From Rubellicoccus peritrichatus (GTDB lineage: Bacteria > Verrucomicrobiota > Verrucomicrobiia > Opitutales > Cerasicoccaceae), in assembly GCF_033100135.1 (NCBI RefSeq), contig NZ_CP136920.1, positions 5,017,001-5,081,000 on the forward strand: a DNA stretch of 64,000 nt, read 5' to 3'. The stretch's first letter is position 1. Each line of letters begins with the position of its first letter. The notes beneath the pieces were generated by a model that did not search any database, was not told the origin of the DNA, and saw only the letters and a list, made by a program, of their open reading frames with translations. The position numbers were made by a program, and so were the translations under genes. Positions 1-64,000 of the stretch are shown here, piece after piece.

Positions 1-2453
1 AATTGATCTGCCCCCAGCCAATCAACTGGAACAGCCAAAGGCTCTCCATTGAAAAAAACACTGGGGACAGGATTCGAACCATGAGGTCGTGTCACACCCA
101 CTCGCAAATCAGCACCTTGCACGGAATTAAGGGCACTACTCACTGCGACATCAAAAAGCTGCCTGGAGCCGGTATATTCCACAACCGTTCGATCACTATA
201 AAAGACATGCCGGTGTAATTGATCAAAACGTCGAGGTTCCTGGTTCAAGGTCAAAGTGAGGCGAACATACTCCTCTGGCTTAAGTACAATTTGCGACCAG
301 TCAATTACCGGAACATTTTCAGTCATGACCGGTTCGGCACCATTCCAGTATATGCGCGTCAAGGTCGCAGCTTGTACGGATGCATCCGAGTCCAGCAACG
401 CCTCAACATCCACGACATGCTGGGCTCCTTCATCGATCGATCCCAGCAACAGGTTAACAGTAGCACCATTGACAAAAGTCAAGGCCAGGACATCGGCTTC
501 ACTCACAGTCACCGGAAACTGATTCCCATCCACCCCCTTGAAGTATTGATAAAACTTCATAAGGTGGGTTTCTTCGTAAGGCGCTGAACCATCAACACCA
601 TCCGGTCGCCGATAGACGACCCAGGGATAAGCACTGGGCCCGTCGTACCAGCTGCCAGTCTTGCCCGTGAGAAAAGGAATAGACTTAATGATTCGATCAG
701 GCCGCGTAATGAACTGCATTGTTTTCCCCAGACATGAGCGCAGAACCGTCCAGTCTCTCAAAGGAGAATATACATCAAACCAACTCGTCCCATTGCTAAA
801 ACCACCACCGTATTCCGAGATCAACATAGGCATTGGCGCACCATAAACGCTGTTTGAATAGCTTTCGATCAGATCGAACATATAGTCGACATTCGAACCC
901 AAACGATCCGGTGTGGTACTTCCTGAATCATTCATGGTTGAATAGATATGCCATGATACAAAGTCTGCCCGGTCACCTACATCATCGATAAAATTCTTTA
1001 TCCGGTCGTTCCAATGACCATATCTGTTTCTTGAGAATTCAGGCCATGCACTGCACGGCCCACCAACTTTTACACTCGGGACATCGGCGTGCAGCTTATC
1101 AATCACGGCGGCATGATAATCAATCACACCTTGCGCATCGATCGTCTCTCCCGTCGTCGGAAGTGTTATCTTGCCCATATGGACAAAAGGCTCGTTGACT
1201 GGCTCCAGATAGAGCGGCAATTCCGGTTCAGTCCACAGGTTTTGATATATCACTGAATACCATTCCGCAGCAGATTCATAATTAATGGGAATGAAACGCG
1301 TCTCCCCCGTTGCGCGCACATGAGGCAGCCCGGATGTATGATGAGTATAAACCATATCTTCGCGACTCTTGTCGGGAAACAAGCGGCGTGCCCAGTCATC
1401 CGAATGGGAATCCTGATTGGCCTGTCCATATGCCGCCAGACTTGCCGCATGGATGTATCCGGGGCGGTTGGGATCTTCATCGGTCACCTGATTACTGATC
1501 CAATCGAACCCACCGACATTGCGACCGATATGAACGCCCAGATCAATCAGCATACGGTTGGCCTCACTCGAACTGTAAGTGTGCGATTGCAGCTGACCAT
1601 GAAAATTCATGAACTGTCTCCGAGAAAACTCGCTCACACCTCCGATGAACAACTGCCGTGTGAGGTCCATCGATACATCAACCGGAATAATCGACAGACC
1701 GCGGATAACGGCAAAGGAATCAACCTGACTGGCAGCAAAGCCGGAACCGACCAGATCGTTGTTTCGCATGGCAGGGTGCAATCCTGTTGCTGAGTACGTA
1801 TCTGGATCTGAAACTTCATAAGCGATGCTCCCAAGCGCTTCTCCGGAATCAACATCGTCTACGCTAACCGTAATACTGAAGTTGTTCCCGGTCGCCAGCC
1901 GGGTAATGCTCATTGCAATCCGAAACCAGTGCGTGTTGGTTATGCCATTACTGTAAGCATCCTCTAGTGGAACGGACAGGTATTGGGCCGTATTTCCAAA
2001 ACGCAGTGTATTGTCACTGCCCAGCATGACCTTGCAATTCAGCGCCGGAATAGAATTACCCGAATGCAGCACGCTATCGGAAATTCCCAGGCCAAACACA
2101 TCGGTATTTTCCGGTGCATTGACCACACCCTCACCGCACCAAACTGCTTCCACGATGATCGTTTCATTCACATCCAGGTAAGAGCGTATATTGCTGTAGA
2201 CCTTGGCCCGATGCCAAGAACTCGCACAGCGGGTATAGCCCTGGCCCGATGTATCCGCAGCCACCCAGCCTCCTTGCGCAGACCATGCATCCGTCCCGTT
2301 AATCGCGGCATTATCCAAGTGCCCCTGTGCTGCCGTAAAATCTTTGCGCAGAATATCCTGAGCCTTGAGACTCCATGAAAAGAAAAGCACCAAAAACAAA
2401 GCACATTGAATACGCCAAAAGTGCCTCAATCCAAAGAAAGCTGCTAAATTCAT
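1..2453 (-). CDS. GH86-type beta-agarase/porphyranase, partial (3' end beyond window)
   Basis: The minus strand is open from an ATG at 2453 to the left edge, about 817 residues without a stop. A signal peptide (residues 1-32, ending ...SWSLKAQ) is followed by a beta-rich region of about 200 residues, then a TIM-barrel region with EPVNEPF (Glu421) and LISEYGGG (Glu547). These are the two glutamates expected of a retaining clan GH-A enzyme. The C-terminal part (FNGEPLAVPVDW) matches the end of the GH86-like protein at 12245-14146, so only some 40-50 residues should be missing. GH86 enzymes cleave internal beta-1,4 bonds of agarose or porphyran. The N-terminal extra domain is absent from the two paralogues at 10359 and 12245. 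It diverges from the sulfatase at 2639. Family is confident; agarase versus porphyranase cannot be told from sequence alone. Confidence 0.85.
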   Translation of the reverse strand, partial: MNLAAFFGLRHFWRIQCALFLVLFFSWSLKAQDILRKDFTAAQGHLDNAAINGTDAWSAQGGWVAADTSGQGYTRCASSWHRAKVYSNIRSYLDVNETIIVEAVWCGEGVVNAPENTDVFGLGISDSVLHSGNSIPALNCKVMLGSDNTLRFGNTAQYLSVPLEDAYSNGITNTHWFRIAMSITRLATGNNFSITVSVDDVDSGEALGSIAYEVSDPDTYSATGLHPAMRNNDLVGSGFAASQVDSFAVIRGLSIIPVDVSMDLTRQLFIGGVSEFSRRQFMNFHGQLQSHTYSSSEANRMLIDLGVHIGRNVGGFDWISNQVTDEDPNRPGYIHAASLAAYGQANQDSHSDDWARRLFPDKSREDMVYTHHTSGLPHVRATGETRFIPINYESAAEWYSVIYQNLWTEPELPLYLEPVNEPFVHMGKITLPTTGETIDAQGVIDYHAAVIDKLHADVPSVKVGGPCSAWPEFSRNRYGHWNDRIKNFIDDVGDRADFVSWHIYSTMNDSGSTTPDRLGSNVDYMFDLIESYSNSVYGAPMPMLISEYGGGFSNGTSWFDVYSPLRDWTVLRSCLGKTMQFITRPDRIIKSIPFLTGKTGSWYDGPSAYPWVVYRRPDGVDGSAPYEETHLMKFYQYFKGVDGNQFPVTVSEADVLALTFVNGATVNLLLGSIDEGAQHVVDVEALLDSDASVQAATLTRIYWNGAEPVMTENVPVIDWSQIVLKPEEYVRLTLTLNQEPRRFDQLHRHVFYSDRTVVEYTGSRQLFDVAVSSALNSVQGADLRVGVTRPHGSNPVPSVFFNGEPLAVPVDWLGADQ

Positions 2454-2638
2454 CTATGGGGTGGTATGGTTTGGAGTTTAAGCAGGGGGTTAAGGCCTTG
2501 AAGATGCCTCTATATTTTCATCATGGAGGTAATGTCCAAATCGCCTTTTTTTTTGCAAAAAAAGTGGAGTTGCGGATATATACTTTATTGACCTGATATG
2601 CATTATACGCCGAGAAAAGCAATTAGCCCACAATCACT
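2454..2638. promoter_or_regulatory. Divergent promoter region between GH86 and sulfatase genes
   Basis: This 185-base space separates two divergently transcribed genes of the galactan island, so it should hold both promoters. It is AT-rich with a run of nine T at about 2546-2554. I see no clean -35/-10 pair and no strong Shine-Dalgarno before either start. Confidence 0.4.
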
Positions 2639-4318
2639 ATGAAAACCCCAGTGTTTTTCGCGGCCCTGATCCTATGCGAAGCCGCACTGACAAACGAATC
2701 CTTTGCCATGCCAGAACCATCAAACGCACCCAATATTCTTTTCATCATGTCCGACGATCATACGGCCCGAAGCATTGGCGCCTACCAGTATGATCTCGCT
2801 GAAATCAACCCCACCCCCAACCTCGACAGGCTGGCCAATGAAGGTGCGCTTTTTTCGCATGTTTATTGCGACAACTCGATCTGCTGCCCAAGCCGCGCTT
2901 CCATCCTGACAGGGCAACACAGTCAGTCCCACGGCGTTTTAACCTTGGACAGCAAAATGCCACACGAAAACCAGCGTCTCCCCAACACCCTGGGAGAAGC
3001 CGGTTACGACACCGCCATCATCGGCAAATGGCATTTAAAGGACGAACCCAGCGGCTACCAATACTACAAGGTCCTCGCCGGTCACGGAGGTCAGGGCGAA
3101 TACTTCAACCCCACCTTTTACGAGCGGGACAAAGGCACCTATGGCGAAGAGCTTCAACAAAGCACCGGCCACTCCACCGATGTCATCACCGACGAAGCCC
3201 TGGCTTGGTTCGAACGTCGTGACACCAGCAAACCGTTTTTCCTCAGCCTTCACTACAAGGCGCCGCATGACATGTTTGAAAATGCGCCGCGCTACGACAG
3301 TTACCTGGAAGACATCGATCTGCCCTACGCTCCCGGCTTGTTCGATCCGGGTAATCACGGGTCCGTCGCCACCCGTGGCGTCGATGACGAGCTCCGCCCC
3401 TACATCGGCACATCCGTCGGGCGGCGTCATCAATTCCGCGCCTATGCCGACATCTGGAGTGATCCCGAAGCCAACGACGACGAAGCAAAGAAACAAGCCT
3501 ATCAAACTTACTTGAAAAAATACCTCCGCTGCGTCAAAGGCATCGATGATAACGTCGGGCGCGTTTACGATTATCTTGAGGCAAACGACCTGCTCGACAA
3601 CACCATCATTGTTTACACGAGCGATCAGGGCATGTGGCTTGGCGAACACGATTATCAGGACAAACGCTGGATGTATGAGGAGTCCATGCGCATGCCCTTC
3701 ATCATGCGTTACCCACCGGCAATTGAAGCGGGCTCATCAGTCAACACTTTGATCAACAACACCGACTTTGCCCCAACCTTGTTTGACTTTGCTGGCATCG
3801 AAACTCCCGAAGTCATGCACGGACGCAGCTTCAAACCCGTCCTCCTGACCGGCAAGGCCCCGGAAGACTGGCGCACGGCCACCTATCATCGTTACTGGTA
3901 TCAACTGGTCCACCACTTCAACCCAGCGCACTTCGGTCTGCGGACCCAGCGTTATAAATTGATCTTCTTTTACGGGCTAGATCATTTGAACCCCGAAGGC
4001 CGCATCCAAACGCCTCCGGGCTGGGAATTCTACGATCTGAAAAACGACCCGGACGAAATGAATAATCTCTACGGTGATCCGGAATATGCGCAGATCATTG
4101 CCGAGTTAAAAGATCAACTCAAAGCCCTGCGTGAAGAATTCAATGAGACGGATAAAAACTATCCGCATATCCAGGAAATCATTGACGCTCATTGGGAAAC
4201 AACCGAAGCCAGCCAGGCCGAGGCCGCCCGTATTTCCAAGCAAGCTCGCATTGATTTCGACGCAGCCCTCGCCGCTGAAACCATGAACGGACTTAAGGCT
4301 GGAGCAAAGGAACTTTAG
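2639..4318 (+). CDS. Secreted S1-family sulfatase
   Basis: A 559-residue type I sulfatase. Residues 1-23 form a signal peptide ending SFA. The metal-binding NILFIMSDDH stretch (about 32-41) is followed by the formylglycine motif C82-C-P-S-R86 with the usual ASILTGQ tail, so Cys82 should be converted to formylglycine. Later metal and substrate elements are visible (GKWHLK, TSDQGMWLGEH). It should remove sulfate esters from exported polysaccharide; its location between GH86 genes suggests sulfated galactan such as porphyran (L-galactose-6-sulfate) as substrate, which is inference. The last 60 residues after the sulfatase fold are charged and alanine-rich. A formylglycine-generating enzyme is not in the window. 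Confidence 0.9.
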   Translation: MKTPVFFAALILCEAALTNESFAMPEPSNAPNILFIMSDDHTARSIGAYQYDLAEINPTPNLDRLANEGALFSHVYCDNSICCPSRASILTGQHSQSHGVLTLDSKMPHENQRLPNTLGEAGYDTAIIGKWHLKDEPSGYQYYKVLAGHGGQGEYFNPTFYERDKGTYGEELQQSTGHSTDVITDEALAWFERRDTSKPFFLSLHYKAPHDMFENAPRYDSYLEDIDLPYAPGLFDPGNHGSVATRGVDDELRPYIGTSVGRRHQFRAYADIWSDPEANDDEAKKQAYQTYLKKYLRCVKGIDDNVGRVYDYLEANDLLDNTIIVYTSDQGMWLGEHDYQDKRWMYEESMRMPFIMRYPPAIEAGSSVNTLINNTDFAPTLFDFAGIETPEVMHGRSFKPVLLTGKAPEDWRTATYHRYWYQLVHHFNPAHFGLRTQRYKLIFFYGLDHLNPEGRIQTPPGWEFYDLKNDPDEMNNLYGDPEYAQIIAELKDQLKALREEFNETDKNYPHIQEIIDAHWETTEASQAEAARISKQARIDFDAALAAETMNGLKAGAKEL

Positions 4319-4349
4319 GCCGGGGCAAACGGAGATTCAAATTTACAGG

Positions 4350-4510
4350 ATTTGAAGGCCCGAAAGGCTGACATATTTAAGCCCAGGGTAAGAAACATAG
4401 TTGCGCAGCCCTGGGTGGATACGCCGACAAGTTATTGAGGCCTGAAAGGCTGATATAATAGGATGCTCACGAAGGATCCAGTATAGCAGCCCTTCGGGCC
4501 TGCTCAGGAA
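4350..4510. repeat. Cluster of short palindromic repeats (GGCC-GAA-GGCC type)
   Basis: The 710-base space 4319-5028 has no convincing gene. Its first part carries related hairpin units: GGCCCGAAAGGCTGACATAT at about 4357, GGCCTGAAAGGCTGATATAA at about 4439, and an inverted copy AGCAGCCCTTCGGGCCTGC at about 4485-4503; CCCAGGG at 4382 and CCCTGGG at 4409 can pair as well. Such units resemble REP-like elements behind genes and could act as transcript ends for the sulfatase. The rest of the gap to 4890 shows nothing recognisable. Confidence 0.6.
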
Positions 4511-4893
4511 ACATTAAACGCCTTCCTATCCAATCACTTGGCAAGTTCCACGCCCCATTCACGAAGATATTCCCCATGGAACAACTGAATATCCATTACC
4601 CCTCATACTTGAAACCCCAAAGGCACCGAACTTCGATAAATCCTCAAAGTATGTCACTGCTGGGAACAAGCATGTAGCATTTGGTAGAATCAACGGAAAG
4701 CCCTTGAAATGAACGGCCGCATCGACCACAAAAAGGGTTATTTTCCAACACCCTTTTCAGGGCATAAACATATTCTTCAACTCCTTCCGTCAGCTTTTTC
4801 CAAATCTGTAAGCCCACAATCCTCAGGAGTTTTTTTGTCGGCTTTATTCCATAGTTTTATCATAATTTTCCAAGTTGACCGGCGAATAATCGG

Positions 4894-4991
4894 ATCGACT
4901 GAAGCAAACAAAACCATGAAGTGCATTTCCAATAAAAGTTATTACATGAAATCAGCATCGACTGACACTTTATCTGTTCCTACTGACACTT
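4894..4991 (+). promoter_or_regulatory. Candidate operator: ACTGA half-sites phased at multiples of 21 bp
   Basis: ACTGACACTT occurs at 4961-4970 and again at 4982-4991, exactly 21 bp apart. A further ATCGACTGA at 4894-4902 repeats at 4957-4965, 63 bp (3 x 21) apart. Direct repeats spaced by two helical turns are the usual binding pattern of AraC-type domains. The site lies 37 bases before the aldehyde dehydrogenase start and would control the operon 5029-14146. The regulator at 26066 is the obvious candidate, which is inference. Confidence 0.45.
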
Positions 4992-5028
4992 CGGTAGCCT
5001 CATCTTAATCCAGCAAAGACTTTTAGTA

Positions 5029-6492
5029 ATGGAAGAAACTGAAGCCCTCACCCGCTACAAGCTGTTCATCAACGGCGAATGGGTTGATGCATCCGGCAGT
5101 GAGACTGACGAAGTCCTTAACCCTTCGACTGACGAGTTGATCGGTACGATCCAAAATGGCGATACCTCCGATGCGAACAAGGCGATCCAGGCTGCGCACG
5201 TCGCTCAAAAGAGTTGGGCAAAGTTTCCACCGATCGAACGCGCCAACCGACTCAGAGCATTTGTCGCTGAAATCAAAAAGAACAAAGGCCGACTGACCGA
5301 ACTACTCGTCCGGGAACAAGGCAAACTCCTGCGTGTCGCTCAAATGGAAGTCGATGTCTCGTGCACCTTCATCGAATATGCCTGCGAATGGGCACGCAGT
5401 ATGGACGGCGACATTGTCAAGTCCGACAATCCAAACGAACACATCTGGATTCACAAAAACCCACGCGGTGTGGTTGTCGCCATCACGGCCTGGAACTTTC
5501 CCCTGGCCCTGGCCTGTCGCAAGATCGGCCCGGCTCTTGTCGCTGGAAACACCATCGTGGTCAAACCCACTTCAGAGACACCACTGGCGACACTCGAACT
5601 GGCTGAACTGGCAATCAAAGCCGGCATTCCCAATGGCGTTTTGAACATCGTGACCGGAACCGGCTCTGTCATGGGCGACGCACTCGTCCGCCATCCGCTG
5701 ACCAGAATGGTTACGATGACCGGAAGCACTCCTGCTGGTCAGGCCATCATACGAGCAACCGCCGACAACATGGCGCATGTGCAGCTCGAACTCGGAGGCA
5801 AGGCTCCGTTCATAGTTTTTCCCGACGCTGATCTGGACCTCGCGGCCGACGCCGCACTGTCATCCCGCTTCGACAATTGCGGTCAGGTTTGCACCTGCAA
5901 CGAGCGCCTTTATCTGCATGAGTCGATTTACGAATCATTCATGGAAAAGTTCCTGCCAAAAGTGCAGGCATTAAAAGTCGGCGACCCGATGGACTCGGCC
6001 AGCGACATGGGCCCAAAGGTCAACGCAAAGGAGGTGGCCAACATGGAACACCTGGTCAAAACCAGTCTGGAAGAAGGAGCCAAAATCGCCCATGGCGGCA
6101 AACGCCCGGAAGGTCTTGAATTCGAAAAAGGCAACTGGTTTGAGCCTACTATCCTGACTGATGTGACCCAGGACATGACCATAGTCCACGAAGAGTCTTT
6201 CGGGCCAATCCTGCCTGTCATCAAGTTCAAAAGTTTTGAAGAAGTCGTCACCTACGCCAATGATTGCGAATACGGGCTGGCCGCCATGGTCTGCACCAAA
6301 GACATGAAAACCATCCTGCGCCTGAACAACGAACTGGAGTTTGGTGAAATCTATATCAACCGAGGTCATGGCGAACAACATCAAGGTTTTCACAACGGCT
6401 ACAAAATGAGTGGCACCGGTGGCGAAGATGGCAAGTACGGCTTTGAACAGTATCTGGAAAAGAAAACCTTTTATGTAAATTTCGATAGCTGA
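5029..6492 (+). CDS. NAD(P)-dependent aldehyde dehydrogenase, likely 3,6-anhydro-L-galactose dehydrogenase
   Basis: A full-length 487-residue aldehyde dehydrogenase of the AldA (lactaldehyde dehydrogenase-like) type. The oxyanion Asn156 sits in ITAWNFP, the general base Glu254 in LELGGKAP, and the nucleophile Cys288 in GQVCTCNE. No signal peptide, so cytoplasmic. In known agar pathways an enzyme of this family oxidises 3,6-anhydro-L-galactose to 3,6-anhydro-L-galactonate, the substrate of the cycloisomerase encoded next. The stop codon (6490-6492) touches the ATG of that gene with no gap, which supports coupled translation and this assignment. By sequence alone it could also be a lactaldehyde dehydrogenase; L-lactaldehyde from fucose is the main alternative. 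Confidence 0.85.
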   Translation: MEETEALTRYKLFINGEWVDASGSETDEVLNPSTDELIGTIQNGDTSDANKAIQAAHVAQKSWAKFPPIERANRLRAFVAEIKKNKGRLTELLVREQGKLLRVAQMEVDVSCTFIEYACEWARSMDGDIVKSDNPNEHIWIHKNPRGVVVAITAWNFPLALACRKIGPALVAGNTIVVKPTSETPLATLELAELAIKAGIPNGVLNIVTGTGSVMGDALVRHPLTRMVTMTGSTPAGQAIIRATADNMAHVQLELGGKAPFIVFPDADLDLAADAALSSRFDNCGQVCTCNERLYLHESIYESFMEKFLPKVQALKVGDPMDSASDMGPKVNAKEVANMEHLVKTSLEEGAKIAHGGKRPEGLEFEKGNWFEPTILTDVTQDMTIVHEESFGPILPVIKFKSFEEVVTYANDCEYGLAAMVCTKDMKTILRLNNELEFGEIYINRGHGEQHQGFHNGYKMSGTGGEDGKYGFEQYLEKKTFYVNFDS

Positions 6493-8658
6493 ATGAACAA
6501 GATTAAAAACATCACAACACGGCTATTTAGAGTACCTTTAAAAGAAGTATTAACCGACGCCAAACACGGCGACCATAGTCACTTCGAACTGGTCACCACC
6601 ACCATCACACTCGACGATGGAGCCGAGGGCACCGGCTATACTTACACAGGTGGCCGCGGTGGCCGTGCGATCAAAGCAATGATCAATCATGATATTGCAC
6701 CCGATCTGATTGGCAAAGATGGCGATGACATTGACGGCATCCACGACTTTGTTGAATGGCACATGCATTACGTCGCCCGTGGGGGCATCGCTGCCTTTGC
6801 GGCTTCCGCCATCGATATCGCACTCTGGGATATCAAATGCAAAAAAGCAGACATGCCTCTTTGGAAAATGGCCGGTGGTTCGGCCCAAAGCTGCAAGGCC
6901 TACTTCGGCGGTATCGACCTACATTACTCCCTCGAACGTCTGCTCGAGAACATCCGCGGTTATCTCGACGCTGGTTTCAATGCCGTAAAAATAAAAGTCG
7001 GCCAACCCACGCTTGAGGAAGACATCGCACGCGTTAAAGCAGTGCGTGAATTAATCGGCCCTGATGTCACTTTCATGGTGGACGCCAATTACGCGCTCTC
7101 AGTCGACCAGGCGATCAAAGCGGCAAAGGCCTTCTCAGATTTTGATATACTATGGTTTGAAGAACCGACCCTGCCCGATGACTATACCGGCTTTGCCCGC
7201 ATCTCAGATGTAACTGGTGTCCCGCTTGCCATGGGAGAAAATCTGCACACCATCCATGAGTTCGGCTACGCGTTGAATCAGGCAAAGCTGAGTTACATTC
7301 AACCCGATGCGTCGAATTGCGGTGGCATCACAGGTTGGCTCAAAGCAGCAAAAATGGGCCATGAGCACGGCGTCACTGTTTGCACCCATGGCATGCATGA
7401 ACTGCATGTCAGCCTACTCTCATCTCAACCTGACGCTGGCTGGCTTGAGGTCCACAGTTTCCCAATCGACGAATACACAATGCGCCCGCTGGTCATTGAA
7501 AATCACCGTGCCGTGGCACCGGATGTCGCAGGGACTGGTGTTGACTTCAACTGGGAAAAACTTGCCCCACACGAAGTGGACCCGGTTGCCAATACTTCCC
7601 TCAGTGCGGCAAGCCAACGTGCCCTCAACTACACCAAAGGCCCGGAGTGGTTTTGTGAGATTCGATCAAAGGATATTACCGGCGACCTTGCTGTTAATGA
7701 ATCCGGTATGATCCGTCGTGACCCAAGTGCTGTTATTCAAACCGAAGATGGTTTGTATCATGTCTGGTATTCAAAATCCACTGGTATCAGTCATGGTTTC
7801 AATACCGGTGACGATAACAACAAAACCTTTCCCTGGGACTACAGTGAAGTCTGGCATGCCACCAGTAAAGATGGCTGGCACTGGGAAGAACAAGCACTCG
7901 CGGTTGGCCAGGGCGAACCGGGCGCCTATGATGACCGTAGTGTTTTCACACCGGAAGTACTCGCACACGAAGGAAAATATTATCTCGTTTATCAGGTCGT
8001 GCAATCGCCCTACAAATGCCGTTCAATGGAACACATCTCCATGGCAGTGGCTGACTCACCTTACGGTCCCTGGACAAAAGTTCCGGGTCCGATTGTTAAA
8101 ACCTCAGCCGACGGTGAATGGGAAGGTGAAGAAGACAATCGTTTCGCCGTCAGCAGGAAAGGCAGCTTTGACAGTCATAAAGTGCATGATCCCTGCCTGA
8201 TGGCTTACAATGGAAAATTTTATTTGTATTACAAAGGCGAGCCAATGGGTGAGCAAATGTTCTTCGGCGGTCGTGAAACCAAATGGGGAGTGGCCATTGC
8301 AGACAAGCCGGAGGGGCCTTATGTTAAAAGTCCTTTCAACCCGATCACCAATTCGGGGCACGAGGTTTGTGTCTGGCATTACAATGGAGGCATCGCCGCC
8401 ATGCTGACCACTGACGGGCCGGAGAAAAATACGCTTCAATGGTCTCCCGATGGAATAAATTTTGAAATACAATCTGTGATTAAAGGAGCCCCTGAAGCCA
8501 ATGGCTTGTTCCGCACACCTGATACAGATAAAGGTCCGCTCGAAGGACTACGCTGGGGGTTATGCCACATTGTCTCCGCCAATGCCGGTTTCATTCAACG
8601 CTTTGAAATTGATGAAAAACAAAAGGAAATCTATGCTGCTAAAGCAGTTTACGAATAA
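6493..8658 (+). CDS. Fusion: 3,6-anhydro-L-galactonate cycloisomerase + GH117 neoagarobiose hydrolase
   Basis: A 721-residue protein with two catalytic modules and no signal peptide. Residues 1 to about 365 are an enolase-superfamily (mandelate racemase-type) enzyme: Lys166-x-Lys168 in VKIKVG, metal ligands Asp197, Glu223 and Glu249, and the His299 region in CTHGMHELH. In agar pathways this family converts anhydrogalactonate to 2-keto-3-deoxygalactonate. Residues about 397-721 match GH117: RRDPSA (Asp410), [10 protein letters not shown] (479-488), HKVHDP (Asp566) and SGHEVCVW (Glu624). The spacing of the three acids agrees with my recollection of the GH117 catalytic set (155 and 58 residues apart). 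GH117 releases anhydro-L-galactose from the non-reducing end of neoagaro-oligosaccharides. The fusion joins steps 1 and 3; step 2 is the preceding gene. The sequence shows no frameshift or linker damage; the two halves are joined by about 30 residues. Confidence 0.9.
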
Positions 8659-8708
8659 TCCCTAAAAAAATTACAATTATATACGCCTTACAGACATATC
8701 CTTAGAAC

Positions 8709-10352
8709 ATGGACAGACATATCCCATTCTTCATTGCAGTACTAACAGCATTTCTGCAGATCACCAACATCACTCGGGCCGCTGATAACAGTCAATCAGA
8801 CTCAAAGCGCCCGAACATCATCTTCATCATTACCGATGACCAGAACACGAACGAACTGGGCTATCTGGGAGGCAACTCGCTGACCCCAAACATCGACAGT
8901 CTGGCCAACGGAGGCATTAATTTTACCCGTTCTTATGTCTCATCAAGTGTGTGCTCACCGAGTCGCTACACCTGTTTGACCGGCCAATACGCAAGCCGCT
9001 GCACCCTGCCCTATTTCACAGATCAGGCGTCGAGCGAAGGTGTTACACGCGTGCTCTGGAACATCGGTTTCTCCCCTGACCAAATCAACCTGCCGCAGGC
9101 ACTTCAAGGAGGTGGCTATAAAACCGGCTTTGTTGGCAAATGGCACATCAACGGTCTGCCCGGCTGGAAAACAATTGCAAAAGGGACTGACGTCAACGAC
9201 CCCATCGTGAAAGAAACCCTCGAATCCAATCAAAGGAATTTCAGCAAAGGCGTAAAGACCCACGGTTTTGATTTTGCAAAGAATATTTATGCCGGTAATC
9301 CCGACGATGACCAGGGACTGAAGAATGTGGGACTGAACAAACACAATCAGGAGTGGTTAACCCAGGCGGGTCTCGAGTTTATTGAAGAATACAAGGACGA
9401 ACCTTTCTTCCTCTACTTCTCAACGACCTTAACCCACGTCCCCGACACTCATGAATCACTTACGGGTGACCCTCGCCGCAGTCCAGTCGGTATGCTTGAT
9501 GAACCAATTACCGGTGTGCAGCCTTCACGTGAATCAGTAATCGAACGTTGTAAAGCTGCCGGCATTCCTAAAAAGAACTGGGGTGCAACCTGGCTTGATG
9601 ATGGCGTCGGCGCACTGATGAAAAAGCTGGATGATCTCGGGATTGCCGAAAACACACTCATCGTTTACTTCGTCGATCATGGTATGGTCTCCACGAGTAA
9701 GGGAACTTGTTATGTAGGTGGCTTGATCGCACCAACAGTAGCCTACTGGCCGGCAAAAGTGAAGCCGCAGGTTTGCGATAAAATGATCCAGAATATTGAC
9801 TTCGCTCCAACCTTTCTGCAGGTCGCAGGTATCACGCCACCAGTTGGCATGAAGATTGATGGAAACAGCTTTGCTCCGCTGCTGTGGGGGGAACCGTTTG
9901 AGGGGCATACTTCTGTTTACTCGGAGATCGGCCTCACTCGTGCCGTAACCACAAAAGACTGGCAATACATCGCTTTTCGCGTTCCAGAAAGCATGCAGCG
10001 TACTGTCGATGAGCGCATGAAGGACCACCTCAGGCTGATTGAAGACATGAAGAAAAAGAACCAATGGTATGAGAAGTGGACGGTCGATCCGGAAGCACGC
10101 TATTACCAGATGGGAATGGGTGCCGGTGGTCTCAGTTTCGAGCGTTGGCAGTATAACAATGGTGGTGCGTGGAAACCACATTACTTTGATGCCGATCAAC
10201 TTTATGATTTAAAGACAGACCCACTTCAAAGCACCAACCTGGCAGGCGATCCGAAATATGCAGCCAAGCTGGCCGAGATGCAAAAGCTACTTAAGACCTA
10301 TCTCAACGACCTCCCCGGCACTTACCCCGGGCTAAAGCCTAACATCAACTAA
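8709..10352 (+). CDS. Secreted S1-family sulfatase
   Basis: A 547-residue type I sulfatase, second in the island and clearly different from the one at 2639. Signal peptide residues 1-25 (ending TRAA). Metal site FIITDDQNTNE, then Cys82-S-P-S-R86 as formylglycine motif with the CLTGQ tail, GKWHI near residue 145, and a VDHGM element near 325. It follows the fusion gene by 50 bases and precedes a GH86 gene by 6, so it belongs to the same operon. Expected to desulfate galactan or its oligosaccharides outside the cytoplasm. The exact sulfate position is unknown. Confidence 0.9.
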   Translation: MDRHIPFFIAVLTAFLQITNITRAADNSQSDSKRPNIIFIITDDQNTNELGYLGGNSLTPNIDSLANGGINFTRSYVSSSVCSPSRYTCLTGQYASRCTLPYFTDQASSEGVTRVLWNIGFSPDQINLPQALQGGGYKTGFVGKWHINGLPGWKTIAKGTDVNDPIVKETLESNQRNFSKGVKTHGFDFAKNIYAGNPDDDQGLKNVGLNKHNQEWLTQAGLEFIEEYKDEPFFLYFSTTLTHVPDTHESLTGDPRRSPVGMLDEPITGVQPSRESVIERCKAAGIPKKNWGATWLDDGVGALMKKLDDLGIAENTLIVYFVDHGMVSTSKGTCYVGGLIAPTVAYWPAKVKPQVCDKMIQNIDFAPTFLQVAGITPPVGMKIDGNSFAPLLWGEPFEGHTSVYSEIGLTRAVTTKDWQYIAFRVPESMQRTVDERMKDHLRLIEDMKKKNQWYEKWTVDPEARYYQMGMGAGGLSFERWQYNNGGAWKPHYFDADQLYDLKTDPLQSTNLAGDPKYAAKLAEMQKLLKTYLNDLPGTYPGLKPNIN

Positions 10353-10358
10353 GCTCCC

Positions 10359-12245
10359 ATGCATACTTATATCTCGGCTCTTGCTTTTGCTGGTGCCTGT
10401 GCCGGGGCTACCCTGGCTCAAGGTACTCCGGCAACAGTTGATATCTATCTGGACATAGTCCATAGTGTTGAAGGCATTGAAACCTTTGATCGGACGAAGT
10501 TCATCAACATGCATTCCTCTCAGAGCGAAGGCGAATGGGATAGTCCTGAAATGATGGAACAGTTCCTCAACGGCTGGGATGTTTACCTGGGGCGTGAAGT
10601 TGGCACACCAAGGGTTTATGTCGATCAAGTCAAAGAAGACCCCAACCGTCCGGGTTATCCATCGATTGAGCACCTTGAAGAGCTGGGCTATGAGCATCGT
10701 TCAAAATACTCTAAGAAAAAGGACATCCATGCTTACGAGGAGCGTAATGATTTAATCGCCTCAACGCACATCCATCCGTATTATCCCGATGGAACCAAAA
10801 CAAACATGGGTTGGGCATTCGCAAATGCGGACGCAACAGGCACCTATCTTGCCCACTACTTTAGAAACTTCTTTGGCGATGCTGATGGTGTTCATGGTGA
10901 GCCGGCTCCAATATATTTCGAAGTGATCAATGAGCCCGTTTACGAATTAATCATTGCACCCGGAGATAAGGCGAAGACGAATCAAGAGGAGATATTCGAA
11001 TACCATAATATCGTCGCGGACAAAGTGCGTGACCTGAATCCCGACATTCTTATTGGAGGATTCACCCAAGCGTCTCCCGATCATGAGTATGACAACTTTG
11101 ATCAATGGCACGATAACTGGGAACTATTCATGGATAAGTCCGGTGACAGAATGGATTTCTTTTCCATCCATCTTTACGACAAAGGATGGGATCGCGGTAA
11201 TCAGTATTTGAGAAAAGGTTCAAACGTCGAGGCTATCCTCGATATGATCGAACATGCCAGCCATGACAAACTGGGCGTAGCAAAGCCGTTTCTCATCTCG
11301 GAGTATGGCGCTTATGATGCTGCCTATGCGGAAGACCCTTTCACTCCCGAACGAGACTGGATTAATCTAAAAGCGTTTTCATCAATGATGCTGAACTTCA
11401 TGGATCGGCCGAATTTAATTCTCAAATCGGTTCCCTTCATGATCATGAAAGCGAACTGGTGGAATCATGAATCAGGCCAACCTTACGCTTACCGGCTTTT
11501 GCGCGAAGAAGATGGTGAATGGGTCTACACAGAGCTCGCAAAATTTTACGAATTCTGGACAGACGTGAATGGCACACGTGTGCGAACCCATTCCTCAGAC
11601 CCTGACATTCAGTCGGATGCTTATGTGCAAGGCAACACAGTCTACCTGATCTTAAACAATCTGGAATTTGAAAGCCGTCGTGTCGCCCTTAACTTTATAG
11701 ATGCCGATAAGGCTAAAGTAAACTCTGTTACGGTAAAACAACTCCATGCTCCGGACGGAAAGCCAGCTCTTGATGTGGATATGCTAAACGCATTGCCCAG
11801 TGAAGTCGAAATCAGTGCGGAAGCCGCCATGATTGTAGAATGCGAATTTGACCGACCACTCAATATGTCGCAAAGACTTGATCAGAAAAAGTATTACGCT
11901 GACAAGTATCTACAACCAATCAATGAAGCACCGCTTGATTTCCAATTTAGCGACATCGAAATCGGTCATGCGGGCGAAGCCACGCTTCGCATCGGTCTTG
12001 GCCGCGAACATAACTTATCACTTCAACCGGAAATTGAAGTAAACGGGAAACGCCTGGAACAAGCCTCCTCAGATGTAAGCGGTGATGATCAGCTTCGCCG
12101 CAAGACCTTTTTCGGAGTCATCGAAGTTCCAGTCCCCTACAATTTCCTCAAAGAGGACAATACAGTGACATTGTCCTTCCCCGACCAAAGCGGACACGTT
12201 AGTAGCCTCGCCCTCGAAGTGCTCAATCTTAACTCCAATCAGTAA
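10359..12245 (+). CDS. GH86-type beta-agarase/porphyranase
   Basis: 628 residues. Signal peptide 1-21 (AGATLAQ). Barrel motifs: YFEVINEPV with Glu192 as likely acid/base, DFFSIHLYD, and FLISEYGAY with Glu315 as likely nucleophile. A C-terminal beta-domain (about 520-625; LRIGLGREHN, VPYNFLKEDN) is shared with the next gene. No extra N-terminal lectin-like domain, unlike the paralogue at the left edge. The start is 6 bases after the sulfatase stop. GH86 fold is well supported; which galactan backbone it cuts is not. Confidence 0.85.
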   Translation: MHTYISALAFAGACAGATLAQGTPATVDIYLDIVHSVEGIETFDRTKFINMHSSQSEGEWDSPEMMEQFLNGWDVYLGREVGTPRVYVDQVKEDPNRPGYPSIEHLEELGYEHRSKYSKKKDIHAYEERNDLIASTHIHPYYPDGTKTNMGWAFANADATGTYLAHYFRNFFGDADGVHGEPAPIYFEVINEPVYELIIAPGDKAKTNQEEIFEYHNIVADKVRDLNPDILIGGFTQASPDHEYDNFDQWHDNWELFMDKSGDRMDFFSIHLYDKGWDRGNQYLRKGSNVEAILDMIEHASHDKLGVAKPFLISEYGAYDAAYAEDPFTPERDWINLKAFSSMMLNFMDRPNLILKSVPFMIMKANWWNHESGQPYAYRLLREEDGEWVYTELAKFYEFWTDVNGTRVRTHSSDPDIQSDAYVQGNTVYLILNNLEFESRRVALNFIDADKAKVNSVTVKQLHAPDGKPALDVDMLNALPSEVEISAEAAMIVECEFDRPLNMSQRLDQKKYYADKYLQPINEAPLDFQFSDIEIGHAGEATLRIGLGREHNLSLQPEIEVNGKRLEQASSDVSGDDQLRRKTFFGVIEVPVPYNFLKEDNTVTLSFPDQSGHVSSLALEVLNLNSNQ

Positions 12246-14146
12246 TGCAACACATGAAAACAGTATTTTCCATCCTGACTACCAGCGTCGCTATAGCCAG
12301 CATCAGCACTTCAAATGCTCAAACTAACAAAGCCAGCGAGGACGATGCAGACAAACCTGTTGTGGTTAACCTGGACCCCACATGCGTAAGGTCCATTGGC
12401 GGGATAACGGAATTCAATCGCGATCAGTTTATCACGATCCATGCCTCTCCCCACGATGGAGACATGCTGGACGAGGATTATGCGTACCTTGAAAATGAGC
12501 TTGAGATATCCTACGGCCGCGATGGTGGCCATCGCACCGGGATTCGTAATCAAACCGAAGCAGATCCCGACCGACCAGACTTTCCTGATGTTGATAGTAT
12601 TCGTGAGCATGCTGAAAATTATAAACAACATCGCGCAAACGGACGCCCAATCGATTCGCGACATTTGCGTGAGATGATACACTGCACGCACCCTCAATGG
12701 TATTTTGCCAGCGAAAGCAACACGTCAGCTCCCTTTGGACCAACGACGATGGAAGGTGCGGCTGAATTCACTGCGCAATTCCTGAAGCACTTTTGGACAG
12801 ACGAGAATCGCCCCAAGTATCTCGAAGTCTTCAACGAACCTTTTGTCCACAAGAAGGATATCGAAGGTGCGACCATTGAGGGATTCAGTGAACAGCATGT
12901 CATCGTGGCGCGCCGCATCAAAGAGCTCACCCCGGATGTTCTTGTCGGTGGTTATACAGCAGCCTGGGCGGAACTGGAACACGACAACTTCGGCCATTGG
13001 GATCGTTGGCAGAAAAAGTTCATGGATATTGCCGGCGAAGACATGGATTTCTTTTCCACACATATTTACGACGGCATCAATGTGGTTGGTGAAGCACGCA
13101 ATCGCACGGGAAGCAACTCAGAGGCGATCATTGATACAATCGATCAATATAGTTGGCTATCCTACGGAGTAGCCAAGCCGCAGGTAATATCAGAGTATGG
13201 GTTGATACCAGAAGGGAATATGGGCTCCATGCCATACAGCCCCAAACGATCAGCCGCGATGATTCGGTCAACCAATGCACAGCTGATGACCTTTATGGAT
13301 CATCCTGACCGACTGCTCAAGACCATCCCTTTCTTTCTCGGCAAGGCACTATGGACTTACAACATGAAAGGAGAAACAAAGCCAGGAGAAGCCAATCCTT
13401 TCCTTCTCTGGCGACGTCTCGCAGACGGTAGCTTTGTTAAAACGGACCTTGTGATGTTTTACCAGTTCTGGAAAGGCGTCCATGGTGAATGGCGTTGCAG
13501 CAACAGCAGCGATCCTGATCTACGTTGCCATTTCCTCGCTGACGGCAAGCGTTTGAATGTAATCATGATGAACATTGAAGACAAGGCCAGGAAGGTTCAA
13601 TTGAATGGGCTGGGAAAGCTGAATCCTACTGCAGTGACACTTCGCACAATGCGTACTGATGGTGAAGCACCGGTGTTGGCTGAAAGTAAACTCAAGACGA
13701 TTCCGGCATCTCTTGATCTTGCTCCGGGAGAAAGTGCTCTCCTCATGATTGATTTATCTAAAGCCATCACTCCAACAAAAACATCAGAAGAAACCCGTAA
13801 CTACGCAACCAGTTACATGCATCAGATAACTGCCAGCGAGCCCATAGAATTCGACTTTGAAGATGTCCCAACAGGCGAAGGTTCTGCCATTCTTCGACTT
13901 AGCATTGGACGTGAGAAAGACAAATCCGTTCATCCCACCGTTCATTTCAATGGCACCCAACTCACGGTCCCCACGGACTGGGCAGGCGACGATCAAGCAG
14001 GACGCGCAACCTTCTTCGGCATGATTGAAGTCCCAGTGCCCATGGATCTGATATCAGAGACAAACACCACCACAATAAGTTTCCCGGACAGCGGAGGTAA
14101 AGTTGCCAGTGCGGTGCTTCAGGTGAATGAGCTTTCTCCAATGTAA
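12245..14146 (+). CDS. GH86-type beta-agarase/porphyranase
   Basis: 633 residues, start overlapping the previous stop by one base (TAATG); a second in-frame ATG at 12254 gives an equally good signal peptide (ending ISTSNA). LEVFNEPF (Glu198) and VISEYGLIP (Glu317) are the catalytic pair; DFFSTHIYDG lies between. The C-terminal beta-domain (about 530-630) resembles that of the gene before and of the left-edge gene. The tandem arrangement suggests duplication followed by divergence, giving enzymes for differently sulfated stretches. It is the last gene of the operon; no clear terminator hairpin is visible in 14147-14199, where it meets a convergent gene. Confidence 0.85.
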   Translation: MQHMKTVFSILTTSVAIASISTSNAQTNKASEDDADKPVVVNLDPTCVRSIGGITEFNRDQFITIHASPHDGDMLDEDYAYLENELEISYGRDGGHRTGIRNQTEADPDRPDFPDVDSIREHAENYKQHRANGRPIDSRHLREMIHCTHPQWYFASESNTSAPFGPTTMEGAAEFTAQFLKHFWTDENRPKYLEVFNEPFVHKKDIEGATIEGFSEQHVIVARRIKELTPDVLVGGYTAAWAELEHDNFGHWDRWQKKFMDIAGEDMDFFSTHIYDGINVVGEARNRTGSNSEAIIDTIDQYSWLSYGVAKPQVISEYGLIPEGNMGSMPYSPKRSAAMIRSTNAQLMTFMDHPDRLLKTIPFFLGKALWTYNMKGETKPGEANPFLLWRRLADGSFVKTDLVMFYQFWKGVHGEWRCSNSSDPDLRCHFLADGKRLNVIMMNIEDKARKVQLNGLGKLNPTAVTLRTMRTDGEAPVLAESKLKTIPASLDLAPGESALLMIDLSKAITPTKTSEETRNYATSYMHQITASEPIEFDFEDVPTGEGSAILRLSIGREKDKSVHPTVHFNGTQLTVPTDWAGDDQAGRATFFGMIEVPVPMDLISETNTTTISFPDSGGKVASAVLQVNELSPM

Positions 14147-14199
14147 CGCGAGATCCAAGCTAAGGAAACACTCTCACTTAGAATTAGATAATGCAGTAA

Positions 14200-15033
14200 T
14201 CACTCATTCGGATTACCGTAGCTACTTACACCTTGCAGCGTGCTCTTATCCAAATCCTTTACTTCTTCATCTGAGTAGTTGCTAACAATAGACTGCTCGG
14301 GTAAAGAAAATGATGTGTAGATTACCTTTTCGGGTTTATTCGGCGAATGGTGTAAGACGATTAACTTTCGGCCGTTCTTTCGAACGGCAAAACGACGATT
14401 CTCGATAATGTATGATTCCTCTCCGTCAAAAGCAGCAATTGCTAAACGCACGAGAAACTTCTTATGCTTCCCGGTGACAGGGTAATCGTGAGATTGCATA
14501 GCTGAGAGCCTGGCGCTATTATCACCAACCTTCGACATGATCTCTTGAGAGCTAAAATTCACAACCCGAACATTGCCATCACGAAAATTTGATCGATCAA
14601 TGTCCATTGCCTTGGCATTAAGTCTTCCATCCTGCCTGCGAACAACGACGACAAGCTTGGTTCCGGACTTACCAAGATCAGCTGAGACCATTGGAACACG
14701 GATTGTCTCACCTTTGGCATTTGCTTGCTCACGAAAAAACGTCAACATACTTGGTCCAATATAACTGAAAGCACGCGTTATATTGCCGATCATTGCACCG
14801 ACTTGGTAAACTTGACCTTCGGTTGCGAATTTTAAATCGATTCCAAGTTCAATTACATTGCTGTTCTCGTTGGACATGTAATCCAGGAAAAGCACATAAA
14901 AGGTATAAGATCGATTTGCATTACTTGCGCCACCTTCGAATATATTGCCTTGTGCAAAAGCAGATGGAGTCGCAGAACTTACGAAAAGTAGGGTTAACAG
15001 AGAAACGATTCCCTTGTGGATGTTGCTCAACAT
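14200..15033 (-). CDS. Secreted protein of unknown function, third gene of pseudopilin operon
   Basis: 277 residues with a signal peptide (1-28, SAFAQ). The rest is globular with many beta-type segments and no family I recognise. It starts 25 bases after the stop of the giant pseudopilin gene and is probably co-transcribed with it. The repeated pattern of basic residues (KKFLVRLAIAAFDGEE, RFAVRKNGRKLIVL) is not diagnostic. Function unknown; a periplasmic or surface role tied to the pseudopilin is plausible from context only. Confidence 0.75.
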   Translation of the reverse strand: MLSNIHKGIVSLLTLLFVSSATPSAFAQGNIFEGGASNANRSYTFYVLFLDYMSNENSNVIELGIDLKFATEGQVYQVGAMIGNITRAFSYIGPSMLTFFREQANAKGETIRVPMVSADLGKSGTKLVVVVRRQDGRLNAKAMDIDRSNFRDGNVRVVNFSSQEIMSKVGDNSARLSAMQSHDYPVTGKHKKFLVRLAIAAFDGEESYIIENRRFAVRKNGRKLIVLHHSPNKPEKVIYTSFSLPEQSIVSNYSDEEVKDLDKSTLQGVSSYGNPNE

Positions 15034-15058
15034 AATGGCTATTTAAAAACTGGGGATA

Positions 15059-18000
15059 TTAAATTTCGCTACCTTCTAACCAACGGAAAGAAACAACTTC
15101 AAATCTGCGTCCAAATCTAACATTGTCATGAACCGAAGGGTCATCGTGTGGTTCATCGGTACTATTAAGGTAATCAGGCTTACGCTGGACAACCATTTCG
15201 CAGTATGCCTCTCCCAATGTATCTCCGGAGAACGGGTCATTATAGTCACCATATGAACGAATCACAAAAGTATCACTACGTGGCGTGATAATTGAACCAA
15301 GCTTACTTAGAAGATCAGCTTGTGTCAAAAATCCAGGAGTTCCTTCTGCCAAAGGACGATTTTCGACAGCCGCGACAGAATCGCTTAGGTAAGGCGCAAT
15401 ATTGGAAGGAATGTCTTCAGACGAATAATTGTCATCCCAAAGACCGTTTCCTGTTTGCGAATCTCCGTTCACATTGAAAGCTGGGGTACCATTAATCGCT
15501 GCCTGATCAATTGCCTGTTGGAGTGCACCTTGATAGGCAAAGCGCTTGCGAACGTCACTATTAATATCCTCAGCATCAATGGAGCGATTGATAAACTCTG
15601 ACAAAGAGAGGAAAGGGTATCCTTTCACGGATCTACGTGTGCGAATCTCATCAACTATATTTGTAGCTAGAACTGAGATTTGGCTATCGGATAAGTTTCG
15701 AAACCCTGATACAATACGATCATTTTCAGAACCATAACTTGGATTCTCCGATACTGACTGAAGTTCTGGTTCGACGAATCGAGAAAAGTTATGAACTAGA
15801 GTATCGGTACTAGGGTCCTCACCAAGTGTATCGACATCACGCAATGCCCCCAAAACAGATTCCCAAGCTGCAACAGAGGTGGAATTAATATTAAAGCCGC
15901 CATCAAGCATCAATTGCGATGCAGCACGCTCCTCTGAGAGTAAGTCTGTATCACTTACATTATCGTATGCTGCAGTCATTCGTGCATTAGGTAATGGAAA
16001 ACTGACAGTCCCCCCACTTCTATTATTGGGTAAGATCGTCGACATAAAAAAGTTATCCCAAAGCATGTCATTCAGCTCATAAGAATAATCGTAATGAGCG
16101 CCTTTCCAATCTAGATTCCGATTATTGTAAAATCCATCAAACGCATCACTTGCATTAGACTGATCAAAATTAAGTTTCGTTGTACCTAATGGCAGGTGAA
16201 TATTAGCGAACGAATTACCAATAGCATACGAAGGTGCAGTGTGACTTTGCTGGATATTGTTTCCCCAGAACCTGTCATTAAAGTTATTAGCGATTGCATC
16301 TACATTCATTAGATTTGCATGCATAAATTGTCCGATGCCTAATGGTGGATTCTCTGGAATCTCAAATAAAATCATACGATCACTACCATCTCCCTTATCT
16401 GAATTACTCAATCCGATATACGAGAAAGTATTATCAACACCATCCAAATAGTTAACAGCAGTATTTCCTTCCCACCAGGAAAGCTTTCCAGAATCATAAA
16501 GACGATAGCCAAAATTCTTCCAGTCCGGCATGAGACGGACATGAATCTGATCATACGCAATCGGTGATCTTGGATTCATCTGACTCAGCAAATGTATAGC
16601 CTGTAGCCCATCATGCCTGTCAAGCTTAGGTAAATTCATGATCAAAGTCGATCCGGTGATTCCACGCGCATAAGAGTGAATGTCGTTCACATCCACTGGA
16701 GAAATTAGATCCTCTGGATCAACATCAAGAGAAGATGCCGCAGTTTCACCTTCAGGTAAGATGAAAGAAAAATCAGACTCATCTATGTCACTCACCTTGA
16801 TCACTCTACGAGAATGCCATGGATGATTTCTATCGATATCACCCATTCCGTAGGTCATAAGAGCGATAAAGCGATCAACTTCATCGAATTCAGTATCACT
16901 GTATAAGTTTGTGACCTGCTGCCACACATGCGGGCTAGTCCCTGCCATCGATACATCAATAAAATCAACATCTGCTGCTGTCGCAGTTGCTGTTGTTGTT
17001 CCAGCCGCAATTCTTTTCGGGCGTGTAAAAAATCCTCGAATCAGATCAGCACTGGCACCAACTTTAAGTAAGTTAAGTTCTGGCTGCTTAAAAGCATGAT
17101 AGGAGTTCACTGGAGGTGAAAAATTTATAGCTCTTCCTGCAGGAATCGTAGTTCCTGCAATTGTAAAACGAACCATAGAACGATTCTGACCTGCCGGATG
17201 TTCAAATTGACTACCGCTTAGCAGTGTCAGGATGTTGGTGCGATCATTACCATTTGGTTTGTCATATAGAAAGACACCACGCATGTCCAATTCCAGTCCT
17301 AGGTCCGGAATGACCATGTCTTTGTCATACGGGTTCCAAAGGGTTATCAGTGGAAACATGCCAACTGTATATTCATAATCAGTGGCTTTTGGCTGACCAG
17401 GATTTGTAGGTATGCTAATCTGATTGGCAAAAGCTTGGACGATAAAATTGAAACGTGTCACAACCGGAGCAATTCCAATATCATCTTCAGTTGGTTTACG
17501 CATATCAACTGTAGCCCCTTTGTCTTCACGTGCATACTCATAGTAATCAGCAAGCTGTTCCCATTTTGGCCCACCAGGATCACCACGTTTCAAAGAACCA
17601 TCATCATTAAGTTCTGCTGGTGGGAATATAGGCCCTTGTAAATCAGATGGCAAACCCAGTAGTATGGTTGAGAGATCGCGCTTCAAACCACCATCTTTGG
17701 TATTTACTAAAACTGATCGTGAGTTTGTGGAAAAATCGTGAAAAAACTCACGCTGCAAATCATCGCTGTCAGCCGAAGGTTGAAGTATTGGGAGCATTCC
17801 AACACTGGCTATGCGCTGAGGATTAGTTGATTCATCCTTCCAGATCGATATCCCACTTCCAGCCGAATAAGGGCGATTTCCTTGACTATCCAAGACAGCT
17901 GAAGCATCTGCCTGCTGAGGTATGGCGTGTCGATAATATTCCTCATCATTATCAGTTGTCGTCAGGTATGGATCGCCCAAATTCAGACGGGCCTTTACTC

Positions 18001-18613
18001 CCTCATCACTCACCCAATATGCAAAATCACCAGCTGGTGCCCTTGCAGGGGTAAGGACAGACTCTTTTAAGACAGCGACACGCTCATTCGCATTCGCGAC
18101 GGCACTTCCTGTGCCAGCCAAATCGACAGCATCAGCTTCATCGATCTGAACTCTGGCATTTGGGTTATTTCCACTGACAAGCCATTGAACATTACGTCCA
18201 TCCAAACCCACGACGGAGTCATCACCATCTCCTGTATCCTCTTTACTGGACCAAACACCAGTCCACTGAGCTTGGCCTGCAATCGGTGAAGCTAAAGGCA
18301 CATCTAAAATATCCGACCTGGCAGTGACGCGCTGATCAGGCCCTGCCAGTTTTTGCAAATTACCCAATGCGACAAGCGCTCCCAACTCAGCGTTTTGACG
18401 GGCCTTCAGAAGCCCAAGTGACTGAGTCGCTGATTGGCTCTCGACCGCAACCATAGATCCCAGGGAAAGCATTAGGAGAACGATAAATCCCATTAAGCTA
18501 AGTGCGATGATCAAGGCGAAGCCCTTGCGCTTCGATCGCTGCTTCAGAGATTGGCGACAACAATCCGTATGGTGAGTTGCTGATGAGGTATGGGGTTGCA
18601 TGTCCGAGTTCAT
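15059..18613 (-). CDS. Giant PilX-like pseudopilin (Verru_Chthon cassette A-like)
   Basis: 1184 residues. After a basic leader (SLKQRSKRKG) comes a prepilin-type hydrophobic helix FALIIALSLMGFIVLLML (about 32-49), then an ordinary PilX/GspK-like sequence (ESQSATQSLGLLKARQNAELGALVALGNL). The remaining 1100 residues are a large extracellular body. Long proteins with this N-terminus are typical of Verrucomicrobiota and match the description of Verru_Chthon cassette protein A. The ATG at 18613 is preceded by AAGGAGA seven bases upstream, which fixes the start. It lies 25 bases after a glycosidase gene in the same direction. A role in secretion or surface display of the galactan enzymes is possible but unproven. 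Partners B-D of the cassette are not in the window. Confidence 0.75.
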   Translation of the reverse strand: MNSDMQPHTSSATHHTDCCRQSLKQRSKRKGFALIIALSLMGFIVLLMLSLGSMVAVESQSATQSLGLLKARQNAELGALVALGNLQKLAGPDQRVTARSDILDVPLASPIAGQAQWTGVWSSKEDTGDGDDSVVGLDGRNVQWLVSGNNPNARVQIDEADAVDLAGTGSAVANANERVAVLKESVLTPARAPAGDFAYWVSDEGVKARLNLGDPYLTTTDNDEEYYRHAIPQQADASAVLDSQGNRPYSAGSGISIWKDESTNPQRIASVGMLPILQPSADSDDLQREFFHDFSTNSRSVLVNTKDGGLKRDLSTILLGLPSDLQGPIFPPAELNDDGSLKRGDPGGPKWEQLADYYEYAREDKGATVDMRKPTEDDIGIAPVVTRFNFIVQAFANQISIPTNPGQPKATDYEYTVGMFPLITLWNPYDKDMVIPDLGLELDMRGVFLYDKPNGNDRTNILTLLSGSQFEHPAGQNRSMVRFTIAGTTIPAGRAINFSPPVNSYHAFKQPELNLLKVGASADLIRGFFTRPKRIAAGTTTATATAADVDFIDVSMAGTSPHVWQQVTNLYSDTEFDEVDRFIALMTYGMGDIDRNHPWHSRRVIKVSDIDESDFSFILPEGETAASSLDVDPEDLISPVDVNDIHSYARGITGSTLIMNLPKLDRHDGLQAIHLLSQMNPRSPIAYDQIHVRLMPDWKNFGYRLYDSGKLSWWEGNTAVNYLDGVDNTFSYIGLSNSDKGDGSDRMILFEIPENPPLGIGQFMHANLMNVDAIANNFNDRFWGNNIQQSHTAPSYAIGNSFANIHLPLGTTKLNFDQSNASDAFDGFYNNRNLDWKGAHYDYSYELNDMLWDNFFMSTILPNNRSGGTVSFPLPNARMTAAYDNVSDTDLLSEERAASQLMLDGGFNINSTSVAAWESVLGALRDVDTLGEDPSTDTLVHNFSRFVEPELQSVSENPSYGSENDRIVSGFRNLSDSQISVLATNIVDEIRTRRSVKGYPFLSLSEFINRSIDAEDINSDVRKRFAYQGALQQAIDQAAINGTPAFNVNGDSQTGNGLWDDNYSSEDIPSNIAPYLSDSVAAVENRPLAEGTPGFLTQADLLSKLGSIITPRSDTFVIRSYGDYNDPFSGDTLGEAYCEMVVQRKPDYLNSTDEPHDDPSVHDNVRFGRRFEVVSFRWLEGSEI

Positions 18614-18638
18614 GGATAAATCTCCTTAAACGATGTAT

Positions 18639-19673
18639 TTAGTTTATTTTTATAACTGCACCTGAAGATGTATTATACTTACCACCGACAATTGCGCAAA
18701 AAAGATATTCAGGTTTTCCGTCTTTTGTCAGTAATTGCGGACGTTCCAGACGCCCCTCGCGGTCAAGGCCATTTGGAGGTTCCGGCAGATAGACCTGAGA
18801 GTTGAGATAACCTATCTTGGGTTCGCCCCAACTGATGCCATCCTGGGATTCAAATATGAGTCCGTACTCGTGGTTAAAGAAGCCCATGTCGCGCATGAGC
18901 ATCCGATAACGCCCATCCTGATACCAAACGTAGGCATCTTCAGATTCTGCACCAGCCAGGCGCTGGCGCAAATTGATGATTGGATTGTGACCATGTTTGG
19001 CGTAGGGGCCCGATGGACAAGCTGCCATGGCCATGCCATACTGGCGGTTTGTCCGGAAGCCAGTCTCTGAAGTGCCAGGCCGCAGACCTTTGACATTCAC
19101 GTCATAATCCCAGTCAGCACGATTGAAACCTTTGTAGTAGAGGCGAAAAAAACCATCAGGAGACTGAACGAAAGCTGGATTCGAGGTAATCGCACTATCC
19201 CAGTCAGTTTCAGGGTTTACACCCGCTGGAATGATTGGGTTGGGCATTCGTTCCCATGGTCCATAGAGTGAGCTCGAAACGGCAACCCCAACCCGCTTGC
19301 TGGTGACGAGACCGTCTGAATTACCCATGTAGAACAAATAGTAAAGATCATCCACCTTGTGGATTGTGGGATTGTGGATAGTAACACTATCCCAAAAATC
19401 GCCTCCACGGCCTTTCAAAGCAGTATCAAGAATCTCATAGGGTCCCTCAGGTTTTGCGGCGACTGCATGCCCAATCTGACTACATGTCAGCCATCCTTTG
19501 TGGGCAGCATCATTGACCCATTTTGAGTAAAAAACGTGAACATTGCCCGCATCATCGTAAATAGGCGAGCAGCACCATACATTATTATCCGGATCTTCAA
19601 GAATTCTTCCCACGCCCTCAAGACTACGTGAAAACTCAGAGTAATGGTTCTCAATTTCAATATCTGCGATCAT
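18639..19673 (-). CDS. Five-bladed beta-propeller glycoside hydrolase (GH43/GH117-like)
   Basis: 344 residues from the ATG at 19673 (an in-frame GTG two codons upstream is less likely). No signal peptide, so cytoplasmic. Repeated propeller signatures are visible: SPIYDDAGNVHVFYSKW, HNPTIHKVDDLYYLFYMG, SNPAFVQSPDGFFRLYYKG and WYQDGRYRMLMRDMG. Family GH43/GH117/GH32-type enzymes share this blade pattern with acidic catalytic residues at blade starts. It is not close enough to the GH117 half of the 6493 gene for me to place it in that family. Context suggests an exo-acting enzyme on galactan oligosaccharides. First gene of a three-gene minus-strand operon. Confidence 0.7.
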   Translation of the reverse strand: MIADIEIENHYSEFSRSLEGVGRILEDPDNNVWCCSPIYDDAGNVHVFYSKWVNDAAHKGWLTCSQIGHAVAAKPEGPYEILDTALKGRGGDFWDSVTIHNPTIHKVDDLYYLFYMGNSDGLVTSKRVGVAVSSSLYGPWERMPNPIIPAGVNPETDWDSAITSNPAFVQSPDGFFRLYYKGFNRADWDYDVNVKGLRPGTSETGFRTNRQYGMAMAACPSGPYAKHGHNPIINLRQRLAGAESEDAYVWYQDGRYRMLMRDMGFFNHEYGLIFESQDGISWGEPKIGYLNSQVYLPEPPNGLDREGRLERPQLLTKDGKPEYLFCAIVGGKYNTSSGAVIKIN

Positions 19674-19712
19674 ATACACTTAAACTGGCTATAACTAGGG
19701 CCATAGGGTATT

Positions 19713-19802
19713 TTAAATCATCACTTTACTCGTGTATATTCTAAAGATCAAGAACGAAATGCCGAAAATGACGAGGATTATTACTAAAAAAGAGATTTTC
19801 AT
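19713..19802 (-). CDS. Possible 29-residue membrane peptide
   Basis: A short minus-strand frame, ATG at 19802 to TAA at 19713, encodes MKISFLVIILVIFGISFLIF followed by RIYTSKVMI: one strongly hydrophobic segment with a basic end. It sits 39 bases before the propeller glycosidase gene in the same direction. No clear ribosome site is visible, and a chance AT-rich frame cannot be excluded. Confidence 0.25.
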   Translation of the reverse strand: MKISFLVIILVIFGISFLIFRIYTSKVMI

Positions 19803-20035
19803 GACATTTTATAAAACAAACCCACAGCGAGGTGATATTCCTCTAAGATCCACTAAATAAGGGAATATAGTCCGACAAGATAACTCAGACTATAAACAAG
19901 ACCCCTTCTAACCGTCTATTTTCACCTCTTTATATGCATGCCTCAATCATCTTGAAAACAATTCTTGCCTACATTACATTACACATGTTTAGTAACATCC
20001 CCTATCCCTCAGACAGACCGAATATCGTCTACCGA

Positions 20036-23000
20036 ATGAGAAACTCCATTGCCCTTATCCTCTTCAGTGCGGCTGCACAAATCGCAGCCGGCCAACAAGA
20101 AGTCACGAGTCTAACGCTGATCAATGCAGACACTGATCTTCCGATTGCGGCCCATAGCCCGCTATTGGATGGTGCTTCACTTGATCTAAACACGCTACCA
20201 ACGCGCAACCTGAACATTCAGGCCAACACTTCCCCAACCGCTGTTGGAAGTGTCAGATTTGGCTATGACGGAAATGCCAACTACCGCACGGAGAGCACAG
20301 CACCCTATGCCTTCGAAGGAGACAACGCAGGCAACTACGAGCCCTGGACACCAACTGTTGGCAGTCATTCGGTAACAGCCACCCCTTACACTGCGGCAAA
20401 TGGTGGCGGCTCAGCCGGAGCACCGCTGACCATTAATTTCACGGTCACTGACTCTAATACTGGCGGCGGTGAGAATCCTAGCGGTTCAGGCGCGTGGATT
20501 GAAAGCGGCGGCATGGTAGTCATCGAACCAGAAAGTGGCGATCTGGTTTCAGACTGGGTCGCACGTCCAAGTACTTTTACAACTGACCCAACGATGGCTG
20601 GAAGCCTTGGAGATGGATGGCTGGAGTGGACCGGAGCACAATATTTTGGAAACACACAGACTGAAGCACAAGTAAACGGTATCATCACCTATAACTTCGA
20701 GATCGAGACTGAAGGTGACTATATTTTTGTCTGGCGGACAAAACAATACAACGAAGGAACCTTCGACTCTGGCAATGATAACTATGTTCGATTCAACACA
20801 GGCACTGCCGTTAGCGGTTATCAAGATTTCGGAAATTTCACAAAGGTCTGGGTACAAAGCAAAGATGCCTGGTCATGGACAACAACCTTTGAACCAGTCC
20901 ACGGCGTGTTCTATGGAAATGGACAAGCCCGACGGCACTATACACCAGGAACTCATAGCATACAAATCGCAGCACGCTCTCCTGGACATTCGATCGACCG
21001 AATCGTGCTTTACCACACCAGTGTCACGTTCAATCAAAACAATTTTGAAAGCGCCCCGGAATCAGAACGCAGTGGAGGCAGCACCTCATCTCTGATATTT
21101 GATGCGACCGAAGACTTTCCAACAATCAATGGCGGCGAAGTTCCTTATTATATTGATAATACATATGACGCCCTTGCAATCGATGCGGCCAACACCTCGT
21201 ATCGTGATAAATTCGCTCGGGCGCAACTCACCTTCAATGGAACATCAGACGACTATGATGTCACAATAACCACACTTACAGAAGAAGACGGCGAGTGCAC
21301 TTACCGCCTTCTAGTTGATGGAGCCATTGTCGGCACATACCAAAATCCACGTGTAGGCAATGCTGGTGATCTTCAGCCACACACCCACACATGGAGCAGC
21401 GTTACAATCAACAATGGTGTAACCGTCGCAATCGAGTCCAACACAGATTCAAATGACCTGATTCTCGAGGGTGGTGTCGGTCCTGAGTTCGCGTGGGCAC
21501 GCGGACGCTGGCAACAAATCGAACTAGTCGCTTCGGTAGAACCACCACCGCCTTCAGCAGCTGAAAACACCCCCTCAGCTGGAGTGTATGGAGAGACTGA
21601 CAATAGTAGTAATTACAAAAAATGGCACCGCGTAACCGTGGCTTTTGAAGGTCCAAGCACCAGTGAGGATGCGACAACAAATCCATTTACCGACTACCGC
21701 TTAAACGTAACTTTCACCCATCCAGTAAGTGGAAAGAGCTATCTCGTTCCTGGCTATTATGCCGCAGATGGTAATGCCGGTGAAAGCGGTGCGAATTCAG
21801 GCAATATCTGGCGGGCTCACTTTTCACCTGACGAAATCGGCACTTGGAATTACAGCGCTTCATTCCGAACCGGCAGCAATATTGCCATTAATAGTGATGC
21901 TGCAGCGGGCAGCAGTACATCTTTTGATGGCGCGTCTGGTTCATTCAATGTTGTAGCATCAGATAAGACTGGCCTTGATCTTCGTGGCAAAGGTCGCCTT
22001 GAGTATGATGACACCCGTTACCTCAAATTCGCAGAGACAGGCGATCCATTCCTAAAAGTCGGAGCCGATGCACCAGAAAACTTCCTAGCCTACAGTGATT
22101 TTGACAATACCTATAATCATGGTGGCGCAAACTACATAAAAAGCTGGGCGCCACACGTGCAGGACTGGAACACGGGTGACCCGGCATGGAAGAGTGGCAA
22201 AGGTAAAGGCATCATCGGAGCTATCAACTACCTGGCATCCGAAGGACAGAATGTTTTCTCTTTTCTCACTTACAATGCCGGTGGTGACAGTAAAGATGTC
22301 TGGCCTTACATATCTCATACCGACCCATTTCGATTTGACTGTTCAAAACTCGATCAGTGGGAAATCATTTTCACACATGGAGATCGCATGGGCATGTATC
22401 TCCACTTCAAAACTCAGGAAACAGAAAACGATGACCTGAGCGGACCAGGCAGCGCCTTTGCACTGGATGATGGCAATCTCGGAAACGAACGCAAACTCTA
22501 CTATCGCGAACTCATCGCCCGCTTTGGACATCACCTTGCACTGAACTGGAATCTTGGTGAAGAGAACACACAGACCACTGCTCAACAACGCGACATGGCT
22601 CAGTTCTTTTATGACAACGATCCATATGGCCACAACATCGTGCTCCACACCTACCCTGGTGAGCAAGAATTGCGCTACCGAAACCTTCTCGGGACTGGCT
22701 CGAAGCTCACTGGTGCCTCCGTCCAGATAAACTACAACCAAGTCCACCAGGAGACCCTTCAATGGATCGACGAATCTACAGCAGCTGGAAAGCCATGGGT
22801 GGTAGCCAACGACGAGCAAGGTCCGGCAAATTACGCAAACCCACCAGACGATGGCTATCCGGGCTATGCCGGAGGGACGACACCAAGCCAGAAACAGATG
22901 CGCGCTTTTTCTCTATGGGGCAACCTCATGGCTGGTGGTGCCGGAATCGAACTCTATGCAGGGTATCTGGTCCCAGAGAGTGACCTGACTCTACAAGACT

Positions 23001-25156
23001 TTCGCAGTCGCGATCGCATGTGGGACTACAATCGCCATGCGCTGAATTTCTTTGAAATGTATCTGCCTTTCGCTGAAATGGACAATGCCAACGACCTCAT
23101 AGGCAACACAAGCGATGACAACAGTAAATACTGTTTCGCCAAGGAAGGTGAAGTCTATGCCATCTACCTCCCTAATGGAGGCAGCACAAACCTCAATTTG
23201 AGCGCAGCCAGTGGCGATTTCAATGTGTATTGGTATGATCCACGCGATGGGGGCGACTTACAAACGGGCAGTGTCGCATCGGTCAGCGGTGGCAACAACG
23301 TATCCCTTGGTACTGCTCCTTCGGACACAACTGAAGATTGGGCAATTCTTGTTAAACGTAGCAAACAAGTCGCCTATATCCACGGTGATGTTTCACAGGA
23401 TGGCACTGTTCCATCCGGTGCAGCCGCACCTTACGATCAAATGCTGTTGACAGACAGCGGCTCAACTGGGCTTTCACAATTCAAGACAATGGTCGAAGCC
23501 GAAGGTTATTCCATCGACCAATTCTACGACCAAACCACAACACTGGATGCATCATTTCTGGATAACTACGATGTCGTCATATTCGGACTTCATCAAAAGA
23601 TTTGGTCTAGTGCAGAGAAAACAGCACTGAATGACTGGCTTCAAGCTGGCGGTGGCATGCTGATCTATAGTGACTCAGCTGCTGGTGGCAAATTTGATGT
23701 CGTGGGAGCACAGAACACAACTGGTCAGACTGTTGTTAATAATCTCATAAGCAGTTACGGAATGGAAGTAACTGTCGACCAGGCAAATGGCATCAAAGCG
23801 TATCGCGCTGGCCCAAGCGCAAGCCATGGTATCGTTCAGGGGCGTCCTATTCTGGAAGGTGAAGGTGTCTCACCAATCGCTGTTGATCCAACCGGATCTG
23901 CCACGGTTCTCATTCCGTATATCAACAACTCCGATTATAAAGTCAGTGGCGATCCCAATGTCCCTCATCAACAGAATCTCACCATATCAAATCCTGACTT
24001 TGCTGCACTTGCCCTTAGGCCCGTGGGCAGTGGTAACATCATCGCTATGTTTGACCGTCAGCCAATGTGGAACAACGGCCCTGGCTCTGACATTGAAGAA
24101 CGGGACAATGAGGAAATCCTTAGGCGTATAGTTCGCTTTCTTGCAGGCGATTTAATCAACCTTGGGCTTCCCTTTGTTGAAGACTTCGAAAGCCATATCA
24201 ACGGTCAAGCCGTAGCAGAGAACAATGGTTGGCAAAAGACAGGCACTGGAACAGCTGATGTCCAAAACATCGTGACGAACGGCGGCAATCTTGCACTCGA
24301 ACTTAAAGGTGAGGTAGATGTGCAACGTGAGCTCTCCACCAGTCAGAATCTTATTTGGTGCGACATGAACATTCGTCCTGCAGCCAATCCAGTTGGCCTG
24401 GAACCAGATGTCCCAGCCGGTTCCTCAGTAGCAATGTTCTTTGATGAATCCGGGTATCTAAATTTGAGAAACGGCGCTTCATGGATAATCCCCGCAGGCC
24501 TGAACAGTATCAATCTAAGTGAATGGCAACGCATCTCAATTGAGCTGAACTATTCAACTCAGCAATACTCCGTCTGGCTGAATGATGTGCGTATTGCTCA
24601 AAACTACAGTTTCGCCAACAGCGATAGCAGTTTTTCTGGTATCCAGTTTGTGCACACACTGGATACCTCAACCTATCTGGATAATATCAGTGCCGATACC
24701 ATTGAGCCAAACGATTTGGATAATGATGGTGACGGGCTATCCAACAGCTGGGAAATTGCCAAAGGTTTGGACCCCGACGACAACGGCTCTAGTAACCCAA
24801 GCAACGGTCCTAGCGGGAACCCTGATGGAGATACTTTTGATAACTTGACGGAGTTTGCTCTCGATCTTGATCCATTTGGCAACGACTCACATCGTGGCCC
24901 AAAGCCTCAAGTTGAGGAAGTAAGCGATGTATCCTACGTCGGCATAGTCTATCGTGAAAACACAATGACGGATCGCATTGTCTATACCATAGAATCGTCA
25001 TCAGACCTGTCTCAAACACCGTGGACAAATGTAGTCGGTGAAAAAATCGTATTGGATCCTGACCCCGATTCGGATGGCAGCAGTCGCCTCGTACAAGTCC
25101 GGACTCCAATGACTACCGACACAGTATTCCTCCGACTGAGAACCGAACTTCCTTAA
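20036..25156 (+). CDS. Large mosaic secreted protein: CBM-like domains, DUF5060, TIM barrel, ThuA-like domain
   Basis: The frame is open from 19934, but the ATG at 20036 begins a good signal peptide ([19 protein letters not shown]), giving 1706 residues. Order: an Ig-like region (about 20-150), two carbohydrate-binding-like beta-sandwiches (160-345 and 355-505; [11 protein letters not shown]-type end and a [10 protein letters not shown] module), a DUF5060 domain (about 515-640), a TIM-barrel glycosidase-like core (645-1000; [16 protein letters not shown]), a PF12904-like beta-domain (1015-1110; YAIYLPNGG), a ThuA/DUF4350-like alpha/beta domain (1112-1375), a LamG-like sandwich (1377-1555), and a thrombospondin type-3 calcium repeat [14 protein letters not shown] (about 1560-1612). 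Likely a polysaccharide-active enzyme held at the cell surface or secreted. Substrate unknown; agar-type galactan by context. Confidence 0.75.
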
Positions 25157-25180
25157 TTTAGACAATTTAAATAATTGAAC

Positions 25181-25978
25181 ATGAAACATTTGAAATCATT
25201 TATCGCGATTACTCCCCTACTTGCCCTGATCAGCACAAGCAACGGAGCAACTGACGACTTTACATCTTACGCAAACGGAACAGCGCTTTCCCCATCCAAT
25301 GGCTGGAGTGCAAAGTGGGACAGCACTAACGCAACCCAGCAAGACCTCTACACAGTAACAGATGGGGTATTAACTTTGGATACTTCGGTCGCCTGGCGAA
25401 ATTACCACGCATTAAATCAAAGTGGGATCACCATGAGCACCGATAAAACCGCAATCCTGTCTGCTGAATTCCGTTATCATCACACCAGTGGCGGCAACAT
25501 TACTACCAATTTCAACCAAAGTGCATTTGGATTAATGATCAGCGACGATGCCAACTGGTATAGTGGAAAAAACGCTTACTTGGCCATGTCCAATCGTGGC
25601 GGTGCGATTGGAAATCCACTGCCAATTGCTCCATGGATTGAAGGTTGGCAAACGCATACATCATTGGGAGTTGATACGACTGCCGGCGGTACGAGTGAAT
25701 GGATTCGTATCGAATGGAAACTCACTGATAATGGAACAGAGATTGAGGCTGTTGGTGACATTTATAATGCCACCACAGGAGCACTGCTCTACACGACAAC
25801 AACTTACACAACAGGAATAGCATCGGGGTCTACAATCTATGGTGGATTCAGCACAGCCTGGAACGGTATTGGAGATGTGCCAATTGAGAGCTTTTCCAAA
25901 TTTGATGCCATCAACATAGACAACTTCTCTTTCGCACTGGATTCAGTACCAGCAGGGTCAATGATTATTATAAATTGA
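25181..25978 (+). CDS. Secreted LamG/concanavalin-like protein
   Basis: 265 residues from the ATG at 25181 (the TTG two codons earlier is less likely). Signal peptide 1-23 (ALISTSNGA). The remainder is a beta-sandwich similar to lectin-like domains (LSAEFRYHHTS, WIRIEWKLTDNG, IDNFSFALDS) seen in verrucomicrobial secreted proteins. No PEP-CTERM tail: it ends ...VPAGSMIIIN, which looks like the first residues of a sorting region without its PEP motif, membrane helix and basic end. It follows the mosaic gene by 24 bases and is probably co-transcribed. Function unknown; a carbohydrate-binding role is possible. Confidence 0.65.
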   Translation: MKHLKSFIAITPLLALISTSNGATDDFTSYANGTALSPSNGWSAKWDSTNATQQDLYTVTDGVLTLDTSVAWRNYHALNQSGITMSTDKTAILSAEFRYHHTSGGNITTNFNQSAFGLMISDDANWYSGKNAYLAMSNRGGAIGNPLPIAPWIEGWQTHTSLGVDTTAGGTSEWIRIEWKLTDNGTEIEAVGDIYNATTGALLYTTTTYTTGIASGSTIYGGFSTAWNGIGDVPIESFSKFDAINIDNFSFALDSVPAGSMIIIN

Positions 25979-26065
25979 GAACACTATTTTAACACCTAGA
26001 ACACTACTACCACGAAACACTCTACTTCCTATCGCCCCTAAAATTCATATTTTGTCATATTAGAC

Positions 26066-28486
26066 ATGATTCGTCACCTAGACCAATCGAAGGATAAGCC
26101 CCTACGAATCGCAATTGTCGTAGACCCCAGGTGGGCCTACGGCCGACGTGTGATACGTGGAGCCATACAATATCTCAAAGAGAAACCGGACAACATCCAC
26201 TTGGACCTATTCAGTGGGCAACCGTTTTCTAAAACATCGCAATTGAGTGAATATGATGGGATACTTGAAGGCAGCTCAGATGCCCTGCTTGAGCATCTAC
26301 CTGAAAATTGTCCTTCGGTTTCGATTGATGCAATTGGTAGACAAAGTCGCAGTTGCTCAATTCCCATTGACCACCGGGGAATGGGAACAATCGCTGCTGA
26401 CACACTCCATAGCAGAGGTGTCGTCAGCTATGCATATTTTGATGGTGGCAGGAACTTGTCCGCTGAGTCTGATACGCGAAGCACATTGCGCCGTGAAGGT
26501 TTCAAAAAACGACTGCAAGAACTTGGAATAGAGTTGTCATCACCAAATTTCCAAACGCATTCACACAATACATTCAACGATCTCCTGAAATGGCTGCAGG
26601 ACTTACCCAAGCCCACTGGTATTTTTGCATACAGTGATTCGGCATCCCTGGAATTGGCCGAGGCATGCAGAATGCTTGACCTGTTGATTCCTCGTGAGGT
26701 TGCAATCATTGGTGCAGGTAATGACACCATACTATGCTCTCTCCTCCACCCTGCATTATCCAGTGTTGATACACAAACTGAGACAATAACCTATCAGGCA
26801 ATGCACACGCTTATTGGTTTGATTAGGGGCGACTCAGCTACTTTGTCCAACACAACCCCACCGCAGCCACAAGCCGTCCTACGTGAATCAACCGGCCAAA
26901 GCTCTACTCCTAACAAAACCGTCAGTAAAGCTCTCGATATAATCTATAGTGACGAAGATAGAGCTGAGCGCACAACAGCACAAGATATCGCATTAGCAAC
27001 AGGTGTTAGTCTGCGCAGCCTGCAAAGACTGTTTAAGCAGCATCTCGAAACGACTGTTCAGCAAGCCCTGCTGGATGCCCGAATCGAGCGATTCAAATAC
27101 TATTTGCGCACTACTGACTTGCCCATTGAAGAACTAAGCACTCGCTTGCATATCGATTGTTCCAGCCTTCGCAAGAGCTTCACCCGCATCACAGGCCATA
27201 GCCCAGGTCATTACCGCAGTCTCTTCAAAAAAGGTGCCGCACATAATCACCGAAAAATCAACGGAGCAATCAATCCCAAGGTACTCACCATAGGATTTCT
27301 ATCACCACTGAGCGGCCAGGCTGATCTCGATGCACTTCGTGGTGCTGAAGAGTATGCCCGCCAGCACCGTGATATTCGACTGGCATTGCGCGCATTCTGG
27401 AATTATCCAACCGATGCCTCATCGACATACAGTTCGGATGGTGAATCAGCATCATTGGAAAACTATGACGCTTTTATCGTAACAACCGAAGTACAGCTGC
27501 CTGCAAAGCTTATTGGCAAAAAACCAATTATTTATCTGGATCATACAAGAAGGCATTCCCTGGCCTGGTCCATAGGGATCGACAATTGGGATATCGGAGC
27601 GCTGGCAGCACAGCATTTTCTATCAAAAGGATACAGGCATTTTGCTTTCTGCGATTACCCTCGCTACAATGTAGAAACTGATCATACTCTAATTGATTAT
27701 CGCTTTAGCGGGCGCTTCGCCGGGTTTCAAGATACTCTTACCAAAGCAGGTGTTCCTATTCATGAAATCAGGCGTGGCTATAACTCAGAAGATGAACCAT
27801 TACTCGTCTGGTTAAAGAATCTACCCAGAAAAACTGCATTATTCACATTCAACGATGCATTGGCGGTACGTGTGGCAAGACTATGCGCCCAAGCCAACCT
27901 CGAAATCCCAAATGATATTGCACTACTTGGGGTGGATAATGATGAATCGCTCTGCCCCTTCGTACCACCTGGCTTAAGTAGTGTTGATATTGGTTTTGAT
28001 CGTCTTGGTCACATGGCCATTAAAAATCTAATCAACATACTGAAGAACCCAAATTCAGCTTCGGCACTTACCTTTTCGCAACAAGCATGCTCTGTCGTCG
28101 AACGCAGCTCAACCCAAGGTCTGGCGACCGATGATCCGGCTCTAAATGCTGCTTCAAGATTTATCACGCATCATATTGCCGAACCATTGAACGTGAACGA
28201 AATTGTATCTGTCAGCGATGTCAGTCGTCGCACATTGGAAACACGGTTCACTAAAGTCACAGGACATACCATCCACGAACACCTACAGCAGAAACGCCTT
28301 GAAGCTGCCACTAACTTGCTGACCCGCACAGCGGATTCCGTTGATCACATAGCCGAATCATGCGGTTTCAAGCATACACGACACTTTTGTCAGCGCTTCA
28401 AGCAATCGACAGGACAAACACCACTTGCTTTCCGCAAATCTCGTGGTCGCCCTCTACTTCAAAAGCTTTCCCCGGAATGCCTTTGA
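26066..28486 (+). CDS. Duplicated XylR-like regulator: two LacI-type sensor + AraC units in one chain
   Basis: 806 residues in the order sensor-HTH-sensor-HTH. Unit 1: periplasmic-binding-protein-like sensor (about 10-275; RIAIVVDPRWAYGRRVIRGA, IFAYSDSASLELAEACR) then an AraC domain (about 290-395; IALATGVSLRSLQRLFKQ). Unit 2: sensor (about 405-670; LTIGFLSPLSGQADLDALRG, LFTFNDALAVRVARLC, LLGVDNDESLC) then a second AraC domain (about 690-790; VSDVSRRTLETRFTKVTG). Each unit is the size of an ordinary XylR-type regulator (about 390 residues), so this looks like a fused tandem duplication that has diverged. Known XylR regulators bind a sugar in the sensor and DNA through AraC domains. Here one chain could contact two half-sites. 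Three AACACT copies (25980, 26000, 26016) lie just upstream and may be a self-control site. Confidence 0.85.
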   Translation: MIRHLDQSKDKPLRIAIVVDPRWAYGRRVIRGAIQYLKEKPDNIHLDLFSGQPFSKTSQLSEYDGILEGSSDALLEHLPENCPSVSIDAIGRQSRSCSIPIDHRGMGTIAADTLHSRGVVSYAYFDGGRNLSAESDTRSTLRREGFKKRLQELGIELSSPNFQTHSHNTFNDLLKWLQDLPKPTGIFAYSDSASLELAEACRMLDLLIPREVAIIGAGNDTILCSLLHPALSSVDTQTETITYQAMHTLIGLIRGDSATLSNTTPPQPQAVLRESTGQSSTPNKTVSKALDIIYSDEDRAERTTAQDIALATGVSLRSLQRLFKQHLETTVQQALLDARIERFKYYLRTTDLPIEELSTRLHIDCSSLRKSFTRITGHSPGHYRSLFKKGAAHNHRKINGAINPKVLTIGFLSPLSGQADLDALRGAEEYARQHRDIRLALRAFWNYPTDASSTYSSDGESASLENYDAFIVTTEVQLPAKLIGKKPIIYLDHTRRHSLAWSIGIDNWDIGALAAQHFLSKGYRHFAFCDYPRYNVETDHTLIDYRFSGRFAGFQDTLTKAGVPIHEIRRGYNSEDEPLLVWLKNLPRKTALFTFNDALAVRVARLCAQANLEIPNDIALLGVDNDESLCPFVPPGLSSVDIGFDRLGHMAIKNLINILKNPNSASALTFSQQACSVVERSSTQGLATDDPALNAASRFITHHIAEPLNVNEIVSVSDVSRRTLETRFTKVTGHTIHEHLQQKRLEAATNLLTRTADSVDHIAESCGFKHTRHFCQRFKQSTGQTPLAFRKSRGRPLLQKLSPECL

Positions 28487-28538
28487 GCCACTAAAAGGCA
28501 GTGTTTCACCTAAACCGCAATACTTAGGGCATAAAGAC

Positions 28539-28607
28539 TGCGTTTTTATTGCATAATTATCCGCAATTGGCTCTTTACAAATCCTCTTTACACGCGTAAT
28601 ATACAGC
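28539..28607 (+). promoter_or_regulatory. Conserved promoter module of PEP-CTERM gene 1
   Basis: TTTACA (28574-28579) and TAATAT (28597-28602) are 17 bases apart and form a sigma-70 promoter. A second CTTTACA at 28586 sits inside the spacer, 13 bases after the first. TGCGTTTTTATTGCAT at 28539 lies 34 bases ahead. All elements recur with the same spacings before the second PEP-CTERM gene (29748-29816). Confidence 0.65.
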
Positions 28608-28674
28608 AGAATTCAAAGCATATCTGCTCAAAAAGCTCTAAACAATTCAAACAACCTCGTAAATAATCTTAGAT

Positions 28675-29544
28675 ATGAATAAGAATACCCTATTAATTGC
28701 CACTCTTAGCAGCATACTATGCGCAGCTAGTACTTATGCATATGACATCAACTTCACAACGGCAGAAGGTTATACTGCCGGATCACTAATCGGACAACCA
28801 AGCGGCGGAGGTCCAACATGGACGACAAATGGAGCCGCAGTAGCAACAGTGGACCCAACTGGCAGTGGGACAGCTTCCATTACTGCTTTACCTACCGGAG
28901 TCACACTAGCATACAATAGCAGTGAATCATTTGCTAATTCCGGTGATACCCTCACTTTATCTACAGATTTCGTGATGAATCTGAACGGCGCTAACTATAA
29001 TCCAGACGGAACGAATGTAAGTGGAACCAGTGATAACCAAATCTTTTTAGGTACTGGGGAATTTCTGGGCTCAAATGCAATTCGTACCAATATAATCAAA
29101 CAGAATGACGCCGGTAACTGGAGAATGACTTTCTTTAACGCAGGTGGCGGCGGAGCTGGTGGATTTGCACAATTCTTTTTTATAGAAAGTAACATTGGAA
29201 TAACTGCTGCAGGTGGAGCTGATCTTGTAAGTGACAAACTCAGGCTCACAATTGACTTAACCAGAAATGACACCAACAGCTGGAATGGCAATATCAGTAT
29301 ATACAATGTTGACACAGCCACTGCCATAAACTCGACGGCCTACACAACAACCGTAAACGCTGGTCAACAAGCTGGAACAAACTACTTTGGGACATTCGCT
29401 GGCGTCGGAACTTTTCCAACAAGTATTGACGTGGATAATATCAACCTCACCGTAACTCCCATCCCTGAGCCCGCAACCATTGCCCTGTCCCTGGGAGTTG
29501 CCTGCATAGTTCTCACTGCTGTAAGACGTCGCCGCAGGAGCTAG
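28675..29544 (+). CDS. PEP-CTERM sorted secreted protein
   Basis: 289 residues: signal peptide (1-22, AASTYA), a beta-rich body with low-complexity Gly/Ser/Thr stretches, and a C-terminal PEP-CTERM tail (PIPEPATIALSLGVACI, then VLTAVRRRRRS). This tail is recognised by the exosortase/EpsH system, which is not in the window. The body resembles lectin-like jelly rolls (FGTFAGVGTFPTSIDVDNINLTV). Monocistronic, with its own promoter and a strong terminator. Likely an extracellular-matrix or surface protein. Confidence 0.85.
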   Translation: MNKNTLLIATLSSILCAASTYAYDINFTTAEGYTAGSLIGQPSGGGPTWTTNGAAVATVDPTGSGTASITALPTGVTLAYNSSESFANSGDTLTLSTDFVMNLNGANYNPDGTNVSGTSDNQIFLGTGEFLGSNAIRTNIIKQNDAGNWRMTFFNAGGGGAGGFAQFFFIESNIGITAAGGADLVSDKLRLTIDLTRNDTNSWNGNISIYNVDTATAINSTAYTTTVNAGQQAGTNYFGTFAGVGTFPTSIDVDNINLTVTPIPEPATIALSLGVACIVLTAVRRRRRS

Positions 29545-29580
29545 CTTTTTTAATCTTAAAAAGCTTAAAACAGTTTTCCC

Positions 29581-29613
29581 AAAGCCTCGCCAAAATAATG
29601 GTGAGGCTTTTTT
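29581..29613 (+). terminator. Rho-independent terminator after PEP-CTERM gene 1
   Basis: AAAGCCTCGCC pairs with GGTGAGGCTTT (29581-29591 with 29600-29610, one G-T pair), loop of eight bases, followed by TTTTTT. A weaker AGCTTTTT/AAAAAGCT hairpin lies at 29543-29565 over the stop codon. Confidence 0.85.
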
Positions 29614-29747
29614 GTGCGTAAGAAGAAGAGAATGCACAGTGAACTTTAGAGATCAAAAGCGATTTTTCCCAATTTACTCAGCCTCACAGTAAAAAACCTT
29701 TCACAGATAGTATTTCAGCAAGAACGCGGTCATTTAGAGATGAAATT

Positions 29748-29816
29748 TGCGTTTTAAATGCATCATCATTCGTCAGACACCCTTTACATTTCAGCTTTAC
29801 AGCGGTAATATGTAGC
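29748..29816 (+). promoter_or_regulatory. Conserved promoter module of PEP-CTERM gene 2
   Basis: TTTACA (29783-29788) and TAATAT (29806-29811), 17-base spacer, with a second CTTTACA at 29795 in the spacer and TGCGTTTTAAATGCAT at 29748. The layout equals that at 28539-28607 base for base in spacing. The remainder of the 335-base gap 29545-29879 holds the terminator above and nothing else I recognise. Confidence 0.65.
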
Positions 29817-29879
29817 CCTGCTTAGCTCACTACCTCATAGAGCCAATTGTAGATAACTTCATAAACCCCGAATTCAAAT

Positions 29880-30605
29880 ATGAAAAAGCTACTTTCATTA
29901 ACCATTGCAATCATTATTGGATTGGCGGCAACATCTTCATTTGCGGCAACAATTGTTTATGGCCCAGCCGTAACGATATCTGCTGATGCCAATGTCATTT
30001 CGACAGACATAGTTGGTGCCTATAACTTCAGCAGCGATGCAACCAACTCGACTGTTAACGGAGTGTCTTTTACAGATGTCACTGCTTCCACAGGTACAAC
30101 TGGCGATGTGACATTAGCAAACTTTGGTGGCAACGTAGATTCCACTTTCAGCAATAGCGGACAGGCAAACACTCCAACCTTCGGCACCCTTGGCGCTGAT
30201 TTCCAAGCAGTTCTTGGAGGCGGTTTGTTTGGTAATGATGCCGCAATGGATTCCGCATCTATTACTTTAAATAACTTGTCGCCAGGGACTCAGTATCAAG
30301 TTCAGATTTTTGCAAATAGGACCACGGATCCCAATCTACGCACAATTGATATTGATGGCGTTACCCTCATCAGCAATGCAAATACAGCTGATCTAATCGG
30401 ACAATACACCATTGGCAATTTCACAGCAGATGCTGCAACCCAAAGTCTGGGGAGTTTGGCTGGCTCGTCGAATTTTGGGGTTCTCAATGCAATTGTAGTG
30501 TCTACCGTTGTTCCTGAACCCAGCACATATGCAATTACCTTCGGACTAATTGCCGTAGCTATTGTTGCGATACGCCGCCGAAAAACTAATCAGGACAGAG
30601 AGTAA
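29880..30605 (+). CDS. PEP-CTERM sorted secreted protein
   Basis: 241 residues: signal peptide (1-23, ATSSFAA), beta-rich body (FTDVTASTGTTGDVTLANFGG, YQVQIFANRTTD) that looks like a single jelly-roll domain, and the sorting tail VVPEPSTYAITFGLIAVAIV followed by AIRRRK. It needs an exosortase for anchoring. Its promoter matches that of the preceding PEP-CTERM gene, so the two are probably controlled together although each has its own transcript. Function unknown. Confidence 0.85.
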   Translation: MKKLLSLTIAIIIGLAATSSFAATIVYGPAVTISADANVISTDIVGAYNFSSDATNSTVNGVSFTDVTASTGTTGDVTLANFGGNVDSTFSNSGQANTPTFGTLGADFQAVLGGGLFGNDAAMDSASITLNNLSPGTQYQVQIFANRTTDPNLRTIDIDGVTLISNANTADLIGQYTIGNFTADAATQSLGSLAGSSNFGVLNAIVVSTVVPEPSTYAITFGLIAVAIVAIRRRKTNQDRE

Positions 30606-31475
30606 TCCCACCAAAGGGCACAGGAAGTAATCTTCTCGTACCCTTTTAAGTTCAGAGCGTGGCAAAGATTGATTTCATAGAAATCGATGCATCATAGGCA
30701 GACACACAGAGGGCCACAGAGCATTCAGATCAAAAAACACTGAACTCCGTCATATATCCAGCATAGCCTAATCGATGGCTACGCACGAACTTAGCGCCCT
30801 GCACTAAACGCTTCTAATTTGACTGTCAAAGAACGTTTACCGTCCGGTGATAAGTCTCTCGTAGAATGCAACCTCCAGCTTTTGTTCGTCTAATCGTTTA
30901 AGACTTGGGCGGTCCCACACCTGCGCACCTGGGCAAACGTGGCTGATTTGTCGGAGCTAAAAAAGCTCCTGCGACGACAGCCGAAAAACCACTCGTGGAA
31001 AAGTTTTCCTCACATTAACCCGGTCCTTGATTAGAACTACTGAATCGAGCCTGATCCTAACAAAGTAGAATCGCGTAAGGGAAAACCGTTAATCACCATT
31101 CGTGTTTCGGGAAGGGTTGCTACGGCGGTTTGTGTATTCGATGTGCATTCATGCCACCGATTATAGCACGCGAAAAACATCCGTCAATTGATCGGCTTGA
31201 TAGCCTTGATCCCTTGGATCATTTTGATCATTGGGTTCTGTTTGATATACTTGATATATTGGATAAAGCCAGGGAATAGTAGCTTTTTAGTACAAGAAAA
31301 AGCCGAAAGCTAGTTTTCGCCACTAACTATATACAAACCACTGGCATCTGCGCCATGCCATGCAGGTCAAACACGATCATCAGCCACGACCATTAGCATT
31401 CGTCTCTGCAACAACAACTAACCAAGAGAGATATAGCAGATGACACAAATTGGCCCTGAGGCCCCATCAACCGTA
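30606..31475. other. 870-base gap without a convincing gene
   Basis: No frame here has both a start and gene-like composition. A fragment of the CACAGAG repeat type is at 30703-30720 and an imperfect hairpin (GGAGCTaaaaaAGCTCC) at 30955-30972. A 9-base periodic stretch is listed separately. The region may be a decayed gene or repeat accumulation. Confidence 0.5.
31188..31264 (+). repeat. Degenerate 9-bp tandem repeat (TTGATNNNN)
   Basis: TTGATCGGC, TTGATAGCC, TTGATCCCT, TGGATCATT, TTGATCATT, GGGTTCTGT, TTGATATAC and TTGATATAT follow each other without gaps, eight imperfect units. Read in one frame they spell Leu-Ile-X triplets ending at a TAG (31311), but the frame has no ATG and is closed by TAG 22 bases upstream. 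Confidence 0.6.
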
Positions 31476-31895
31476 TCACTCACCATTAAATGACAGTACT
31501 ATGCGACGACCATGTGGTGCATCACGATGCTCCCACAAGAATACTCCCTGCCATGTACCAAGGCAAAGCCGCGAATGGTCAAAAGGAATCACTTCTGCTG
31601 TCCGTGTCAGTGCCATTTTGATGTGGCTTGTCATGTCGTCTGGCCCCTCCATCGTGTGAGTGTAGTTAGGGTCATCATCAGGCACCAGTTTATCCATAAA
31701 GTAGTGCAGGTCATGCCGCGCCGAAGGATCAGCATTTTCCATAATAACCAGACTACAACTCGTATGCTGGCAAAAGACCGTCACGGCCCCTGCATTCAAG
31801 CCGGTACTGCGCAAAGCAGACGAGATTTCGTTGGTGATCTCATAAGTCCCCTGCCCGCTCGTGCGTACAGTAACTGTCTTCGTATAAATCGGCAT
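31476..31895 (-). CDS. YjbQ/UPF0047 family protein
   Basis: 139 residues from the ATG at 31895, chosen because TAAGGAAAGAT precedes it; the frame is open further to 31937. The family core is plain: VFCQHTSCSLVIMENADPS, DLHYFMDKLVP, MTSHIKMALT and LGTWQGVFLWEHR. Members are small trimeric enzymes with conserved His residues and weak thiamine-phosphate synthase activity in E. coli YjbQ; the true role is unsettled. Stands alone, divergent from the prepilin-like gene. Confidence 0.9.
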   Translation of the reverse strand: MPIYTKTVTVRTSGQGTYEITNEISSALRSTGLNAGAVTVFCQHTSCSLVIMENADPSARHDLHYFMDKLVPDDDPNYTHTMEGPDDMTSHIKMALTRTAEVIPFDHSRLCLGTWQGVFLWEHRDAPHGRRIVLSFNGE

Positions 31896-32206
31896 ATCTT
31901 TCCTTAGAAAAGAAAATGAAGCCTGCTTTCCGGTCAAAACCTTTCAATCCAATTAGCAATTGTTTAATGGTAGAAGTATATTTGTCTTTTATTGGCAGAC
32001 CTCCAATACAAGTGATCAAAACACCACTAAAACTTCTTATATCTGCCCCAGATAGTGTATTACGAACAAGACCAGTACCCTATACTTTGCACATTCAATT
32101 TGAACAAAATCAAAAGAGACCATGGTCTTAAACATTTTTAAGTGATATTTTTTCTTGCATACGTCAGTAAAATGGCTACTTTATTCGTGTAAACCAACCC
32201 TTAAAC

Positions 32207-32968
32207 ATGTTATCTAAATCGTTGCCCACTCATAAGTCTAAACGCTCCGGCTTTACCCTGATAGAGCTGCTCACAGTCATTGCCATTGTTGCAGTTCTCG
32301 GAGCTATTATAGTCCCAATCATAGGTGGAGCTCGTGAAAAGAGTGATGCGGTGAAATCATTGACCAATTTGCGTAGCATGGGTCAGGGCTTGAATATTGT
32401 CATAGTCGATGGTGCCCCAGGTGGGCTTCCCCCCGGATATTATCCATTCTATGGTGGCATTTGGGATGAAGGCTGGGGCAGTTATGGTTGGCCAGATCTC
32501 ATCGGTGAAAAATTGGGCTTTGTTGAAAACCGTGATAACAAGTCCGTTTGGTCAGTTGATCGCAAAGCCTCGATTTTCTTTAACCCTTTGGTGGACCATG
32601 AAGGACCATTTGAGGCCGGTAGTCATCATTACGGCTATAATCTACAGCATCTCTGTGGAACTCATTGGCGTCATTCCAATAACCGAAGTGCGGGTATTTT
32701 CAAGACCGACCAGAGGAAAGAAAAAATTGCAGTAAGGGTTGATGAAATTGTCTATCCATCACGCATGGTAGTGATTGCTGAGTGCAGCGTAGATGGCGCC
32801 AACGACCACGCCATAGCCAGCTGGGCACCACCCTCAAGTGCATACAATGGCGGCGGCCATTACTTATTCGCTGATGGCCATGTCGAGTGGATGGATTTTA
32901 ATCATGTAATGGACAACTTCGACTATTACTTTAAACCACAGAGTGGTAAGCTTAAGACGAATGGATGA
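32207..32968 (+). CDS. Prepilin-type N-terminal cleavage protein (type II pseudopilin-like)
   Basis: 253 residues with a class III leader: KSKRSG, then FTLIELLTVIAIVAVLGAII, cleavable by a prepilin peptidase after Gly15. The body ends with GHYLFADGHVEWMD, the H-X9-DG motif typical of the large family of such proteins in Verrucomicrobiota, Lentisphaerota and Planctomycetota. Genomes of this group carry many copies, often near carbohydrate genes. Likely a secreted or surface protein displayed through a type II-like system. Specific role unknown. The 269-base space before it (31938-32206) shows no other gene. Confidence 0.85.
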   Translation: MLSKSLPTHKSKRSGFTLIELLTVIAIVAVLGAIIVPIIGGAREKSDAVKSLTNLRSMGQGLNIVIVDGAPGGLPPGYYPFYGGIWDEGWGSYGWPDLIGEKLGFVENRDNKSVWSVDRKASIFFNPLVDHEGPFEAGSHHYGYNLQHLCGTHWRHSNNRSAGIFKTDQRKEKIAVRVDEIVYPSRMVVIAECSVDGANDHAIASWAPPSSAYNGGGHYLFADGHVEWMDFNHVMDNFDYYFKPQSGKLKTNG

Positions 32969-33030
32969 TCCATTTTTGCTTTGCTAGTCAAAGTTGGCTC
33001 AAGGAAAACGAGCATTCTTAAGAAGTGCCT

Positions 33031-33064
33031 AGCGGGGCTCTAATCATGAGACTTAAGCCCCGCT
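33031..33064. terminator. GC-rich hairpin between convergent genes
   Basis: AGCGGGGCT (33031-33039) pairs with AGCCCCGCT (33056-33064). It lies between the convergent pilin-like and fumC genes and may end both transcripts, but no T-run follows directly on either strand. Confidence 0.45.
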
Positions 33065-33119
33065 CAGTCACAAAAAAACTGATATTAAGGCGGCGAAAAC
33101 AAAGCTCTCTAGCCGATGT

Positions 33120-34505
33120 TTACGCCTTAGGGTGAATCATATCCCTCGGATCAAGGGCTTTGTCAATGTCGGCTTCCTCCATAAGCTTTTGCTCGAGGAG
33201 AACCTCCTTCAGGGTCTTCCCTTCTGCAAAAGCTGCCTTAGCTACCTTGGCGGCATTGTCATAACCGATATAAGGGTTCAAGGCGGTCACCAGCATTAAA
33301 CTACGATCTACGTGGTTTTTAATCGCTTCCAGGTTCGGTTGGATGCCATTCACGCATTTGTCCGCAAATGTTTCTGCCCCATTACTCAGCACTTCGACTG
33401 AATCGTGTAGCGCGTGAGCAATGGCAGGTATCGTCACATTGAGCTCGAAATGGCCATCGCGACCACACATGGCGACCATATTGCCCATCGCAGTAACGTA
33501 GATCGATACCTGAACGAGCATTTCGCTCATAACCGGATTCACTTTGCCTGGCATGATCGACGAACCAGGTTGAGTTGAAGGCAGTAACAATTCGCCCAAA
33601 CCACTGCGTGGCCCCGACCCCAACAAACGAATATCGCTGGCTATTTTGTTCAGGCTAACGGCGATCGTGGTCAAGATACCAGCAACTTCGACACAGTCAT
33701 CACGCCCAGCCTGCGCTTCAAAATGATTATCTGCCTCACGAAAGCCAACACCTGTTCTTTCGCGAAGGATCTCACAAACTTTTCCGGGGAACTCAGGATG
33801 ACAATTGATACCTGTTCCCACTGCAGTCCCACCGATGGCCAATTCTTCAAGCCTATCGACACATTCCTGAGCGCGAACCACGCCCTTTTGAACTTGCGCT
33901 GCATATCCTGAGAATTCCTGCCCGAGTGAAAGTGGCGTCGCATCCATCAAATGCGTGCGGCCGATTTTGATAATGTCTTTAAATGCTTCGGCTTTGGCAT
34001 CCAATTCATCATGCAAATGCTGTAATGCCGGAACCAGTTTGTCCTTAATCGCCAGAGCCAGACTAACGTGCAGAACCGTCGGCACAATGTCGTTGGAAGA
34101 CTGCCCCATGTTCACATCGTCATTGGGATGAATCGGATCCTTTGACGCAATCGGTGTTCCTGCGTATTGGCAGGCACGATTGGAAACGACTTCGTTCAAA
34201 TTCATGTTACTTGAAGTGCCGCTACCCGTTTGAAAAACATCGAGTGGAAAATGCTCCGAAAGCTTACCCTCGTAAACCTCCTCACAGGCACGACGGATCA
34301 ACTCGGCCTTCTCCGTGCTTAGCCGCCCCAACTGTTCATTGGCGGTAGCACAGGCAAATTTAACAAGGCCTAAACCCTTAATAAATGCTTCAGGCATCCG
34401 ATGTCCACTAATAGGAAAATTCAGCACAGCACGCTGAGTAGAAGCGCCATATAAAGCATCTTCCGGAACTTGCATCTCACCCATGGAATCCTTCTCAATT
34501 CTCAT
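33120..34505 (-). CDS. fumC: Fumarate hydratase class II
   Basis: 461 residues, the usual length for the iron-free homotetrameric fumarase that interconverts fumarate and malate in the TCA cycle. The superfamily signature GSSIMPGKVNPV is at about residues 315-326; the N-terminal SGTSSNMNLNEV and GRTHLMDATPLSLGQE active-site segments are intact. Cytoplasmic. Monocistronic; convergent with the prepilin-like gene and divergent from 34810. Confidence 0.95.
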   Translation of the reverse strand: MRIEKDSMGEMQVPEDALYGASTQRAVLNFPISGHRMPEAFIKGLGLVKFACATANEQLGRLSTEKAELIRRACEEVYEGKLSEHFPLDVFQTGSGTSSNMNLNEVVSNRACQYAGTPIASKDPIHPNDDVNMGQSSNDIVPTVLHVSLALAIKDKLVPALQHLHDELDAKAEAFKDIIKIGRTHLMDATPLSLGQEFSGYAAQVQKGVVRAQECVDRLEELAIGGTAVGTGINCHPEFPGKVCEILRERTGVGFREADNHFEAQAGRDDCVEVAGILTTIAVSLNKIASDIRLLGSGPRSGLGELLLPSTQPGSSIMPGKVNPVMSEMLVQVSIYVTAMGNMVAMCGRDGHFELNVTIPAIAHALHDSVEVLSNGAETFADKCVNGIQPNLEAIKNHVDRSLMLVTALNPYIGYDNAAKVAKAAFAEGKTLKEVLLEQKLMEEADIDKALDPRDMIHPKA

Positions 34506-34701
34506 ATTCGGAAATCTAGGACAAGAATTCCATGTAGATCAACTGTTACCTCTTATGAGATTTCGTTTATTAGCATGAGAATCGCCAACCATTAGCATAG
34601 GGGCTTAACACTAAAAACAGACTAAAATCATCCCAGTAATGATCTTTCGGATTTTAAAATTTAAAGAAATAGTCAAAAAATTGATACAAGATTCTACGCA
34701 C

Positions 34702-34729
34702 TTGCCGTAAGAATGATTTCTGATAAATA
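34702..34729 (+). promoter_or_regulatory. Candidate sigma-70 promoter in the gap before the coiled-coil gene
   Basis: TTGCCG (34702-34707) and TAAATA (34724-34729) with a 16-base spacer. An inverted repeat GAATGA/TCATTC (34711-34739) brackets the -10. The rest of the 304-base gap 34506-34809 is AT-rich with nothing else recognised. Confidence 0.35.
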
Positions 34730-34809
34730 TAAAGTCATTCCTTTAGAATCTTACACTCCCACAAGACACTACTAAAACTACTAGAAATAGAATAGGATAC
34801 AGTACCAAG

Positions 34810-35859
34810 ATGAAAGGCAGTATACCCTCAGAGGTAACAATGTTGATTCAAAAAGAACTCACTTTGAATCAAGAAGTTTCGATGTTGCGGGCAAATCTTG
34901 AGAAGAAGAAGCAGCGACTACAAGAGCTTCTTGCTAATGTGAGCGTACCAGAAAAAATTGGTCTCACACGAGTTCCTTTCAGCCCACGCAAAACCCCAAG
35001 CGAATCACTACAAAAAGAAATCGCAAAAGATCAGGCCTACATTAACGAAAAAGCCAAAGAGTGGCGTGATTTAAAAAGTCAAATTACTGGAAAACTAAGC
35101 ACTCAACTTGCTGAAACCGATAAAGAATTAGCACGCGTTCTTGAGGCTGTAAACAAGCCACAGGAAGTCTATAAGCTGATCGCTGACTTACGATCCAAGA
35201 CAGAAGCATTTCTTGAAAGCCAGGGGCACCTAAGAGGGGCCTTACTTTCCGGATTTGTCCCAGCTGCCCAGTCATACTCCAAAATGGCAGCCGATGAAAT
35301 CAAAAGAGTTGGTGAAATCGGTTTTACTGTGGATACCGCAATCCTTAAGATTCAAGAAGCAGAGATAAGCTTCCATAAGGCTATTACAGGAACCTTTGCT
35401 GAGGACATTGAGTACCCTGAAATCCCAATCTTGAACGTGGGAGATCAAATCCAAAATTTGATTACGGCATCTCCTGATCATGGGCATGCTTCCATCGAGA
35501 AGATCAATCACTCTTGCGAAAATCTCATTACCGAAGATGCCGCAGCTTATGAAGCCAAACTTGCTGAAGTGCAGGTGGCATTGAATCGGCTTTGTTCTAT
35601 AAAAGTCGATGAATTCTGGCAGCAGTATCGCGAAGATATCTGGTGTAGAGTCCATGACATCGAGCCAGCGCCCAAGGCTGAAAGTGTGCAAGGTCAGTTA
35701 TTGCCAACATCCTCTAAGGCAAAAGGACGAGTTGGGCCACCTCCCGTCGTGAAAAAGAAGCCACAAAAGGACTCGGACAAAGGTAAGGGTCTTACCGATG
35801 TCTACTTCCACAGACCAAGTGAGAAGCGCTCTTCACTGAAGCTTAAAGTATCCCGATAA
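34810..35859 (+). CDS. Coiled-coil protein of unknown function
   Basis: 349 residues, no signal peptide or membrane segment. Residues about 10-110 and 225-290 have heptad-like Leu/Ile spacing with many Glu/Lys (MLRANLEKKKQRLQELLANV; KLSTQLAETDKELARVLEAV), so coiled coils are likely. The last 50 residues are basic and proline/lysine-rich (VGPPPVVKKKPQKDSDKGKG) and probably unstructured. I do not recognise a family. It stands alone between fumC and the macroglobulin gene; a structural or nucleic-acid-binding role is a guess. Confidence 0.7.
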   Translation: MKGSIPSEVTMLIQKELTLNQEVSMLRANLEKKKQRLQELLANVSVPEKIGLTRVPFSPRKTPSESLQKEIAKDQAYINEKAKEWRDLKSQITGKLSTQLAETDKELARVLEAVNKPQEVYKLIADLRSKTEAFLESQGHLRGALLSGFVPAAQSYSKMAADEIKRVGEIGFTVDTAILKIQEAEISFHKAITGTFAEDIEYPEIPILNVGDQIQNLITASPDHGHASIEKINHSCENLITEDAAAYEAKLAEVQVALNRLCSIKVDEFWQQYREDIWCRVHDIEPAPKAESVQGQLLPTSSKAKGRVGPPPVVKKKPQKDSDKGKGLTDVYFHRPSEKRSSLKLKVSR

Positions 35860-35897
35860 CTCGGCGCCTACTTCGAATCTTCTGCATAAAATACAAT

Positions 35898-36098
35898 AGC
35901 TCCGAAGGAGCGACAGGATTTAGCCGTGGGTGAAACCCACGGACACCTTTGCCCCAATATGACAAGCCCTCGAAGAGGGCGACAGCAGACTTTGGACCTG
36001 ACTTCGTTGCTTTCACCCTCTTCGAGGGTTCCAAACTTTTAAATGAACTCTTAACCGTGGGTTTCACCCACGGCTAGGTCCCTTCGCGCCTTCGGCGC
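35898..36098. repeat. Nested palindrome cluster between convergent genes
   Basis: TAGCCGTGGGTGAAACCCAC at 35921 (running to 35942) returns as a perfect 22-base inverse copy at 36055-36076; each copy is itself a hairpin. Between them lie GCCCTCGAAGAGGGC and ACCCTCTTCGAGGGT. At the ends are GCTCCGAAGGAGC (35899-35911) and GCGCCTTCGGCGC (36086-36098). The same GCTCCGAAGGAGC occurs at 54160. Probably a repeat family that doubles as a bidirectional terminator. Confidence 0.8.
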
Positions 36099-36119
36099 TT
36101 CCTAATTTGAAAACACTGC

Positions 36120-39100
36120 CTAGTCTTCAACCGATACTTTGAATTCGGAGCTGTTCCCGCGAATTTCAGGGACATACATCGCGTGGCCAAGGACTGGCAA
36201 GGCTGAGAATGAACCTGGTGTTTCAGCTCGCAAGGTGTAGCGGAGCTCCCAGTAGCCCTCAGGCAGCTTATCGGCAAAAGTGGCAATTCTTGTGTCACGT
36301 AGCTCCTGGTAGACCCATCTCTGTTGTCCTGTATAACGGTCCTTTGCATTCTCGGCCGGCAAGACTTTCTTACCAGATTCGTCGAGTATTACTCTAAGCT
36401 CTCTGGCATAAAGGGGCTGGCCGCTTTGCAACTCCACAGCCTCAAAACCTGCTGCTTTTAAATCCTCAAAAACAAGATACTCCAAATTGTTTTTTGCTTC
36501 GACTACGAGAACGATCTCGATGCGATCCCCACTGACAACCTCAGCACCGCTGGAGATTGCCACTTTCTCATCACGGTAACCATCCAGCAATGTTGACACA
36601 GGATGTATCCGGTAAAAATCACGTTGGAGAAAAATCACATTACCAGCCGGTGTGATTGGGTTTTCCAAGGTAAAGAAATTTGCTCTAGCAGAGAAGTAAA
36701 GCGGTGCCTCACCGGACTTCTTCCGAAAAACGATTTCATTGGCTCCTTCCTTTAACTTGCTTGCATCAATTGTGAAAACACTTGGTGCGAGTGCGGAAGC
36801 TCCACCTTGCAGGTTCTGCGTTGCGAGAACCTCATCACCGAGCAGAATCTCGTAATCAATATCAGCATCGAACTCTCCCGACTGCTTCAGATAATCCGTC
36901 AAGGCAAGGATCGTAATTGCGGTGTCTCGGGTATTTGACCACTGCCCTCCTCGACGATTCTGAATCAGCCAATTCACAGCTTCTTCAGCCAGAGACTTGT
37001 CTCCGCCAGCAGCAAGCAGGGCCTTCACCGCAAAAGCAGTCGCCTCAACACCACCTTCAGACCAACGATAATAAATGCCATCCTTCCCCCAATGAGCGGT
37101 TTTAAGGACGGCTGGATTCGTCTGATTATCCGGAGTAAGAATGGAACCCTGTGGTGTATCATCAATAATGACACCATTACTAAGATTGCGCGCCAAGGTT
37201 TGTGCTTCATCTTCGAAACCAAGATAAACCGCGCTGAGTGTAAGAAGGGCTCGTGAATATGAATTAAGCGCATCACGATTCTTCCATAGTTCGGCAAATG
37301 CCTTGGCTTCATAACGGCTCGCCGTATGCTCATCCTGCCCTTCAAAGCGGGAAACAAGTGCGTGCAACATCCAGGCTTCCAAATCGAGATGCTCTTCGGC
37401 ATCCACCAGTCGCTTGCCAAGAAAGTCACGACCTCGCTCCAAAGCACCCGAATCGACTTTAATCCCTGCTTTCTCAGAAACCGTCAGTCCCCAGACCACA
37501 TAAGCCGACATGAACAAATCCGGATCGCTTTTTTTCCACCAACCCCAACCTCCGTTGGATTGTTGGAAATCATACAAACGCTCAAGTCCTTTTGAAACCA
37601 TCTGCTTTAGCTCATAGAGCTGTTCACCGCCCTCGCCTGCGCTGCGTTTTTCGATTCCACCAAAAGCCCGCTCAACAACATCCTCCTCACTCAGGCCAAG
37701 ATCCTTCAGGGTCTTCGCCACAATAACTGCCGGCATGAAACGACTCATCGTCTGTTCGACGCAACCATAAGGATATTGTGCAAGATAAGGCAGCGCATCG
37801 AGCATAGTCGCGGCAAGACTCGGTGTTGCATGGATTTCAAAGCTCGCTCCTTCCGCCCGAAAAGCTGGCATCTCAAGGTTAACCGTAAGCTCCTGTGTCG
37901 TCATCTTGCCAGACTGAGCAACGAACTTATCGATGCCGTGTTCATAGACTGGCAAGGTCAACTCCATCGCATCACCATAACCACCACCTTTGGCCATAAG
38001 CGTGAGTTTGGCGTCTCCTGGCAACATGGCACTAACGGCAAAATTGGCGCGAGCCTGACCATTGGCTGGTATCGTCAGTTTTTCGCCTGCTTTTTTCACA
38101 CGCAACTGATCGCCTTCGATTCGTAGTGAAACATCGGCTTCAATAGCATCATCTGTATTGTTATTGATCACTCCGGAGATCACTGCGTGGTCTCCGGTAA
38201 TGAGAAACCGCGGCATTTGCAAACGCGCAATCAGAGGCAGGCGAGTTTTGACCGAAGTTTCGCCCATCCCCACTTTGCCAGGCAAAGCCAGAGCACGTGC
38301 CTGGGCTTTCCAGGTTGTCAGGCTGTCCGGAAAATCCAGAGTTACCGTCGCCTTGCCCGCTTCGTCCGTTATGACATCAGGTTGCCAGAGGATTGTCGCG
38401 CGGAAATCCGAACGCACCACAACGGTGGGTTCTTCCCCGGCTTGTGCAGCCTGTTCGTCTGCTTCCATAATTGCCTTACCTGCGAAAGCCATTCCCAACT
38501 GCCGATTCATCTGCATCGGTGCAGCGGTTGCCATCGGAGCAGCAACAGCGGATTCAAGCAAAGCTTCTTGAGGAGCTGCACGCATCCGACTGCTATCGGC
38601 AAACGAATCATAAGAGTCTTGCTTCCAAGCCCCATCTTTCCACTCGCGTTTGCGAAATTCATTACGTGCCGGATCGCTTTTCGTTTCGACCGGCATGAAC
38701 TGTCTCGCCCAAATACTGGAAAATGTCTGAACACTATTACCACGTTTTTGCCCGTAAAAGAACTCACGTGGATCAGGAGCAAGTTCGGGCTGGATGTATA
38801 GAACTGACTCATCAAAGAGGGACAAAGCGACTTCCGCTTGAACGGGATGGCCTCGATGATTCCGTGCTTCTATAGTAAGTGTACCCTTTTCACGTGGCTT
38901 GTAATTGTCTGCATTCGGTGTGACTGTGATGTCTAAAAATTCATCAACCGGCGGAACAATGAACTCCTTCGAATCCTGAAGGAGCTGGAGGTCCTGAAAC
39001 AAGGATGCGTTGAGAAAAACATTGGGAATCCAGTCGGCGGTCACATCCAGGTTGAGCAGCTTGACGTTCCCTTCCATCGCAATCACTCGCGACTCGATGA

Positions 39101-41984
39101 GCCCATTGGCTTCGACCGTAAACCAGACATGCTGCTTGCGACCGGGCGTTGTCAGCATGACAGGTGTTTGCGATCCGGCACGAAAACTATCGGCATCTGC
39201 AACGATTTGCAGTCCACCGTGATAACCAATATCGATCGAAGTGTCATCCGTCACCCAGACTGCCGTATCACTCTTTATAGGGAAACCGCGCTCATCCTTA
39301 CTAACCCAGTGCAAACGGTAGTATCCAATTTCTGACACATCGAATGCGAAGATAGCCTCCCCTTCATCATTGGTCTTCAAAGACTCGGTCTTGATCTCCT
39401 GTACGTCATAACCTTCCCGAATCAAATACCATTCTTTCGGCTCAAAAGACCGAGAGAATAAGCCACGAGACTGCTGCCGAATCCGGTATTCCTTGCCAGT
39501 AATCTCTTCACCATTCGGGCCAAGCCAGATCTCCTGCCACGTCTCACGCGTCAGACGAATACGCCCTGTTACCGACACAGGATTATTGTTGGCGTTGAGT
39601 GTCTTCACATTGATCTCAGCTTTTTCCAAAGGCCGGTAGAGGGTCCGCTCAGGCTGAAGGTAAACGTAGTAAGGCTGACGTGTGACCTTAACGGTTGATT
39701 TCGCGATGATCTCTCTCCGAGACGAATCGACCACACGTGCTTCGACCGTGTATTCCAAATCCTGCTGACCATTAACAGGTGTTTCGATGCTGAAGGTTGC
39801 ACGACCAGCTTCGTCAGTCTTCAACTTCTCGCGCATCACTTGCTGGCCCGGGCCGTAATAACCCCGCCAGCGAGAATGCTGATCGTTGTGATACCAGCCG
39901 TAAGGCTGAATCGGCCTCCACCAATGGTAGAACGGCTTCTGGTGAACCACCACTTCGACATCTGCATCAGTCACTGCTCCACCAAAATAATAATCCGCCT
40001 GGACGGATACTTCGACTGGATCGCCAAGGATGAAAGCCGTTTGCGGTTCACCATCCGCACTCTCAGTGGATACGCTGACCTTGAACTCCGGCAGCTTATA
40101 CTCTTCAAGCCGAAAGAGCGCATCACCACCAATCCAGTTATTGTTCTTAGCCCTGCGAAACTCGATGCGATACATGCCCAGAGGATAGTCTTTGCTGAGT
40201 TTCAATTCACCCCAGGCACTGCCATAATCATTGAGTGCTGATTCGCCCTTGGCTTTCTCGTTGCCCCGAGGGTCTACAATACGCCAGCGAATGCTCTCTC
40301 CAGCTGGGACCGTGTAGGTTGTGTTGCCCTGACGGTTACGAACCGAAAATTTCCAATGCACGGTATCTTCAGGCCGATAGGCAGGACGATCTGTGAAGGC
40401 ATAAACTTTCCAGGAATCTCTTTCGTGATAATTGCGTGACCAACCTCGATCAAGGATGACCGGACCGACCGCCGTTTCCACAAAAAGCTGAGCCTGACTG
40501 TAACCATCTCTCTCTGGGAAAGCGATTTGAGCCAAACCATCGGCCTTACTCACTGCTGATCCTGAACGCCAGTAGCGCTGATTCTTCTCTTCCCAACTAT
40601 ACCAGATTTTCAGCTTTGCTTCGGAGAGCGGGTCACCAGTTTGAGCATCAACCACGAAAGCATGAAGATCTGAATTATCTGACTTCGTAGCGACAGCCGC
40701 ACGCGTCACGAGAAGCCAGGCCAGTGCTTTCTCTCCAGCAGATGTTGCCCTCACCGCATAAAGTCCTGCTTCAAGCCCATCTGGTATTTGGATATTTTCC
40801 GAGACTTGAACATACGCCTCCAGGGTCTTGTCACTCTTCCATGAGAATACAGCTTCCGTATTTTCAAAAGACATTCGCTCCAGCCAGCTTCTTGGTTCTT
40901 TGTTGGACTCTGAACCAGGGAACTGAATCTCACTTAAATCGACAGGGAAAACGGCCAACTCGATGTCAGTGACATTCCTCGAACGAAGATTGATCGTGAT
41001 GGCGGCTTCAGGCAAATAGTTGTAGTGAACAAAGGTCTGTAATTCACGTTGCGTGATTTGCTCAACGCGATTCTTAGCCTGACGCCAGAACTGCGATTCT
41101 CCCTCTTTATATTCCGCCAGAATCTGACGATACAGTTTCAGGGCTTCGACATAATTCGGAGCAATGATCCAATTGCCATTGTCATCAAAGTAGGATCCTC
41201 CCTGATACTCCTGCCACTGCGCATATTGGAACAGCGCATTGTCATACCAACTGGTCCCCTTGCCTTCCTTCAACGCAGCTTGAAATTGTTCTTTAATCGC
41301 TTCAGCACCATACTGCCCGCCTCGCTGCATGTAAGCACTAGCCAATAGATAATGCGCTTCAGCTCGCGCCTCCGGCTTCTCCGCCAGCTTCACCACATTA
41401 TCCAAAACTTTCAACGGGATCTGATTCCCCCAATAGCCATAACTGTAATAGGGCTGCTTGGGCTGTGGATTCACGGCACGAAAAACAATCGCCAAATAAT
41501 GTTCCCTGGCTTCATCGATCTCAGTGGATGCTGCCCACCAATTCAATGCGCGTTGATAATATGGCCAGGCTGCGGACCAGTTACGCGAATTCTGATTCAC
41601 CCACCAGGAGTCCCCCAGAGACTCCTGAATTTCCGCCCAAAGTTGAGGGGGAGAAGCAACTGCTTTTTTCTCAAGACCCTCTGCCAGGTCTTCCAGCTTC
41701 TCGCGTTCTTTACCAATAACCTCAGGGTCGGTTTGGTTGGTGGCTGAAAGCGAACGCCAAGTTGCATCGGCCAAGCGAAACGTAACCCAGTCTTTCTGCT
41801 CTGGTGTCAAATCCGCCAAGCCATCGATCTGTTTCAAAACATCTACGGACTTGGCGTAGGAACCTTCATCAAAAAGCTCCTCCGCCGACTGCTTCAATGT
41901 TGAGTAGTCACCTGTTGTCTCCTCCGCAGGAAGTAGATTAAAACAAAACAAAAAAATGGTGACGGTGGAGATCAGCGATCGCAT
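36120..41984 (-). CDS. Bacterial alpha-2-macroglobulin family protein
   Basis: 1954 residues from the ATG at 41984 (signal peptide MRSLISTVTIFLFCFNLLPA). A helical, TPR-like region (about 25-330; DEGSYAKSVDVLKQIDGL) is followed by MG-type beta-domains (AYRPEDTVHWKFSVRNRQG, MG2-like), a bait-region-like low-complexity stretch rich in Ala/Met/Gln near 1150-1200, the conserved TILWQPDVITDEAGKATVTL block, and the thioester motif GCVEQ (Cys1408, Gln1411) in YPYGCVEQTMSR. Such proteins trap attacking proteases in the periplasm. The usual partner, penicillin-binding protein 1C, is not beside it. Start at 42002 (TTG) is less likely since it would spoil the signal peptide. Confidence 0.9.
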   Translation of the reverse strand: MRSLISTVTIFLFCFNLLPAEETTGDYSTLKQSAEELFDEGSYAKSVDVLKQIDGLADLTPEQKDWVTFRLADATWRSLSATNQTDPEVIGKEREKLEDLAEGLEKKAVASPPQLWAEIQESLGDSWWVNQNSRNWSAAWPYYQRALNWWAASTEIDEAREHYLAIVFRAVNPQPKQPYYSYGYWGNQIPLKVLDNVVKLAEKPEARAEAHYLLASAYMQRGGQYGAEAIKEQFQAALKEGKGTSWYDNALFQYAQWQEYQGGSYFDDNGNWIIAPNYVEALKLYRQILAEYKEGESQFWRQAKNRVEQITQRELQTFVHYNYLPEAAITINLRSRNVTDIELAVFPVDLSEIQFPGSESNKEPRSWLERMSFENTEAVFSWKSDKTLEAYVQVSENIQIPDGLEAGLYAVRATSAGEKALAWLLVTRAAVATKSDNSDLHAFVVDAQTGDPLSEAKLKIWYSWEEKNQRYWRSGSAVSKADGLAQIAFPERDGYSQAQLFVETAVGPVILDRGWSRNYHERDSWKVYAFTDRPAYRPEDTVHWKFSVRNRQGNTTYTVPAGESIRWRIVDPRGNEKAKGESALNDYGSAWGELKLSKDYPLGMYRIEFRRAKNNNWIGGDALFRLEEYKLPEFKVSVSTESADGEPQTAFILGDPVEVSVQADYYFGGAVTDADVEVVVHQKPFYHWWRPIQPYGWYHNDQHSRWRGYYGPGQQVMREKLKTDEAGRATFSIETPVNGQQDLEYTVEARVVDSSRREIIAKSTVKVTRQPYYVYLQPERTLYRPLEKAEINVKTLNANNNPVSVTGRIRLTRETWQEIWLGPNGEEITGKEYRIRQQSRGLFSRSFEPKEWYLIREGYDVQEIKTESLKTNDEGEAIFAFDVSEIGYYRLHWVSKDERGFPIKSDTAVWVTDDTSIDIGYHGGLQIVADADSFRAGSQTPVMLTTPGRKQHVWFTVEANGLIESRVIAMEGNVKLLNLDVTADWIPNVFLNASLFQDLQLLQDSKEFIVPPVDEFLDITVTPNADNYKPREKGTLTIEARNHRGHPVQAEVALSLFDESVLYIQPELAPDPREFFYGQKRGNSVQTFSSIWARQFMPVETKSDPARNEFRKREWKDGAWKQDSYDSFADSSRMRAAPQEALLESAVAAPMATAAPMQMNRQLGMAFAGKAIMEADEQAAQAGEEPTVVVRSDFRATILWQPDVITDEAGKATVTLDFPDSLTTWKAQARALALPGKVGMGETSVKTRLPLIARLQMPRFLITGDHAVISGVINNNTDDAIEADVSLRIEGDQLRVKKAGEKLTIPANGQARANFAVSAMLPGDAKLTLMAKGGGYGDAMELTLPVYEHGIDKFVAQSGKMTTQELTVNLEMPAFRAEGASFEIHATPSLAATMLDALPYLAQYPYGCVEQTMSRFMPAVIVAKTLKDLGLSEEDVVERAFGGIEKRSAGEGGEQLYELKQMVSKGLERLYDFQQSNGGWGWWKKSDPDLFMSAYVVWGLTVSEKAGIKVDSGALERGRDFLGKRLVDAEEHLDLEAWMLHALVSRFEGQDEHTASRYEAKAFAELWKNRDALNSYSRALLTLSAVYLGFEDEAQTLARNLSNGVIIDDTPQGSILTPDNQTNPAVLKTAHWGKDGIYYRWSEGGVEATAFAVKALLAAGGDKSLAEEAVNWLIQNRRGGQWSNTRDTAITILALTDYLKQSGEFDADIDYEILLGDEVLATQNLQGGASALAPSVFTIDASKLKEGANEIVFRKKSGEAPLYFSARANFFTLENPITPAGNVIFLQRDFYRIHPVSTLLDGYRDEKVAISSGAEVVSGDRIEIVLVVEAKNNLEYLVFEDLKAAGFEAVELQSGQPLYARELRVILDESGKKVLPAENAKDRYTGQQRWVYQELRDTRIATFADKLPEGYWELRYTLRAETPGSFSALPVLGHAMYVPEIRGNSSEFKVSVED

Positions 41985-42294
41985 GGTGATTTCAATATAC
42001 AAAGAATGGTGATGAGTGAGGTCGTTATAAGTTTCAAGTCAGCGAATAAACGCTTTCTGTTCCAAAATGACGATCTTTGCAAGGCCATCTCTTTAGAATT
42101 TAAAACTGACATATAACCTAAGAACGCATGAACCATGGTTTTATTAGAAATTTTTGATAAAAAACGGATGAAACATCTTATCCAGCCGATCAAGTGAAAC
42201 GCTCTTGTAACTGACGTTACCAAAACCTCAAAAACACTCAAACCTGTTACATTTCACCTCGTAATCATTCATAAAAAAGACGGCAACTTTGGCG

Positions 42295-42519
42295 CTAGTG
42301 TAGTGTCAGGTAAGTTTAGCACATAATTCATTCGCCACAGAGTCACAGAGAACACAGAGCAAAAAATAGCGTTTTTTATTAGCCGCGGATGAAACGCGGA
42401 TTAACGCAGATAAAATACCGTTTTTTTGAATTAAATCCGTGTCAATCCGCGTTTCATCCGCGGCTAATTTTTCTTTTTCTGTTTAATTTATGTACGAAAC
42501 TTACCTGACAGGACACTAG
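42295..42519. mobile_element. MITE-like element with 32-bp terminal inverted repeats
   Basis: Left end 42295-42326 and right end 42488-42519 are inverse copies (28 of 32 bases equal); shared core GTCAGGTAAGTTT. Both ends begin CTAG, which may be part of the repeat or a 4-bp target duplication. Inside is a second inverted repeat of 33 bases (42379-42411 with 42435-42467, AGCCGCGGATGAAACGCGG). No coding frame inside. It lies in the 834-base space 41985-42818 between divergent genes; the rest of that space holds the repeat at 42587 and no gene. Confidence 0.6.
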
Positions 42520-42586
42520 GGCCAACGGACATTCAATTCCTTACCCCATTCTGCCTCTCTCATTCAAAATCGATACAATAGGTTTT

Positions 42587-42659
42587 ACCACGAAGGACAC
42601 GAAGAGCACGAAGTTGGAATCAATGTTATTGGCTTCGTGCTCTTCGTGTTCTTCGTGGT
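42587..42659. repeat. Long inverted repeat (CACGAAG type)
   Basis: ACCACGAAGGACACGAAGAG (arm to 42613) pairs with an inverse arm at 42633-42659, 27 bases with one mismatch and a 19-base loop. Each arm is built of CACGAAG-like units about nine bases apart. Confidence 0.85.
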
Positions 42660-42818
42660 GACAAAAAACGTTGGGAGGCTCCTGCCTAAAATGATTTTAC
42701 AACCTTATAAATAAAATCTTGTATGTCCGTTAGCTCTAGACCAGCTGGAAGATGAAGCTCTCAAAAAGTTCATGGGTCCCATCTTGCCTTTCTTGAGGAA
42801 AGCACTTCTCTACTCTCA

Positions 42819-43130
42819 ATGCAGCAACCGCCCAAAGACATTCAGCTTATTGGCCGTGAAATCGCCGTCATCTGGCAAGATGGACGCGAGGACTACTTTG
42901 ACCCCGAGTTTCTCCGTGCGAAATCTCCCAGTGCAGAGAATATAGGTGAAAAGGACATTTTCGGCAACCAGTATGGCGGCAAGGGTCCACGCGAATTTCC
43001 CGGTGTCACGGTTGAAGGCTGGGACTTCCAGGGCAACTACGCTGTCTGCTTCCATTTCAGCGATGGACACCGGACAGGCCTCTACGCCTGGAAATACTTG
43101 CGTGACCTGGGAGAAACGGCTCAAAAATAA
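42819..43130 (+). CDS. DUF971 domain protein (gamma-butyrobetaine hydroxylase-like N-terminal domain)
   Basis: 103 residues covering one DUF971 domain: IAVIWQDGREDYFDPEFLRAK and the C-terminal FSDGHRTGLYAWKYLRDLG. In bacteria this domain occurs as a small stand-alone protein often near iron-sulfur or ApbC/Mrp genes; its function is unclear. Here it is alone and convergent with efp. GAGGAAAG lies about 20 bases before the ATG, too far for a standard ribosome site. Confidence 0.85.
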   Translation: MQQPPKDIQLIGREIAVIWQDGREDYFDPEFLRAKSPSAENIGEKDIFGNQYGGKGPREFPGVTVEGWDFQGNYAVCFHFSDGHRTGLYAWKYLRDLGETAQK

Positions 43131-43156
43131 GCAGCAGTGCTTCCGCAACTGCTGCT
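43122..43156 (-). terminator. Rho-independent terminator of efp
   Basis: On the minus strand AGCAGCAGT pairs with ACTGCTGCT (43148-43156 with 43130-43138), followed by TATTTTT. It overlaps the last codons of the convergent DUF971 gene. Confidence 0.75.
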
Positions 43157-43181
43157 CATCTGAAAACGATTAAAAACTGAA

Positions 43182-43739
43182 TCAGGCGCGACTCTGATAA
43201 GTGCCGTCTGCAGTGCTGACCTTGATCACCTCGTCCTTCTTAATAAAAAGAGGAACCATGACAGACAGGCCGGATTCGGTCACGACTGGCTTCTGAACGT
43301 TCGATGCTGTGTCGCCTTTGATACCTTCCGGTGCGTCAACCACCTTCATTTCGACTGATGCCGGGAGATTCAGGTCAACCGGTTTGTCATCAACCAGAAG
43401 AATGTCGTAGGTATTCGTCTCGACGAGATAATCCTTGTATCCATCACAAATTTCAGACGGCAGGACAGTGTCCTCAAAAGACTCAGGATCCATGAAATGG
43501 TAGCCCTGGTCGTCAATATACGAATACTCCAGCTTGGCCGTGGAGGTATGCATGAACGACACGGTATCCGTCGTGCGGAACTTGGTCGTCGTCGATGACC
43601 CGGTGTTCAAGTTACGGAGGGTTACTTGAACAAAGCCAGCCTGACGGCCCTGTGTGCGGTGCAGCATTTCAAGAACGAGGTGAGGCGCGCCCTGATAATC
43701 CATGACGCGGCCTTTGCGAATTTCTGTGGGTGTGGCCAT
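43182..43739 (-). CDS. efp: Translation elongation factor P
   Basis: 185 residues, three beta-barrel domains as in all EF-P. It relieves ribosome stalling at polyproline. The domain I loop reads HRTQGRQAGFV; aligned backward from the shared V-x-L-R segment, Arg32 falls where E. coli has the beta-lysylated Lys34. An arginine there is the form rhamnosylated by EarP in Pseudomonas; no earP or epmA/epmB gene is in the window. C-terminal ESGLSVMVPLFIKKDEVIKVSTADGTY is canonical. ATG at 43739 chosen for fit with family start MATPTEIRKG. Confidence 0.95.
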   Translation of the reverse strand: MATPTEIRKGRVMDYQGAPHLVLEMLHRTQGRQAGFVQVTLRNLNTGSSTTTKFRTTDTVSFMHTSTAKLEYSYIDDQGYHFMDPESFEDTVLPSEICDGYKDYLVETNTYDILLVDDKPVDLNLPASVEMKVVDAPEGIKGDTASNVQKPVVTESGLSVMVPLFIKKDEVIKVSTADGTYQSRA

Positions 43740-43850
43740 ATTGCTGTAATTTTGAAAAACGGTGAGCTAGGTAAATTTAGGGCAATCTGTCAATCCATCG
43801 ATTGTTTCGTCAGAGTTTGTGGTTGGATCAGCAAACTCTAACGCAACGCA

Positions 43851-44033
43851 TTTTAGCCACAGAGGACTTAGAGAAAAACCTAAGACAAACGCATCTATTA
43901 ATCATCCGCAGATTATACAGATTTTCGCAGAGCGGGTAATTGATTCTCACCAGGGACGAGAAACCTTTCTGTGGAAATCTGTATAATCTGCGGATTTAAA
44001 ACGCTCAGTGCCCTCTGCGACTCTGTGGCAAAA
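43851..44033. repeat. Nested long inverted repeat (CACAGAG outside, CCGCAGATTATACAG inside)
   Basis: Outer arms TTTTAGCCACAGAG (43851) and CTCTGTGGCAAAA (ending 44033) enclose inner arms ATCCGCAGATTATACAGATT (from 43903) and its inverse ending at 43996. This fills most of the 301-base gap 43740-44040 between efp and metW, where no gene is seen. Confidence 0.8.
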
Positions 44034-44040
44034 CACGCAA

Positions 44041-44646
44041 CTACCGCGTGACTTCAAAGAGGACATAGCCAGCGAAGAGATTTGGTAGAACCGTACATGG
44101 CGTCTTCCAGTCGGCAGAGAGGAAGTGTCTGCGTGTTATACGCAAGGACTCGCGCTCGCAAAAGGCTTCAAAGTCAGAGACGCTTAGCGGATTGGTCGGA
44201 CGACTGTCCTGCCAGGCGTTTGGGAAAACCTCATTCCGAACGCGATGACCATGCATGGCCATGGAAACGCGATTCGCCCAGAAGCCGTAATTGACGAAAC
44301 CAATGGCGAAATGCTTTCCAACCCGCAGGGCTTCAAGAATCACTTTCTTGGGATTACCCAATTCCTGAAGTGTCCGTGAGCAAACCACCCAGTCAAAGTG
44401 ACCATCGGGAAAAACACTCAGCATTTCCTCAATATCTCCCATGTAAGCAGGAACCCCGCGTTTCACACAGCCGAGGATTTTCTCAAGACTACTGTCCACT
44501 CCAACTGCGTAGCAATCGTTTGCCCGGTTAAGGTGCTCCAGTAGTATCCCACGCCCACAACCAAGATCAAGCACACGCGACCCCTCGGAGATCCATTCAG
44601 TCATGATCTGCAGGTCGGTTTCGCGTTTGATCGCTTGTCGTTTCAT
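44041..44646 (-). CDS. metW: MetW-family methyltransferase-like protein
   Basis: 201 residues. SAM-binding motif I VLDLGCGRGILLEHL (about 26-40), then GVDSSLEKILGCVKRG and the hallmark DWVVCSRTLQELGNPKKVI (MetW-type). MetW acts with MetX in homoserine acetylation and methionine synthesis, but metX is not next to it here; verrucomicrobial genomes may hold it elsewhere. Cytoplasmic. The function in methionine synthesis is inferred from the family. Confidence 0.85.
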   Translation of the reverse strand: MKRQAIKRETDLQIMTEWISEGSRVLDLGCGRGILLEHLNRANDCYAVGVDSSLEKILGCVKRGVPAYMGDIEEMLSVFPDGHFDWVVCSRTLQELGNPKKVILEALRVGKHFAIGFVNYGFWANRVSMAMHGHRVRNEVFPNAWQDSRPTNPLSVSDFEAFCERESLRITRRHFLSADWKTPCTVLPNLFAGYVLFEVTR

Positions 44647-44790
44647 CGTGAAAAGTGAATCAACGCCTATTTTCGCTTAGGTATCAAGAGTTGAGTGAGA
44701 AGTAAGAAGTAAGCAGGCAGAAGATTTGTTAATCAGAAATGGCTAATGATAGATGAAAAATGGCAGATTCATAACACTTCTGTCTTCTCA

Positions 44791-45720
44791 CTATTTACTT
44801 CGCGCTTCTTCCCCTATCCCCACAACGCCCAACATCACTGGCACTGGACGTGTCAGCCGATCCGCTGGGTGATTGACTAGTTCCAGTCCATCACCAAAGT
44901 CTGCGACCATCGATGAGGAGCCGCCACCATCGAACATCAGAGCTTCAACACAGCCTAAACTCGCCATAAACCGGGCAATTGCCGGCTCGGTAAACCCACT
45001 CTTTGAGAAGACCCCGTGCTTTCCCTCTGCCACAACGAGATAAAGAAACTCGTTTTTATTAGAAATACCAGCTGCAGTTCGGGCAATGCGCTGGGCATTT
45101 TCATCTTCCGCTGCTCCCCAGTCGAGAACTTTACTGTTGCGGATTAGCTGGTGAAATCCCGTCACAGCATTTGTAACACCAGGCATTTTTGCCAGTGCGC
45201 CCTCCTCCAGCTCCGCCACATGGATCACATTGTCGGCATCAGACCACAAACTACCAGCATAAGGATCAAATTTACCTGGGAAAAATACTCCATTTGCCAT
45301 GGCGTCACCGTAGAGTTCGACTGCCTTACCCGGAGCAACTCCTGCGATTCGCGACAAAACCCCTGAACCTTCGGCAAAGGCATTGGCATTGATTGCAGCA
45401 ACCATTCCAGCATCGTGTGCTGCGGCTTTAGGCTCGCGGGTTATCGCCTTGCCGGAATCCGGATCTTTCGCGGGAGACTCAGCGCTGACAGAGACTCTGA
45501 TTTCCGGCGCCTTCAAATCAACGCGAATCACGTGAATCGGAAACTCGACCCCTTCAAAGTCATTGACCTGCCAGTAAGCGAGTGAACCAGCTTGTGTTGC
45601 CCCAGGCTGGGATTCAAGTCGCTCAACGTGTAGCGATGTTGCCCAGATGGTATTGCTCAGCAGAAAGCAAATTCCCAAAAACAAAAAATACATCGGCCTA
45701 TAACCTCTAACTCGCATCAT
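44791..45720 (-). CDS. Secreted phosphodiester glycosidase (NAGPA domain)
   Basis: 309 residues from the ATG at 45720 (or 45717). Signal peptide to about residue 28 (FLLSNTIWATS). The NAGPA/DUF2233 core is visible: HVIRVDLKAPEIRVSVSAES, AAINANAF, and VEALMFDGGGSSSMV near the end. Family members hydrolyse N-acetylglucosamine-1-phosphodiester type bonds or related exopolysaccharide linkages. Periplasmic or outer-surface. Stands between metW and the arsenic genes and is not obviously linked to either. Confidence 0.85.
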   Translation of the reverse strand: MMRVRGYRPMYFLFLGICFLLSNTIWATSLHVERLESQPGATQAGSLAYWQVNDFEGVEFPIHVIRVDLKAPEIRVSVSAESPAKDPDSGKAITREPKAAAHDAGMVAAINANAFAEGSGVLSRIAGVAPGKAVELYGDAMANGVFFPGKFDPYAGSLWSDADNVIHVAELEEGALAKMPGVTNAVTGFHQLIRNSKVLDWGAAEDENAQRIARTAAGISNKNEFLYLVVAEGKHGVFSKSGFTEPAIARFMASLGCVEALMFDGGGSSSMVADFGDGLELVNHPADRLTRPVPVMLGVVGIGEEARSK

Positions 45721-45763
45721 CAAGCCAGGAACGATAGAGGTCGAAAAGCTTCACCGCAATGCT

Positions 45764-46876
45764 TCAAGCACGTTGAATTTCCATGCCTTTTGAGCGTGGC
45801 ATAAACAGTTTTCGGCGAAACCAGAAGGCCACACTGACAAGGGCAATCATGACAGGAACCTCGACAAGCGGACCAATCACCGCGGCAAAAGCCGCACCAC
45901 TTCCAATACCGAAAACAGCCACAGCCACAGCGATCGCCAACTCAAAATTGTTACTCGCCGCAGTAAAGCTTAACGTCACACTTTGACGGTAATCTGCTCC
46001 AACCCATTTGCCCATCAGAAAGCTGACGAAAAACATGATCACGAAATAAATCGTTAGGGGAACCGCAATCAAAAGCACATCAAAAGGAAGTTCAACGATT
46101 TGGTCTCCCTTGAAACTAAACATTAGCACGATCGTAAACAACAGAGCAATCAAAGTCAGCGGGCTGATCCGGGGAATGAATTTCTGCTCATACCACTCAC
46201 GACCCTTCAGCTTAACACCGACAAAGCGGGTTAGCATCCCACCAAAGAATGGAATCCCCAGATAAATGAAAACACTCTTCGCCACTTCACCCATACCGAT
46301 CTGAACCAGACTGCCTTCCAGGCCCAAAAGCCCTGGTAAGAAGGTGAGGAAAATCCATGCGTAAATGCTGAAAAAGATGATTTGGAAAATACTGTTAAAT
46401 GCGACCAAAGCAGCAGCATATTCATTGTCCCCATCAGCAAGTTCGTTCCAGACGATGACCATGGCGATACAACGCGCCAGACCAATCAGGATAACACCTG
46501 TCATATATTCCGGATGCCCTTGAAGAAAAAGCACTGCGAGCCCGAACATCAGGACCGGACCAATGACCCAATTCTGAATCAATGAGAGGCCAAGGACTTT
46601 CACATTGCGAAAAACTCTGGGCATTTCCTCATAACGCACTTTTGCCAGCGGTGGATACATCATGAGTATCAGTCCGATAGCAATCGGGACGTTGGTAGTC
46701 CCAACCTGAAAGGTATTGAGAAAATCTCCCGCACCCTTCCAAAGAGCACCAATCCCCACACCAATTGCCATCGCAAGGAAGATCCAAAGCGTTAAAAAAC
46801 GATCCAGAAAACCAAGGTTTTTCTTGTTAGGAGTGCATCCAGACAACTCCTGAGACTGACTTATTGAATTAGACAT
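45764..46876 (-). CDS. acr3: Arsenite efflux permease, ACR3 family
   Basis: 370 residues, ten predicted membrane segments. The family cysteine is in [13 protein letters not shown], and [19 protein letters not shown] is the second signature. Exports arsenite across the inner membrane by the proton gradient. Third gene of the arsR-arsC-acr3 group; a long inverted repeat separates it from arsC. No arsA ATPase is visible. Confidence 0.95.
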
Positions 46877-46912
46877 GACTTAAAATCCTATAATCCACTT
46901 TTACTCTGAATG

Positions 46913-47018
46913 TTTTAACCACAGAGAGCGCAGAGCACGCTGAGATAAAACAGCAGGAGATCTCTTTATTGAGTGATTAAATAAGCCTCTGTGTGCTTTG
47001 CGTTCTCTGCGGTTAAAA
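46913..47018. repeat. Long inverted repeat between arsC and acr3
   Basis: TTTTAACCACAGAGAGCGCA (from 46913) pairs with an inverse arm ending GCGGTTAAAA at 47018; arms about 30 bases with several mismatches. The arsC stop codon lies within the distal arm. It could weaken transcription into acr3. Confidence 0.8.
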
Positions 47019-47477
47019 TCGTTGCTTTACTTCCGTAAGACTCAGTTGCTTTGCCTCACGATATCCCGAAGCATAGGCTTCAAATGTGTTTTTGATCTGA
47101 TCCCGAATCGTGCGAAAAGCGTTTGTTATTTCTTCGTCCGTACCCGTGGCATGGGCGGGGTCTTCAAAGCCCCAGTGATAGCGAGTTACATTGCCTGGAA
47201 ATACCGGGCAGGCATCACTTGCATTACCGCATACGGTTACAATGGTATCGATACCTGCTTCGAGATACTGATCTAAATGCTTCGAAGTATGTTCTGATAT
47301 ATCAATACCGATCTCCTGCATAACTGCTATTGCCTTCGGATGGACATATCCAGCCGGCTTGGATCCCGCACTGAAGACTTCAAACAGATCACCCGCGGCG
47401 TTACGCAAAATACCTTCAGCCATATGGCTACGGCAGGAATTGCCAGTGCAGAGAATTAAAACTTTAGGCTTACTCAT
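47013..47477 (-). CDS. arsC: Arsenate reductase, thioredoxin-coupled type
   Basis: 154 residues from the ATG at 47477 ([17 protein letters not shown]); the frame runs open to 47582 but that would overlap arsR. Low-molecular-weight phosphatase loop Cys10-TGNSC-Arg16, with Cys83 and Cys90 in [12 protein letters not shown] as the redox relay. This is the S. aureus/Bacillus ArsC type that reduces arsenate to arsenite using thioredoxin. Product feeds the ACR3 pump encoded next. Confidence 0.95.
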
Positions 47478-47520
47478 GGTATCAAGTGATCGAGTTGATA
47501 TATAATCTCCGAAAATCTCC

Positions 47521-47904
47521 TTAGCAGCATTCACTGTTCGCCGATAAAACTGACTGAGGACAATTGGACTGCTCACTTTCAATGCGTGCCAGAATTTCAG
47601 CCCGCTTCTTCAAATCGTCACCAAAGCAAACATGCTCATCGGCACAATCCTGCAGGCATTTGAGGTTCTGTATGACCAAGGGGTTTGGCGGTTGGGGCAG
47701 GCTGTAAATCATCCAGTTCGCCTCACGCGTCACTTCCACCATGCCCAGTTCCTTCATGTAACGCAATTGCTTCGAAATCTTGACCGAGCCTGCATCCAGA
47801 ACCTCAATCAAATGACAGACGCATAAAGGCCCGCCCTTCAATAAGTTAAGAATGCGCAACCTTTGAATATCACAAAGACACTTATAGACTTCAATAATTT
47901 CCAT
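47521..47904 (-). CDS. arsR: ArsR-family arsenite-responsive repressor
   Basis: 127 residues. Winged helix with [10 protein letters not shown] (Cys28, Cys30), a variant of the classical ELCVCDL metalloid site, and extra Cys at 9 and 11 plus a C-terminal CC pair. It should release its operator on arsenite binding. First gene of the group; the operator 47910-47933 begins 6 bases before its start. Confidence 0.9.
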
Positions 47905-47909
47905 TTCCG

Positions 47910-47933
47910 GTAGTTTCCATTAACGGAAACTAC
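47910..47933. promoter_or_regulatory. ArsR operator
   Basis: GTAGTTTCC (47910-47918) and GGAAACTAC (47925-47933) form a perfect 9-base inverted repeat with a 6-base centre. A further GGAAATTTC-like half lies at 47941-47949. Position directly before arsR fits autoregulation. Confidence 0.75.
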
Positions 47934-47990
47934 TGTCAACGGAAATTTCAATTTGAAGTATATTCAACTAGATCTGCGATCGTATAAAAG

Positions 47991-49634
47991 TTACGGCCGG
48001 CCAACTTTCCAGATAGCTTCAATTTCGTCAGGCTCAAGCACACGCTTGGCAATCATAAACTCATCAATGGCTCCATTGAGGTTTCGAACCTCCCATTTGG
48101 TGCCCTTAGCCCAGGCATGATAAGGCCAGTTGCCAATGTCCGCATTGCCGATCCCCAACGGTCGGGGATCTTTGATCTCACTTACTCCGATGTTCTTACC
48201 ATTTTGATAATGGCGAACTTGTTTTTTCTCACTATCATAAACTGAGGCAAGATGCATCCATTCCCCAAGGGCTACACCATGTTTTTTACTCAGTAAATTC
48301 CAGGTCGAATGATAGTGATTGCGCTCTGCTTTGCCACCCTTTGCTTTGGTTGTTTCTGAGAAGTGGAGATGCACGATACCAGGTTTAACATTGACCAAGG
48401 TCCAGTGAAGATAGCGGTCTTGTTTCGTTTCAGGATGAAAGAGCGAAATCTCAGGGGAATCTACAGCATCAAGCCGCAACCAGCAGGATAGAGTAATATC
48501 CTTGTACTCACCGGGAACGTTTAGCCTGACTCGGTTGGAAGAGTTGCGAAACTCCAAAGCCTGCTTGCCTGGCCAACGGCCTTCAACCCGCTTACAGCCA
48601 ACCACAGCGCCCTCAGTATCTGGCAACGCAGATGTCGACATATTTTTAACCGTACTATCCCAGGCACTGCCTCCATCAAAATCATAGGACACAATCACGC
48701 CTGGGTCCTCCCTCCACAATTGCTGTGAATCCTTCCACTGCTGAAACCGGCCCTGAGCTTCACCAGATAAACGGGCAGCAACGGCAAAATCATCGGCACG
48801 GGCGGTGATACTTTTTTGGACACCGTCTTTATTGACTTCAACGCCCTCGCCCGTCTGTAGAAGCTTATCCTGCTGCTCACCATCGACATTGGAGAAGACT
48901 TCAACTTCGCCATCGAGCACGTGCACCTCCCCTTCACCATCTCGATTGACGCTAACCCCGATTTCCGTCCCCAAATCGACAACATCAAAAGCTTCTGTTA
49001 AGATTTTGAACCCCCGTGCTGGTGGTGGCACGTGAGCCCAGAGGTTACCATAAATCAAACGTCCCTGATCTGCGGACTCGATCACCATTTTGGCCGGTCC
49101 CTCAATAATGACAGTCGCCCCGGAATAAAAATCGATCTGGACCAGGCCTTTTAAGATCTCCATGACCCCAGCTCCGAGAGGCGAACCATTCTCAACTCTT
49201 GGGATTGAAAGTGTCGTCCCTTCTCCCCAATGGACACCACTCAAGCGTGAAACGACGGCCACACCCTCGGCATCCAGCTGCTCTTCCGTCATTATTCCAT
49301 CTGCAACCGAGACGGGCGATGATGGTTCCCCACCCCATGGCCGCCAAAGAAAAAAGGTTAATGCGATCACAGCGGCCAAACCGGCAATCGCTGATTTGGT
49401 AAACCATCCGTAAATAACATTACTTTTAATATTAAAATCCTGGTCTGTCCAATGCGACACCACATCACGCAACTCAACGGAAAGGTAAAGTAGCTCAACC
49501 AGGTATTTTCTGGCTTCCGGTTGATTGCGGATAATATCCTGCAACTCAGCCTGCTCACTTTCAGTGAGAGCATCCTCCTTCAGCCGCTCGGCCAAGTAAC
49601 CGACGCGACGACTATCTGCGACGTGCTTACTCAT
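47991..49634 (-). CDS. FecR-like membrane protein with C-terminal LamG lectin domain
   Basis: 547 residues. A cytoplasmic N-terminus (1-75; YLAERLKEDALTESEQAELQ) of the anti-sigma kind, one membrane segment (about 80-97; IAGLAAVIALTFFLW), a FecR beta-domain (about 145-280; RGFKILTEAFDVVDLGTEIG), and a LamG/concanavalin-like domain (about 325-545; QALEFRNSSNRVRLN, DEFMIAKRVLEPDEI). The upstream ECF sigma gene overlaps it by 4 bases, so they form a regulator pair. An outside lectin domain suggests a carbohydrate signal, which is inference. Confidence 0.85.
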   Translation of the reverse strand: MSKHVADSRRVGYLAERLKEDALTESEQAELQDIIRNQPEARKYLVELLYLSVELRDVVSHWTDQDFNIKSNVIYGWFTKSAIAGLAAVIALTFFLWRPWGGEPSSPVSVADGIMTEEQLDAEGVAVVSRLSGVHWGEGTTLSIPRVENGSPLGAGVMEILKGLVQIDFYSGATVIIEGPAKMVIESADQGRLIYGNLWAHVPPPARGFKILTEAFDVVDLGTEIGVSVNRDGEGEVHVLDGEVEVFSNVDGEQQDKLLQTGEGVEVNKDGVQKSITARADDFAVAARLSGEAQGRFQQWKDSQQLWREDPGVIVSYDFDGGSAWDSTVKNMSTSALPDTEGAVVGCKRVEGRWPGKQALEFRNSSNRVRLNVPGEYKDITLSCWLRLDAVDSPEISLFHPETKQDRYLHWTLVNVKPGIVHLHFSETTKAKGGKAERNHYHSTWNLLSKKHGVALGEWMHLASVYDSEKKQVRHYQNGKNIGVSEIKDPRPLGIGNADIGNWPYHAWAKGTKWEVRNLNGAIDEFMIAKRVLEPDEIEAIWKVGRP

Positions 49635-50182
49635 CCATTGGAAGGGTTACTGTTCATTTGGCGCTGCACACATTCGTGAAGCAAGGCGTGCGCCCGTTCG
49701 AGAAACAAATACACTGACCTCACACTAATCCCCTGATCACCGGCAATATCGGCAACTCGCACTTCCTTGTGATAACGCAATTTAACAATCTTACGTAGTT
49801 TCACTGGCAGTTTTTCGAGACAATGCTGCAAATGCTCATGGCGTTCACTGAGCTGGCAACCGACAGCCATCGATTCATCTGCCAATCGAATAATATCCTC
49901 ATTTTCGAGAGGCAACGGCAGACGGGCTTGTTTGCGGCGCCAGTTCAACGCACAGAAACGCGCCACACTCATGGCCCATACCGCAAAATCTGTCCCCTCC
50001 TGAAACTGGTCAAATTTACGCCACAAGACCACACAAACCTCCTGCATCAGGTCCTCCGAGGCCTGGTGATTATGCAAAAGCGAGTAGATAAAACCGTATA
50101 TGCGGTGGCGATTCGTAACGAGTAGCTCCGAATAAAGTTCTCCACGCCGACTGCTGATTGATTCTTCTTCTGGCAATTGCAT
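49631..50182 (-). CDS. ECF-type sigma-70 family RNA polymerase sigma factor
   Basis: 183 residues from the ATG at 50182. Region 2 (about 30-85; SEDLMQEVCVVLWRKFDQF) and region 4 (about 115-170; LPVKLRKIVKLRYHKEVRVADIAGDQGISVRSVYLFLERA) are intact. This matches the sigma group found with FecR-LamG proteins in Planctomycetota and Verrucomicrobiota. Its activity is probably set by the FecR protein encoded next with a 4-base overlap (ATGA). Target promoters unknown. Confidence 0.9.
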   Translation of the reverse strand: MQLPEEESISSRRGELYSELLVTNRHRIYGFIYSLLHNHQASEDLMQEVCVVLWRKFDQFQEGTDFAVWAMSVARFCALNWRRKQARLPLPLENEDIIRLADESMAVGCQLSERHEHLQHCLEKLPVKLRKIVKLRYHKEVRVADIAGDQGISVRSVYLFLERAHALLHECVQRQMNSNPSNG

Positions 50183-50244
50183 CACTAAGGATATGTCTAC
50201 AAATGGGATAATCTGCAAACTTTCTAATCTAACCTATTACTATA

Positions 50245-51063
50245 TTACGATTGGTGGCGTAAACTCCCCGGAGTCACACCAGTCACGGCTTTAAACTGCC
50301 GGTTAAAGAAAGCGACGTCACTATAGCCCAAACCATAAGCAATCTGACTGATTGTCATGCCTGACTCCCGAATCAGGGATGTTGCCTGACTAACTCGTTT
50401 GTGCACAAGGTAAGCGTTGGGAGCACTGCCAGTCTCGGCCTTAAAACGGCGCGTAAAATGCGTCCGCGACATACCGGCGATCGCTGCCATGGATTCGACC
50501 GACCAGTCACGGTGATACTCCTGCTCAATCAATTCGATAACCTTGCGAATGCGCTCATCATGATGTGTATAGCTCTGCCTATGTGTGGCATCATCGATGA
50601 CCTGCAACAGCTGCCAGACAGCCAACTCAAAACCGAATCGGCCGCGTTCATTGATGACCTCGTACTGGGCAATGACATATCGACAAAGCGCCTGAAGAAG
50701 TTGCAGATCGTAAACTGTGGTAGCTGGGGGCGGCACATTCCAGCTTTTGGCATAAGCCATCCCACTCTCTTGATCCAATAAGTCAAAATGCATAAAGAAG
50801 ACCGAAAGCTGTTTCTCCGGATTCTGAATTCCTTCAACTCGTGTTCCCGGAGTGAGGATAAAGCAGCTGCCAGCATGAATGGAGTATGCCCTCTCATTCA
50901 CTCGAAGCTCACCTTCTCCCTTTAAAACAAGCCAAAAATCATAATCAGGCAGCGGTGGCGGGCTCCATGACCAATCCCGGTCGCAATGGTAGATACCAGG
51001 AGCCCCATTGGATCGAAGCGCCACACGAGCATGTAAATCTGACAATGACATGATGTCATCCAT
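50245..51063 (-). CDS. AraC-family regulator with N-terminal cupin
   Basis: 272 residues. N-terminal arabinose-binding-like cupin (about 25-140; DFWLVLKGEGELRVNERAYS) and C-terminal double HTH (about 170-270; MAAIAGMSRTHFTRRFKAET, IAYGLGYSDVAFFNRQFKAV). Divergent from the dioxygenase gene with 93 bases between starts, so it most likely controls that gene. A second ATG at 51051 is possible. Confidence 0.9.
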   Translation of the reverse strand: MDDIMSLSDLHARVALRSNGAPGIYHCDRDWSWSPPPLPDYDFWLVLKGEGELRVNERAYSIHAGSCFILTPGTRVEGIQNPEKQLSVFFMHFDLLDQESGMAYAKSWNVPPPATTVYDLQLLQALCRYVIAQYEVINERGRFGFELAVWQLLQVIDDATHRQSYTHHDERIRKVIELIEQEYHRDWSVESMAAIAGMSRTHFTRRFKAETGSAPNAYLVHKRVSQATSLIRESGMTISQIAYGLGYSDVAFFNRQFKAVTGVTPGSLRHQS

Positions 51064-51098
51064 AGTTCAATAGTGCAATTATCGAGTTCGAATGTCTA

Positions 51099-51127
51099 TT
51101 GAAAATGACAGGAATGGATGTTAAAAT
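51099..51127 (+). promoter_or_regulatory. Sigma-70 promoter of the phytanoyl-CoA dioxygenase-like gene
   Basis: TTGAAA (51099-51104) and TAAAAT (51122-51127), 17-base spacer. Transcription would start near 51134, which places the ATG at 51118 inside the promoter and favours 51157 as start. Confidence 0.6.
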
Positions 51128-51156
51128 GTCTACTCAATCATTTCAGAAGCACACTT

Positions 51157-52056
51157 ATGAATCTTACCCTTTCCGATACCCAGGATACATGTCCTTCATC
51201 GCTTTCCCAGCAGCAAGTCGACCTCTACCATGAACAGGGCTATTTAGCTTTTGAAAATGTCCTGTCATCCGATGAAATTGAAGCAGCGCGGGAGGGCTTT
51301 TCAGCCCTGGTCCGAAAGTACACCTTTGATTCCAAGCAGATGGAGTATCATCCGCCCCAGACTACAAAAGATCATAGCGGCAATGCACGTTTTCAATCCA
51401 AAGACAGCGACTTTATGATCCAATTCGAGCGCGGCTACACGCCTATTCCTGGAGACTACGAAGGAATGGAATTGCAAGTCAGGAAATTCATGTGGTTTGA
51501 AGAATCCATGCCCATCTTCCAAAATATCTGCTACAATCATCCCAAAATCAGCGGCATCCTGAAGGGAATACTCAAAGACGATTTCAACCTCTATCAAAGC
51601 ATGGCTCTGATCAAACCGCCTCACGGTGGTGTCGACAAGCCCTGGCATCAGGACAATGCCTACTTCTCTGTTGAAAATCTGGATCAGGTTGCGGGTATAT
51701 GGATCGCTCTGGATGATGCAGCCGTAGAAAACGGATGCATGCATGTGCTACCAGGAGGCCATCGTCTTGGGCCTATGCGCCATCACCACACAACAGATTG
51801 CGAAATTGTAGAGGGAAAATTTGATACTTCAAAGGCTGTTGCAGTTCCCGTCAAAGCCGGCGGAGCGCTTTTCTTTCATGGCTGCCTCCCGCACTTTACA
51901 CCAAAGAATAACTCCGATCAGCGACGACGTGCCATTCAGTACCATTATCGTAGCACATCGAACAACATCATTTCAAAAGAAGCCTTCAATGATGTGTTCA
52001 AAGAAAATGATGGCACGCCTGCATCCTGCGCCGCTGCCATTCCGAAGAATTTTTAA
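51157..52056 (+). CDS. Phytanoyl-CoA dioxygenase (PhyH) family protein
   Basis: 299 residues from ATG 51157. Fe(II)/2-oxoglutarate oxygenase fold: H164-x-D166 in KPWHQDNAYF and the distal His246 in GCLPHFTP, with Arg residues in DQRRRAIQYHYR. The real substrate of most bacterial PhyH proteins is unknown. AraC/PhyH divergent pairs are common in Verrucomicrobiota and Planctomycetota, often next to sugar or osmolyte genes. Confidence 0.85.
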   Translation: MNLTLSDTQDTCPSSLSQQQVDLYHEQGYLAFENVLSSDEIEAAREGFSALVRKYTFDSKQMEYHPPQTTKDHSGNARFQSKDSDFMIQFERGYTPIPGDYEGMELQVRKFMWFEESMPIFQNICYNHPKISGILKGILKDDFNLYQSMALIKPPHGGVDKPWHQDNAYFSVENLDQVAGIWIALDDAAVENGCMHVLPGGHRLGPMRHHHTTDCEIVEGKFDTSKAVAVPVKAGGALFFHGCLPHFTPKNNSDQRRRAIQYHYRSTSNNIISKEAFNDVFKENDGTPASCAAAIPKNF

Positions 52057-52069
52057 TACTAATTCTTTC

Positions 52070-52159
52070 ATCCGCAGATTACACAGATTTCCACAGATTT
52101 TTAATTCAAAAGTGAATCGTGTTGCATGAAATCTGTGGAAATCTGCATAATCTGTGGAT
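52070..52159. repeat. Long inverted repeat between convergent PhyH and lepA genes
   Basis: ATCCGCAGATTACACAGATT (arm 52070-52100) pairs with an inverse arm 52129-52159; 31 bases, two mismatches, 28-base loop. Closely related to the inner arms at 43903-43996. Confidence 0.85.
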
Positions 52160-52200
52160 CCCCCCCTAGAAGAAGGGCTAGAGACTGATCGAAGAGCCAA

Positions 52201-53997
52201 TCAACTAGTCTTCAGCACCTTGACGAAGGCATCCTGCGGGATCGCAACTTTGCCGATCTGCTTCATCCGTTTCTTACCCTCTTTCTGCTTTTCCAGCAGT
52301 TTGCGCTTACGGGTGATATCACCGCCGTAGCACTTTGCGGTCACATCCTTGCGCAATGCGCTCAGGGACTCACGGGCAACGATGTTGGAACCAACTGATG
52401 CCTGAATCGCCACCTTGAACATCTGCTGAGGCAAAATTTCCTTCAAGCGTTCACAGAGTGCCCTGCCTCGGCTTGCAGCCTTGTCGCGGTGAACAATCGA
52501 AGCAAAAGCGTCAACCGGTTCACTGTTAACAAGAATATCAAGCCGAACAAGATCGCCTGGCTGATAATCACCCAGCTCGTAATCCATCGATCCGTAGCCT
52601 TTGGTAATGGATTTGAGGCGGTCGTTGAAATCGATCAAAATTTCATTGAGCGGCAAGGTGCAGACGAGCATGACACGATCCGCATCGACTGTCTCGGTGT
52701 GGTCACAAAATCCACGCTTCTCTGAGACCAGGGCAAGGATATCACCAATGCAGCCGTTTGGCGTATGGATCGTTGCCCGGATTGTGGGCTCCTCAACCTG
52801 CTCAATCTCGCCAGGATCAGGCAGGAAGAGCGGATTATCGACATTGATAATCGAACCATCCGACTTGGTCACCTTGTAAACAACACTCGGATATGTCGAA
52901 ATAATATCCAGATCGTACTCACGGCGCAGCCGCTCCTGAACAATCTCCATATGGAGCAGGCCAAGAAAGCCACAGCGGAAACCAAATCCCAGCGCAGCCG
53001 AACTCTCCGCCTGAAAGGTCAAAGCCGCGTCATTCATCTGAAGCTTGGCCACCCCGGTTTTGAGCTTGGTGTAATCGTTCGTGTCCAGCGGATAAACGCC
53101 TGAAAAAACCATCGGGCGCACTTCTTTGTACCCAGGTAAAGGCTCCTTGGCTGGTTCACTGGTCAATGTGATGGTATCACCGATCTTGATTTGCGACAGC
53201 TCTTTGATCGCAGTGACGAGATACCCTGTGCGGCCGGCGGTCATGCTCTTCTCAGAAATCATCTGTGGCGAAAAGCGCCCGATCTCCTTGACCGTCGTCT
53301 TGGTGCCACTTCCCATAAAGACGATTTCGTCGTTCTTCTTGATTTCGCCTGAGAAGATACGGATGTAGCAGATAACACCTTTGAAAGCATCGTAAGTTGC
53401 ATCAAAGACAAGCACACGCGCTTGGGGAAAAATAGCCCAACGCGGTGGAGGCAGTCGATTCACCACCGCTGAAAGGATATCCTGAATCCCGATTCCACTC
53501 TTACCACTGGCCCGAATCGTATCCTCGCGAGGCAAGGCCAGAATCTCCTCGATCTGATGTTCAATCGCTTCGGGGTTGGCACTGGGCAGATCCACCTTGT
53601 TGATCACTGGAATGATCTCCAGGTCCTGAGCCATGGCCAAGTTGGCATTGGCCACGGTCTGCGCCTCAATCCCCTGTGCTGCGTCGATCAACAAAAGCGC
53701 CCCCTCACAAGCCGCCAGACTACGGGAAACTTCATAGGAGAAATCCACGTGCCCAGGCGTATCAATTAGATTAAGGAGGTACTCCTTTCCCTCATGCTCA
53801 TAAATCATGGACACTGGGTGGCTCTTGATCGTGATTCCGCGTTCCCGCTCAAGATCCATGGAATCGAGCAGTTGCTCCTTCATTTCACGCTGCTGAACCG
53901 TCCGCGTTTGCTCAAGCAGACGGTCAGACAGGGTTGTCTTACCATGGTCCACGTGGGCGATGATGCAAAAATTACGAATGTGGTCTATCTCAGCCAT
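52201..53997 (-). CDS. lepA: Elongation factor 4 (LepA)
   Basis: 598 residues, standard length. G1 AHVDHGKTTLSDRLLE, G3 DTPGHVDFSYEVSRSL, G4 INKVDLPSANP, and the LepA C-terminal block (AKCYGGDITRKRKLLEKQKE). A ribosome-associated GTPase acting in initiation/elongation quality control. Convergent with the PhyH gene, divergent from the ABC cassette. Confidence 0.97.
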   Translation of the reverse strand: MAEIDHIRNFCIIAHVDHGKTTLSDRLLEQTRTVQQREMKEQLLDSMDLERERGITIKSHPVSMIYEHEGKEYLLNLIDTPGHVDFSYEVSRSLAACEGALLLIDAAQGIEAQTVANANLAMAQDLEIIPVINKVDLPSANPEAIEHQIEEILALPREDTIRASGKSGIGIQDILSAVVNRLPPPRWAIFPQARVLVFDATYDAFKGVICYIRIFSGEIKKNDEIVFMGSGTKTTVKEIGRFSPQMISEKSMTAGRTGYLVTAIKELSQIKIGDTITLTSEPAKEPLPGYKEVRPMVFSGVYPLDTNDYTKLKTGVAKLQMNDAALTFQAESSAALGFGFRCGFLGLLHMEIVQERLRREYDLDIISTYPSVVYKVTKSDGSIINVDNPLFLPDPGEIEQVEEPTIRATIHTPNGCIGDILALVSEKRGFCDHTETVDADRVMLVCTLPLNEILIDFNDRLKSITKGYGSMDYELGDYQPGDLVRLDILVNSEPVDAFASIVHRDKAASRGRALCERLKEILPQQMFKVAIQASVGSNIVARESLSALRKDVTAKCYGGDITRKRKLLEKQKEGKKRMKQIGKVAIPQDAFVKVLKTS

Positions 53998-54306
53998 GAA
54001 GCATTAAAATCGGAAATCCGCGTAGGATCGCATTAAGCACCCCGCGCAAAGAAACCGGATAAAGAAAAGGCTCTGCTGCAAATTGGCAATGAGAACTTTC
54101 GCCCTTGACCGAATATGCACCGCAAAAATGACCAGAGCCAAACGGATTCACGGTTTTTAGCTCCGAAGGAGCGGTGCAGCACAGATCAATCAACCCCCAT
54201 GATTTAGACATTGAAGCCGGAATAGCTAATCGGCAGCATAGCAGCAGAACCACTCACGATTATAGCTCACTGCTCCTAAAAACCGGGAGCGCCATCTCGC
54301 TTGACT
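53998..54306. other. 309-base gap between divergent lepA and ABC genes
   Basis: Contains the hairpin GCTCC-GAA-GGAGC at 54160-54172, the same unit as at 35899. No gene and no clear promoter pair is seen; both lepA and the ABC operon must be started from here. Confidence 0.5.
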
Positions 54307-55305
54307 ATGCCTGACAGAATTTCCGATTCAGTCCCTGCAATCCGCATTTCCCAAATGCGGGTGGACTACGAATCTTTTACAGCAGTAAAGGGTCTGGATT
54401 TATCGATCCATGCTGGCCAGATTTTCGGGCTCATCGGTCCGAATGGCGCAGGCAAAACGAGCACATTCAAAGTACTGGCAACGCTCCTTGAACCTACTTA
54501 CGGCGAGGTGGCTATTGGTGGTTTTGATGTCGCTGAACAGCCCAAAGAAGCGCGCCAGGTGCTGGGCTATATGCAAGATCTCGCACCGGTCCCGTCGGAC
54601 CTCAAGGTCTGGGAGTTTCTTGACTGTTTTGCCCAGGCCTACGGCCTATCCAAAAGCGAACGAAAGGCACGGATTGGCGAATGCCTTGAGTTGGTTGAAT
54701 TAACGGAGAAGCGAAATGCATTTTGCAAATCACTCTCCCGTGGGATGACACAACGTGTCGTCCTGGCCAAAAGCCTTTTGCATTCGCCCAAAGTCATGCT
54801 TCTGGACGAGCCAGCAAGTGGGATGGATCCAGTATCGCGTGTTCGCCTGCGTGAGATTCTTCAAAAGCTGGCCCGCGACGGCGTCGCAATCCTGATCAGC
54901 TCCCACATTCTGACGGAGTTATCGAGTGTGTGCACGGAAGTCGGTATTTTGAACCATGGCGAGTTATTGGATTCGGGGCCGACTCATGAAGTAGTGGAGC
55001 GCATGAGCGCAGGCCATAACTTTCGCGGAGTGCGCTTGAAGCTGCTTGAATCGAGTGCCGAGCTCGCTCGTGTCCTGGATAAACATCAGGACATCTTCGA
55101 CATGGCTGTTTCCGAACGAGAGATTCGTTTCAAATTTTCAGGGACGCCCGCCGAACAAGTTGCCCTTCTGAAAGAGCTAATGAACCAGGATTTCGCAATC
55201 TGCTCTTTTGAAGAAATTGCGAACAACATTGAGGATATTCTGCTCAATCTAAACGTTCCACAATCCAGTAACGCCTCCATCGCGGCATCTCCAAAAGCGA
55301 AATGA
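54307..55305 (+). CDS. ABC transporter ATP-binding protein
   Basis: 332 residues from ATG 54307 (TTG at 54301 is less likely). Walker A GPNGAGKT (44-51), signature LSRGMTQRV, Walker B VMLLDEPASGMDP and the ISSHILTEL switch region. This is the one-polypeptide NBD of the ABC-2 exporter type (like CcmA/NatA). The last 70 residues resemble the usual C-terminal extension of that group. Start of a three-gene operon with overlapping stops and starts. Confidence 0.9.
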   Translation: MPDRISDSVPAIRISQMRVDYESFTAVKGLDLSIHAGQIFGLIGPNGAGKTSTFKVLATLLEPTYGEVAIGGFDVAEQPKEARQVLGYMQDLAPVPSDLKVWEFLDCFAQAYGLSKSERKARIGECLELVELTEKRNAFCKSLSRGMTQRVVLAKSLLHSPKVMLLDEPASGMDPVSRVRLREILQKLARDGVAILISSHILTELSSVCTEVGILNHGELLDSGPTHEVVERMSAGHNFRGVRLKLLESSAELARVLDKHQDIFDMAVSEREIRFKFSGTPAEQVALLKELMNQDFAICSFEEIANNIEDILLNLNVPQSSNASIAASPKAK

Positions 55306-56960
55306 ACCGAAGTATGTTACATTCAATACTCGGGTTCTTTTCGGATTTGGTTTTCTGGCGAAACCCAATCTTCATTCGATATTGTCGCGCCAAACTCAGG
55401 CCCAAAGGCTTCCTTGCCTGGTCCTTTGCCGTTTTGCTGCTTACCGGTTTCATCTTCAGCATGGTCTATCTGCTGCCACAGCGAGAGAATGACATGACAC
55501 GACTGGAAGCAGCCCGCCTGACTTTGGTTCCCTTGTTTGTGATTCAATGCGCAATTCTCATGTTCAAGGGGTCATTCAGCGTTGCCTCGGGAGTCACCCG
55601 GGAAGGAATGGAAGGTGTATTGGACTACCAGCGCCTCACGCCACTCTCTCCTGTTCAGAAAATCGTTGGCTATCTATTTGGACTACCAGTCCTGGACTAT
55701 TGCCTCTTCCTGCTGACCTTGCCCTTTATGGCCTTCACCATAATCAAAGGGCAAATCCCCCTGGACCTGATGGTGAGCCTCTACAGTGTTTTCTGTACCT
55801 CTGTCCTGCTATACCATATGACTGCGTTCATGGCGGGCATCGTCGTCACTCGACGTTTTTTGGCTGGCTTCATTTCACAGGCATTGATGGTCGTGCTCTA
55901 CTTTGTGCTGCCCAACATGACCGGCCTGGGCTATGTTTTCTTTGAGTATTTAACCGTCCGCCCAGTGGTTTACAACGAGATGACGCGTGTCTTCCCGGAA
56001 GATGCCCGCCCTCTTTTAGGCGTCGATCATGTCGATTTCTTCCAGTTTGATTTTTCGGTAGTGGCGTTTTCCCTCGTCATACAATCATTGCTGTTCTTCG
56101 TTTTTGCTGTGGTCGTCTATCGAAAGTGGCGTCAGCAAACCTTACATTTCCTGGGCAAATCCTTCACGGTGTTTGTCTACGCAGGCATCATGATTGCACT
56201 GGTAGGCAGTATGCTTCCGCTTATTGAAAACGGTCGGATCTTTCCCTCCCAGGCGACTCGCAATTACTTTGATATCGATCAATCCAGATATATTTCAGCG
56301 GAAGAAGCGGCGCTCATCCCGGGGCTATTCGGTATTTTGACCCTGATTCTGGCCATGATCATGGTCGGTCAAATGACACCAAGCCGTGATAAGCAAATGA
56401 AAGGATGGCGTCGTGCTTTTAAATACGGACGCAAGCGTATTGCCTTCGACGACGATGCATCCAGTTCATTGTGGCATACACTGATGATTGTCATAATCGG
56501 GGCAATCGGCTGGTGTGTGTTTGTCCGGTTCCTGCATGCTTCACATTGGTATGAACATTGGGCTTTGGGGCAGTATTACTGGGTCTGCGTCACGCTCGCC
56601 TTGGGCATTCCATTAATCTACTATCAGATGGCTCTGGAATCAGGTGGCTGGCGCTCGGGCTTCATCCTAATCATGCTGTTCTGGGCGATTCCCTTGTTCT
56701 TAGGAATCGTACTGATGGCAATTTCCGATTACTGGATAAACGCAGCCACTTATATTATCATGCTCAGCGGATTCGCCCTTCCGTATTTTGCTGTCCAGGC
56801 AGGCATAGAGCCCGGAGTCGTATTTGGGAACCCTGAGGCAAAGAACGCATTTTTTCATGTGCTGATACTTTACGGCGCATTATTCCCGATTTTATACGCA
56901 AAATGGCGAGAGCACCATAAAAGCATACGTAACCAGCTATTGGAGAAGAATACACCATGA
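55302..56960 (+). CDS. ABC transporter permease-like integral membrane protein
   Basis: 552 residues with about 12 membrane segments and no large soluble domain; partner permease for the NBD, start overlapping its stop by 4 bases (ATGA). I see no finer family match. Substrate unknown. The length is roughly that of two ABC-2 permease modules fused in one chain. Confidence 0.8.
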   Translation: MNRSMLHSILGFFSDLVFWRNPIFIRYCRAKLRPKGFLAWSFAVLLLTGFIFSMVYLLPQRENDMTRLEAARLTLVPLFVIQCAILMFKGSFSVASGVTREGMEGVLDYQRLTPLSPVQKIVGYLFGLPVLDYCLFLLTLPFMAFTIIKGQIPLDLMVSLYSVFCTSVLLYHMTAFMAGIVVTRRFLAGFISQALMVVLYFVLPNMTGLGYVFFEYLTVRPVVYNEMTRVFPEDARPLLGVDHVDFFQFDFSVVAFSLVIQSLLFFVFAVVVYRKWRQQTLHFLGKSFTVFVYAGIMIALVGSMLPLIENGRIFPSQATRNYFDIDQSRYISAEEAALIPGLFGILTLILAMIMVGQMTPSRDKQMKGWRRAFKYGRKRIAFDDDASSSLWHTLMIVIIGAIGWCVFVRFLHASHWYEHWALGQYYWVCVTLALGIPLIYYQMALESGGWRSGFILIMLFWAIPLFLGIVLMAISDYWINAATYIIMLSGFALPYFAVQAGIEPGVVFGNPEAKNAFFHVLILYGALFPILYAKWREHHKSIRNQLLEKNTP

Positions 56961-57889
56961 AATCAAATCCTTTTTATCTCGTTGCAGGTATTGGCATTGG
57001 TATATTTGCCTACGCGATTTTCGCACAAATCGGCAGACAGGAACAGGAAGCCCCGATGGTATACTCCGAGGTACTGGACACCACCGATGTTGGCAAACTA
57101 AAGCAACGACTGGAAGCCTCGCAACAGCGTGTGGAAAGACTCGAATCGATGATGGCAGTGGCAACAATGACAGAAAGTCGACTGCAGCAGATACAAAACC
57201 CCGATGGTAACCCGGATGATGAGATAACCAACTTTGCCACCCTGATCGATAAGGCCAAACCAGTCCTGAGAGAATTGATCTTACCGGAAATTGAAGCGAA
57301 TATAGCAAACGGAGATTGGGATACGTTTAGACAATTCGACAGATGGCAGGATACGTTAAATCTACGTCCAGAACAGCAGGAGCGTATCCAACAACAACTG
57401 GATGAGCTTTCCCGGCAACGGGCAGAATGGTTTGTCGATCGATTGAAAGATGATCAAACATCGATGTTTTCCCTCTTTCAGGAAACCGCCAAATATGAGA
57501 ATAGCGGTGACCCGGAAGTGGATGCCATTTTTGCAGCGAATCTCGACCCCAACCAGTTGGAAGTCTACAATGATGAAAGATTCACCGAAGACATGCAGCG
57601 GGTCGAAAACCAGGCTGCCAATCGCCTCGACCAAGTGGTACGTTTCGTCCCCGATCTGTCTGAAAGTCAACAAGATGAGATATACTCCATTATGGCGCGC
57701 AGCTCGGATGGTTATAGGCCGGAAATGCAGATTTCGATTGATGACTCCCAGGTTCAGGGCAATGCCTTCCCATTGACCAAGGAGCAGCGATCTGAAGAGA
57801 TCGAGCAGATATTATTACCGCATCAAAGAGGCGACTGGGAAGCGTATCAGAAACGTGAGAAACTCCTCTCCGGATTAGGCGATTGGTAA
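56957..57889 (+). CDS. Membrane-anchored coiled-coil protein, third gene of ABC operon
   Basis: 310 residues. One N-terminal anchor (FYLVAGIGIGIFAYAIFA), then a coiled coil (about 45-75; KLKQRLEASQQRVERLESMM) and a largely helical soluble region rich in Gln/Glu/Asp. Start overlaps the previous stop by 4 bases, so it belongs to the transporter operon and may be its periplasmic partner. I do not recognise a family. Confidence 0.75.
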   Translation: MKSNPFYLVAGIGIGIFAYAIFAQIGRQEQEAPMVYSEVLDTTDVGKLKQRLEASQQRVERLESMMAVATMTESRLQQIQNPDGNPDDEITNFATLIDKAKPVLRELILPEIEANIANGDWDTFRQFDRWQDTLNLRPEQQERIQQQLDELSRQRAEWFVDRLKDDQTSMFSLFQETAKYENSGDPEVDAIFAANLDPNQLEVYNDERFTEDMQRVENQAANRLDQVVRFVPDLSESQQDEIYSIMARSSDGYRPEMQISIDDSQVQGNAFPLTKEQRSEEIEQILLPHQRGDWEAYQKREKLLSGLGDW

Positions 57890-58006
57890 GGCTTATTCAC
57901 ACAAATCAGCTCACAAACCCCAATTTCAAAGTGTCCAGACCAAATTCCCCCAAAAATATGGACAACGAACAATCATTTGGCTACTTTATGACATCGAAGC
58001 CATTGG

Positions 58007-61000
58007 ATGCGCATACTCACGACACTACTAATGCTTCTGCCAGTCTTTATCGCGAAGGCAAAGCAGTTCGACATTGATCAAATTCCTTTTGTTACGCCGG
58101 AGGAAATTGGTTATGATGTGACGCACTGGACAGTAGAAGACGGCTTGCCACTTCCCATTATCACCTCTCTAACGCAAACACCTGATGGGATTTTATGGAT
58201 CGGATCATTTGGCGGACTCATTCGATTCGATGGTTTGCATTTTGAAGTGTATGATACGGATGTGATCCCTGAATTGAATGGATTCAAAATCCATGAGATT
58301 CTAGCCGATCACAACAATCGGCTTTGGATTAGAAGCACCAATGGAAAACTCACCTATTACTCGGATGGGAAATTCAAACAACTTTCACAAGAAGACGGCT
58401 TACCATCCGGTGGAGCAGCAAAACTTTTTCTAGGAAGTAATGGACAGGTCTGGTTGCGAGGGCGAAAGGATAACACCTTTTACTACTTTGATGAAGACAG
58501 GATAACCCCAGCGCAAAATAGCCATGAAATAGAACGGATGATTGATGTCATTCAAGTGGCTGAGGATACACTCAATTGGGGTGTTCTGGAGGAAGAACGG
58601 GCGATAGTTAACCTGCAACAGGACGAGCCAGTCATTCAGCAAATACCCGTGCCCTACCCTGAGGAAAAATTCACGGTCGGGCATTTCTTCCGCCTCCCTG
58701 ATGGCACGACCGGAGCAACCAGCAATCAAGGATTCTATCAGTACAATGGCGATAACTGGACAACCTATCGCAATGTCCCCTACCCGCTTTCAAGCGGACG
58801 TGGGATTTATGGCGCAACCGAAGATCCCAAAGGAACAATCTGGATGGGTACTTATCATCTCGGAGTTCTCGCCAGCCTGCCAGACGGCAGTATTGGCCGG
58901 GTAAGACTGGCAGATAATGAGCCCACTTTTGTTCGATCTATGATTCAAGACCAGGAGGGTAACATCTGGGTAGGCAAAGAAGATGGTCTCTATCGAATAC
59001 GCCCCATGTCCTTCACTAATCTCGGTGCCGATGCAGGCTTTGAAGACCCATGGATCGTCTCCATGTCAGAAAACGCCGATGGCGACATCCTGATGAGTAC
59101 GAATTTCGACATCTACCGTGTCGATCCGGAATCAAAATTCATAAAGCAAATATTCGCAAATCAGGATTTTCTGATATCCAGGTCCATCATTCTTAATAAT
59201 GATGAGATATACTACGGAACATTTGATGGAAGACTTGGGCGCCTGACACCGAACGGACCGGAAGTCATCCAACAGCTTGGAGGCGCTATCCATGACCTAT
59301 ATCAATCGACTGATGACAGGCTCTGGGTTGGATCATCGACAGGGCTATGGGTATTGCATCACGATGGCAGTTTCAAAAAAGTTCCAATTGAAGATAGGTC
59401 AAAGCGAATCAGCATTGCGACGATATCAGAAGACACCAAAGGAAACATATACGCGCTCAGCAGAGATGGTATTGTCTTTCAAGGAAATGATAAAAACTGG
59501 AGTAAAATAAGTAAACCGTCAGACGAACAAAATTGGCGCCTGAGTACCATGCACATCGACTCAGAAGACACGCTTTGGGGAATACTTGGACATCGAGGTC
59601 TGGTCAGCTTGTCCAATGGTAAGTGGTCACAATATCCCGGTATTATTCCAAGCATTCCTCGCACCGTCCATAACATGATGCATGACGATAACAAGGGGTT
59701 ATGGCTGGCGACTCCACAAGGGCTCTTTTTTCTGAACACCAATGATCTCAAGGAATATCGTAATGGCGAGAGAAGCTTACTCACCAGCCTTCATTTCAAA
59801 GAGCGTGATGGATTAGGCTCTACCAATTGCTCATCATCCTCATCCAGTTTATTAAAGACAAAAGATGGGCGGATCTGGGTCGGCACCCAGAAAGGAGTAT
59901 CATTTGCTGATCCAGTTGAATTAGAAGCGAAGCGTGAGTATTCACTCCCTGCCAATGCATTTCTGGATAAAATCATGATAGATGATCAACCTTTCGATAT
60001 GGGTTTCGAAGCACTACAAACCGGAAACCCTATCATCATCCCCCCAGGGGTTCATCGCCTGGAGATTGATTATACGGCAATGCAATTGACCGATCCGGAG
60101 GCAACGCGCTTCCGCTATAAGATGGATGGTTACGATAAAGAGTGGATTGAGGCGGGAACACGACGAGCAGCTTATTATCAAAGACTGTCCCCGGGAAGCT
60201 ATCACTTCAATTTACAAGCGGCCAATCAACATGGCATTTGGAATCCAAATGTGACTTCAATACCTATCGTGATGCAACCGCTATGGTGGCAACGTCAATC
60301 AGTTCGCGGTGGAGCATTCGCTACCGCAATCGCGCTGATTGGTGTTCTCTTTTATCGCCGTAATCGCCACATCAAAGAAATGCAGGCGGCACAGCACACT
60401 TTTTCCCAACAGCTCATTACTTCACAGGAAGAAGAACGAAAGCGTATTGCTCATGAACTTCATGACAGTTTGGGGCAAGAGCTGCTGGTGCTCAAAGGGC
60501 GATTGGAGATAGCCGGAATGAAGCACCCTGACGCAAAGCCAGAACTTGAAGAACTGACGACAAAAGTATCCAGCACGATCGAACTGACTCGCAATCTCTC
60601 CCATCAACTGAGACCCCCTCACCTCGAAAGATTTGGATTATCCTCTTCGCTCGCAATGATCGTTCAGGAGGTATCCGCTGCTTCTCATATCCCTATCAAA
60701 ACTGAAATTGACGAAATTGAGGAGAGACTTCCTTCTGAAATAGAAATTGCTCTCTATCGGATCGCCCAGGAAGCACTCACGAATATGGTCAAACATTCTG
60801 ATGCTGGTGAAGCCACCTTGATACTCAAACAAAGTCGCTATTTCGTAAGATTAAGAATCTCAGATGATGGACGTGGCTTTAATCCGAATGATTCCAAAAG
60901 GAAAAGTGGCCTGGGAATCGTGGGCATGGAAGAACGGGCAAGACTTGCCGGTGGAATCTTTCGTTGCGCATCCGCACCAGGTTTAGGTACTCATATTGCC

Positions 61001-61033
61001 GTGGAAATAGACCGCTCACAACACGTATCATGA
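58007..61033 (+). CDS. Hybrid-type sensor: two-component propeller + Y_Y_Y + NarL-type histidine kinase
   Basis: 1008 residues. Leader (MRILTTLLMLLPVFIAKA), about 12-14 Reg_prop blades (30-640; TQTPDGILWIGSFGGLIRFDG, DQEGNIWVGKEDGLYRIRP), a Y_Y_Y domain (about 660-745; FRYKMDGYDKEWIEAG), one membrane helix (about 765-785), HisKA_3 with HELHDSLGQEL (His819 as likely phospho-site), and a HATPase domain (GRGFNPND; GLGIVGMEERARLAGG). The blades lie in the periplasm. Kinases of this layout in Bacteroidota sense oligosaccharides; here no receiver is fused. It overlaps the response regulator by 4 bases. Confidence 0.9.
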   Translation: MRILTTLLMLLPVFIAKAKQFDIDQIPFVTPEEIGYDVTHWTVEDGLPLPIITSLTQTPDGILWIGSFGGLIRFDGLHFEVYDTDVIPELNGFKIHEILADHNNRLWIRSTNGKLTYYSDGKFKQLSQEDGLPSGGAAKLFLGSNGQVWLRGRKDNTFYYFDEDRITPAQNSHEIERMIDVIQVAEDTLNWGVLEEERAIVNLQQDEPVIQQIPVPYPEEKFTVGHFFRLPDGTTGATSNQGFYQYNGDNWTTYRNVPYPLSSGRGIYGATEDPKGTIWMGTYHLGVLASLPDGSIGRVRLADNEPTFVRSMIQDQEGNIWVGKEDGLYRIRPMSFTNLGADAGFEDPWIVSMSENADGDILMSTNFDIYRVDPESKFIKQIFANQDFLISRSIILNNDEIYYGTFDGRLGRLTPNGPEVIQQLGGAIHDLYQSTDDRLWVGSSTGLWVLHHDGSFKKVPIEDRSKRISIATISEDTKGNIYALSRDGIVFQGNDKNWSKISKPSDEQNWRLSTMHIDSEDTLWGILGHRGLVSLSNGKWSQYPGIIPSIPRTVHNMMHDDNKGLWLATPQGLFFLNTNDLKEYRNGERSLLTSLHFKERDGLGSTNCSSSSSSLLKTKDGRIWVGTQKGVSFADPVELEAKREYSLPANAFLDKIMIDDQPFDMGFEALQTGNPIIIPPGVHRLEIDYTAMQLTDPEATRFRYKMDGYDKEWIEAGTRRAAYYQRLSPGSYHFNLQAANQHGIWNPNVTSIPIVMQPLWWQRQSVRGGAFATAIALIGVLFYRRNRHIKEMQAAQHTFSQQLITSQEEERKRIAHELHDSLGQELLVLKGRLEIAGMKHPDAKPELEELTTKVSSTIELTRNLSHQLRPPHLERFGLSSSLAMIVQEVSAASHIPIKTEIDEIEERLPSEIEIALYRIAQEALTNMVKHSDAGEATLILKQSRYFVRLRISDDGRGFNPNDSKRKSGLGIVGMEERARLAGGIFRCASAPGLGTHIAVEIDRSQHVS

Positions 61034-61680
61034 ATAGAATCAAAGTCCTGCTGGTTGATGATCATCCCGTATACCGAGATGGACTATGGATGATGCTCAG
61101 CTCTCATGAGAACATCAAGGTCATCGGAGAGGCATCTAATGGCAAAGAAGCCATAGATAAGATCAAGGAAGAGGAGCCGGACATCGTCTTGCTTGACCTT
61201 GATATGCCGGAATTGGACGGAGCCAGTGTGGCACGTATTGCGAAGGAGGAAAACCTTTCATCGAAAATCATCTTTCTCACCATGCACAAGGACGCAGAGC
61301 TTTTGCGCAAGTCCATCGAATTAGGTGTCAAAGGTTATCTATTGAAGGACAGCAGGGCTCAGGAGATCATCGACGCCATTGGTAAAGTGGCCAATGGAGA
61401 AAACTACCTCAGCCCTCCGATCGCCAACCTGCTGCTAAATCAGGTAAAACAGCAAAGTTCACATGATACTGAGACCTTGGGCATACAATCGCTTACAGTA
61501 GCCGAACGAAAAGTCCTGCGCCTCATTGCAACTGACCGTATCAGCAAAGAAATCGCAAGCGACCTTGGGTTAAGTATCCGTACGGTCGAAAGCCACCGTG
61601 CCCGCATCTGCAAAAAGCTTGGCCTGTCGGGGGTCCACTCCCTGGTCAAGTTTGCCTTCGAAAATCGCGAGAAGCTATAG
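61030..61680 (+). CDS. LuxR/NarL-type response regulator
   Basis: 216 residues from ATG 61030 (ATGA overlap with the kinase). Receiver domain with phospho-site Asp56 (IVLLDLDMP) and acidic pocket VDDH; C-terminal LuxR HTH (about 150-212; LTVAERKVLRLIATDRISKE, LGLSIRTVESHRARICKKLG). The kinase is its evident partner. Confidence 0.93.
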   Translation: MNRIKVLLVDDHPVYRDGLWMMLSSHENIKVIGEASNGKEAIDKIKEEEPDIVLLDLDMPELDGASVARIAKEENLSSKIIFLTMHKDAELLRKSIELGVKGYLLKDSRAQEIIDAIGKVANGENYLSPPIANLLLNQVKQQSSHDTETLGIQSLTVAERKVLRLIATDRISKEIASDLGLSIRTVESHRARICKKLGLSGVHSLVKFAFENREKL

Positions 61681-61814
61681 GTAAAGATCACAGGTCTGAT
61701 TAGCACCATAGACGTAAGGAAATCCCCTCACTGACGACCTGCGTAGTAGTACGGATGCGCATACGTATTAGGATTACTGGTATAAAGCATTCAGATCGTT
61801 ATGATTCCGACTAA

Positions 61815-62213
61815 ATGAATGAATTAGTTACTCCGGATTCCTTCAGATGTCTTCTTGTCGATGATCACGACGAATATCGCTCAATGTTAATTGATTACCT
61901 TCAGCTCGATGACAGCAAATACCGCCAGGCAGCCAATGGCGCCGAGGCAATCGAAGCCTGTACGGAAGAAATGCCTGACCTGATTATCATGGATCTGGAA
62001 ATGCCCGAGATGGATGGTTTTCAGGCAACTCAACAAATTCTCGAGCGTAACCCCGAAGCCAATATCGTTATTCTGTCTCAATCCGACCATGATTCCATCC
62101 ATGAGCAGGCAACCATGATTGGCGCTGCTCAAAGCCTTTGTAAGTTTAATATCAATAAGTTGAGGCCCATTTTGAAATCAATCCTCAGCGAACAAAAGGC
62201 GATGGCCTGCTAA
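61815..62213 (+). CDS. Stand-alone receiver domain (CheY-like)
   Basis: 132 residues, one receiver domain without output. Asp60 in LIIMDLEMPEMDG is the phospho-site; VDDHDEYRSM is the metal pocket. The switch Thr/Ser region reads VILSQSDHDS. It lies between the response regulator and the second kinase; a phosphate sink or a connector between the two kinase modules is possible. Confidence 0.85.
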   Translation: MNELVTPDSFRCLLVDDHDEYRSMLIDYLQLDDSKYRQAANGAEAIEACTEEMPDLIIMDLEMPEMDGFQATQQILERNPEANIVILSQSDHDSIHEQATMIGAAQSLCKFNINKLRPILKSILSEQKAMAC

Positions 62214-62291
62214 AATCAAACAAAGCCTAATGGATAAAATCCTTTGGCTATAAAATGAATTTCTACGAAAGTAGTAGTGGTAGTGAGTATG

Positions 62292-62324
62292 AGGGCGAGG
62301 CTTGTAGTAGGCCTCGCCCTTTCT
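62292..62324 (+). terminator. Rho-independent terminator after the receiver gene
   Basis: AGGGCGAGGC (62292-62301) pairs with GCCTCGCCCT (62311-62320), 10 perfect pairs, 9-base loop, followed by TTCT. It separates the receiver gene from the next kinase. Confidence 0.75.
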
Positions 62325-62386
62325 ACGCCCCCTTTGCAATTAACTTGAAGTGAGGGTTAGCCGCTTTTCCCCTTACCAACCCCATC

Positions 62387-63118
62387 ATGGATGCAACCTG
62401 GACAGTTACCTTCATCTCTATTGCGGGTATTGTCGTAATCGGACTGCTTATTGTCTCAAAGCGCATGAAAGCACTTGAGAAGAAGGAAAATGATCAGCAT
62501 CAATTTTCCCAACAGCTTTTAATCGCACAGGAAGATGAGCGCAAAAGAATTGCCAGCGAACTCCATGACAGTCTTGGCCAGGAACTTCTCGCTGTGAAAA
62601 GTCGCCTCGAAGTCATTAGTACTAAATACAGTATCAAAAAGTCAGACCTCGATGAGCTATCGAATCAAATGACGTCAGCCATCGAGAGAACCCGTAATCT
62701 CTCGCATGATTTGAGACCACCTCACCTGGAACGTTTCGGACTCCCATCATCTCTCACGACACTTGCAGAGGAAATCTCAGAAAGGAGCGGGATTCCCATA
62801 TTAACGAAAGTTCAGCAGCATGGCTTGAGTCTGCCTCCTGAGGCAGAGATTACTCTATTTCGTATCGCTCAAGAAGCCTTGATCAACATGGTTGAACACT
62901 CTGACGCTGGCGAAGCCTCCCTTTATCTCGAGAAAACAGGAAGCTACGTCAAACTCAGTATCAGCGATGACGGTCGCGGTTTCCATTCAAATGGCGTGAG
63001 CAAAGGAATTCACTCCATGCAAGAACGCGCCCAGATCATAGGAGCAACTTTTGAATGTAACTCTCAATTAGGCCAAGGTACTCAAATCACAGTGGAAGTA
63101 GAAGCGAAGCTGGACTGA
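62387..63118 (+). CDS. NarL-type histidine kinase without sensor domain
   Basis: 243 residues. One N-terminal membrane helix (about 5-25; VTFISIAGIVVIGLLIVS), HisKA_3 with SELHDSLGQELL (His60), and HATPase (ISDDGRGFHSNG). It is near-identical in pattern to the C-terminal part of the 58007 kinase (LRPPHLERFGL-x-SSL; AQEALINMVEHSDAGEASL), so a paralogue that lost or never had the propeller. No partner regulator directly beside it apart from the lone receiver. Confidence 0.88.
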   Translation: MDATWTVTFISIAGIVVIGLLIVSKRMKALEKKENDQHQFSQQLLIAQEDERKRIASELHDSLGQELLAVKSRLEVISTKYSIKKSDLDELSNQMTSAIERTRNLSHDLRPPHLERFGLPSSLTTLAEEISERSGIPILTKVQQHGLSLPPEAEITLFRIAQEALINMVEHSDAGEASLYLEKTGSYVKLSISDDGRGFHSNGVSKGIHSMQERAQIIGATFECNSQLGQGTQITVEVEAKLD

Positions 63119-63130
63119 AGCACCCTGAGC

Positions 63131-63715
63131 CTACTTCACCTTCTTCGATGCACGCTTGGTCGACTTCTTCTTCCTGGTTGCTTTCTTCGATCCCTTTTTT
63201 GCCGCCTTACTTTTCTTCTTTGCTGCCTTCTTAGCAGCTTGTTTCTTTAAGATCGAAAGCAGTTTCTTACGGCGACTTTTGGCCACAATATAGCCTACGC
63301 AATTCTCCGAACCACAAAGACAAGGATGATCAATGAAATGCTCTAAAGCGTAACCATAATCAAAGAAGAGTTCATCTCCTTTTTTGATATCTCGTGATGC
63401 GTAAATCCAAATATTATCGTCCTCATTAATCGCCTCACAATTCTCATCACAAGAATGATTAATGTATTTGGCCGGGTTATTTGGAATATTCCCATCAAGG
63501 TCATACTTTTCATTAAGGTCGAATATGTAGACCAGACCTTCTCCTGTTTTTCGGGCTGATGCTTCCCACTCAGTACAGCGTTTCAGAGACTCTTTCTTCT
63601 TAATTTTCTCACCGACGTATTCGATGATTGCAGCCCCGGATTCAATGTCGGTTGCAGCATAAAGCCCATTCCCATGAATCTTCGACTTCCTTAGTTTCCA
63701 AAGTTTTTTTGCCAT
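63131..63715 (-). CDS. SET-domain protein with lysine-rich H1-like tail
   Basis: 194 residues. SET domain 1-145: [29 protein letters not shown] (86-95), [10 protein letters not shown] (113-122) and a post-SET Cys cluster CLCGSENC (132-139), giving a complete lysine-methyltransferase core. Residues 148-194 are Lys/Ala-rich ([19 protein letters not shown]), like bacterial histone-H1-type tails. Targets are unknown in bacteria; the tail suggests DNA or RNA association, as inference. Convergent with the kinase at 62387. Confidence 0.85.
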
Positions 63716-63765
63716 ACTTAGATCAACGTTATAAGGGAGTTCATCATTCTTCTTTCATCCAGCAA

Positions 63766-63798
63766 TAAAAAAGACCGGCCCATTGCTGAACCGGTCTT
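63766..63798 (-). terminator. Rho-independent terminator after rpoC
   Basis: On the minus strand AAGACCGG pairs with CCGGTCTT (63791-63798 with 63771-63778), followed by a run of T (63767-63772). Confidence 0.85.
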
Positions 63799-63829
63799 GA
63801 AATTGTTTGCGAAGTAAGAAAACGAAAAC

Positions 63830-64000
63830 TTATCCAGCTTGCGGCGTTTCAGCTGCTGGTGCAGGAGATTCGCCTTCGCCACCTTCTTCATCATCAGTAT
63901 TCATGAACTCACGCTCTACCATTGGGCTGTTTTCAACCGGAGCAGCCAGCGTATTAATGCGCAGACGACGGTAGGCAGGTAGTCCAGTTCCGGCAGGGAT
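63830..64000 (-). CDS. rpoC: RNA polymerase beta' subunit, C-terminal end (partial)
   Basis: Open on the minus strand from the right edge to TAA at 63830, 56 residues. It begins IPAGTGLPAYRRLRI, the conserved end of RpoC, followed by an acidic/proline tail (NTDDEEGGEGESPAPAAETP). The rest of the gene and probably rpoB lie beyond the window. A terminator follows at 63766-63798. Confidence 0.85.
   Translation of the reverse strand: MPAGTGLPAYRRLRINTLAAPVENSPMVEREFMNTDDEEGGEGESPAPAAETPQAG

Follow-up and report, generated by a model that had tools for sequence, protein, structure and literature searches.

The open reading frame at positions 26066–28486 (plus strand) of the 64,000-nucleotide stretch of Rubellicoccus peritrichatus DNA analysed here (the window) encodes a protein of 806 residues that carries two XylR-type units, each a sensor followed by an AraC-type helix-turn-helix (HTH) domain, in a single chain. 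This two-unit regulator is real, rare among the genomes searched, and kept in three proteins; among XylR-type regulators it is a new and rare variant. On balance, it probably regulates a galactan locus in response to sugar and works as a pseudo-dimer formed within one chain by two unequal halves.

Domain organization and relatives

The reading frame starts with ATG and contains no internal stop. Pfam profiles follow one another along the chain in the order Peripla_BP_3, AraC HTH (HTH_18), Peripla_BP_3, AraC HTH (HTH_18), each above its cutoff, in agreement with the sensor–AraC–sensor–AraC order over 806 residues read in the initial annotation. Its reading of two XylR-type units also holds when the halves are scanned singly: the N-half scores 91.5 bits for the sensor and 55.2 bits for the HTH domain, and the C-half 89.3 and 75.4 bits, respectively, compared to the curated cutoffs of 26.5 bits (Peripla_BP_3) and 33.6 bits (HTH_18). 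The N-half consists of a LacI-like sensor (residues about 13–276, positions 26102–26893, with Peripla_BP_3 at residues 112–276) and an AraC-type HTH domain (residues about 284–389, positions 26915–27232). The C-half, encoded on the same plus strand, comprises a second LacI-like sensor (residues about 406–683, positions 27282–28115) and an AraC-type HTH domain that is canonical (residues about 689–794, positions 28130–28447). The sensor limits are supported by fold matches and the HTH limits by the HTH alignment, which for the N-half includes turn lengths.

An AlphaFold2 model of the whole chain, calculated with 40 sequences, has a mean pLDDT of 84.6 and a pTM of 0.77, and both HTH domains are predicted to fold. 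The best solved match, by sequence as well as by fold, is E. coli XylR. The presence of two XylR-type units in one chain is supported. The top fold match of the C-half sensor is 4fe4_A of this protein (Z 25.6), and the N-half sensor (residues 10–277) matches LacI-type sensors with Z about 24; the matches to PurR and LacI reflect the common sensor fold. E. coli XylR, the D-xylose activator (PDB 4FE4, 4FE7), resembles each half in length and in the order of sensor and AraC HTH domain. However, it has one unit per chain and forms a dimer (PMC6018408), whereas the window protein has two units, an altered second HTH (HTH2) in the N-half, and a location in a galactan locus. Each half thus shows the arrangement that defines the XylR type, a Peripla_BP_3 sensor and then an AraC-type HTH domain, but the type also implies one unit of ~390 residues per chain; since the 806-residue chain carries two, it is classed as a variant of this type. 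Membership in the LacI/GalR family is not indicated, as Pfam finds no LacI HTH ahead of the sensors in the 806-residue protein, and the DNA-binding domains are of the AraC type and follow the sensors.

Two more proteins share this architecture. A paralog in the same genome (L002; one contig, 5.8 Mb) has 791 residues in the same four-domain order and is 33% identical to the window protein over residues 10–794. The third member (L011, the same locus as L017), from a Kiritimatiellales metagenome-assembled genome (contig QKAU01000002.1), and thus from another order, has 796 residues, the same domain order, and about 33% identity. Both belong to the same length class as the window protein, both have the shortened N-half HTH2, and their halves group together with its halves, although at about 33% identity they are distant from it and their genes have other neighbours (FucP and GH95 in one case, GH3 in the other). 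With two more full-length members, the protein belongs to a small conserved class.

About 1,900 genome look-ups, made in overlapping sets, revealed no further full-length two-unit copy; the sets included 54 genomes of relatives, 388 of the phylum, 384 of the class, 373 of the order, and 338 of the class of the third member, with just the two or three top candidates per genome scored in the large sets. The known copies were found again wherever their genomes were in the searched set. The remaining set, 343 genomes of the phylum to which the planctomycete L018 belongs, contained no positive control and yielded no two-unit protein at E 1e-90. Of two contig scans, the first gave no match, and the second retrieved many XylRs with a single unit and one protein with two, L017. 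A plasmid search returned XylR-type matches, and the ten places listed each cover about one unit. A sequence from the genus of the third member (G429 contig 223) is only a fragment of the C-half, which shows a frame change and is preceded by unrelated sequence, and it was excluded from the full members. As to a known regulator class with exactly this order, which the initial annotation had set against its own reading, two further members do exist, but no description of a two-unit XylR was found in the open-licence literature, judged by titles and the opening of abstracts.

It is extremely improbable that two separate XylR-type genes were joined here through an assembly or sequencing error. Adjacent separate XylR paralogs do exist elsewhere (L070), but three uninterrupted full-length copies are found at three loci in two genomes, and they can be aligned over the junction. 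A stop missed through misassembly, the other objection raised in the initial annotation, is likewise rejected, as the reading frame has none and independent full-length copies occur at two more loci. Because the genome is a single contig and the same four-domain chain recurs at its second locus and in another order, misassembly can be dismissed to the extent that sequence alone permits.

Unequal halves and their origin

In an end-to-end global alignment, the N-half and the C-half of the window protein are 26% identical. They differ in HTH2, where the turn in the N-half is one residue shorter than in the C-half in all three two-unit proteins. The 59 single-unit XylRs used for comparison are homologous to both halves, but all have one unit, and the full turn is kept in 57 of the 58 that could be scored (shortened in one). 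The Gly-Phe pair of the N-half HTH2 is absent from the window protein and from L002, whereas L011 keeps Gly and has Met in place of Phe; the C-half HTH2 is canonical in all three. The description of both HTH domains as intact agrees with their predicted fold but not with the N-half HTH2, which has a shorter turn and lacks the Gly-Phe motif. In the sensor of the N-half, the window protein has GAGND where most sequences have GVDND. The notion that this sensor is dead through the loss of Asp was rejected, as Gly is found at the same position in 10 of the 59 single XylRs.

A tree of full-length sequences was calculated for the six halves of the two-unit proteins and the 59 single-unit XylRs, which come from Planctomycetota, Verrucomicrobiota, and Bacteroidota. 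The three N-halves form one clade (99/86) and the three C-halves another (100/99), and the two clades are sisters (100/98), although the tree contains long branches. The sensor-only tree concurs (N- and C-halves together, 94; C-halves, 98; N-half of the window protein with that of L002, 92). A topology in which the C-halves are held with the single XylRs L004, L012, and L013 is rejected (p-AU 0.0056). In the weak HTH-only tree, on the other hand, the C-half HTH domains fall with a group holding L004 (87) and those of the N-halves elsewhere. In the full-length and sensor-only trees, the two halves are thus nearest to one another, while the HTH-only tree does not join them.

These relationships point to one internal duplication and in-frame fusion of a XylR-type gene, which probably took place before the three proteins diverged. 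One HTH domain may have changed later or been replaced, since the HTH columns split those of the N- and C-halves. Between the window protein and L002, the N-halves are 33.7% identical and so are the C-halves; being equally conserved, neither half is freely decaying. Elsewhere, at L070:5686-9466, two separate XylR-type genes lie on the same strand with about 1.4 kb between them and are mutual closest relatives in the tree; such neighbouring paralogs are a possible starting state for a fusion.

Genomic setting and candidate operators

The island in which the regulator lies is a red-algal galactan (agar/porphyran) catabolic locus. The likely target genes, whose regulation is putative, extend over positions 5029–14146 of the plus strand and encode, according to Pfam, an aldehyde dehydrogenase, a cycloisomerase-like/GH117-like fusion, a sulfatase, and two enzymes with GH86-type porphyranase domains. 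Beyond them, ahead of the regulator, lie genes for a DUF5060 protein and a 267-residue protein without an assigned family. The regulator itself is located at the end of the island, ahead of the PEP-CTERM genes, as initially described. The 721-residue reading frame at 6493–8658 combines a cycloisomerase-like enzyme (MR_MLE) and a GH43/GH117-like domain in one chain; in a genome of the same order (G016), the parts are matched at distinct sites on different contigs, with 66% and 73% identity. The enzyme is likely a fusion that joins two steps in the release and breakdown of 3,6-anhydro-L-galactose. The island also includes, on the minus strand, a reading frame of 1184 residues (15059–18613) that has no Pfam family and only a trace match to the Verru_Chthon cassette model.

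The paralog L002 comes after a fucP gene, a gene for a DUF5107 protein, and a GH95 gene, all on the same strand. In this genome, each two-unit regulator is followed immediately by a PEP-CTERM-type gene downstream (28675–29544 and L100:9158-9901), and the two encoded proteins are only weakly alike. The gene of the third member faces a divergent gene for an 818-residue protein, followed by a GH3 gene; the 818-residue protein (L101:12272-14728) has no match in Pfam or NCBIfam.

Two direct repeats on the plus strand are candidate operators. The sequence AGAACACTA occurs twice, 20 bp apart, upstream of the regulator (25978–26006), and ACTGACACTT occurs twice, 21 bp apart, upstream of the first catabolic gene (4961–4991). 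Single-base shuffles match the former repeat in 8% and the latter in 3% of cases. A joint pattern built from both repeats has four occurrences genome-wide compared to five for the reversed control; as it is no commoner than this control, the link between the repeats and the regulator is suggestive only. A search around L002 and L011 found no repeats above chance. Within the candidate repeats the half-sites are near-identical, while the two DNA-binding halves of the protein differ.

Proposed mode of action

The protein would be a cytoplasmic, sugar-responsive XylR-type transcription regulator, born from a duplicated XylR-type gene fused in frame. E. coli XylR acts as an antiparallel dimer (PMC6018408); here, a single chain would supply what E. 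coli XylR assembles by dimerizing, a pair of sensors and a pair of DNA-binding domains, and the two units of the chain would pack as an intramolecular pseudo-dimer. The canonical C-half could serve as the main sequence-specific DNA anchor, and the N-half, because its HTH2 is altered, may bind DNA more weakly or with other specificity. The agar/porphyran catabolic genes from position 5029 onward and the regulator's own promoter are the likely targets, and the inducer is likely a sugar derived from galactan, perhaps one of the L-galacto series. L-fucose is 6-deoxy-L-galactose, and agar and porphyran galactans contain forms of L-galactose; a ligand of the L-galacto type is suggested by this kinship and by the L-fucose transporter gene (fucP) that L002 adjoins.

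The pseudo-dimer reading takes support from the four-domain order, the two further members, the sister relationship of the halves and the rejected alternative topology, the equal conservation of both halves in the paralogs, the match to the dimeric E. coli XylR by sequence and fold, the whole-chain model, the altered N-half HTH2, the catabolic neighbours, and the repeats. Counted against it are the HTH-only tree, the long branches, the repeat controls, the lack of repeats above chance at L002 and L011, and the contrast between near-identical half-sites and differing halves. This last contrast would be expected if two chains formed a dimer in which only the DNA-binding domains of the C-halves read the operator, since two equal C-halves would want near-identical half-sites; the N-half would then be a regulatory or dimerization module that has largely lost its role on DNA, in line with the alteration of its HTH2 in all three proteins. 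However, the HTH domain of the N-half scores above the Pfam cutoff and is predicted to fold, and between the paralogs both halves are conserved to the same degree, so that we regard a two-chain dimer of this kind as possible but rather unlikely.

Compatible with either the pseudo-dimer or the two-chain dimer is a two-input switch, in which the two sensors read two different galactan sugars. The halves are only distantly alike (26%), they differ at pocket-type positions (GAGND and GVDND), and the island degrades a mixed galactan, but the Gly of GAGND also occurs in 10 of the 59 single XylRs, and the divergence of the sensors may reflect age alone; such a switch seems doubtful. We can speculate, at a still lower level of confidence, that the protein is a natural single-chain pseudo-dimer in which the diverged sensors read two different products of a single mixed polysaccharide and the unequal DNA-binding halves fix the orientation on the operator, yielding a one-protein logic gate.

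E. coli XylR can unite two DNA-binding domains only by pairing two chains, while both units are built into the protein described here. A chain kept through deep divergence, with one of its DNA-binding halves altered, would make it possible to test how the halves of such a dimer share sensing and the reading of DNA, and sugar sensors with two inputs could be developed from the two-unit regulator. The protein also adds a candidate regulator to a red-algal galactan pathway.
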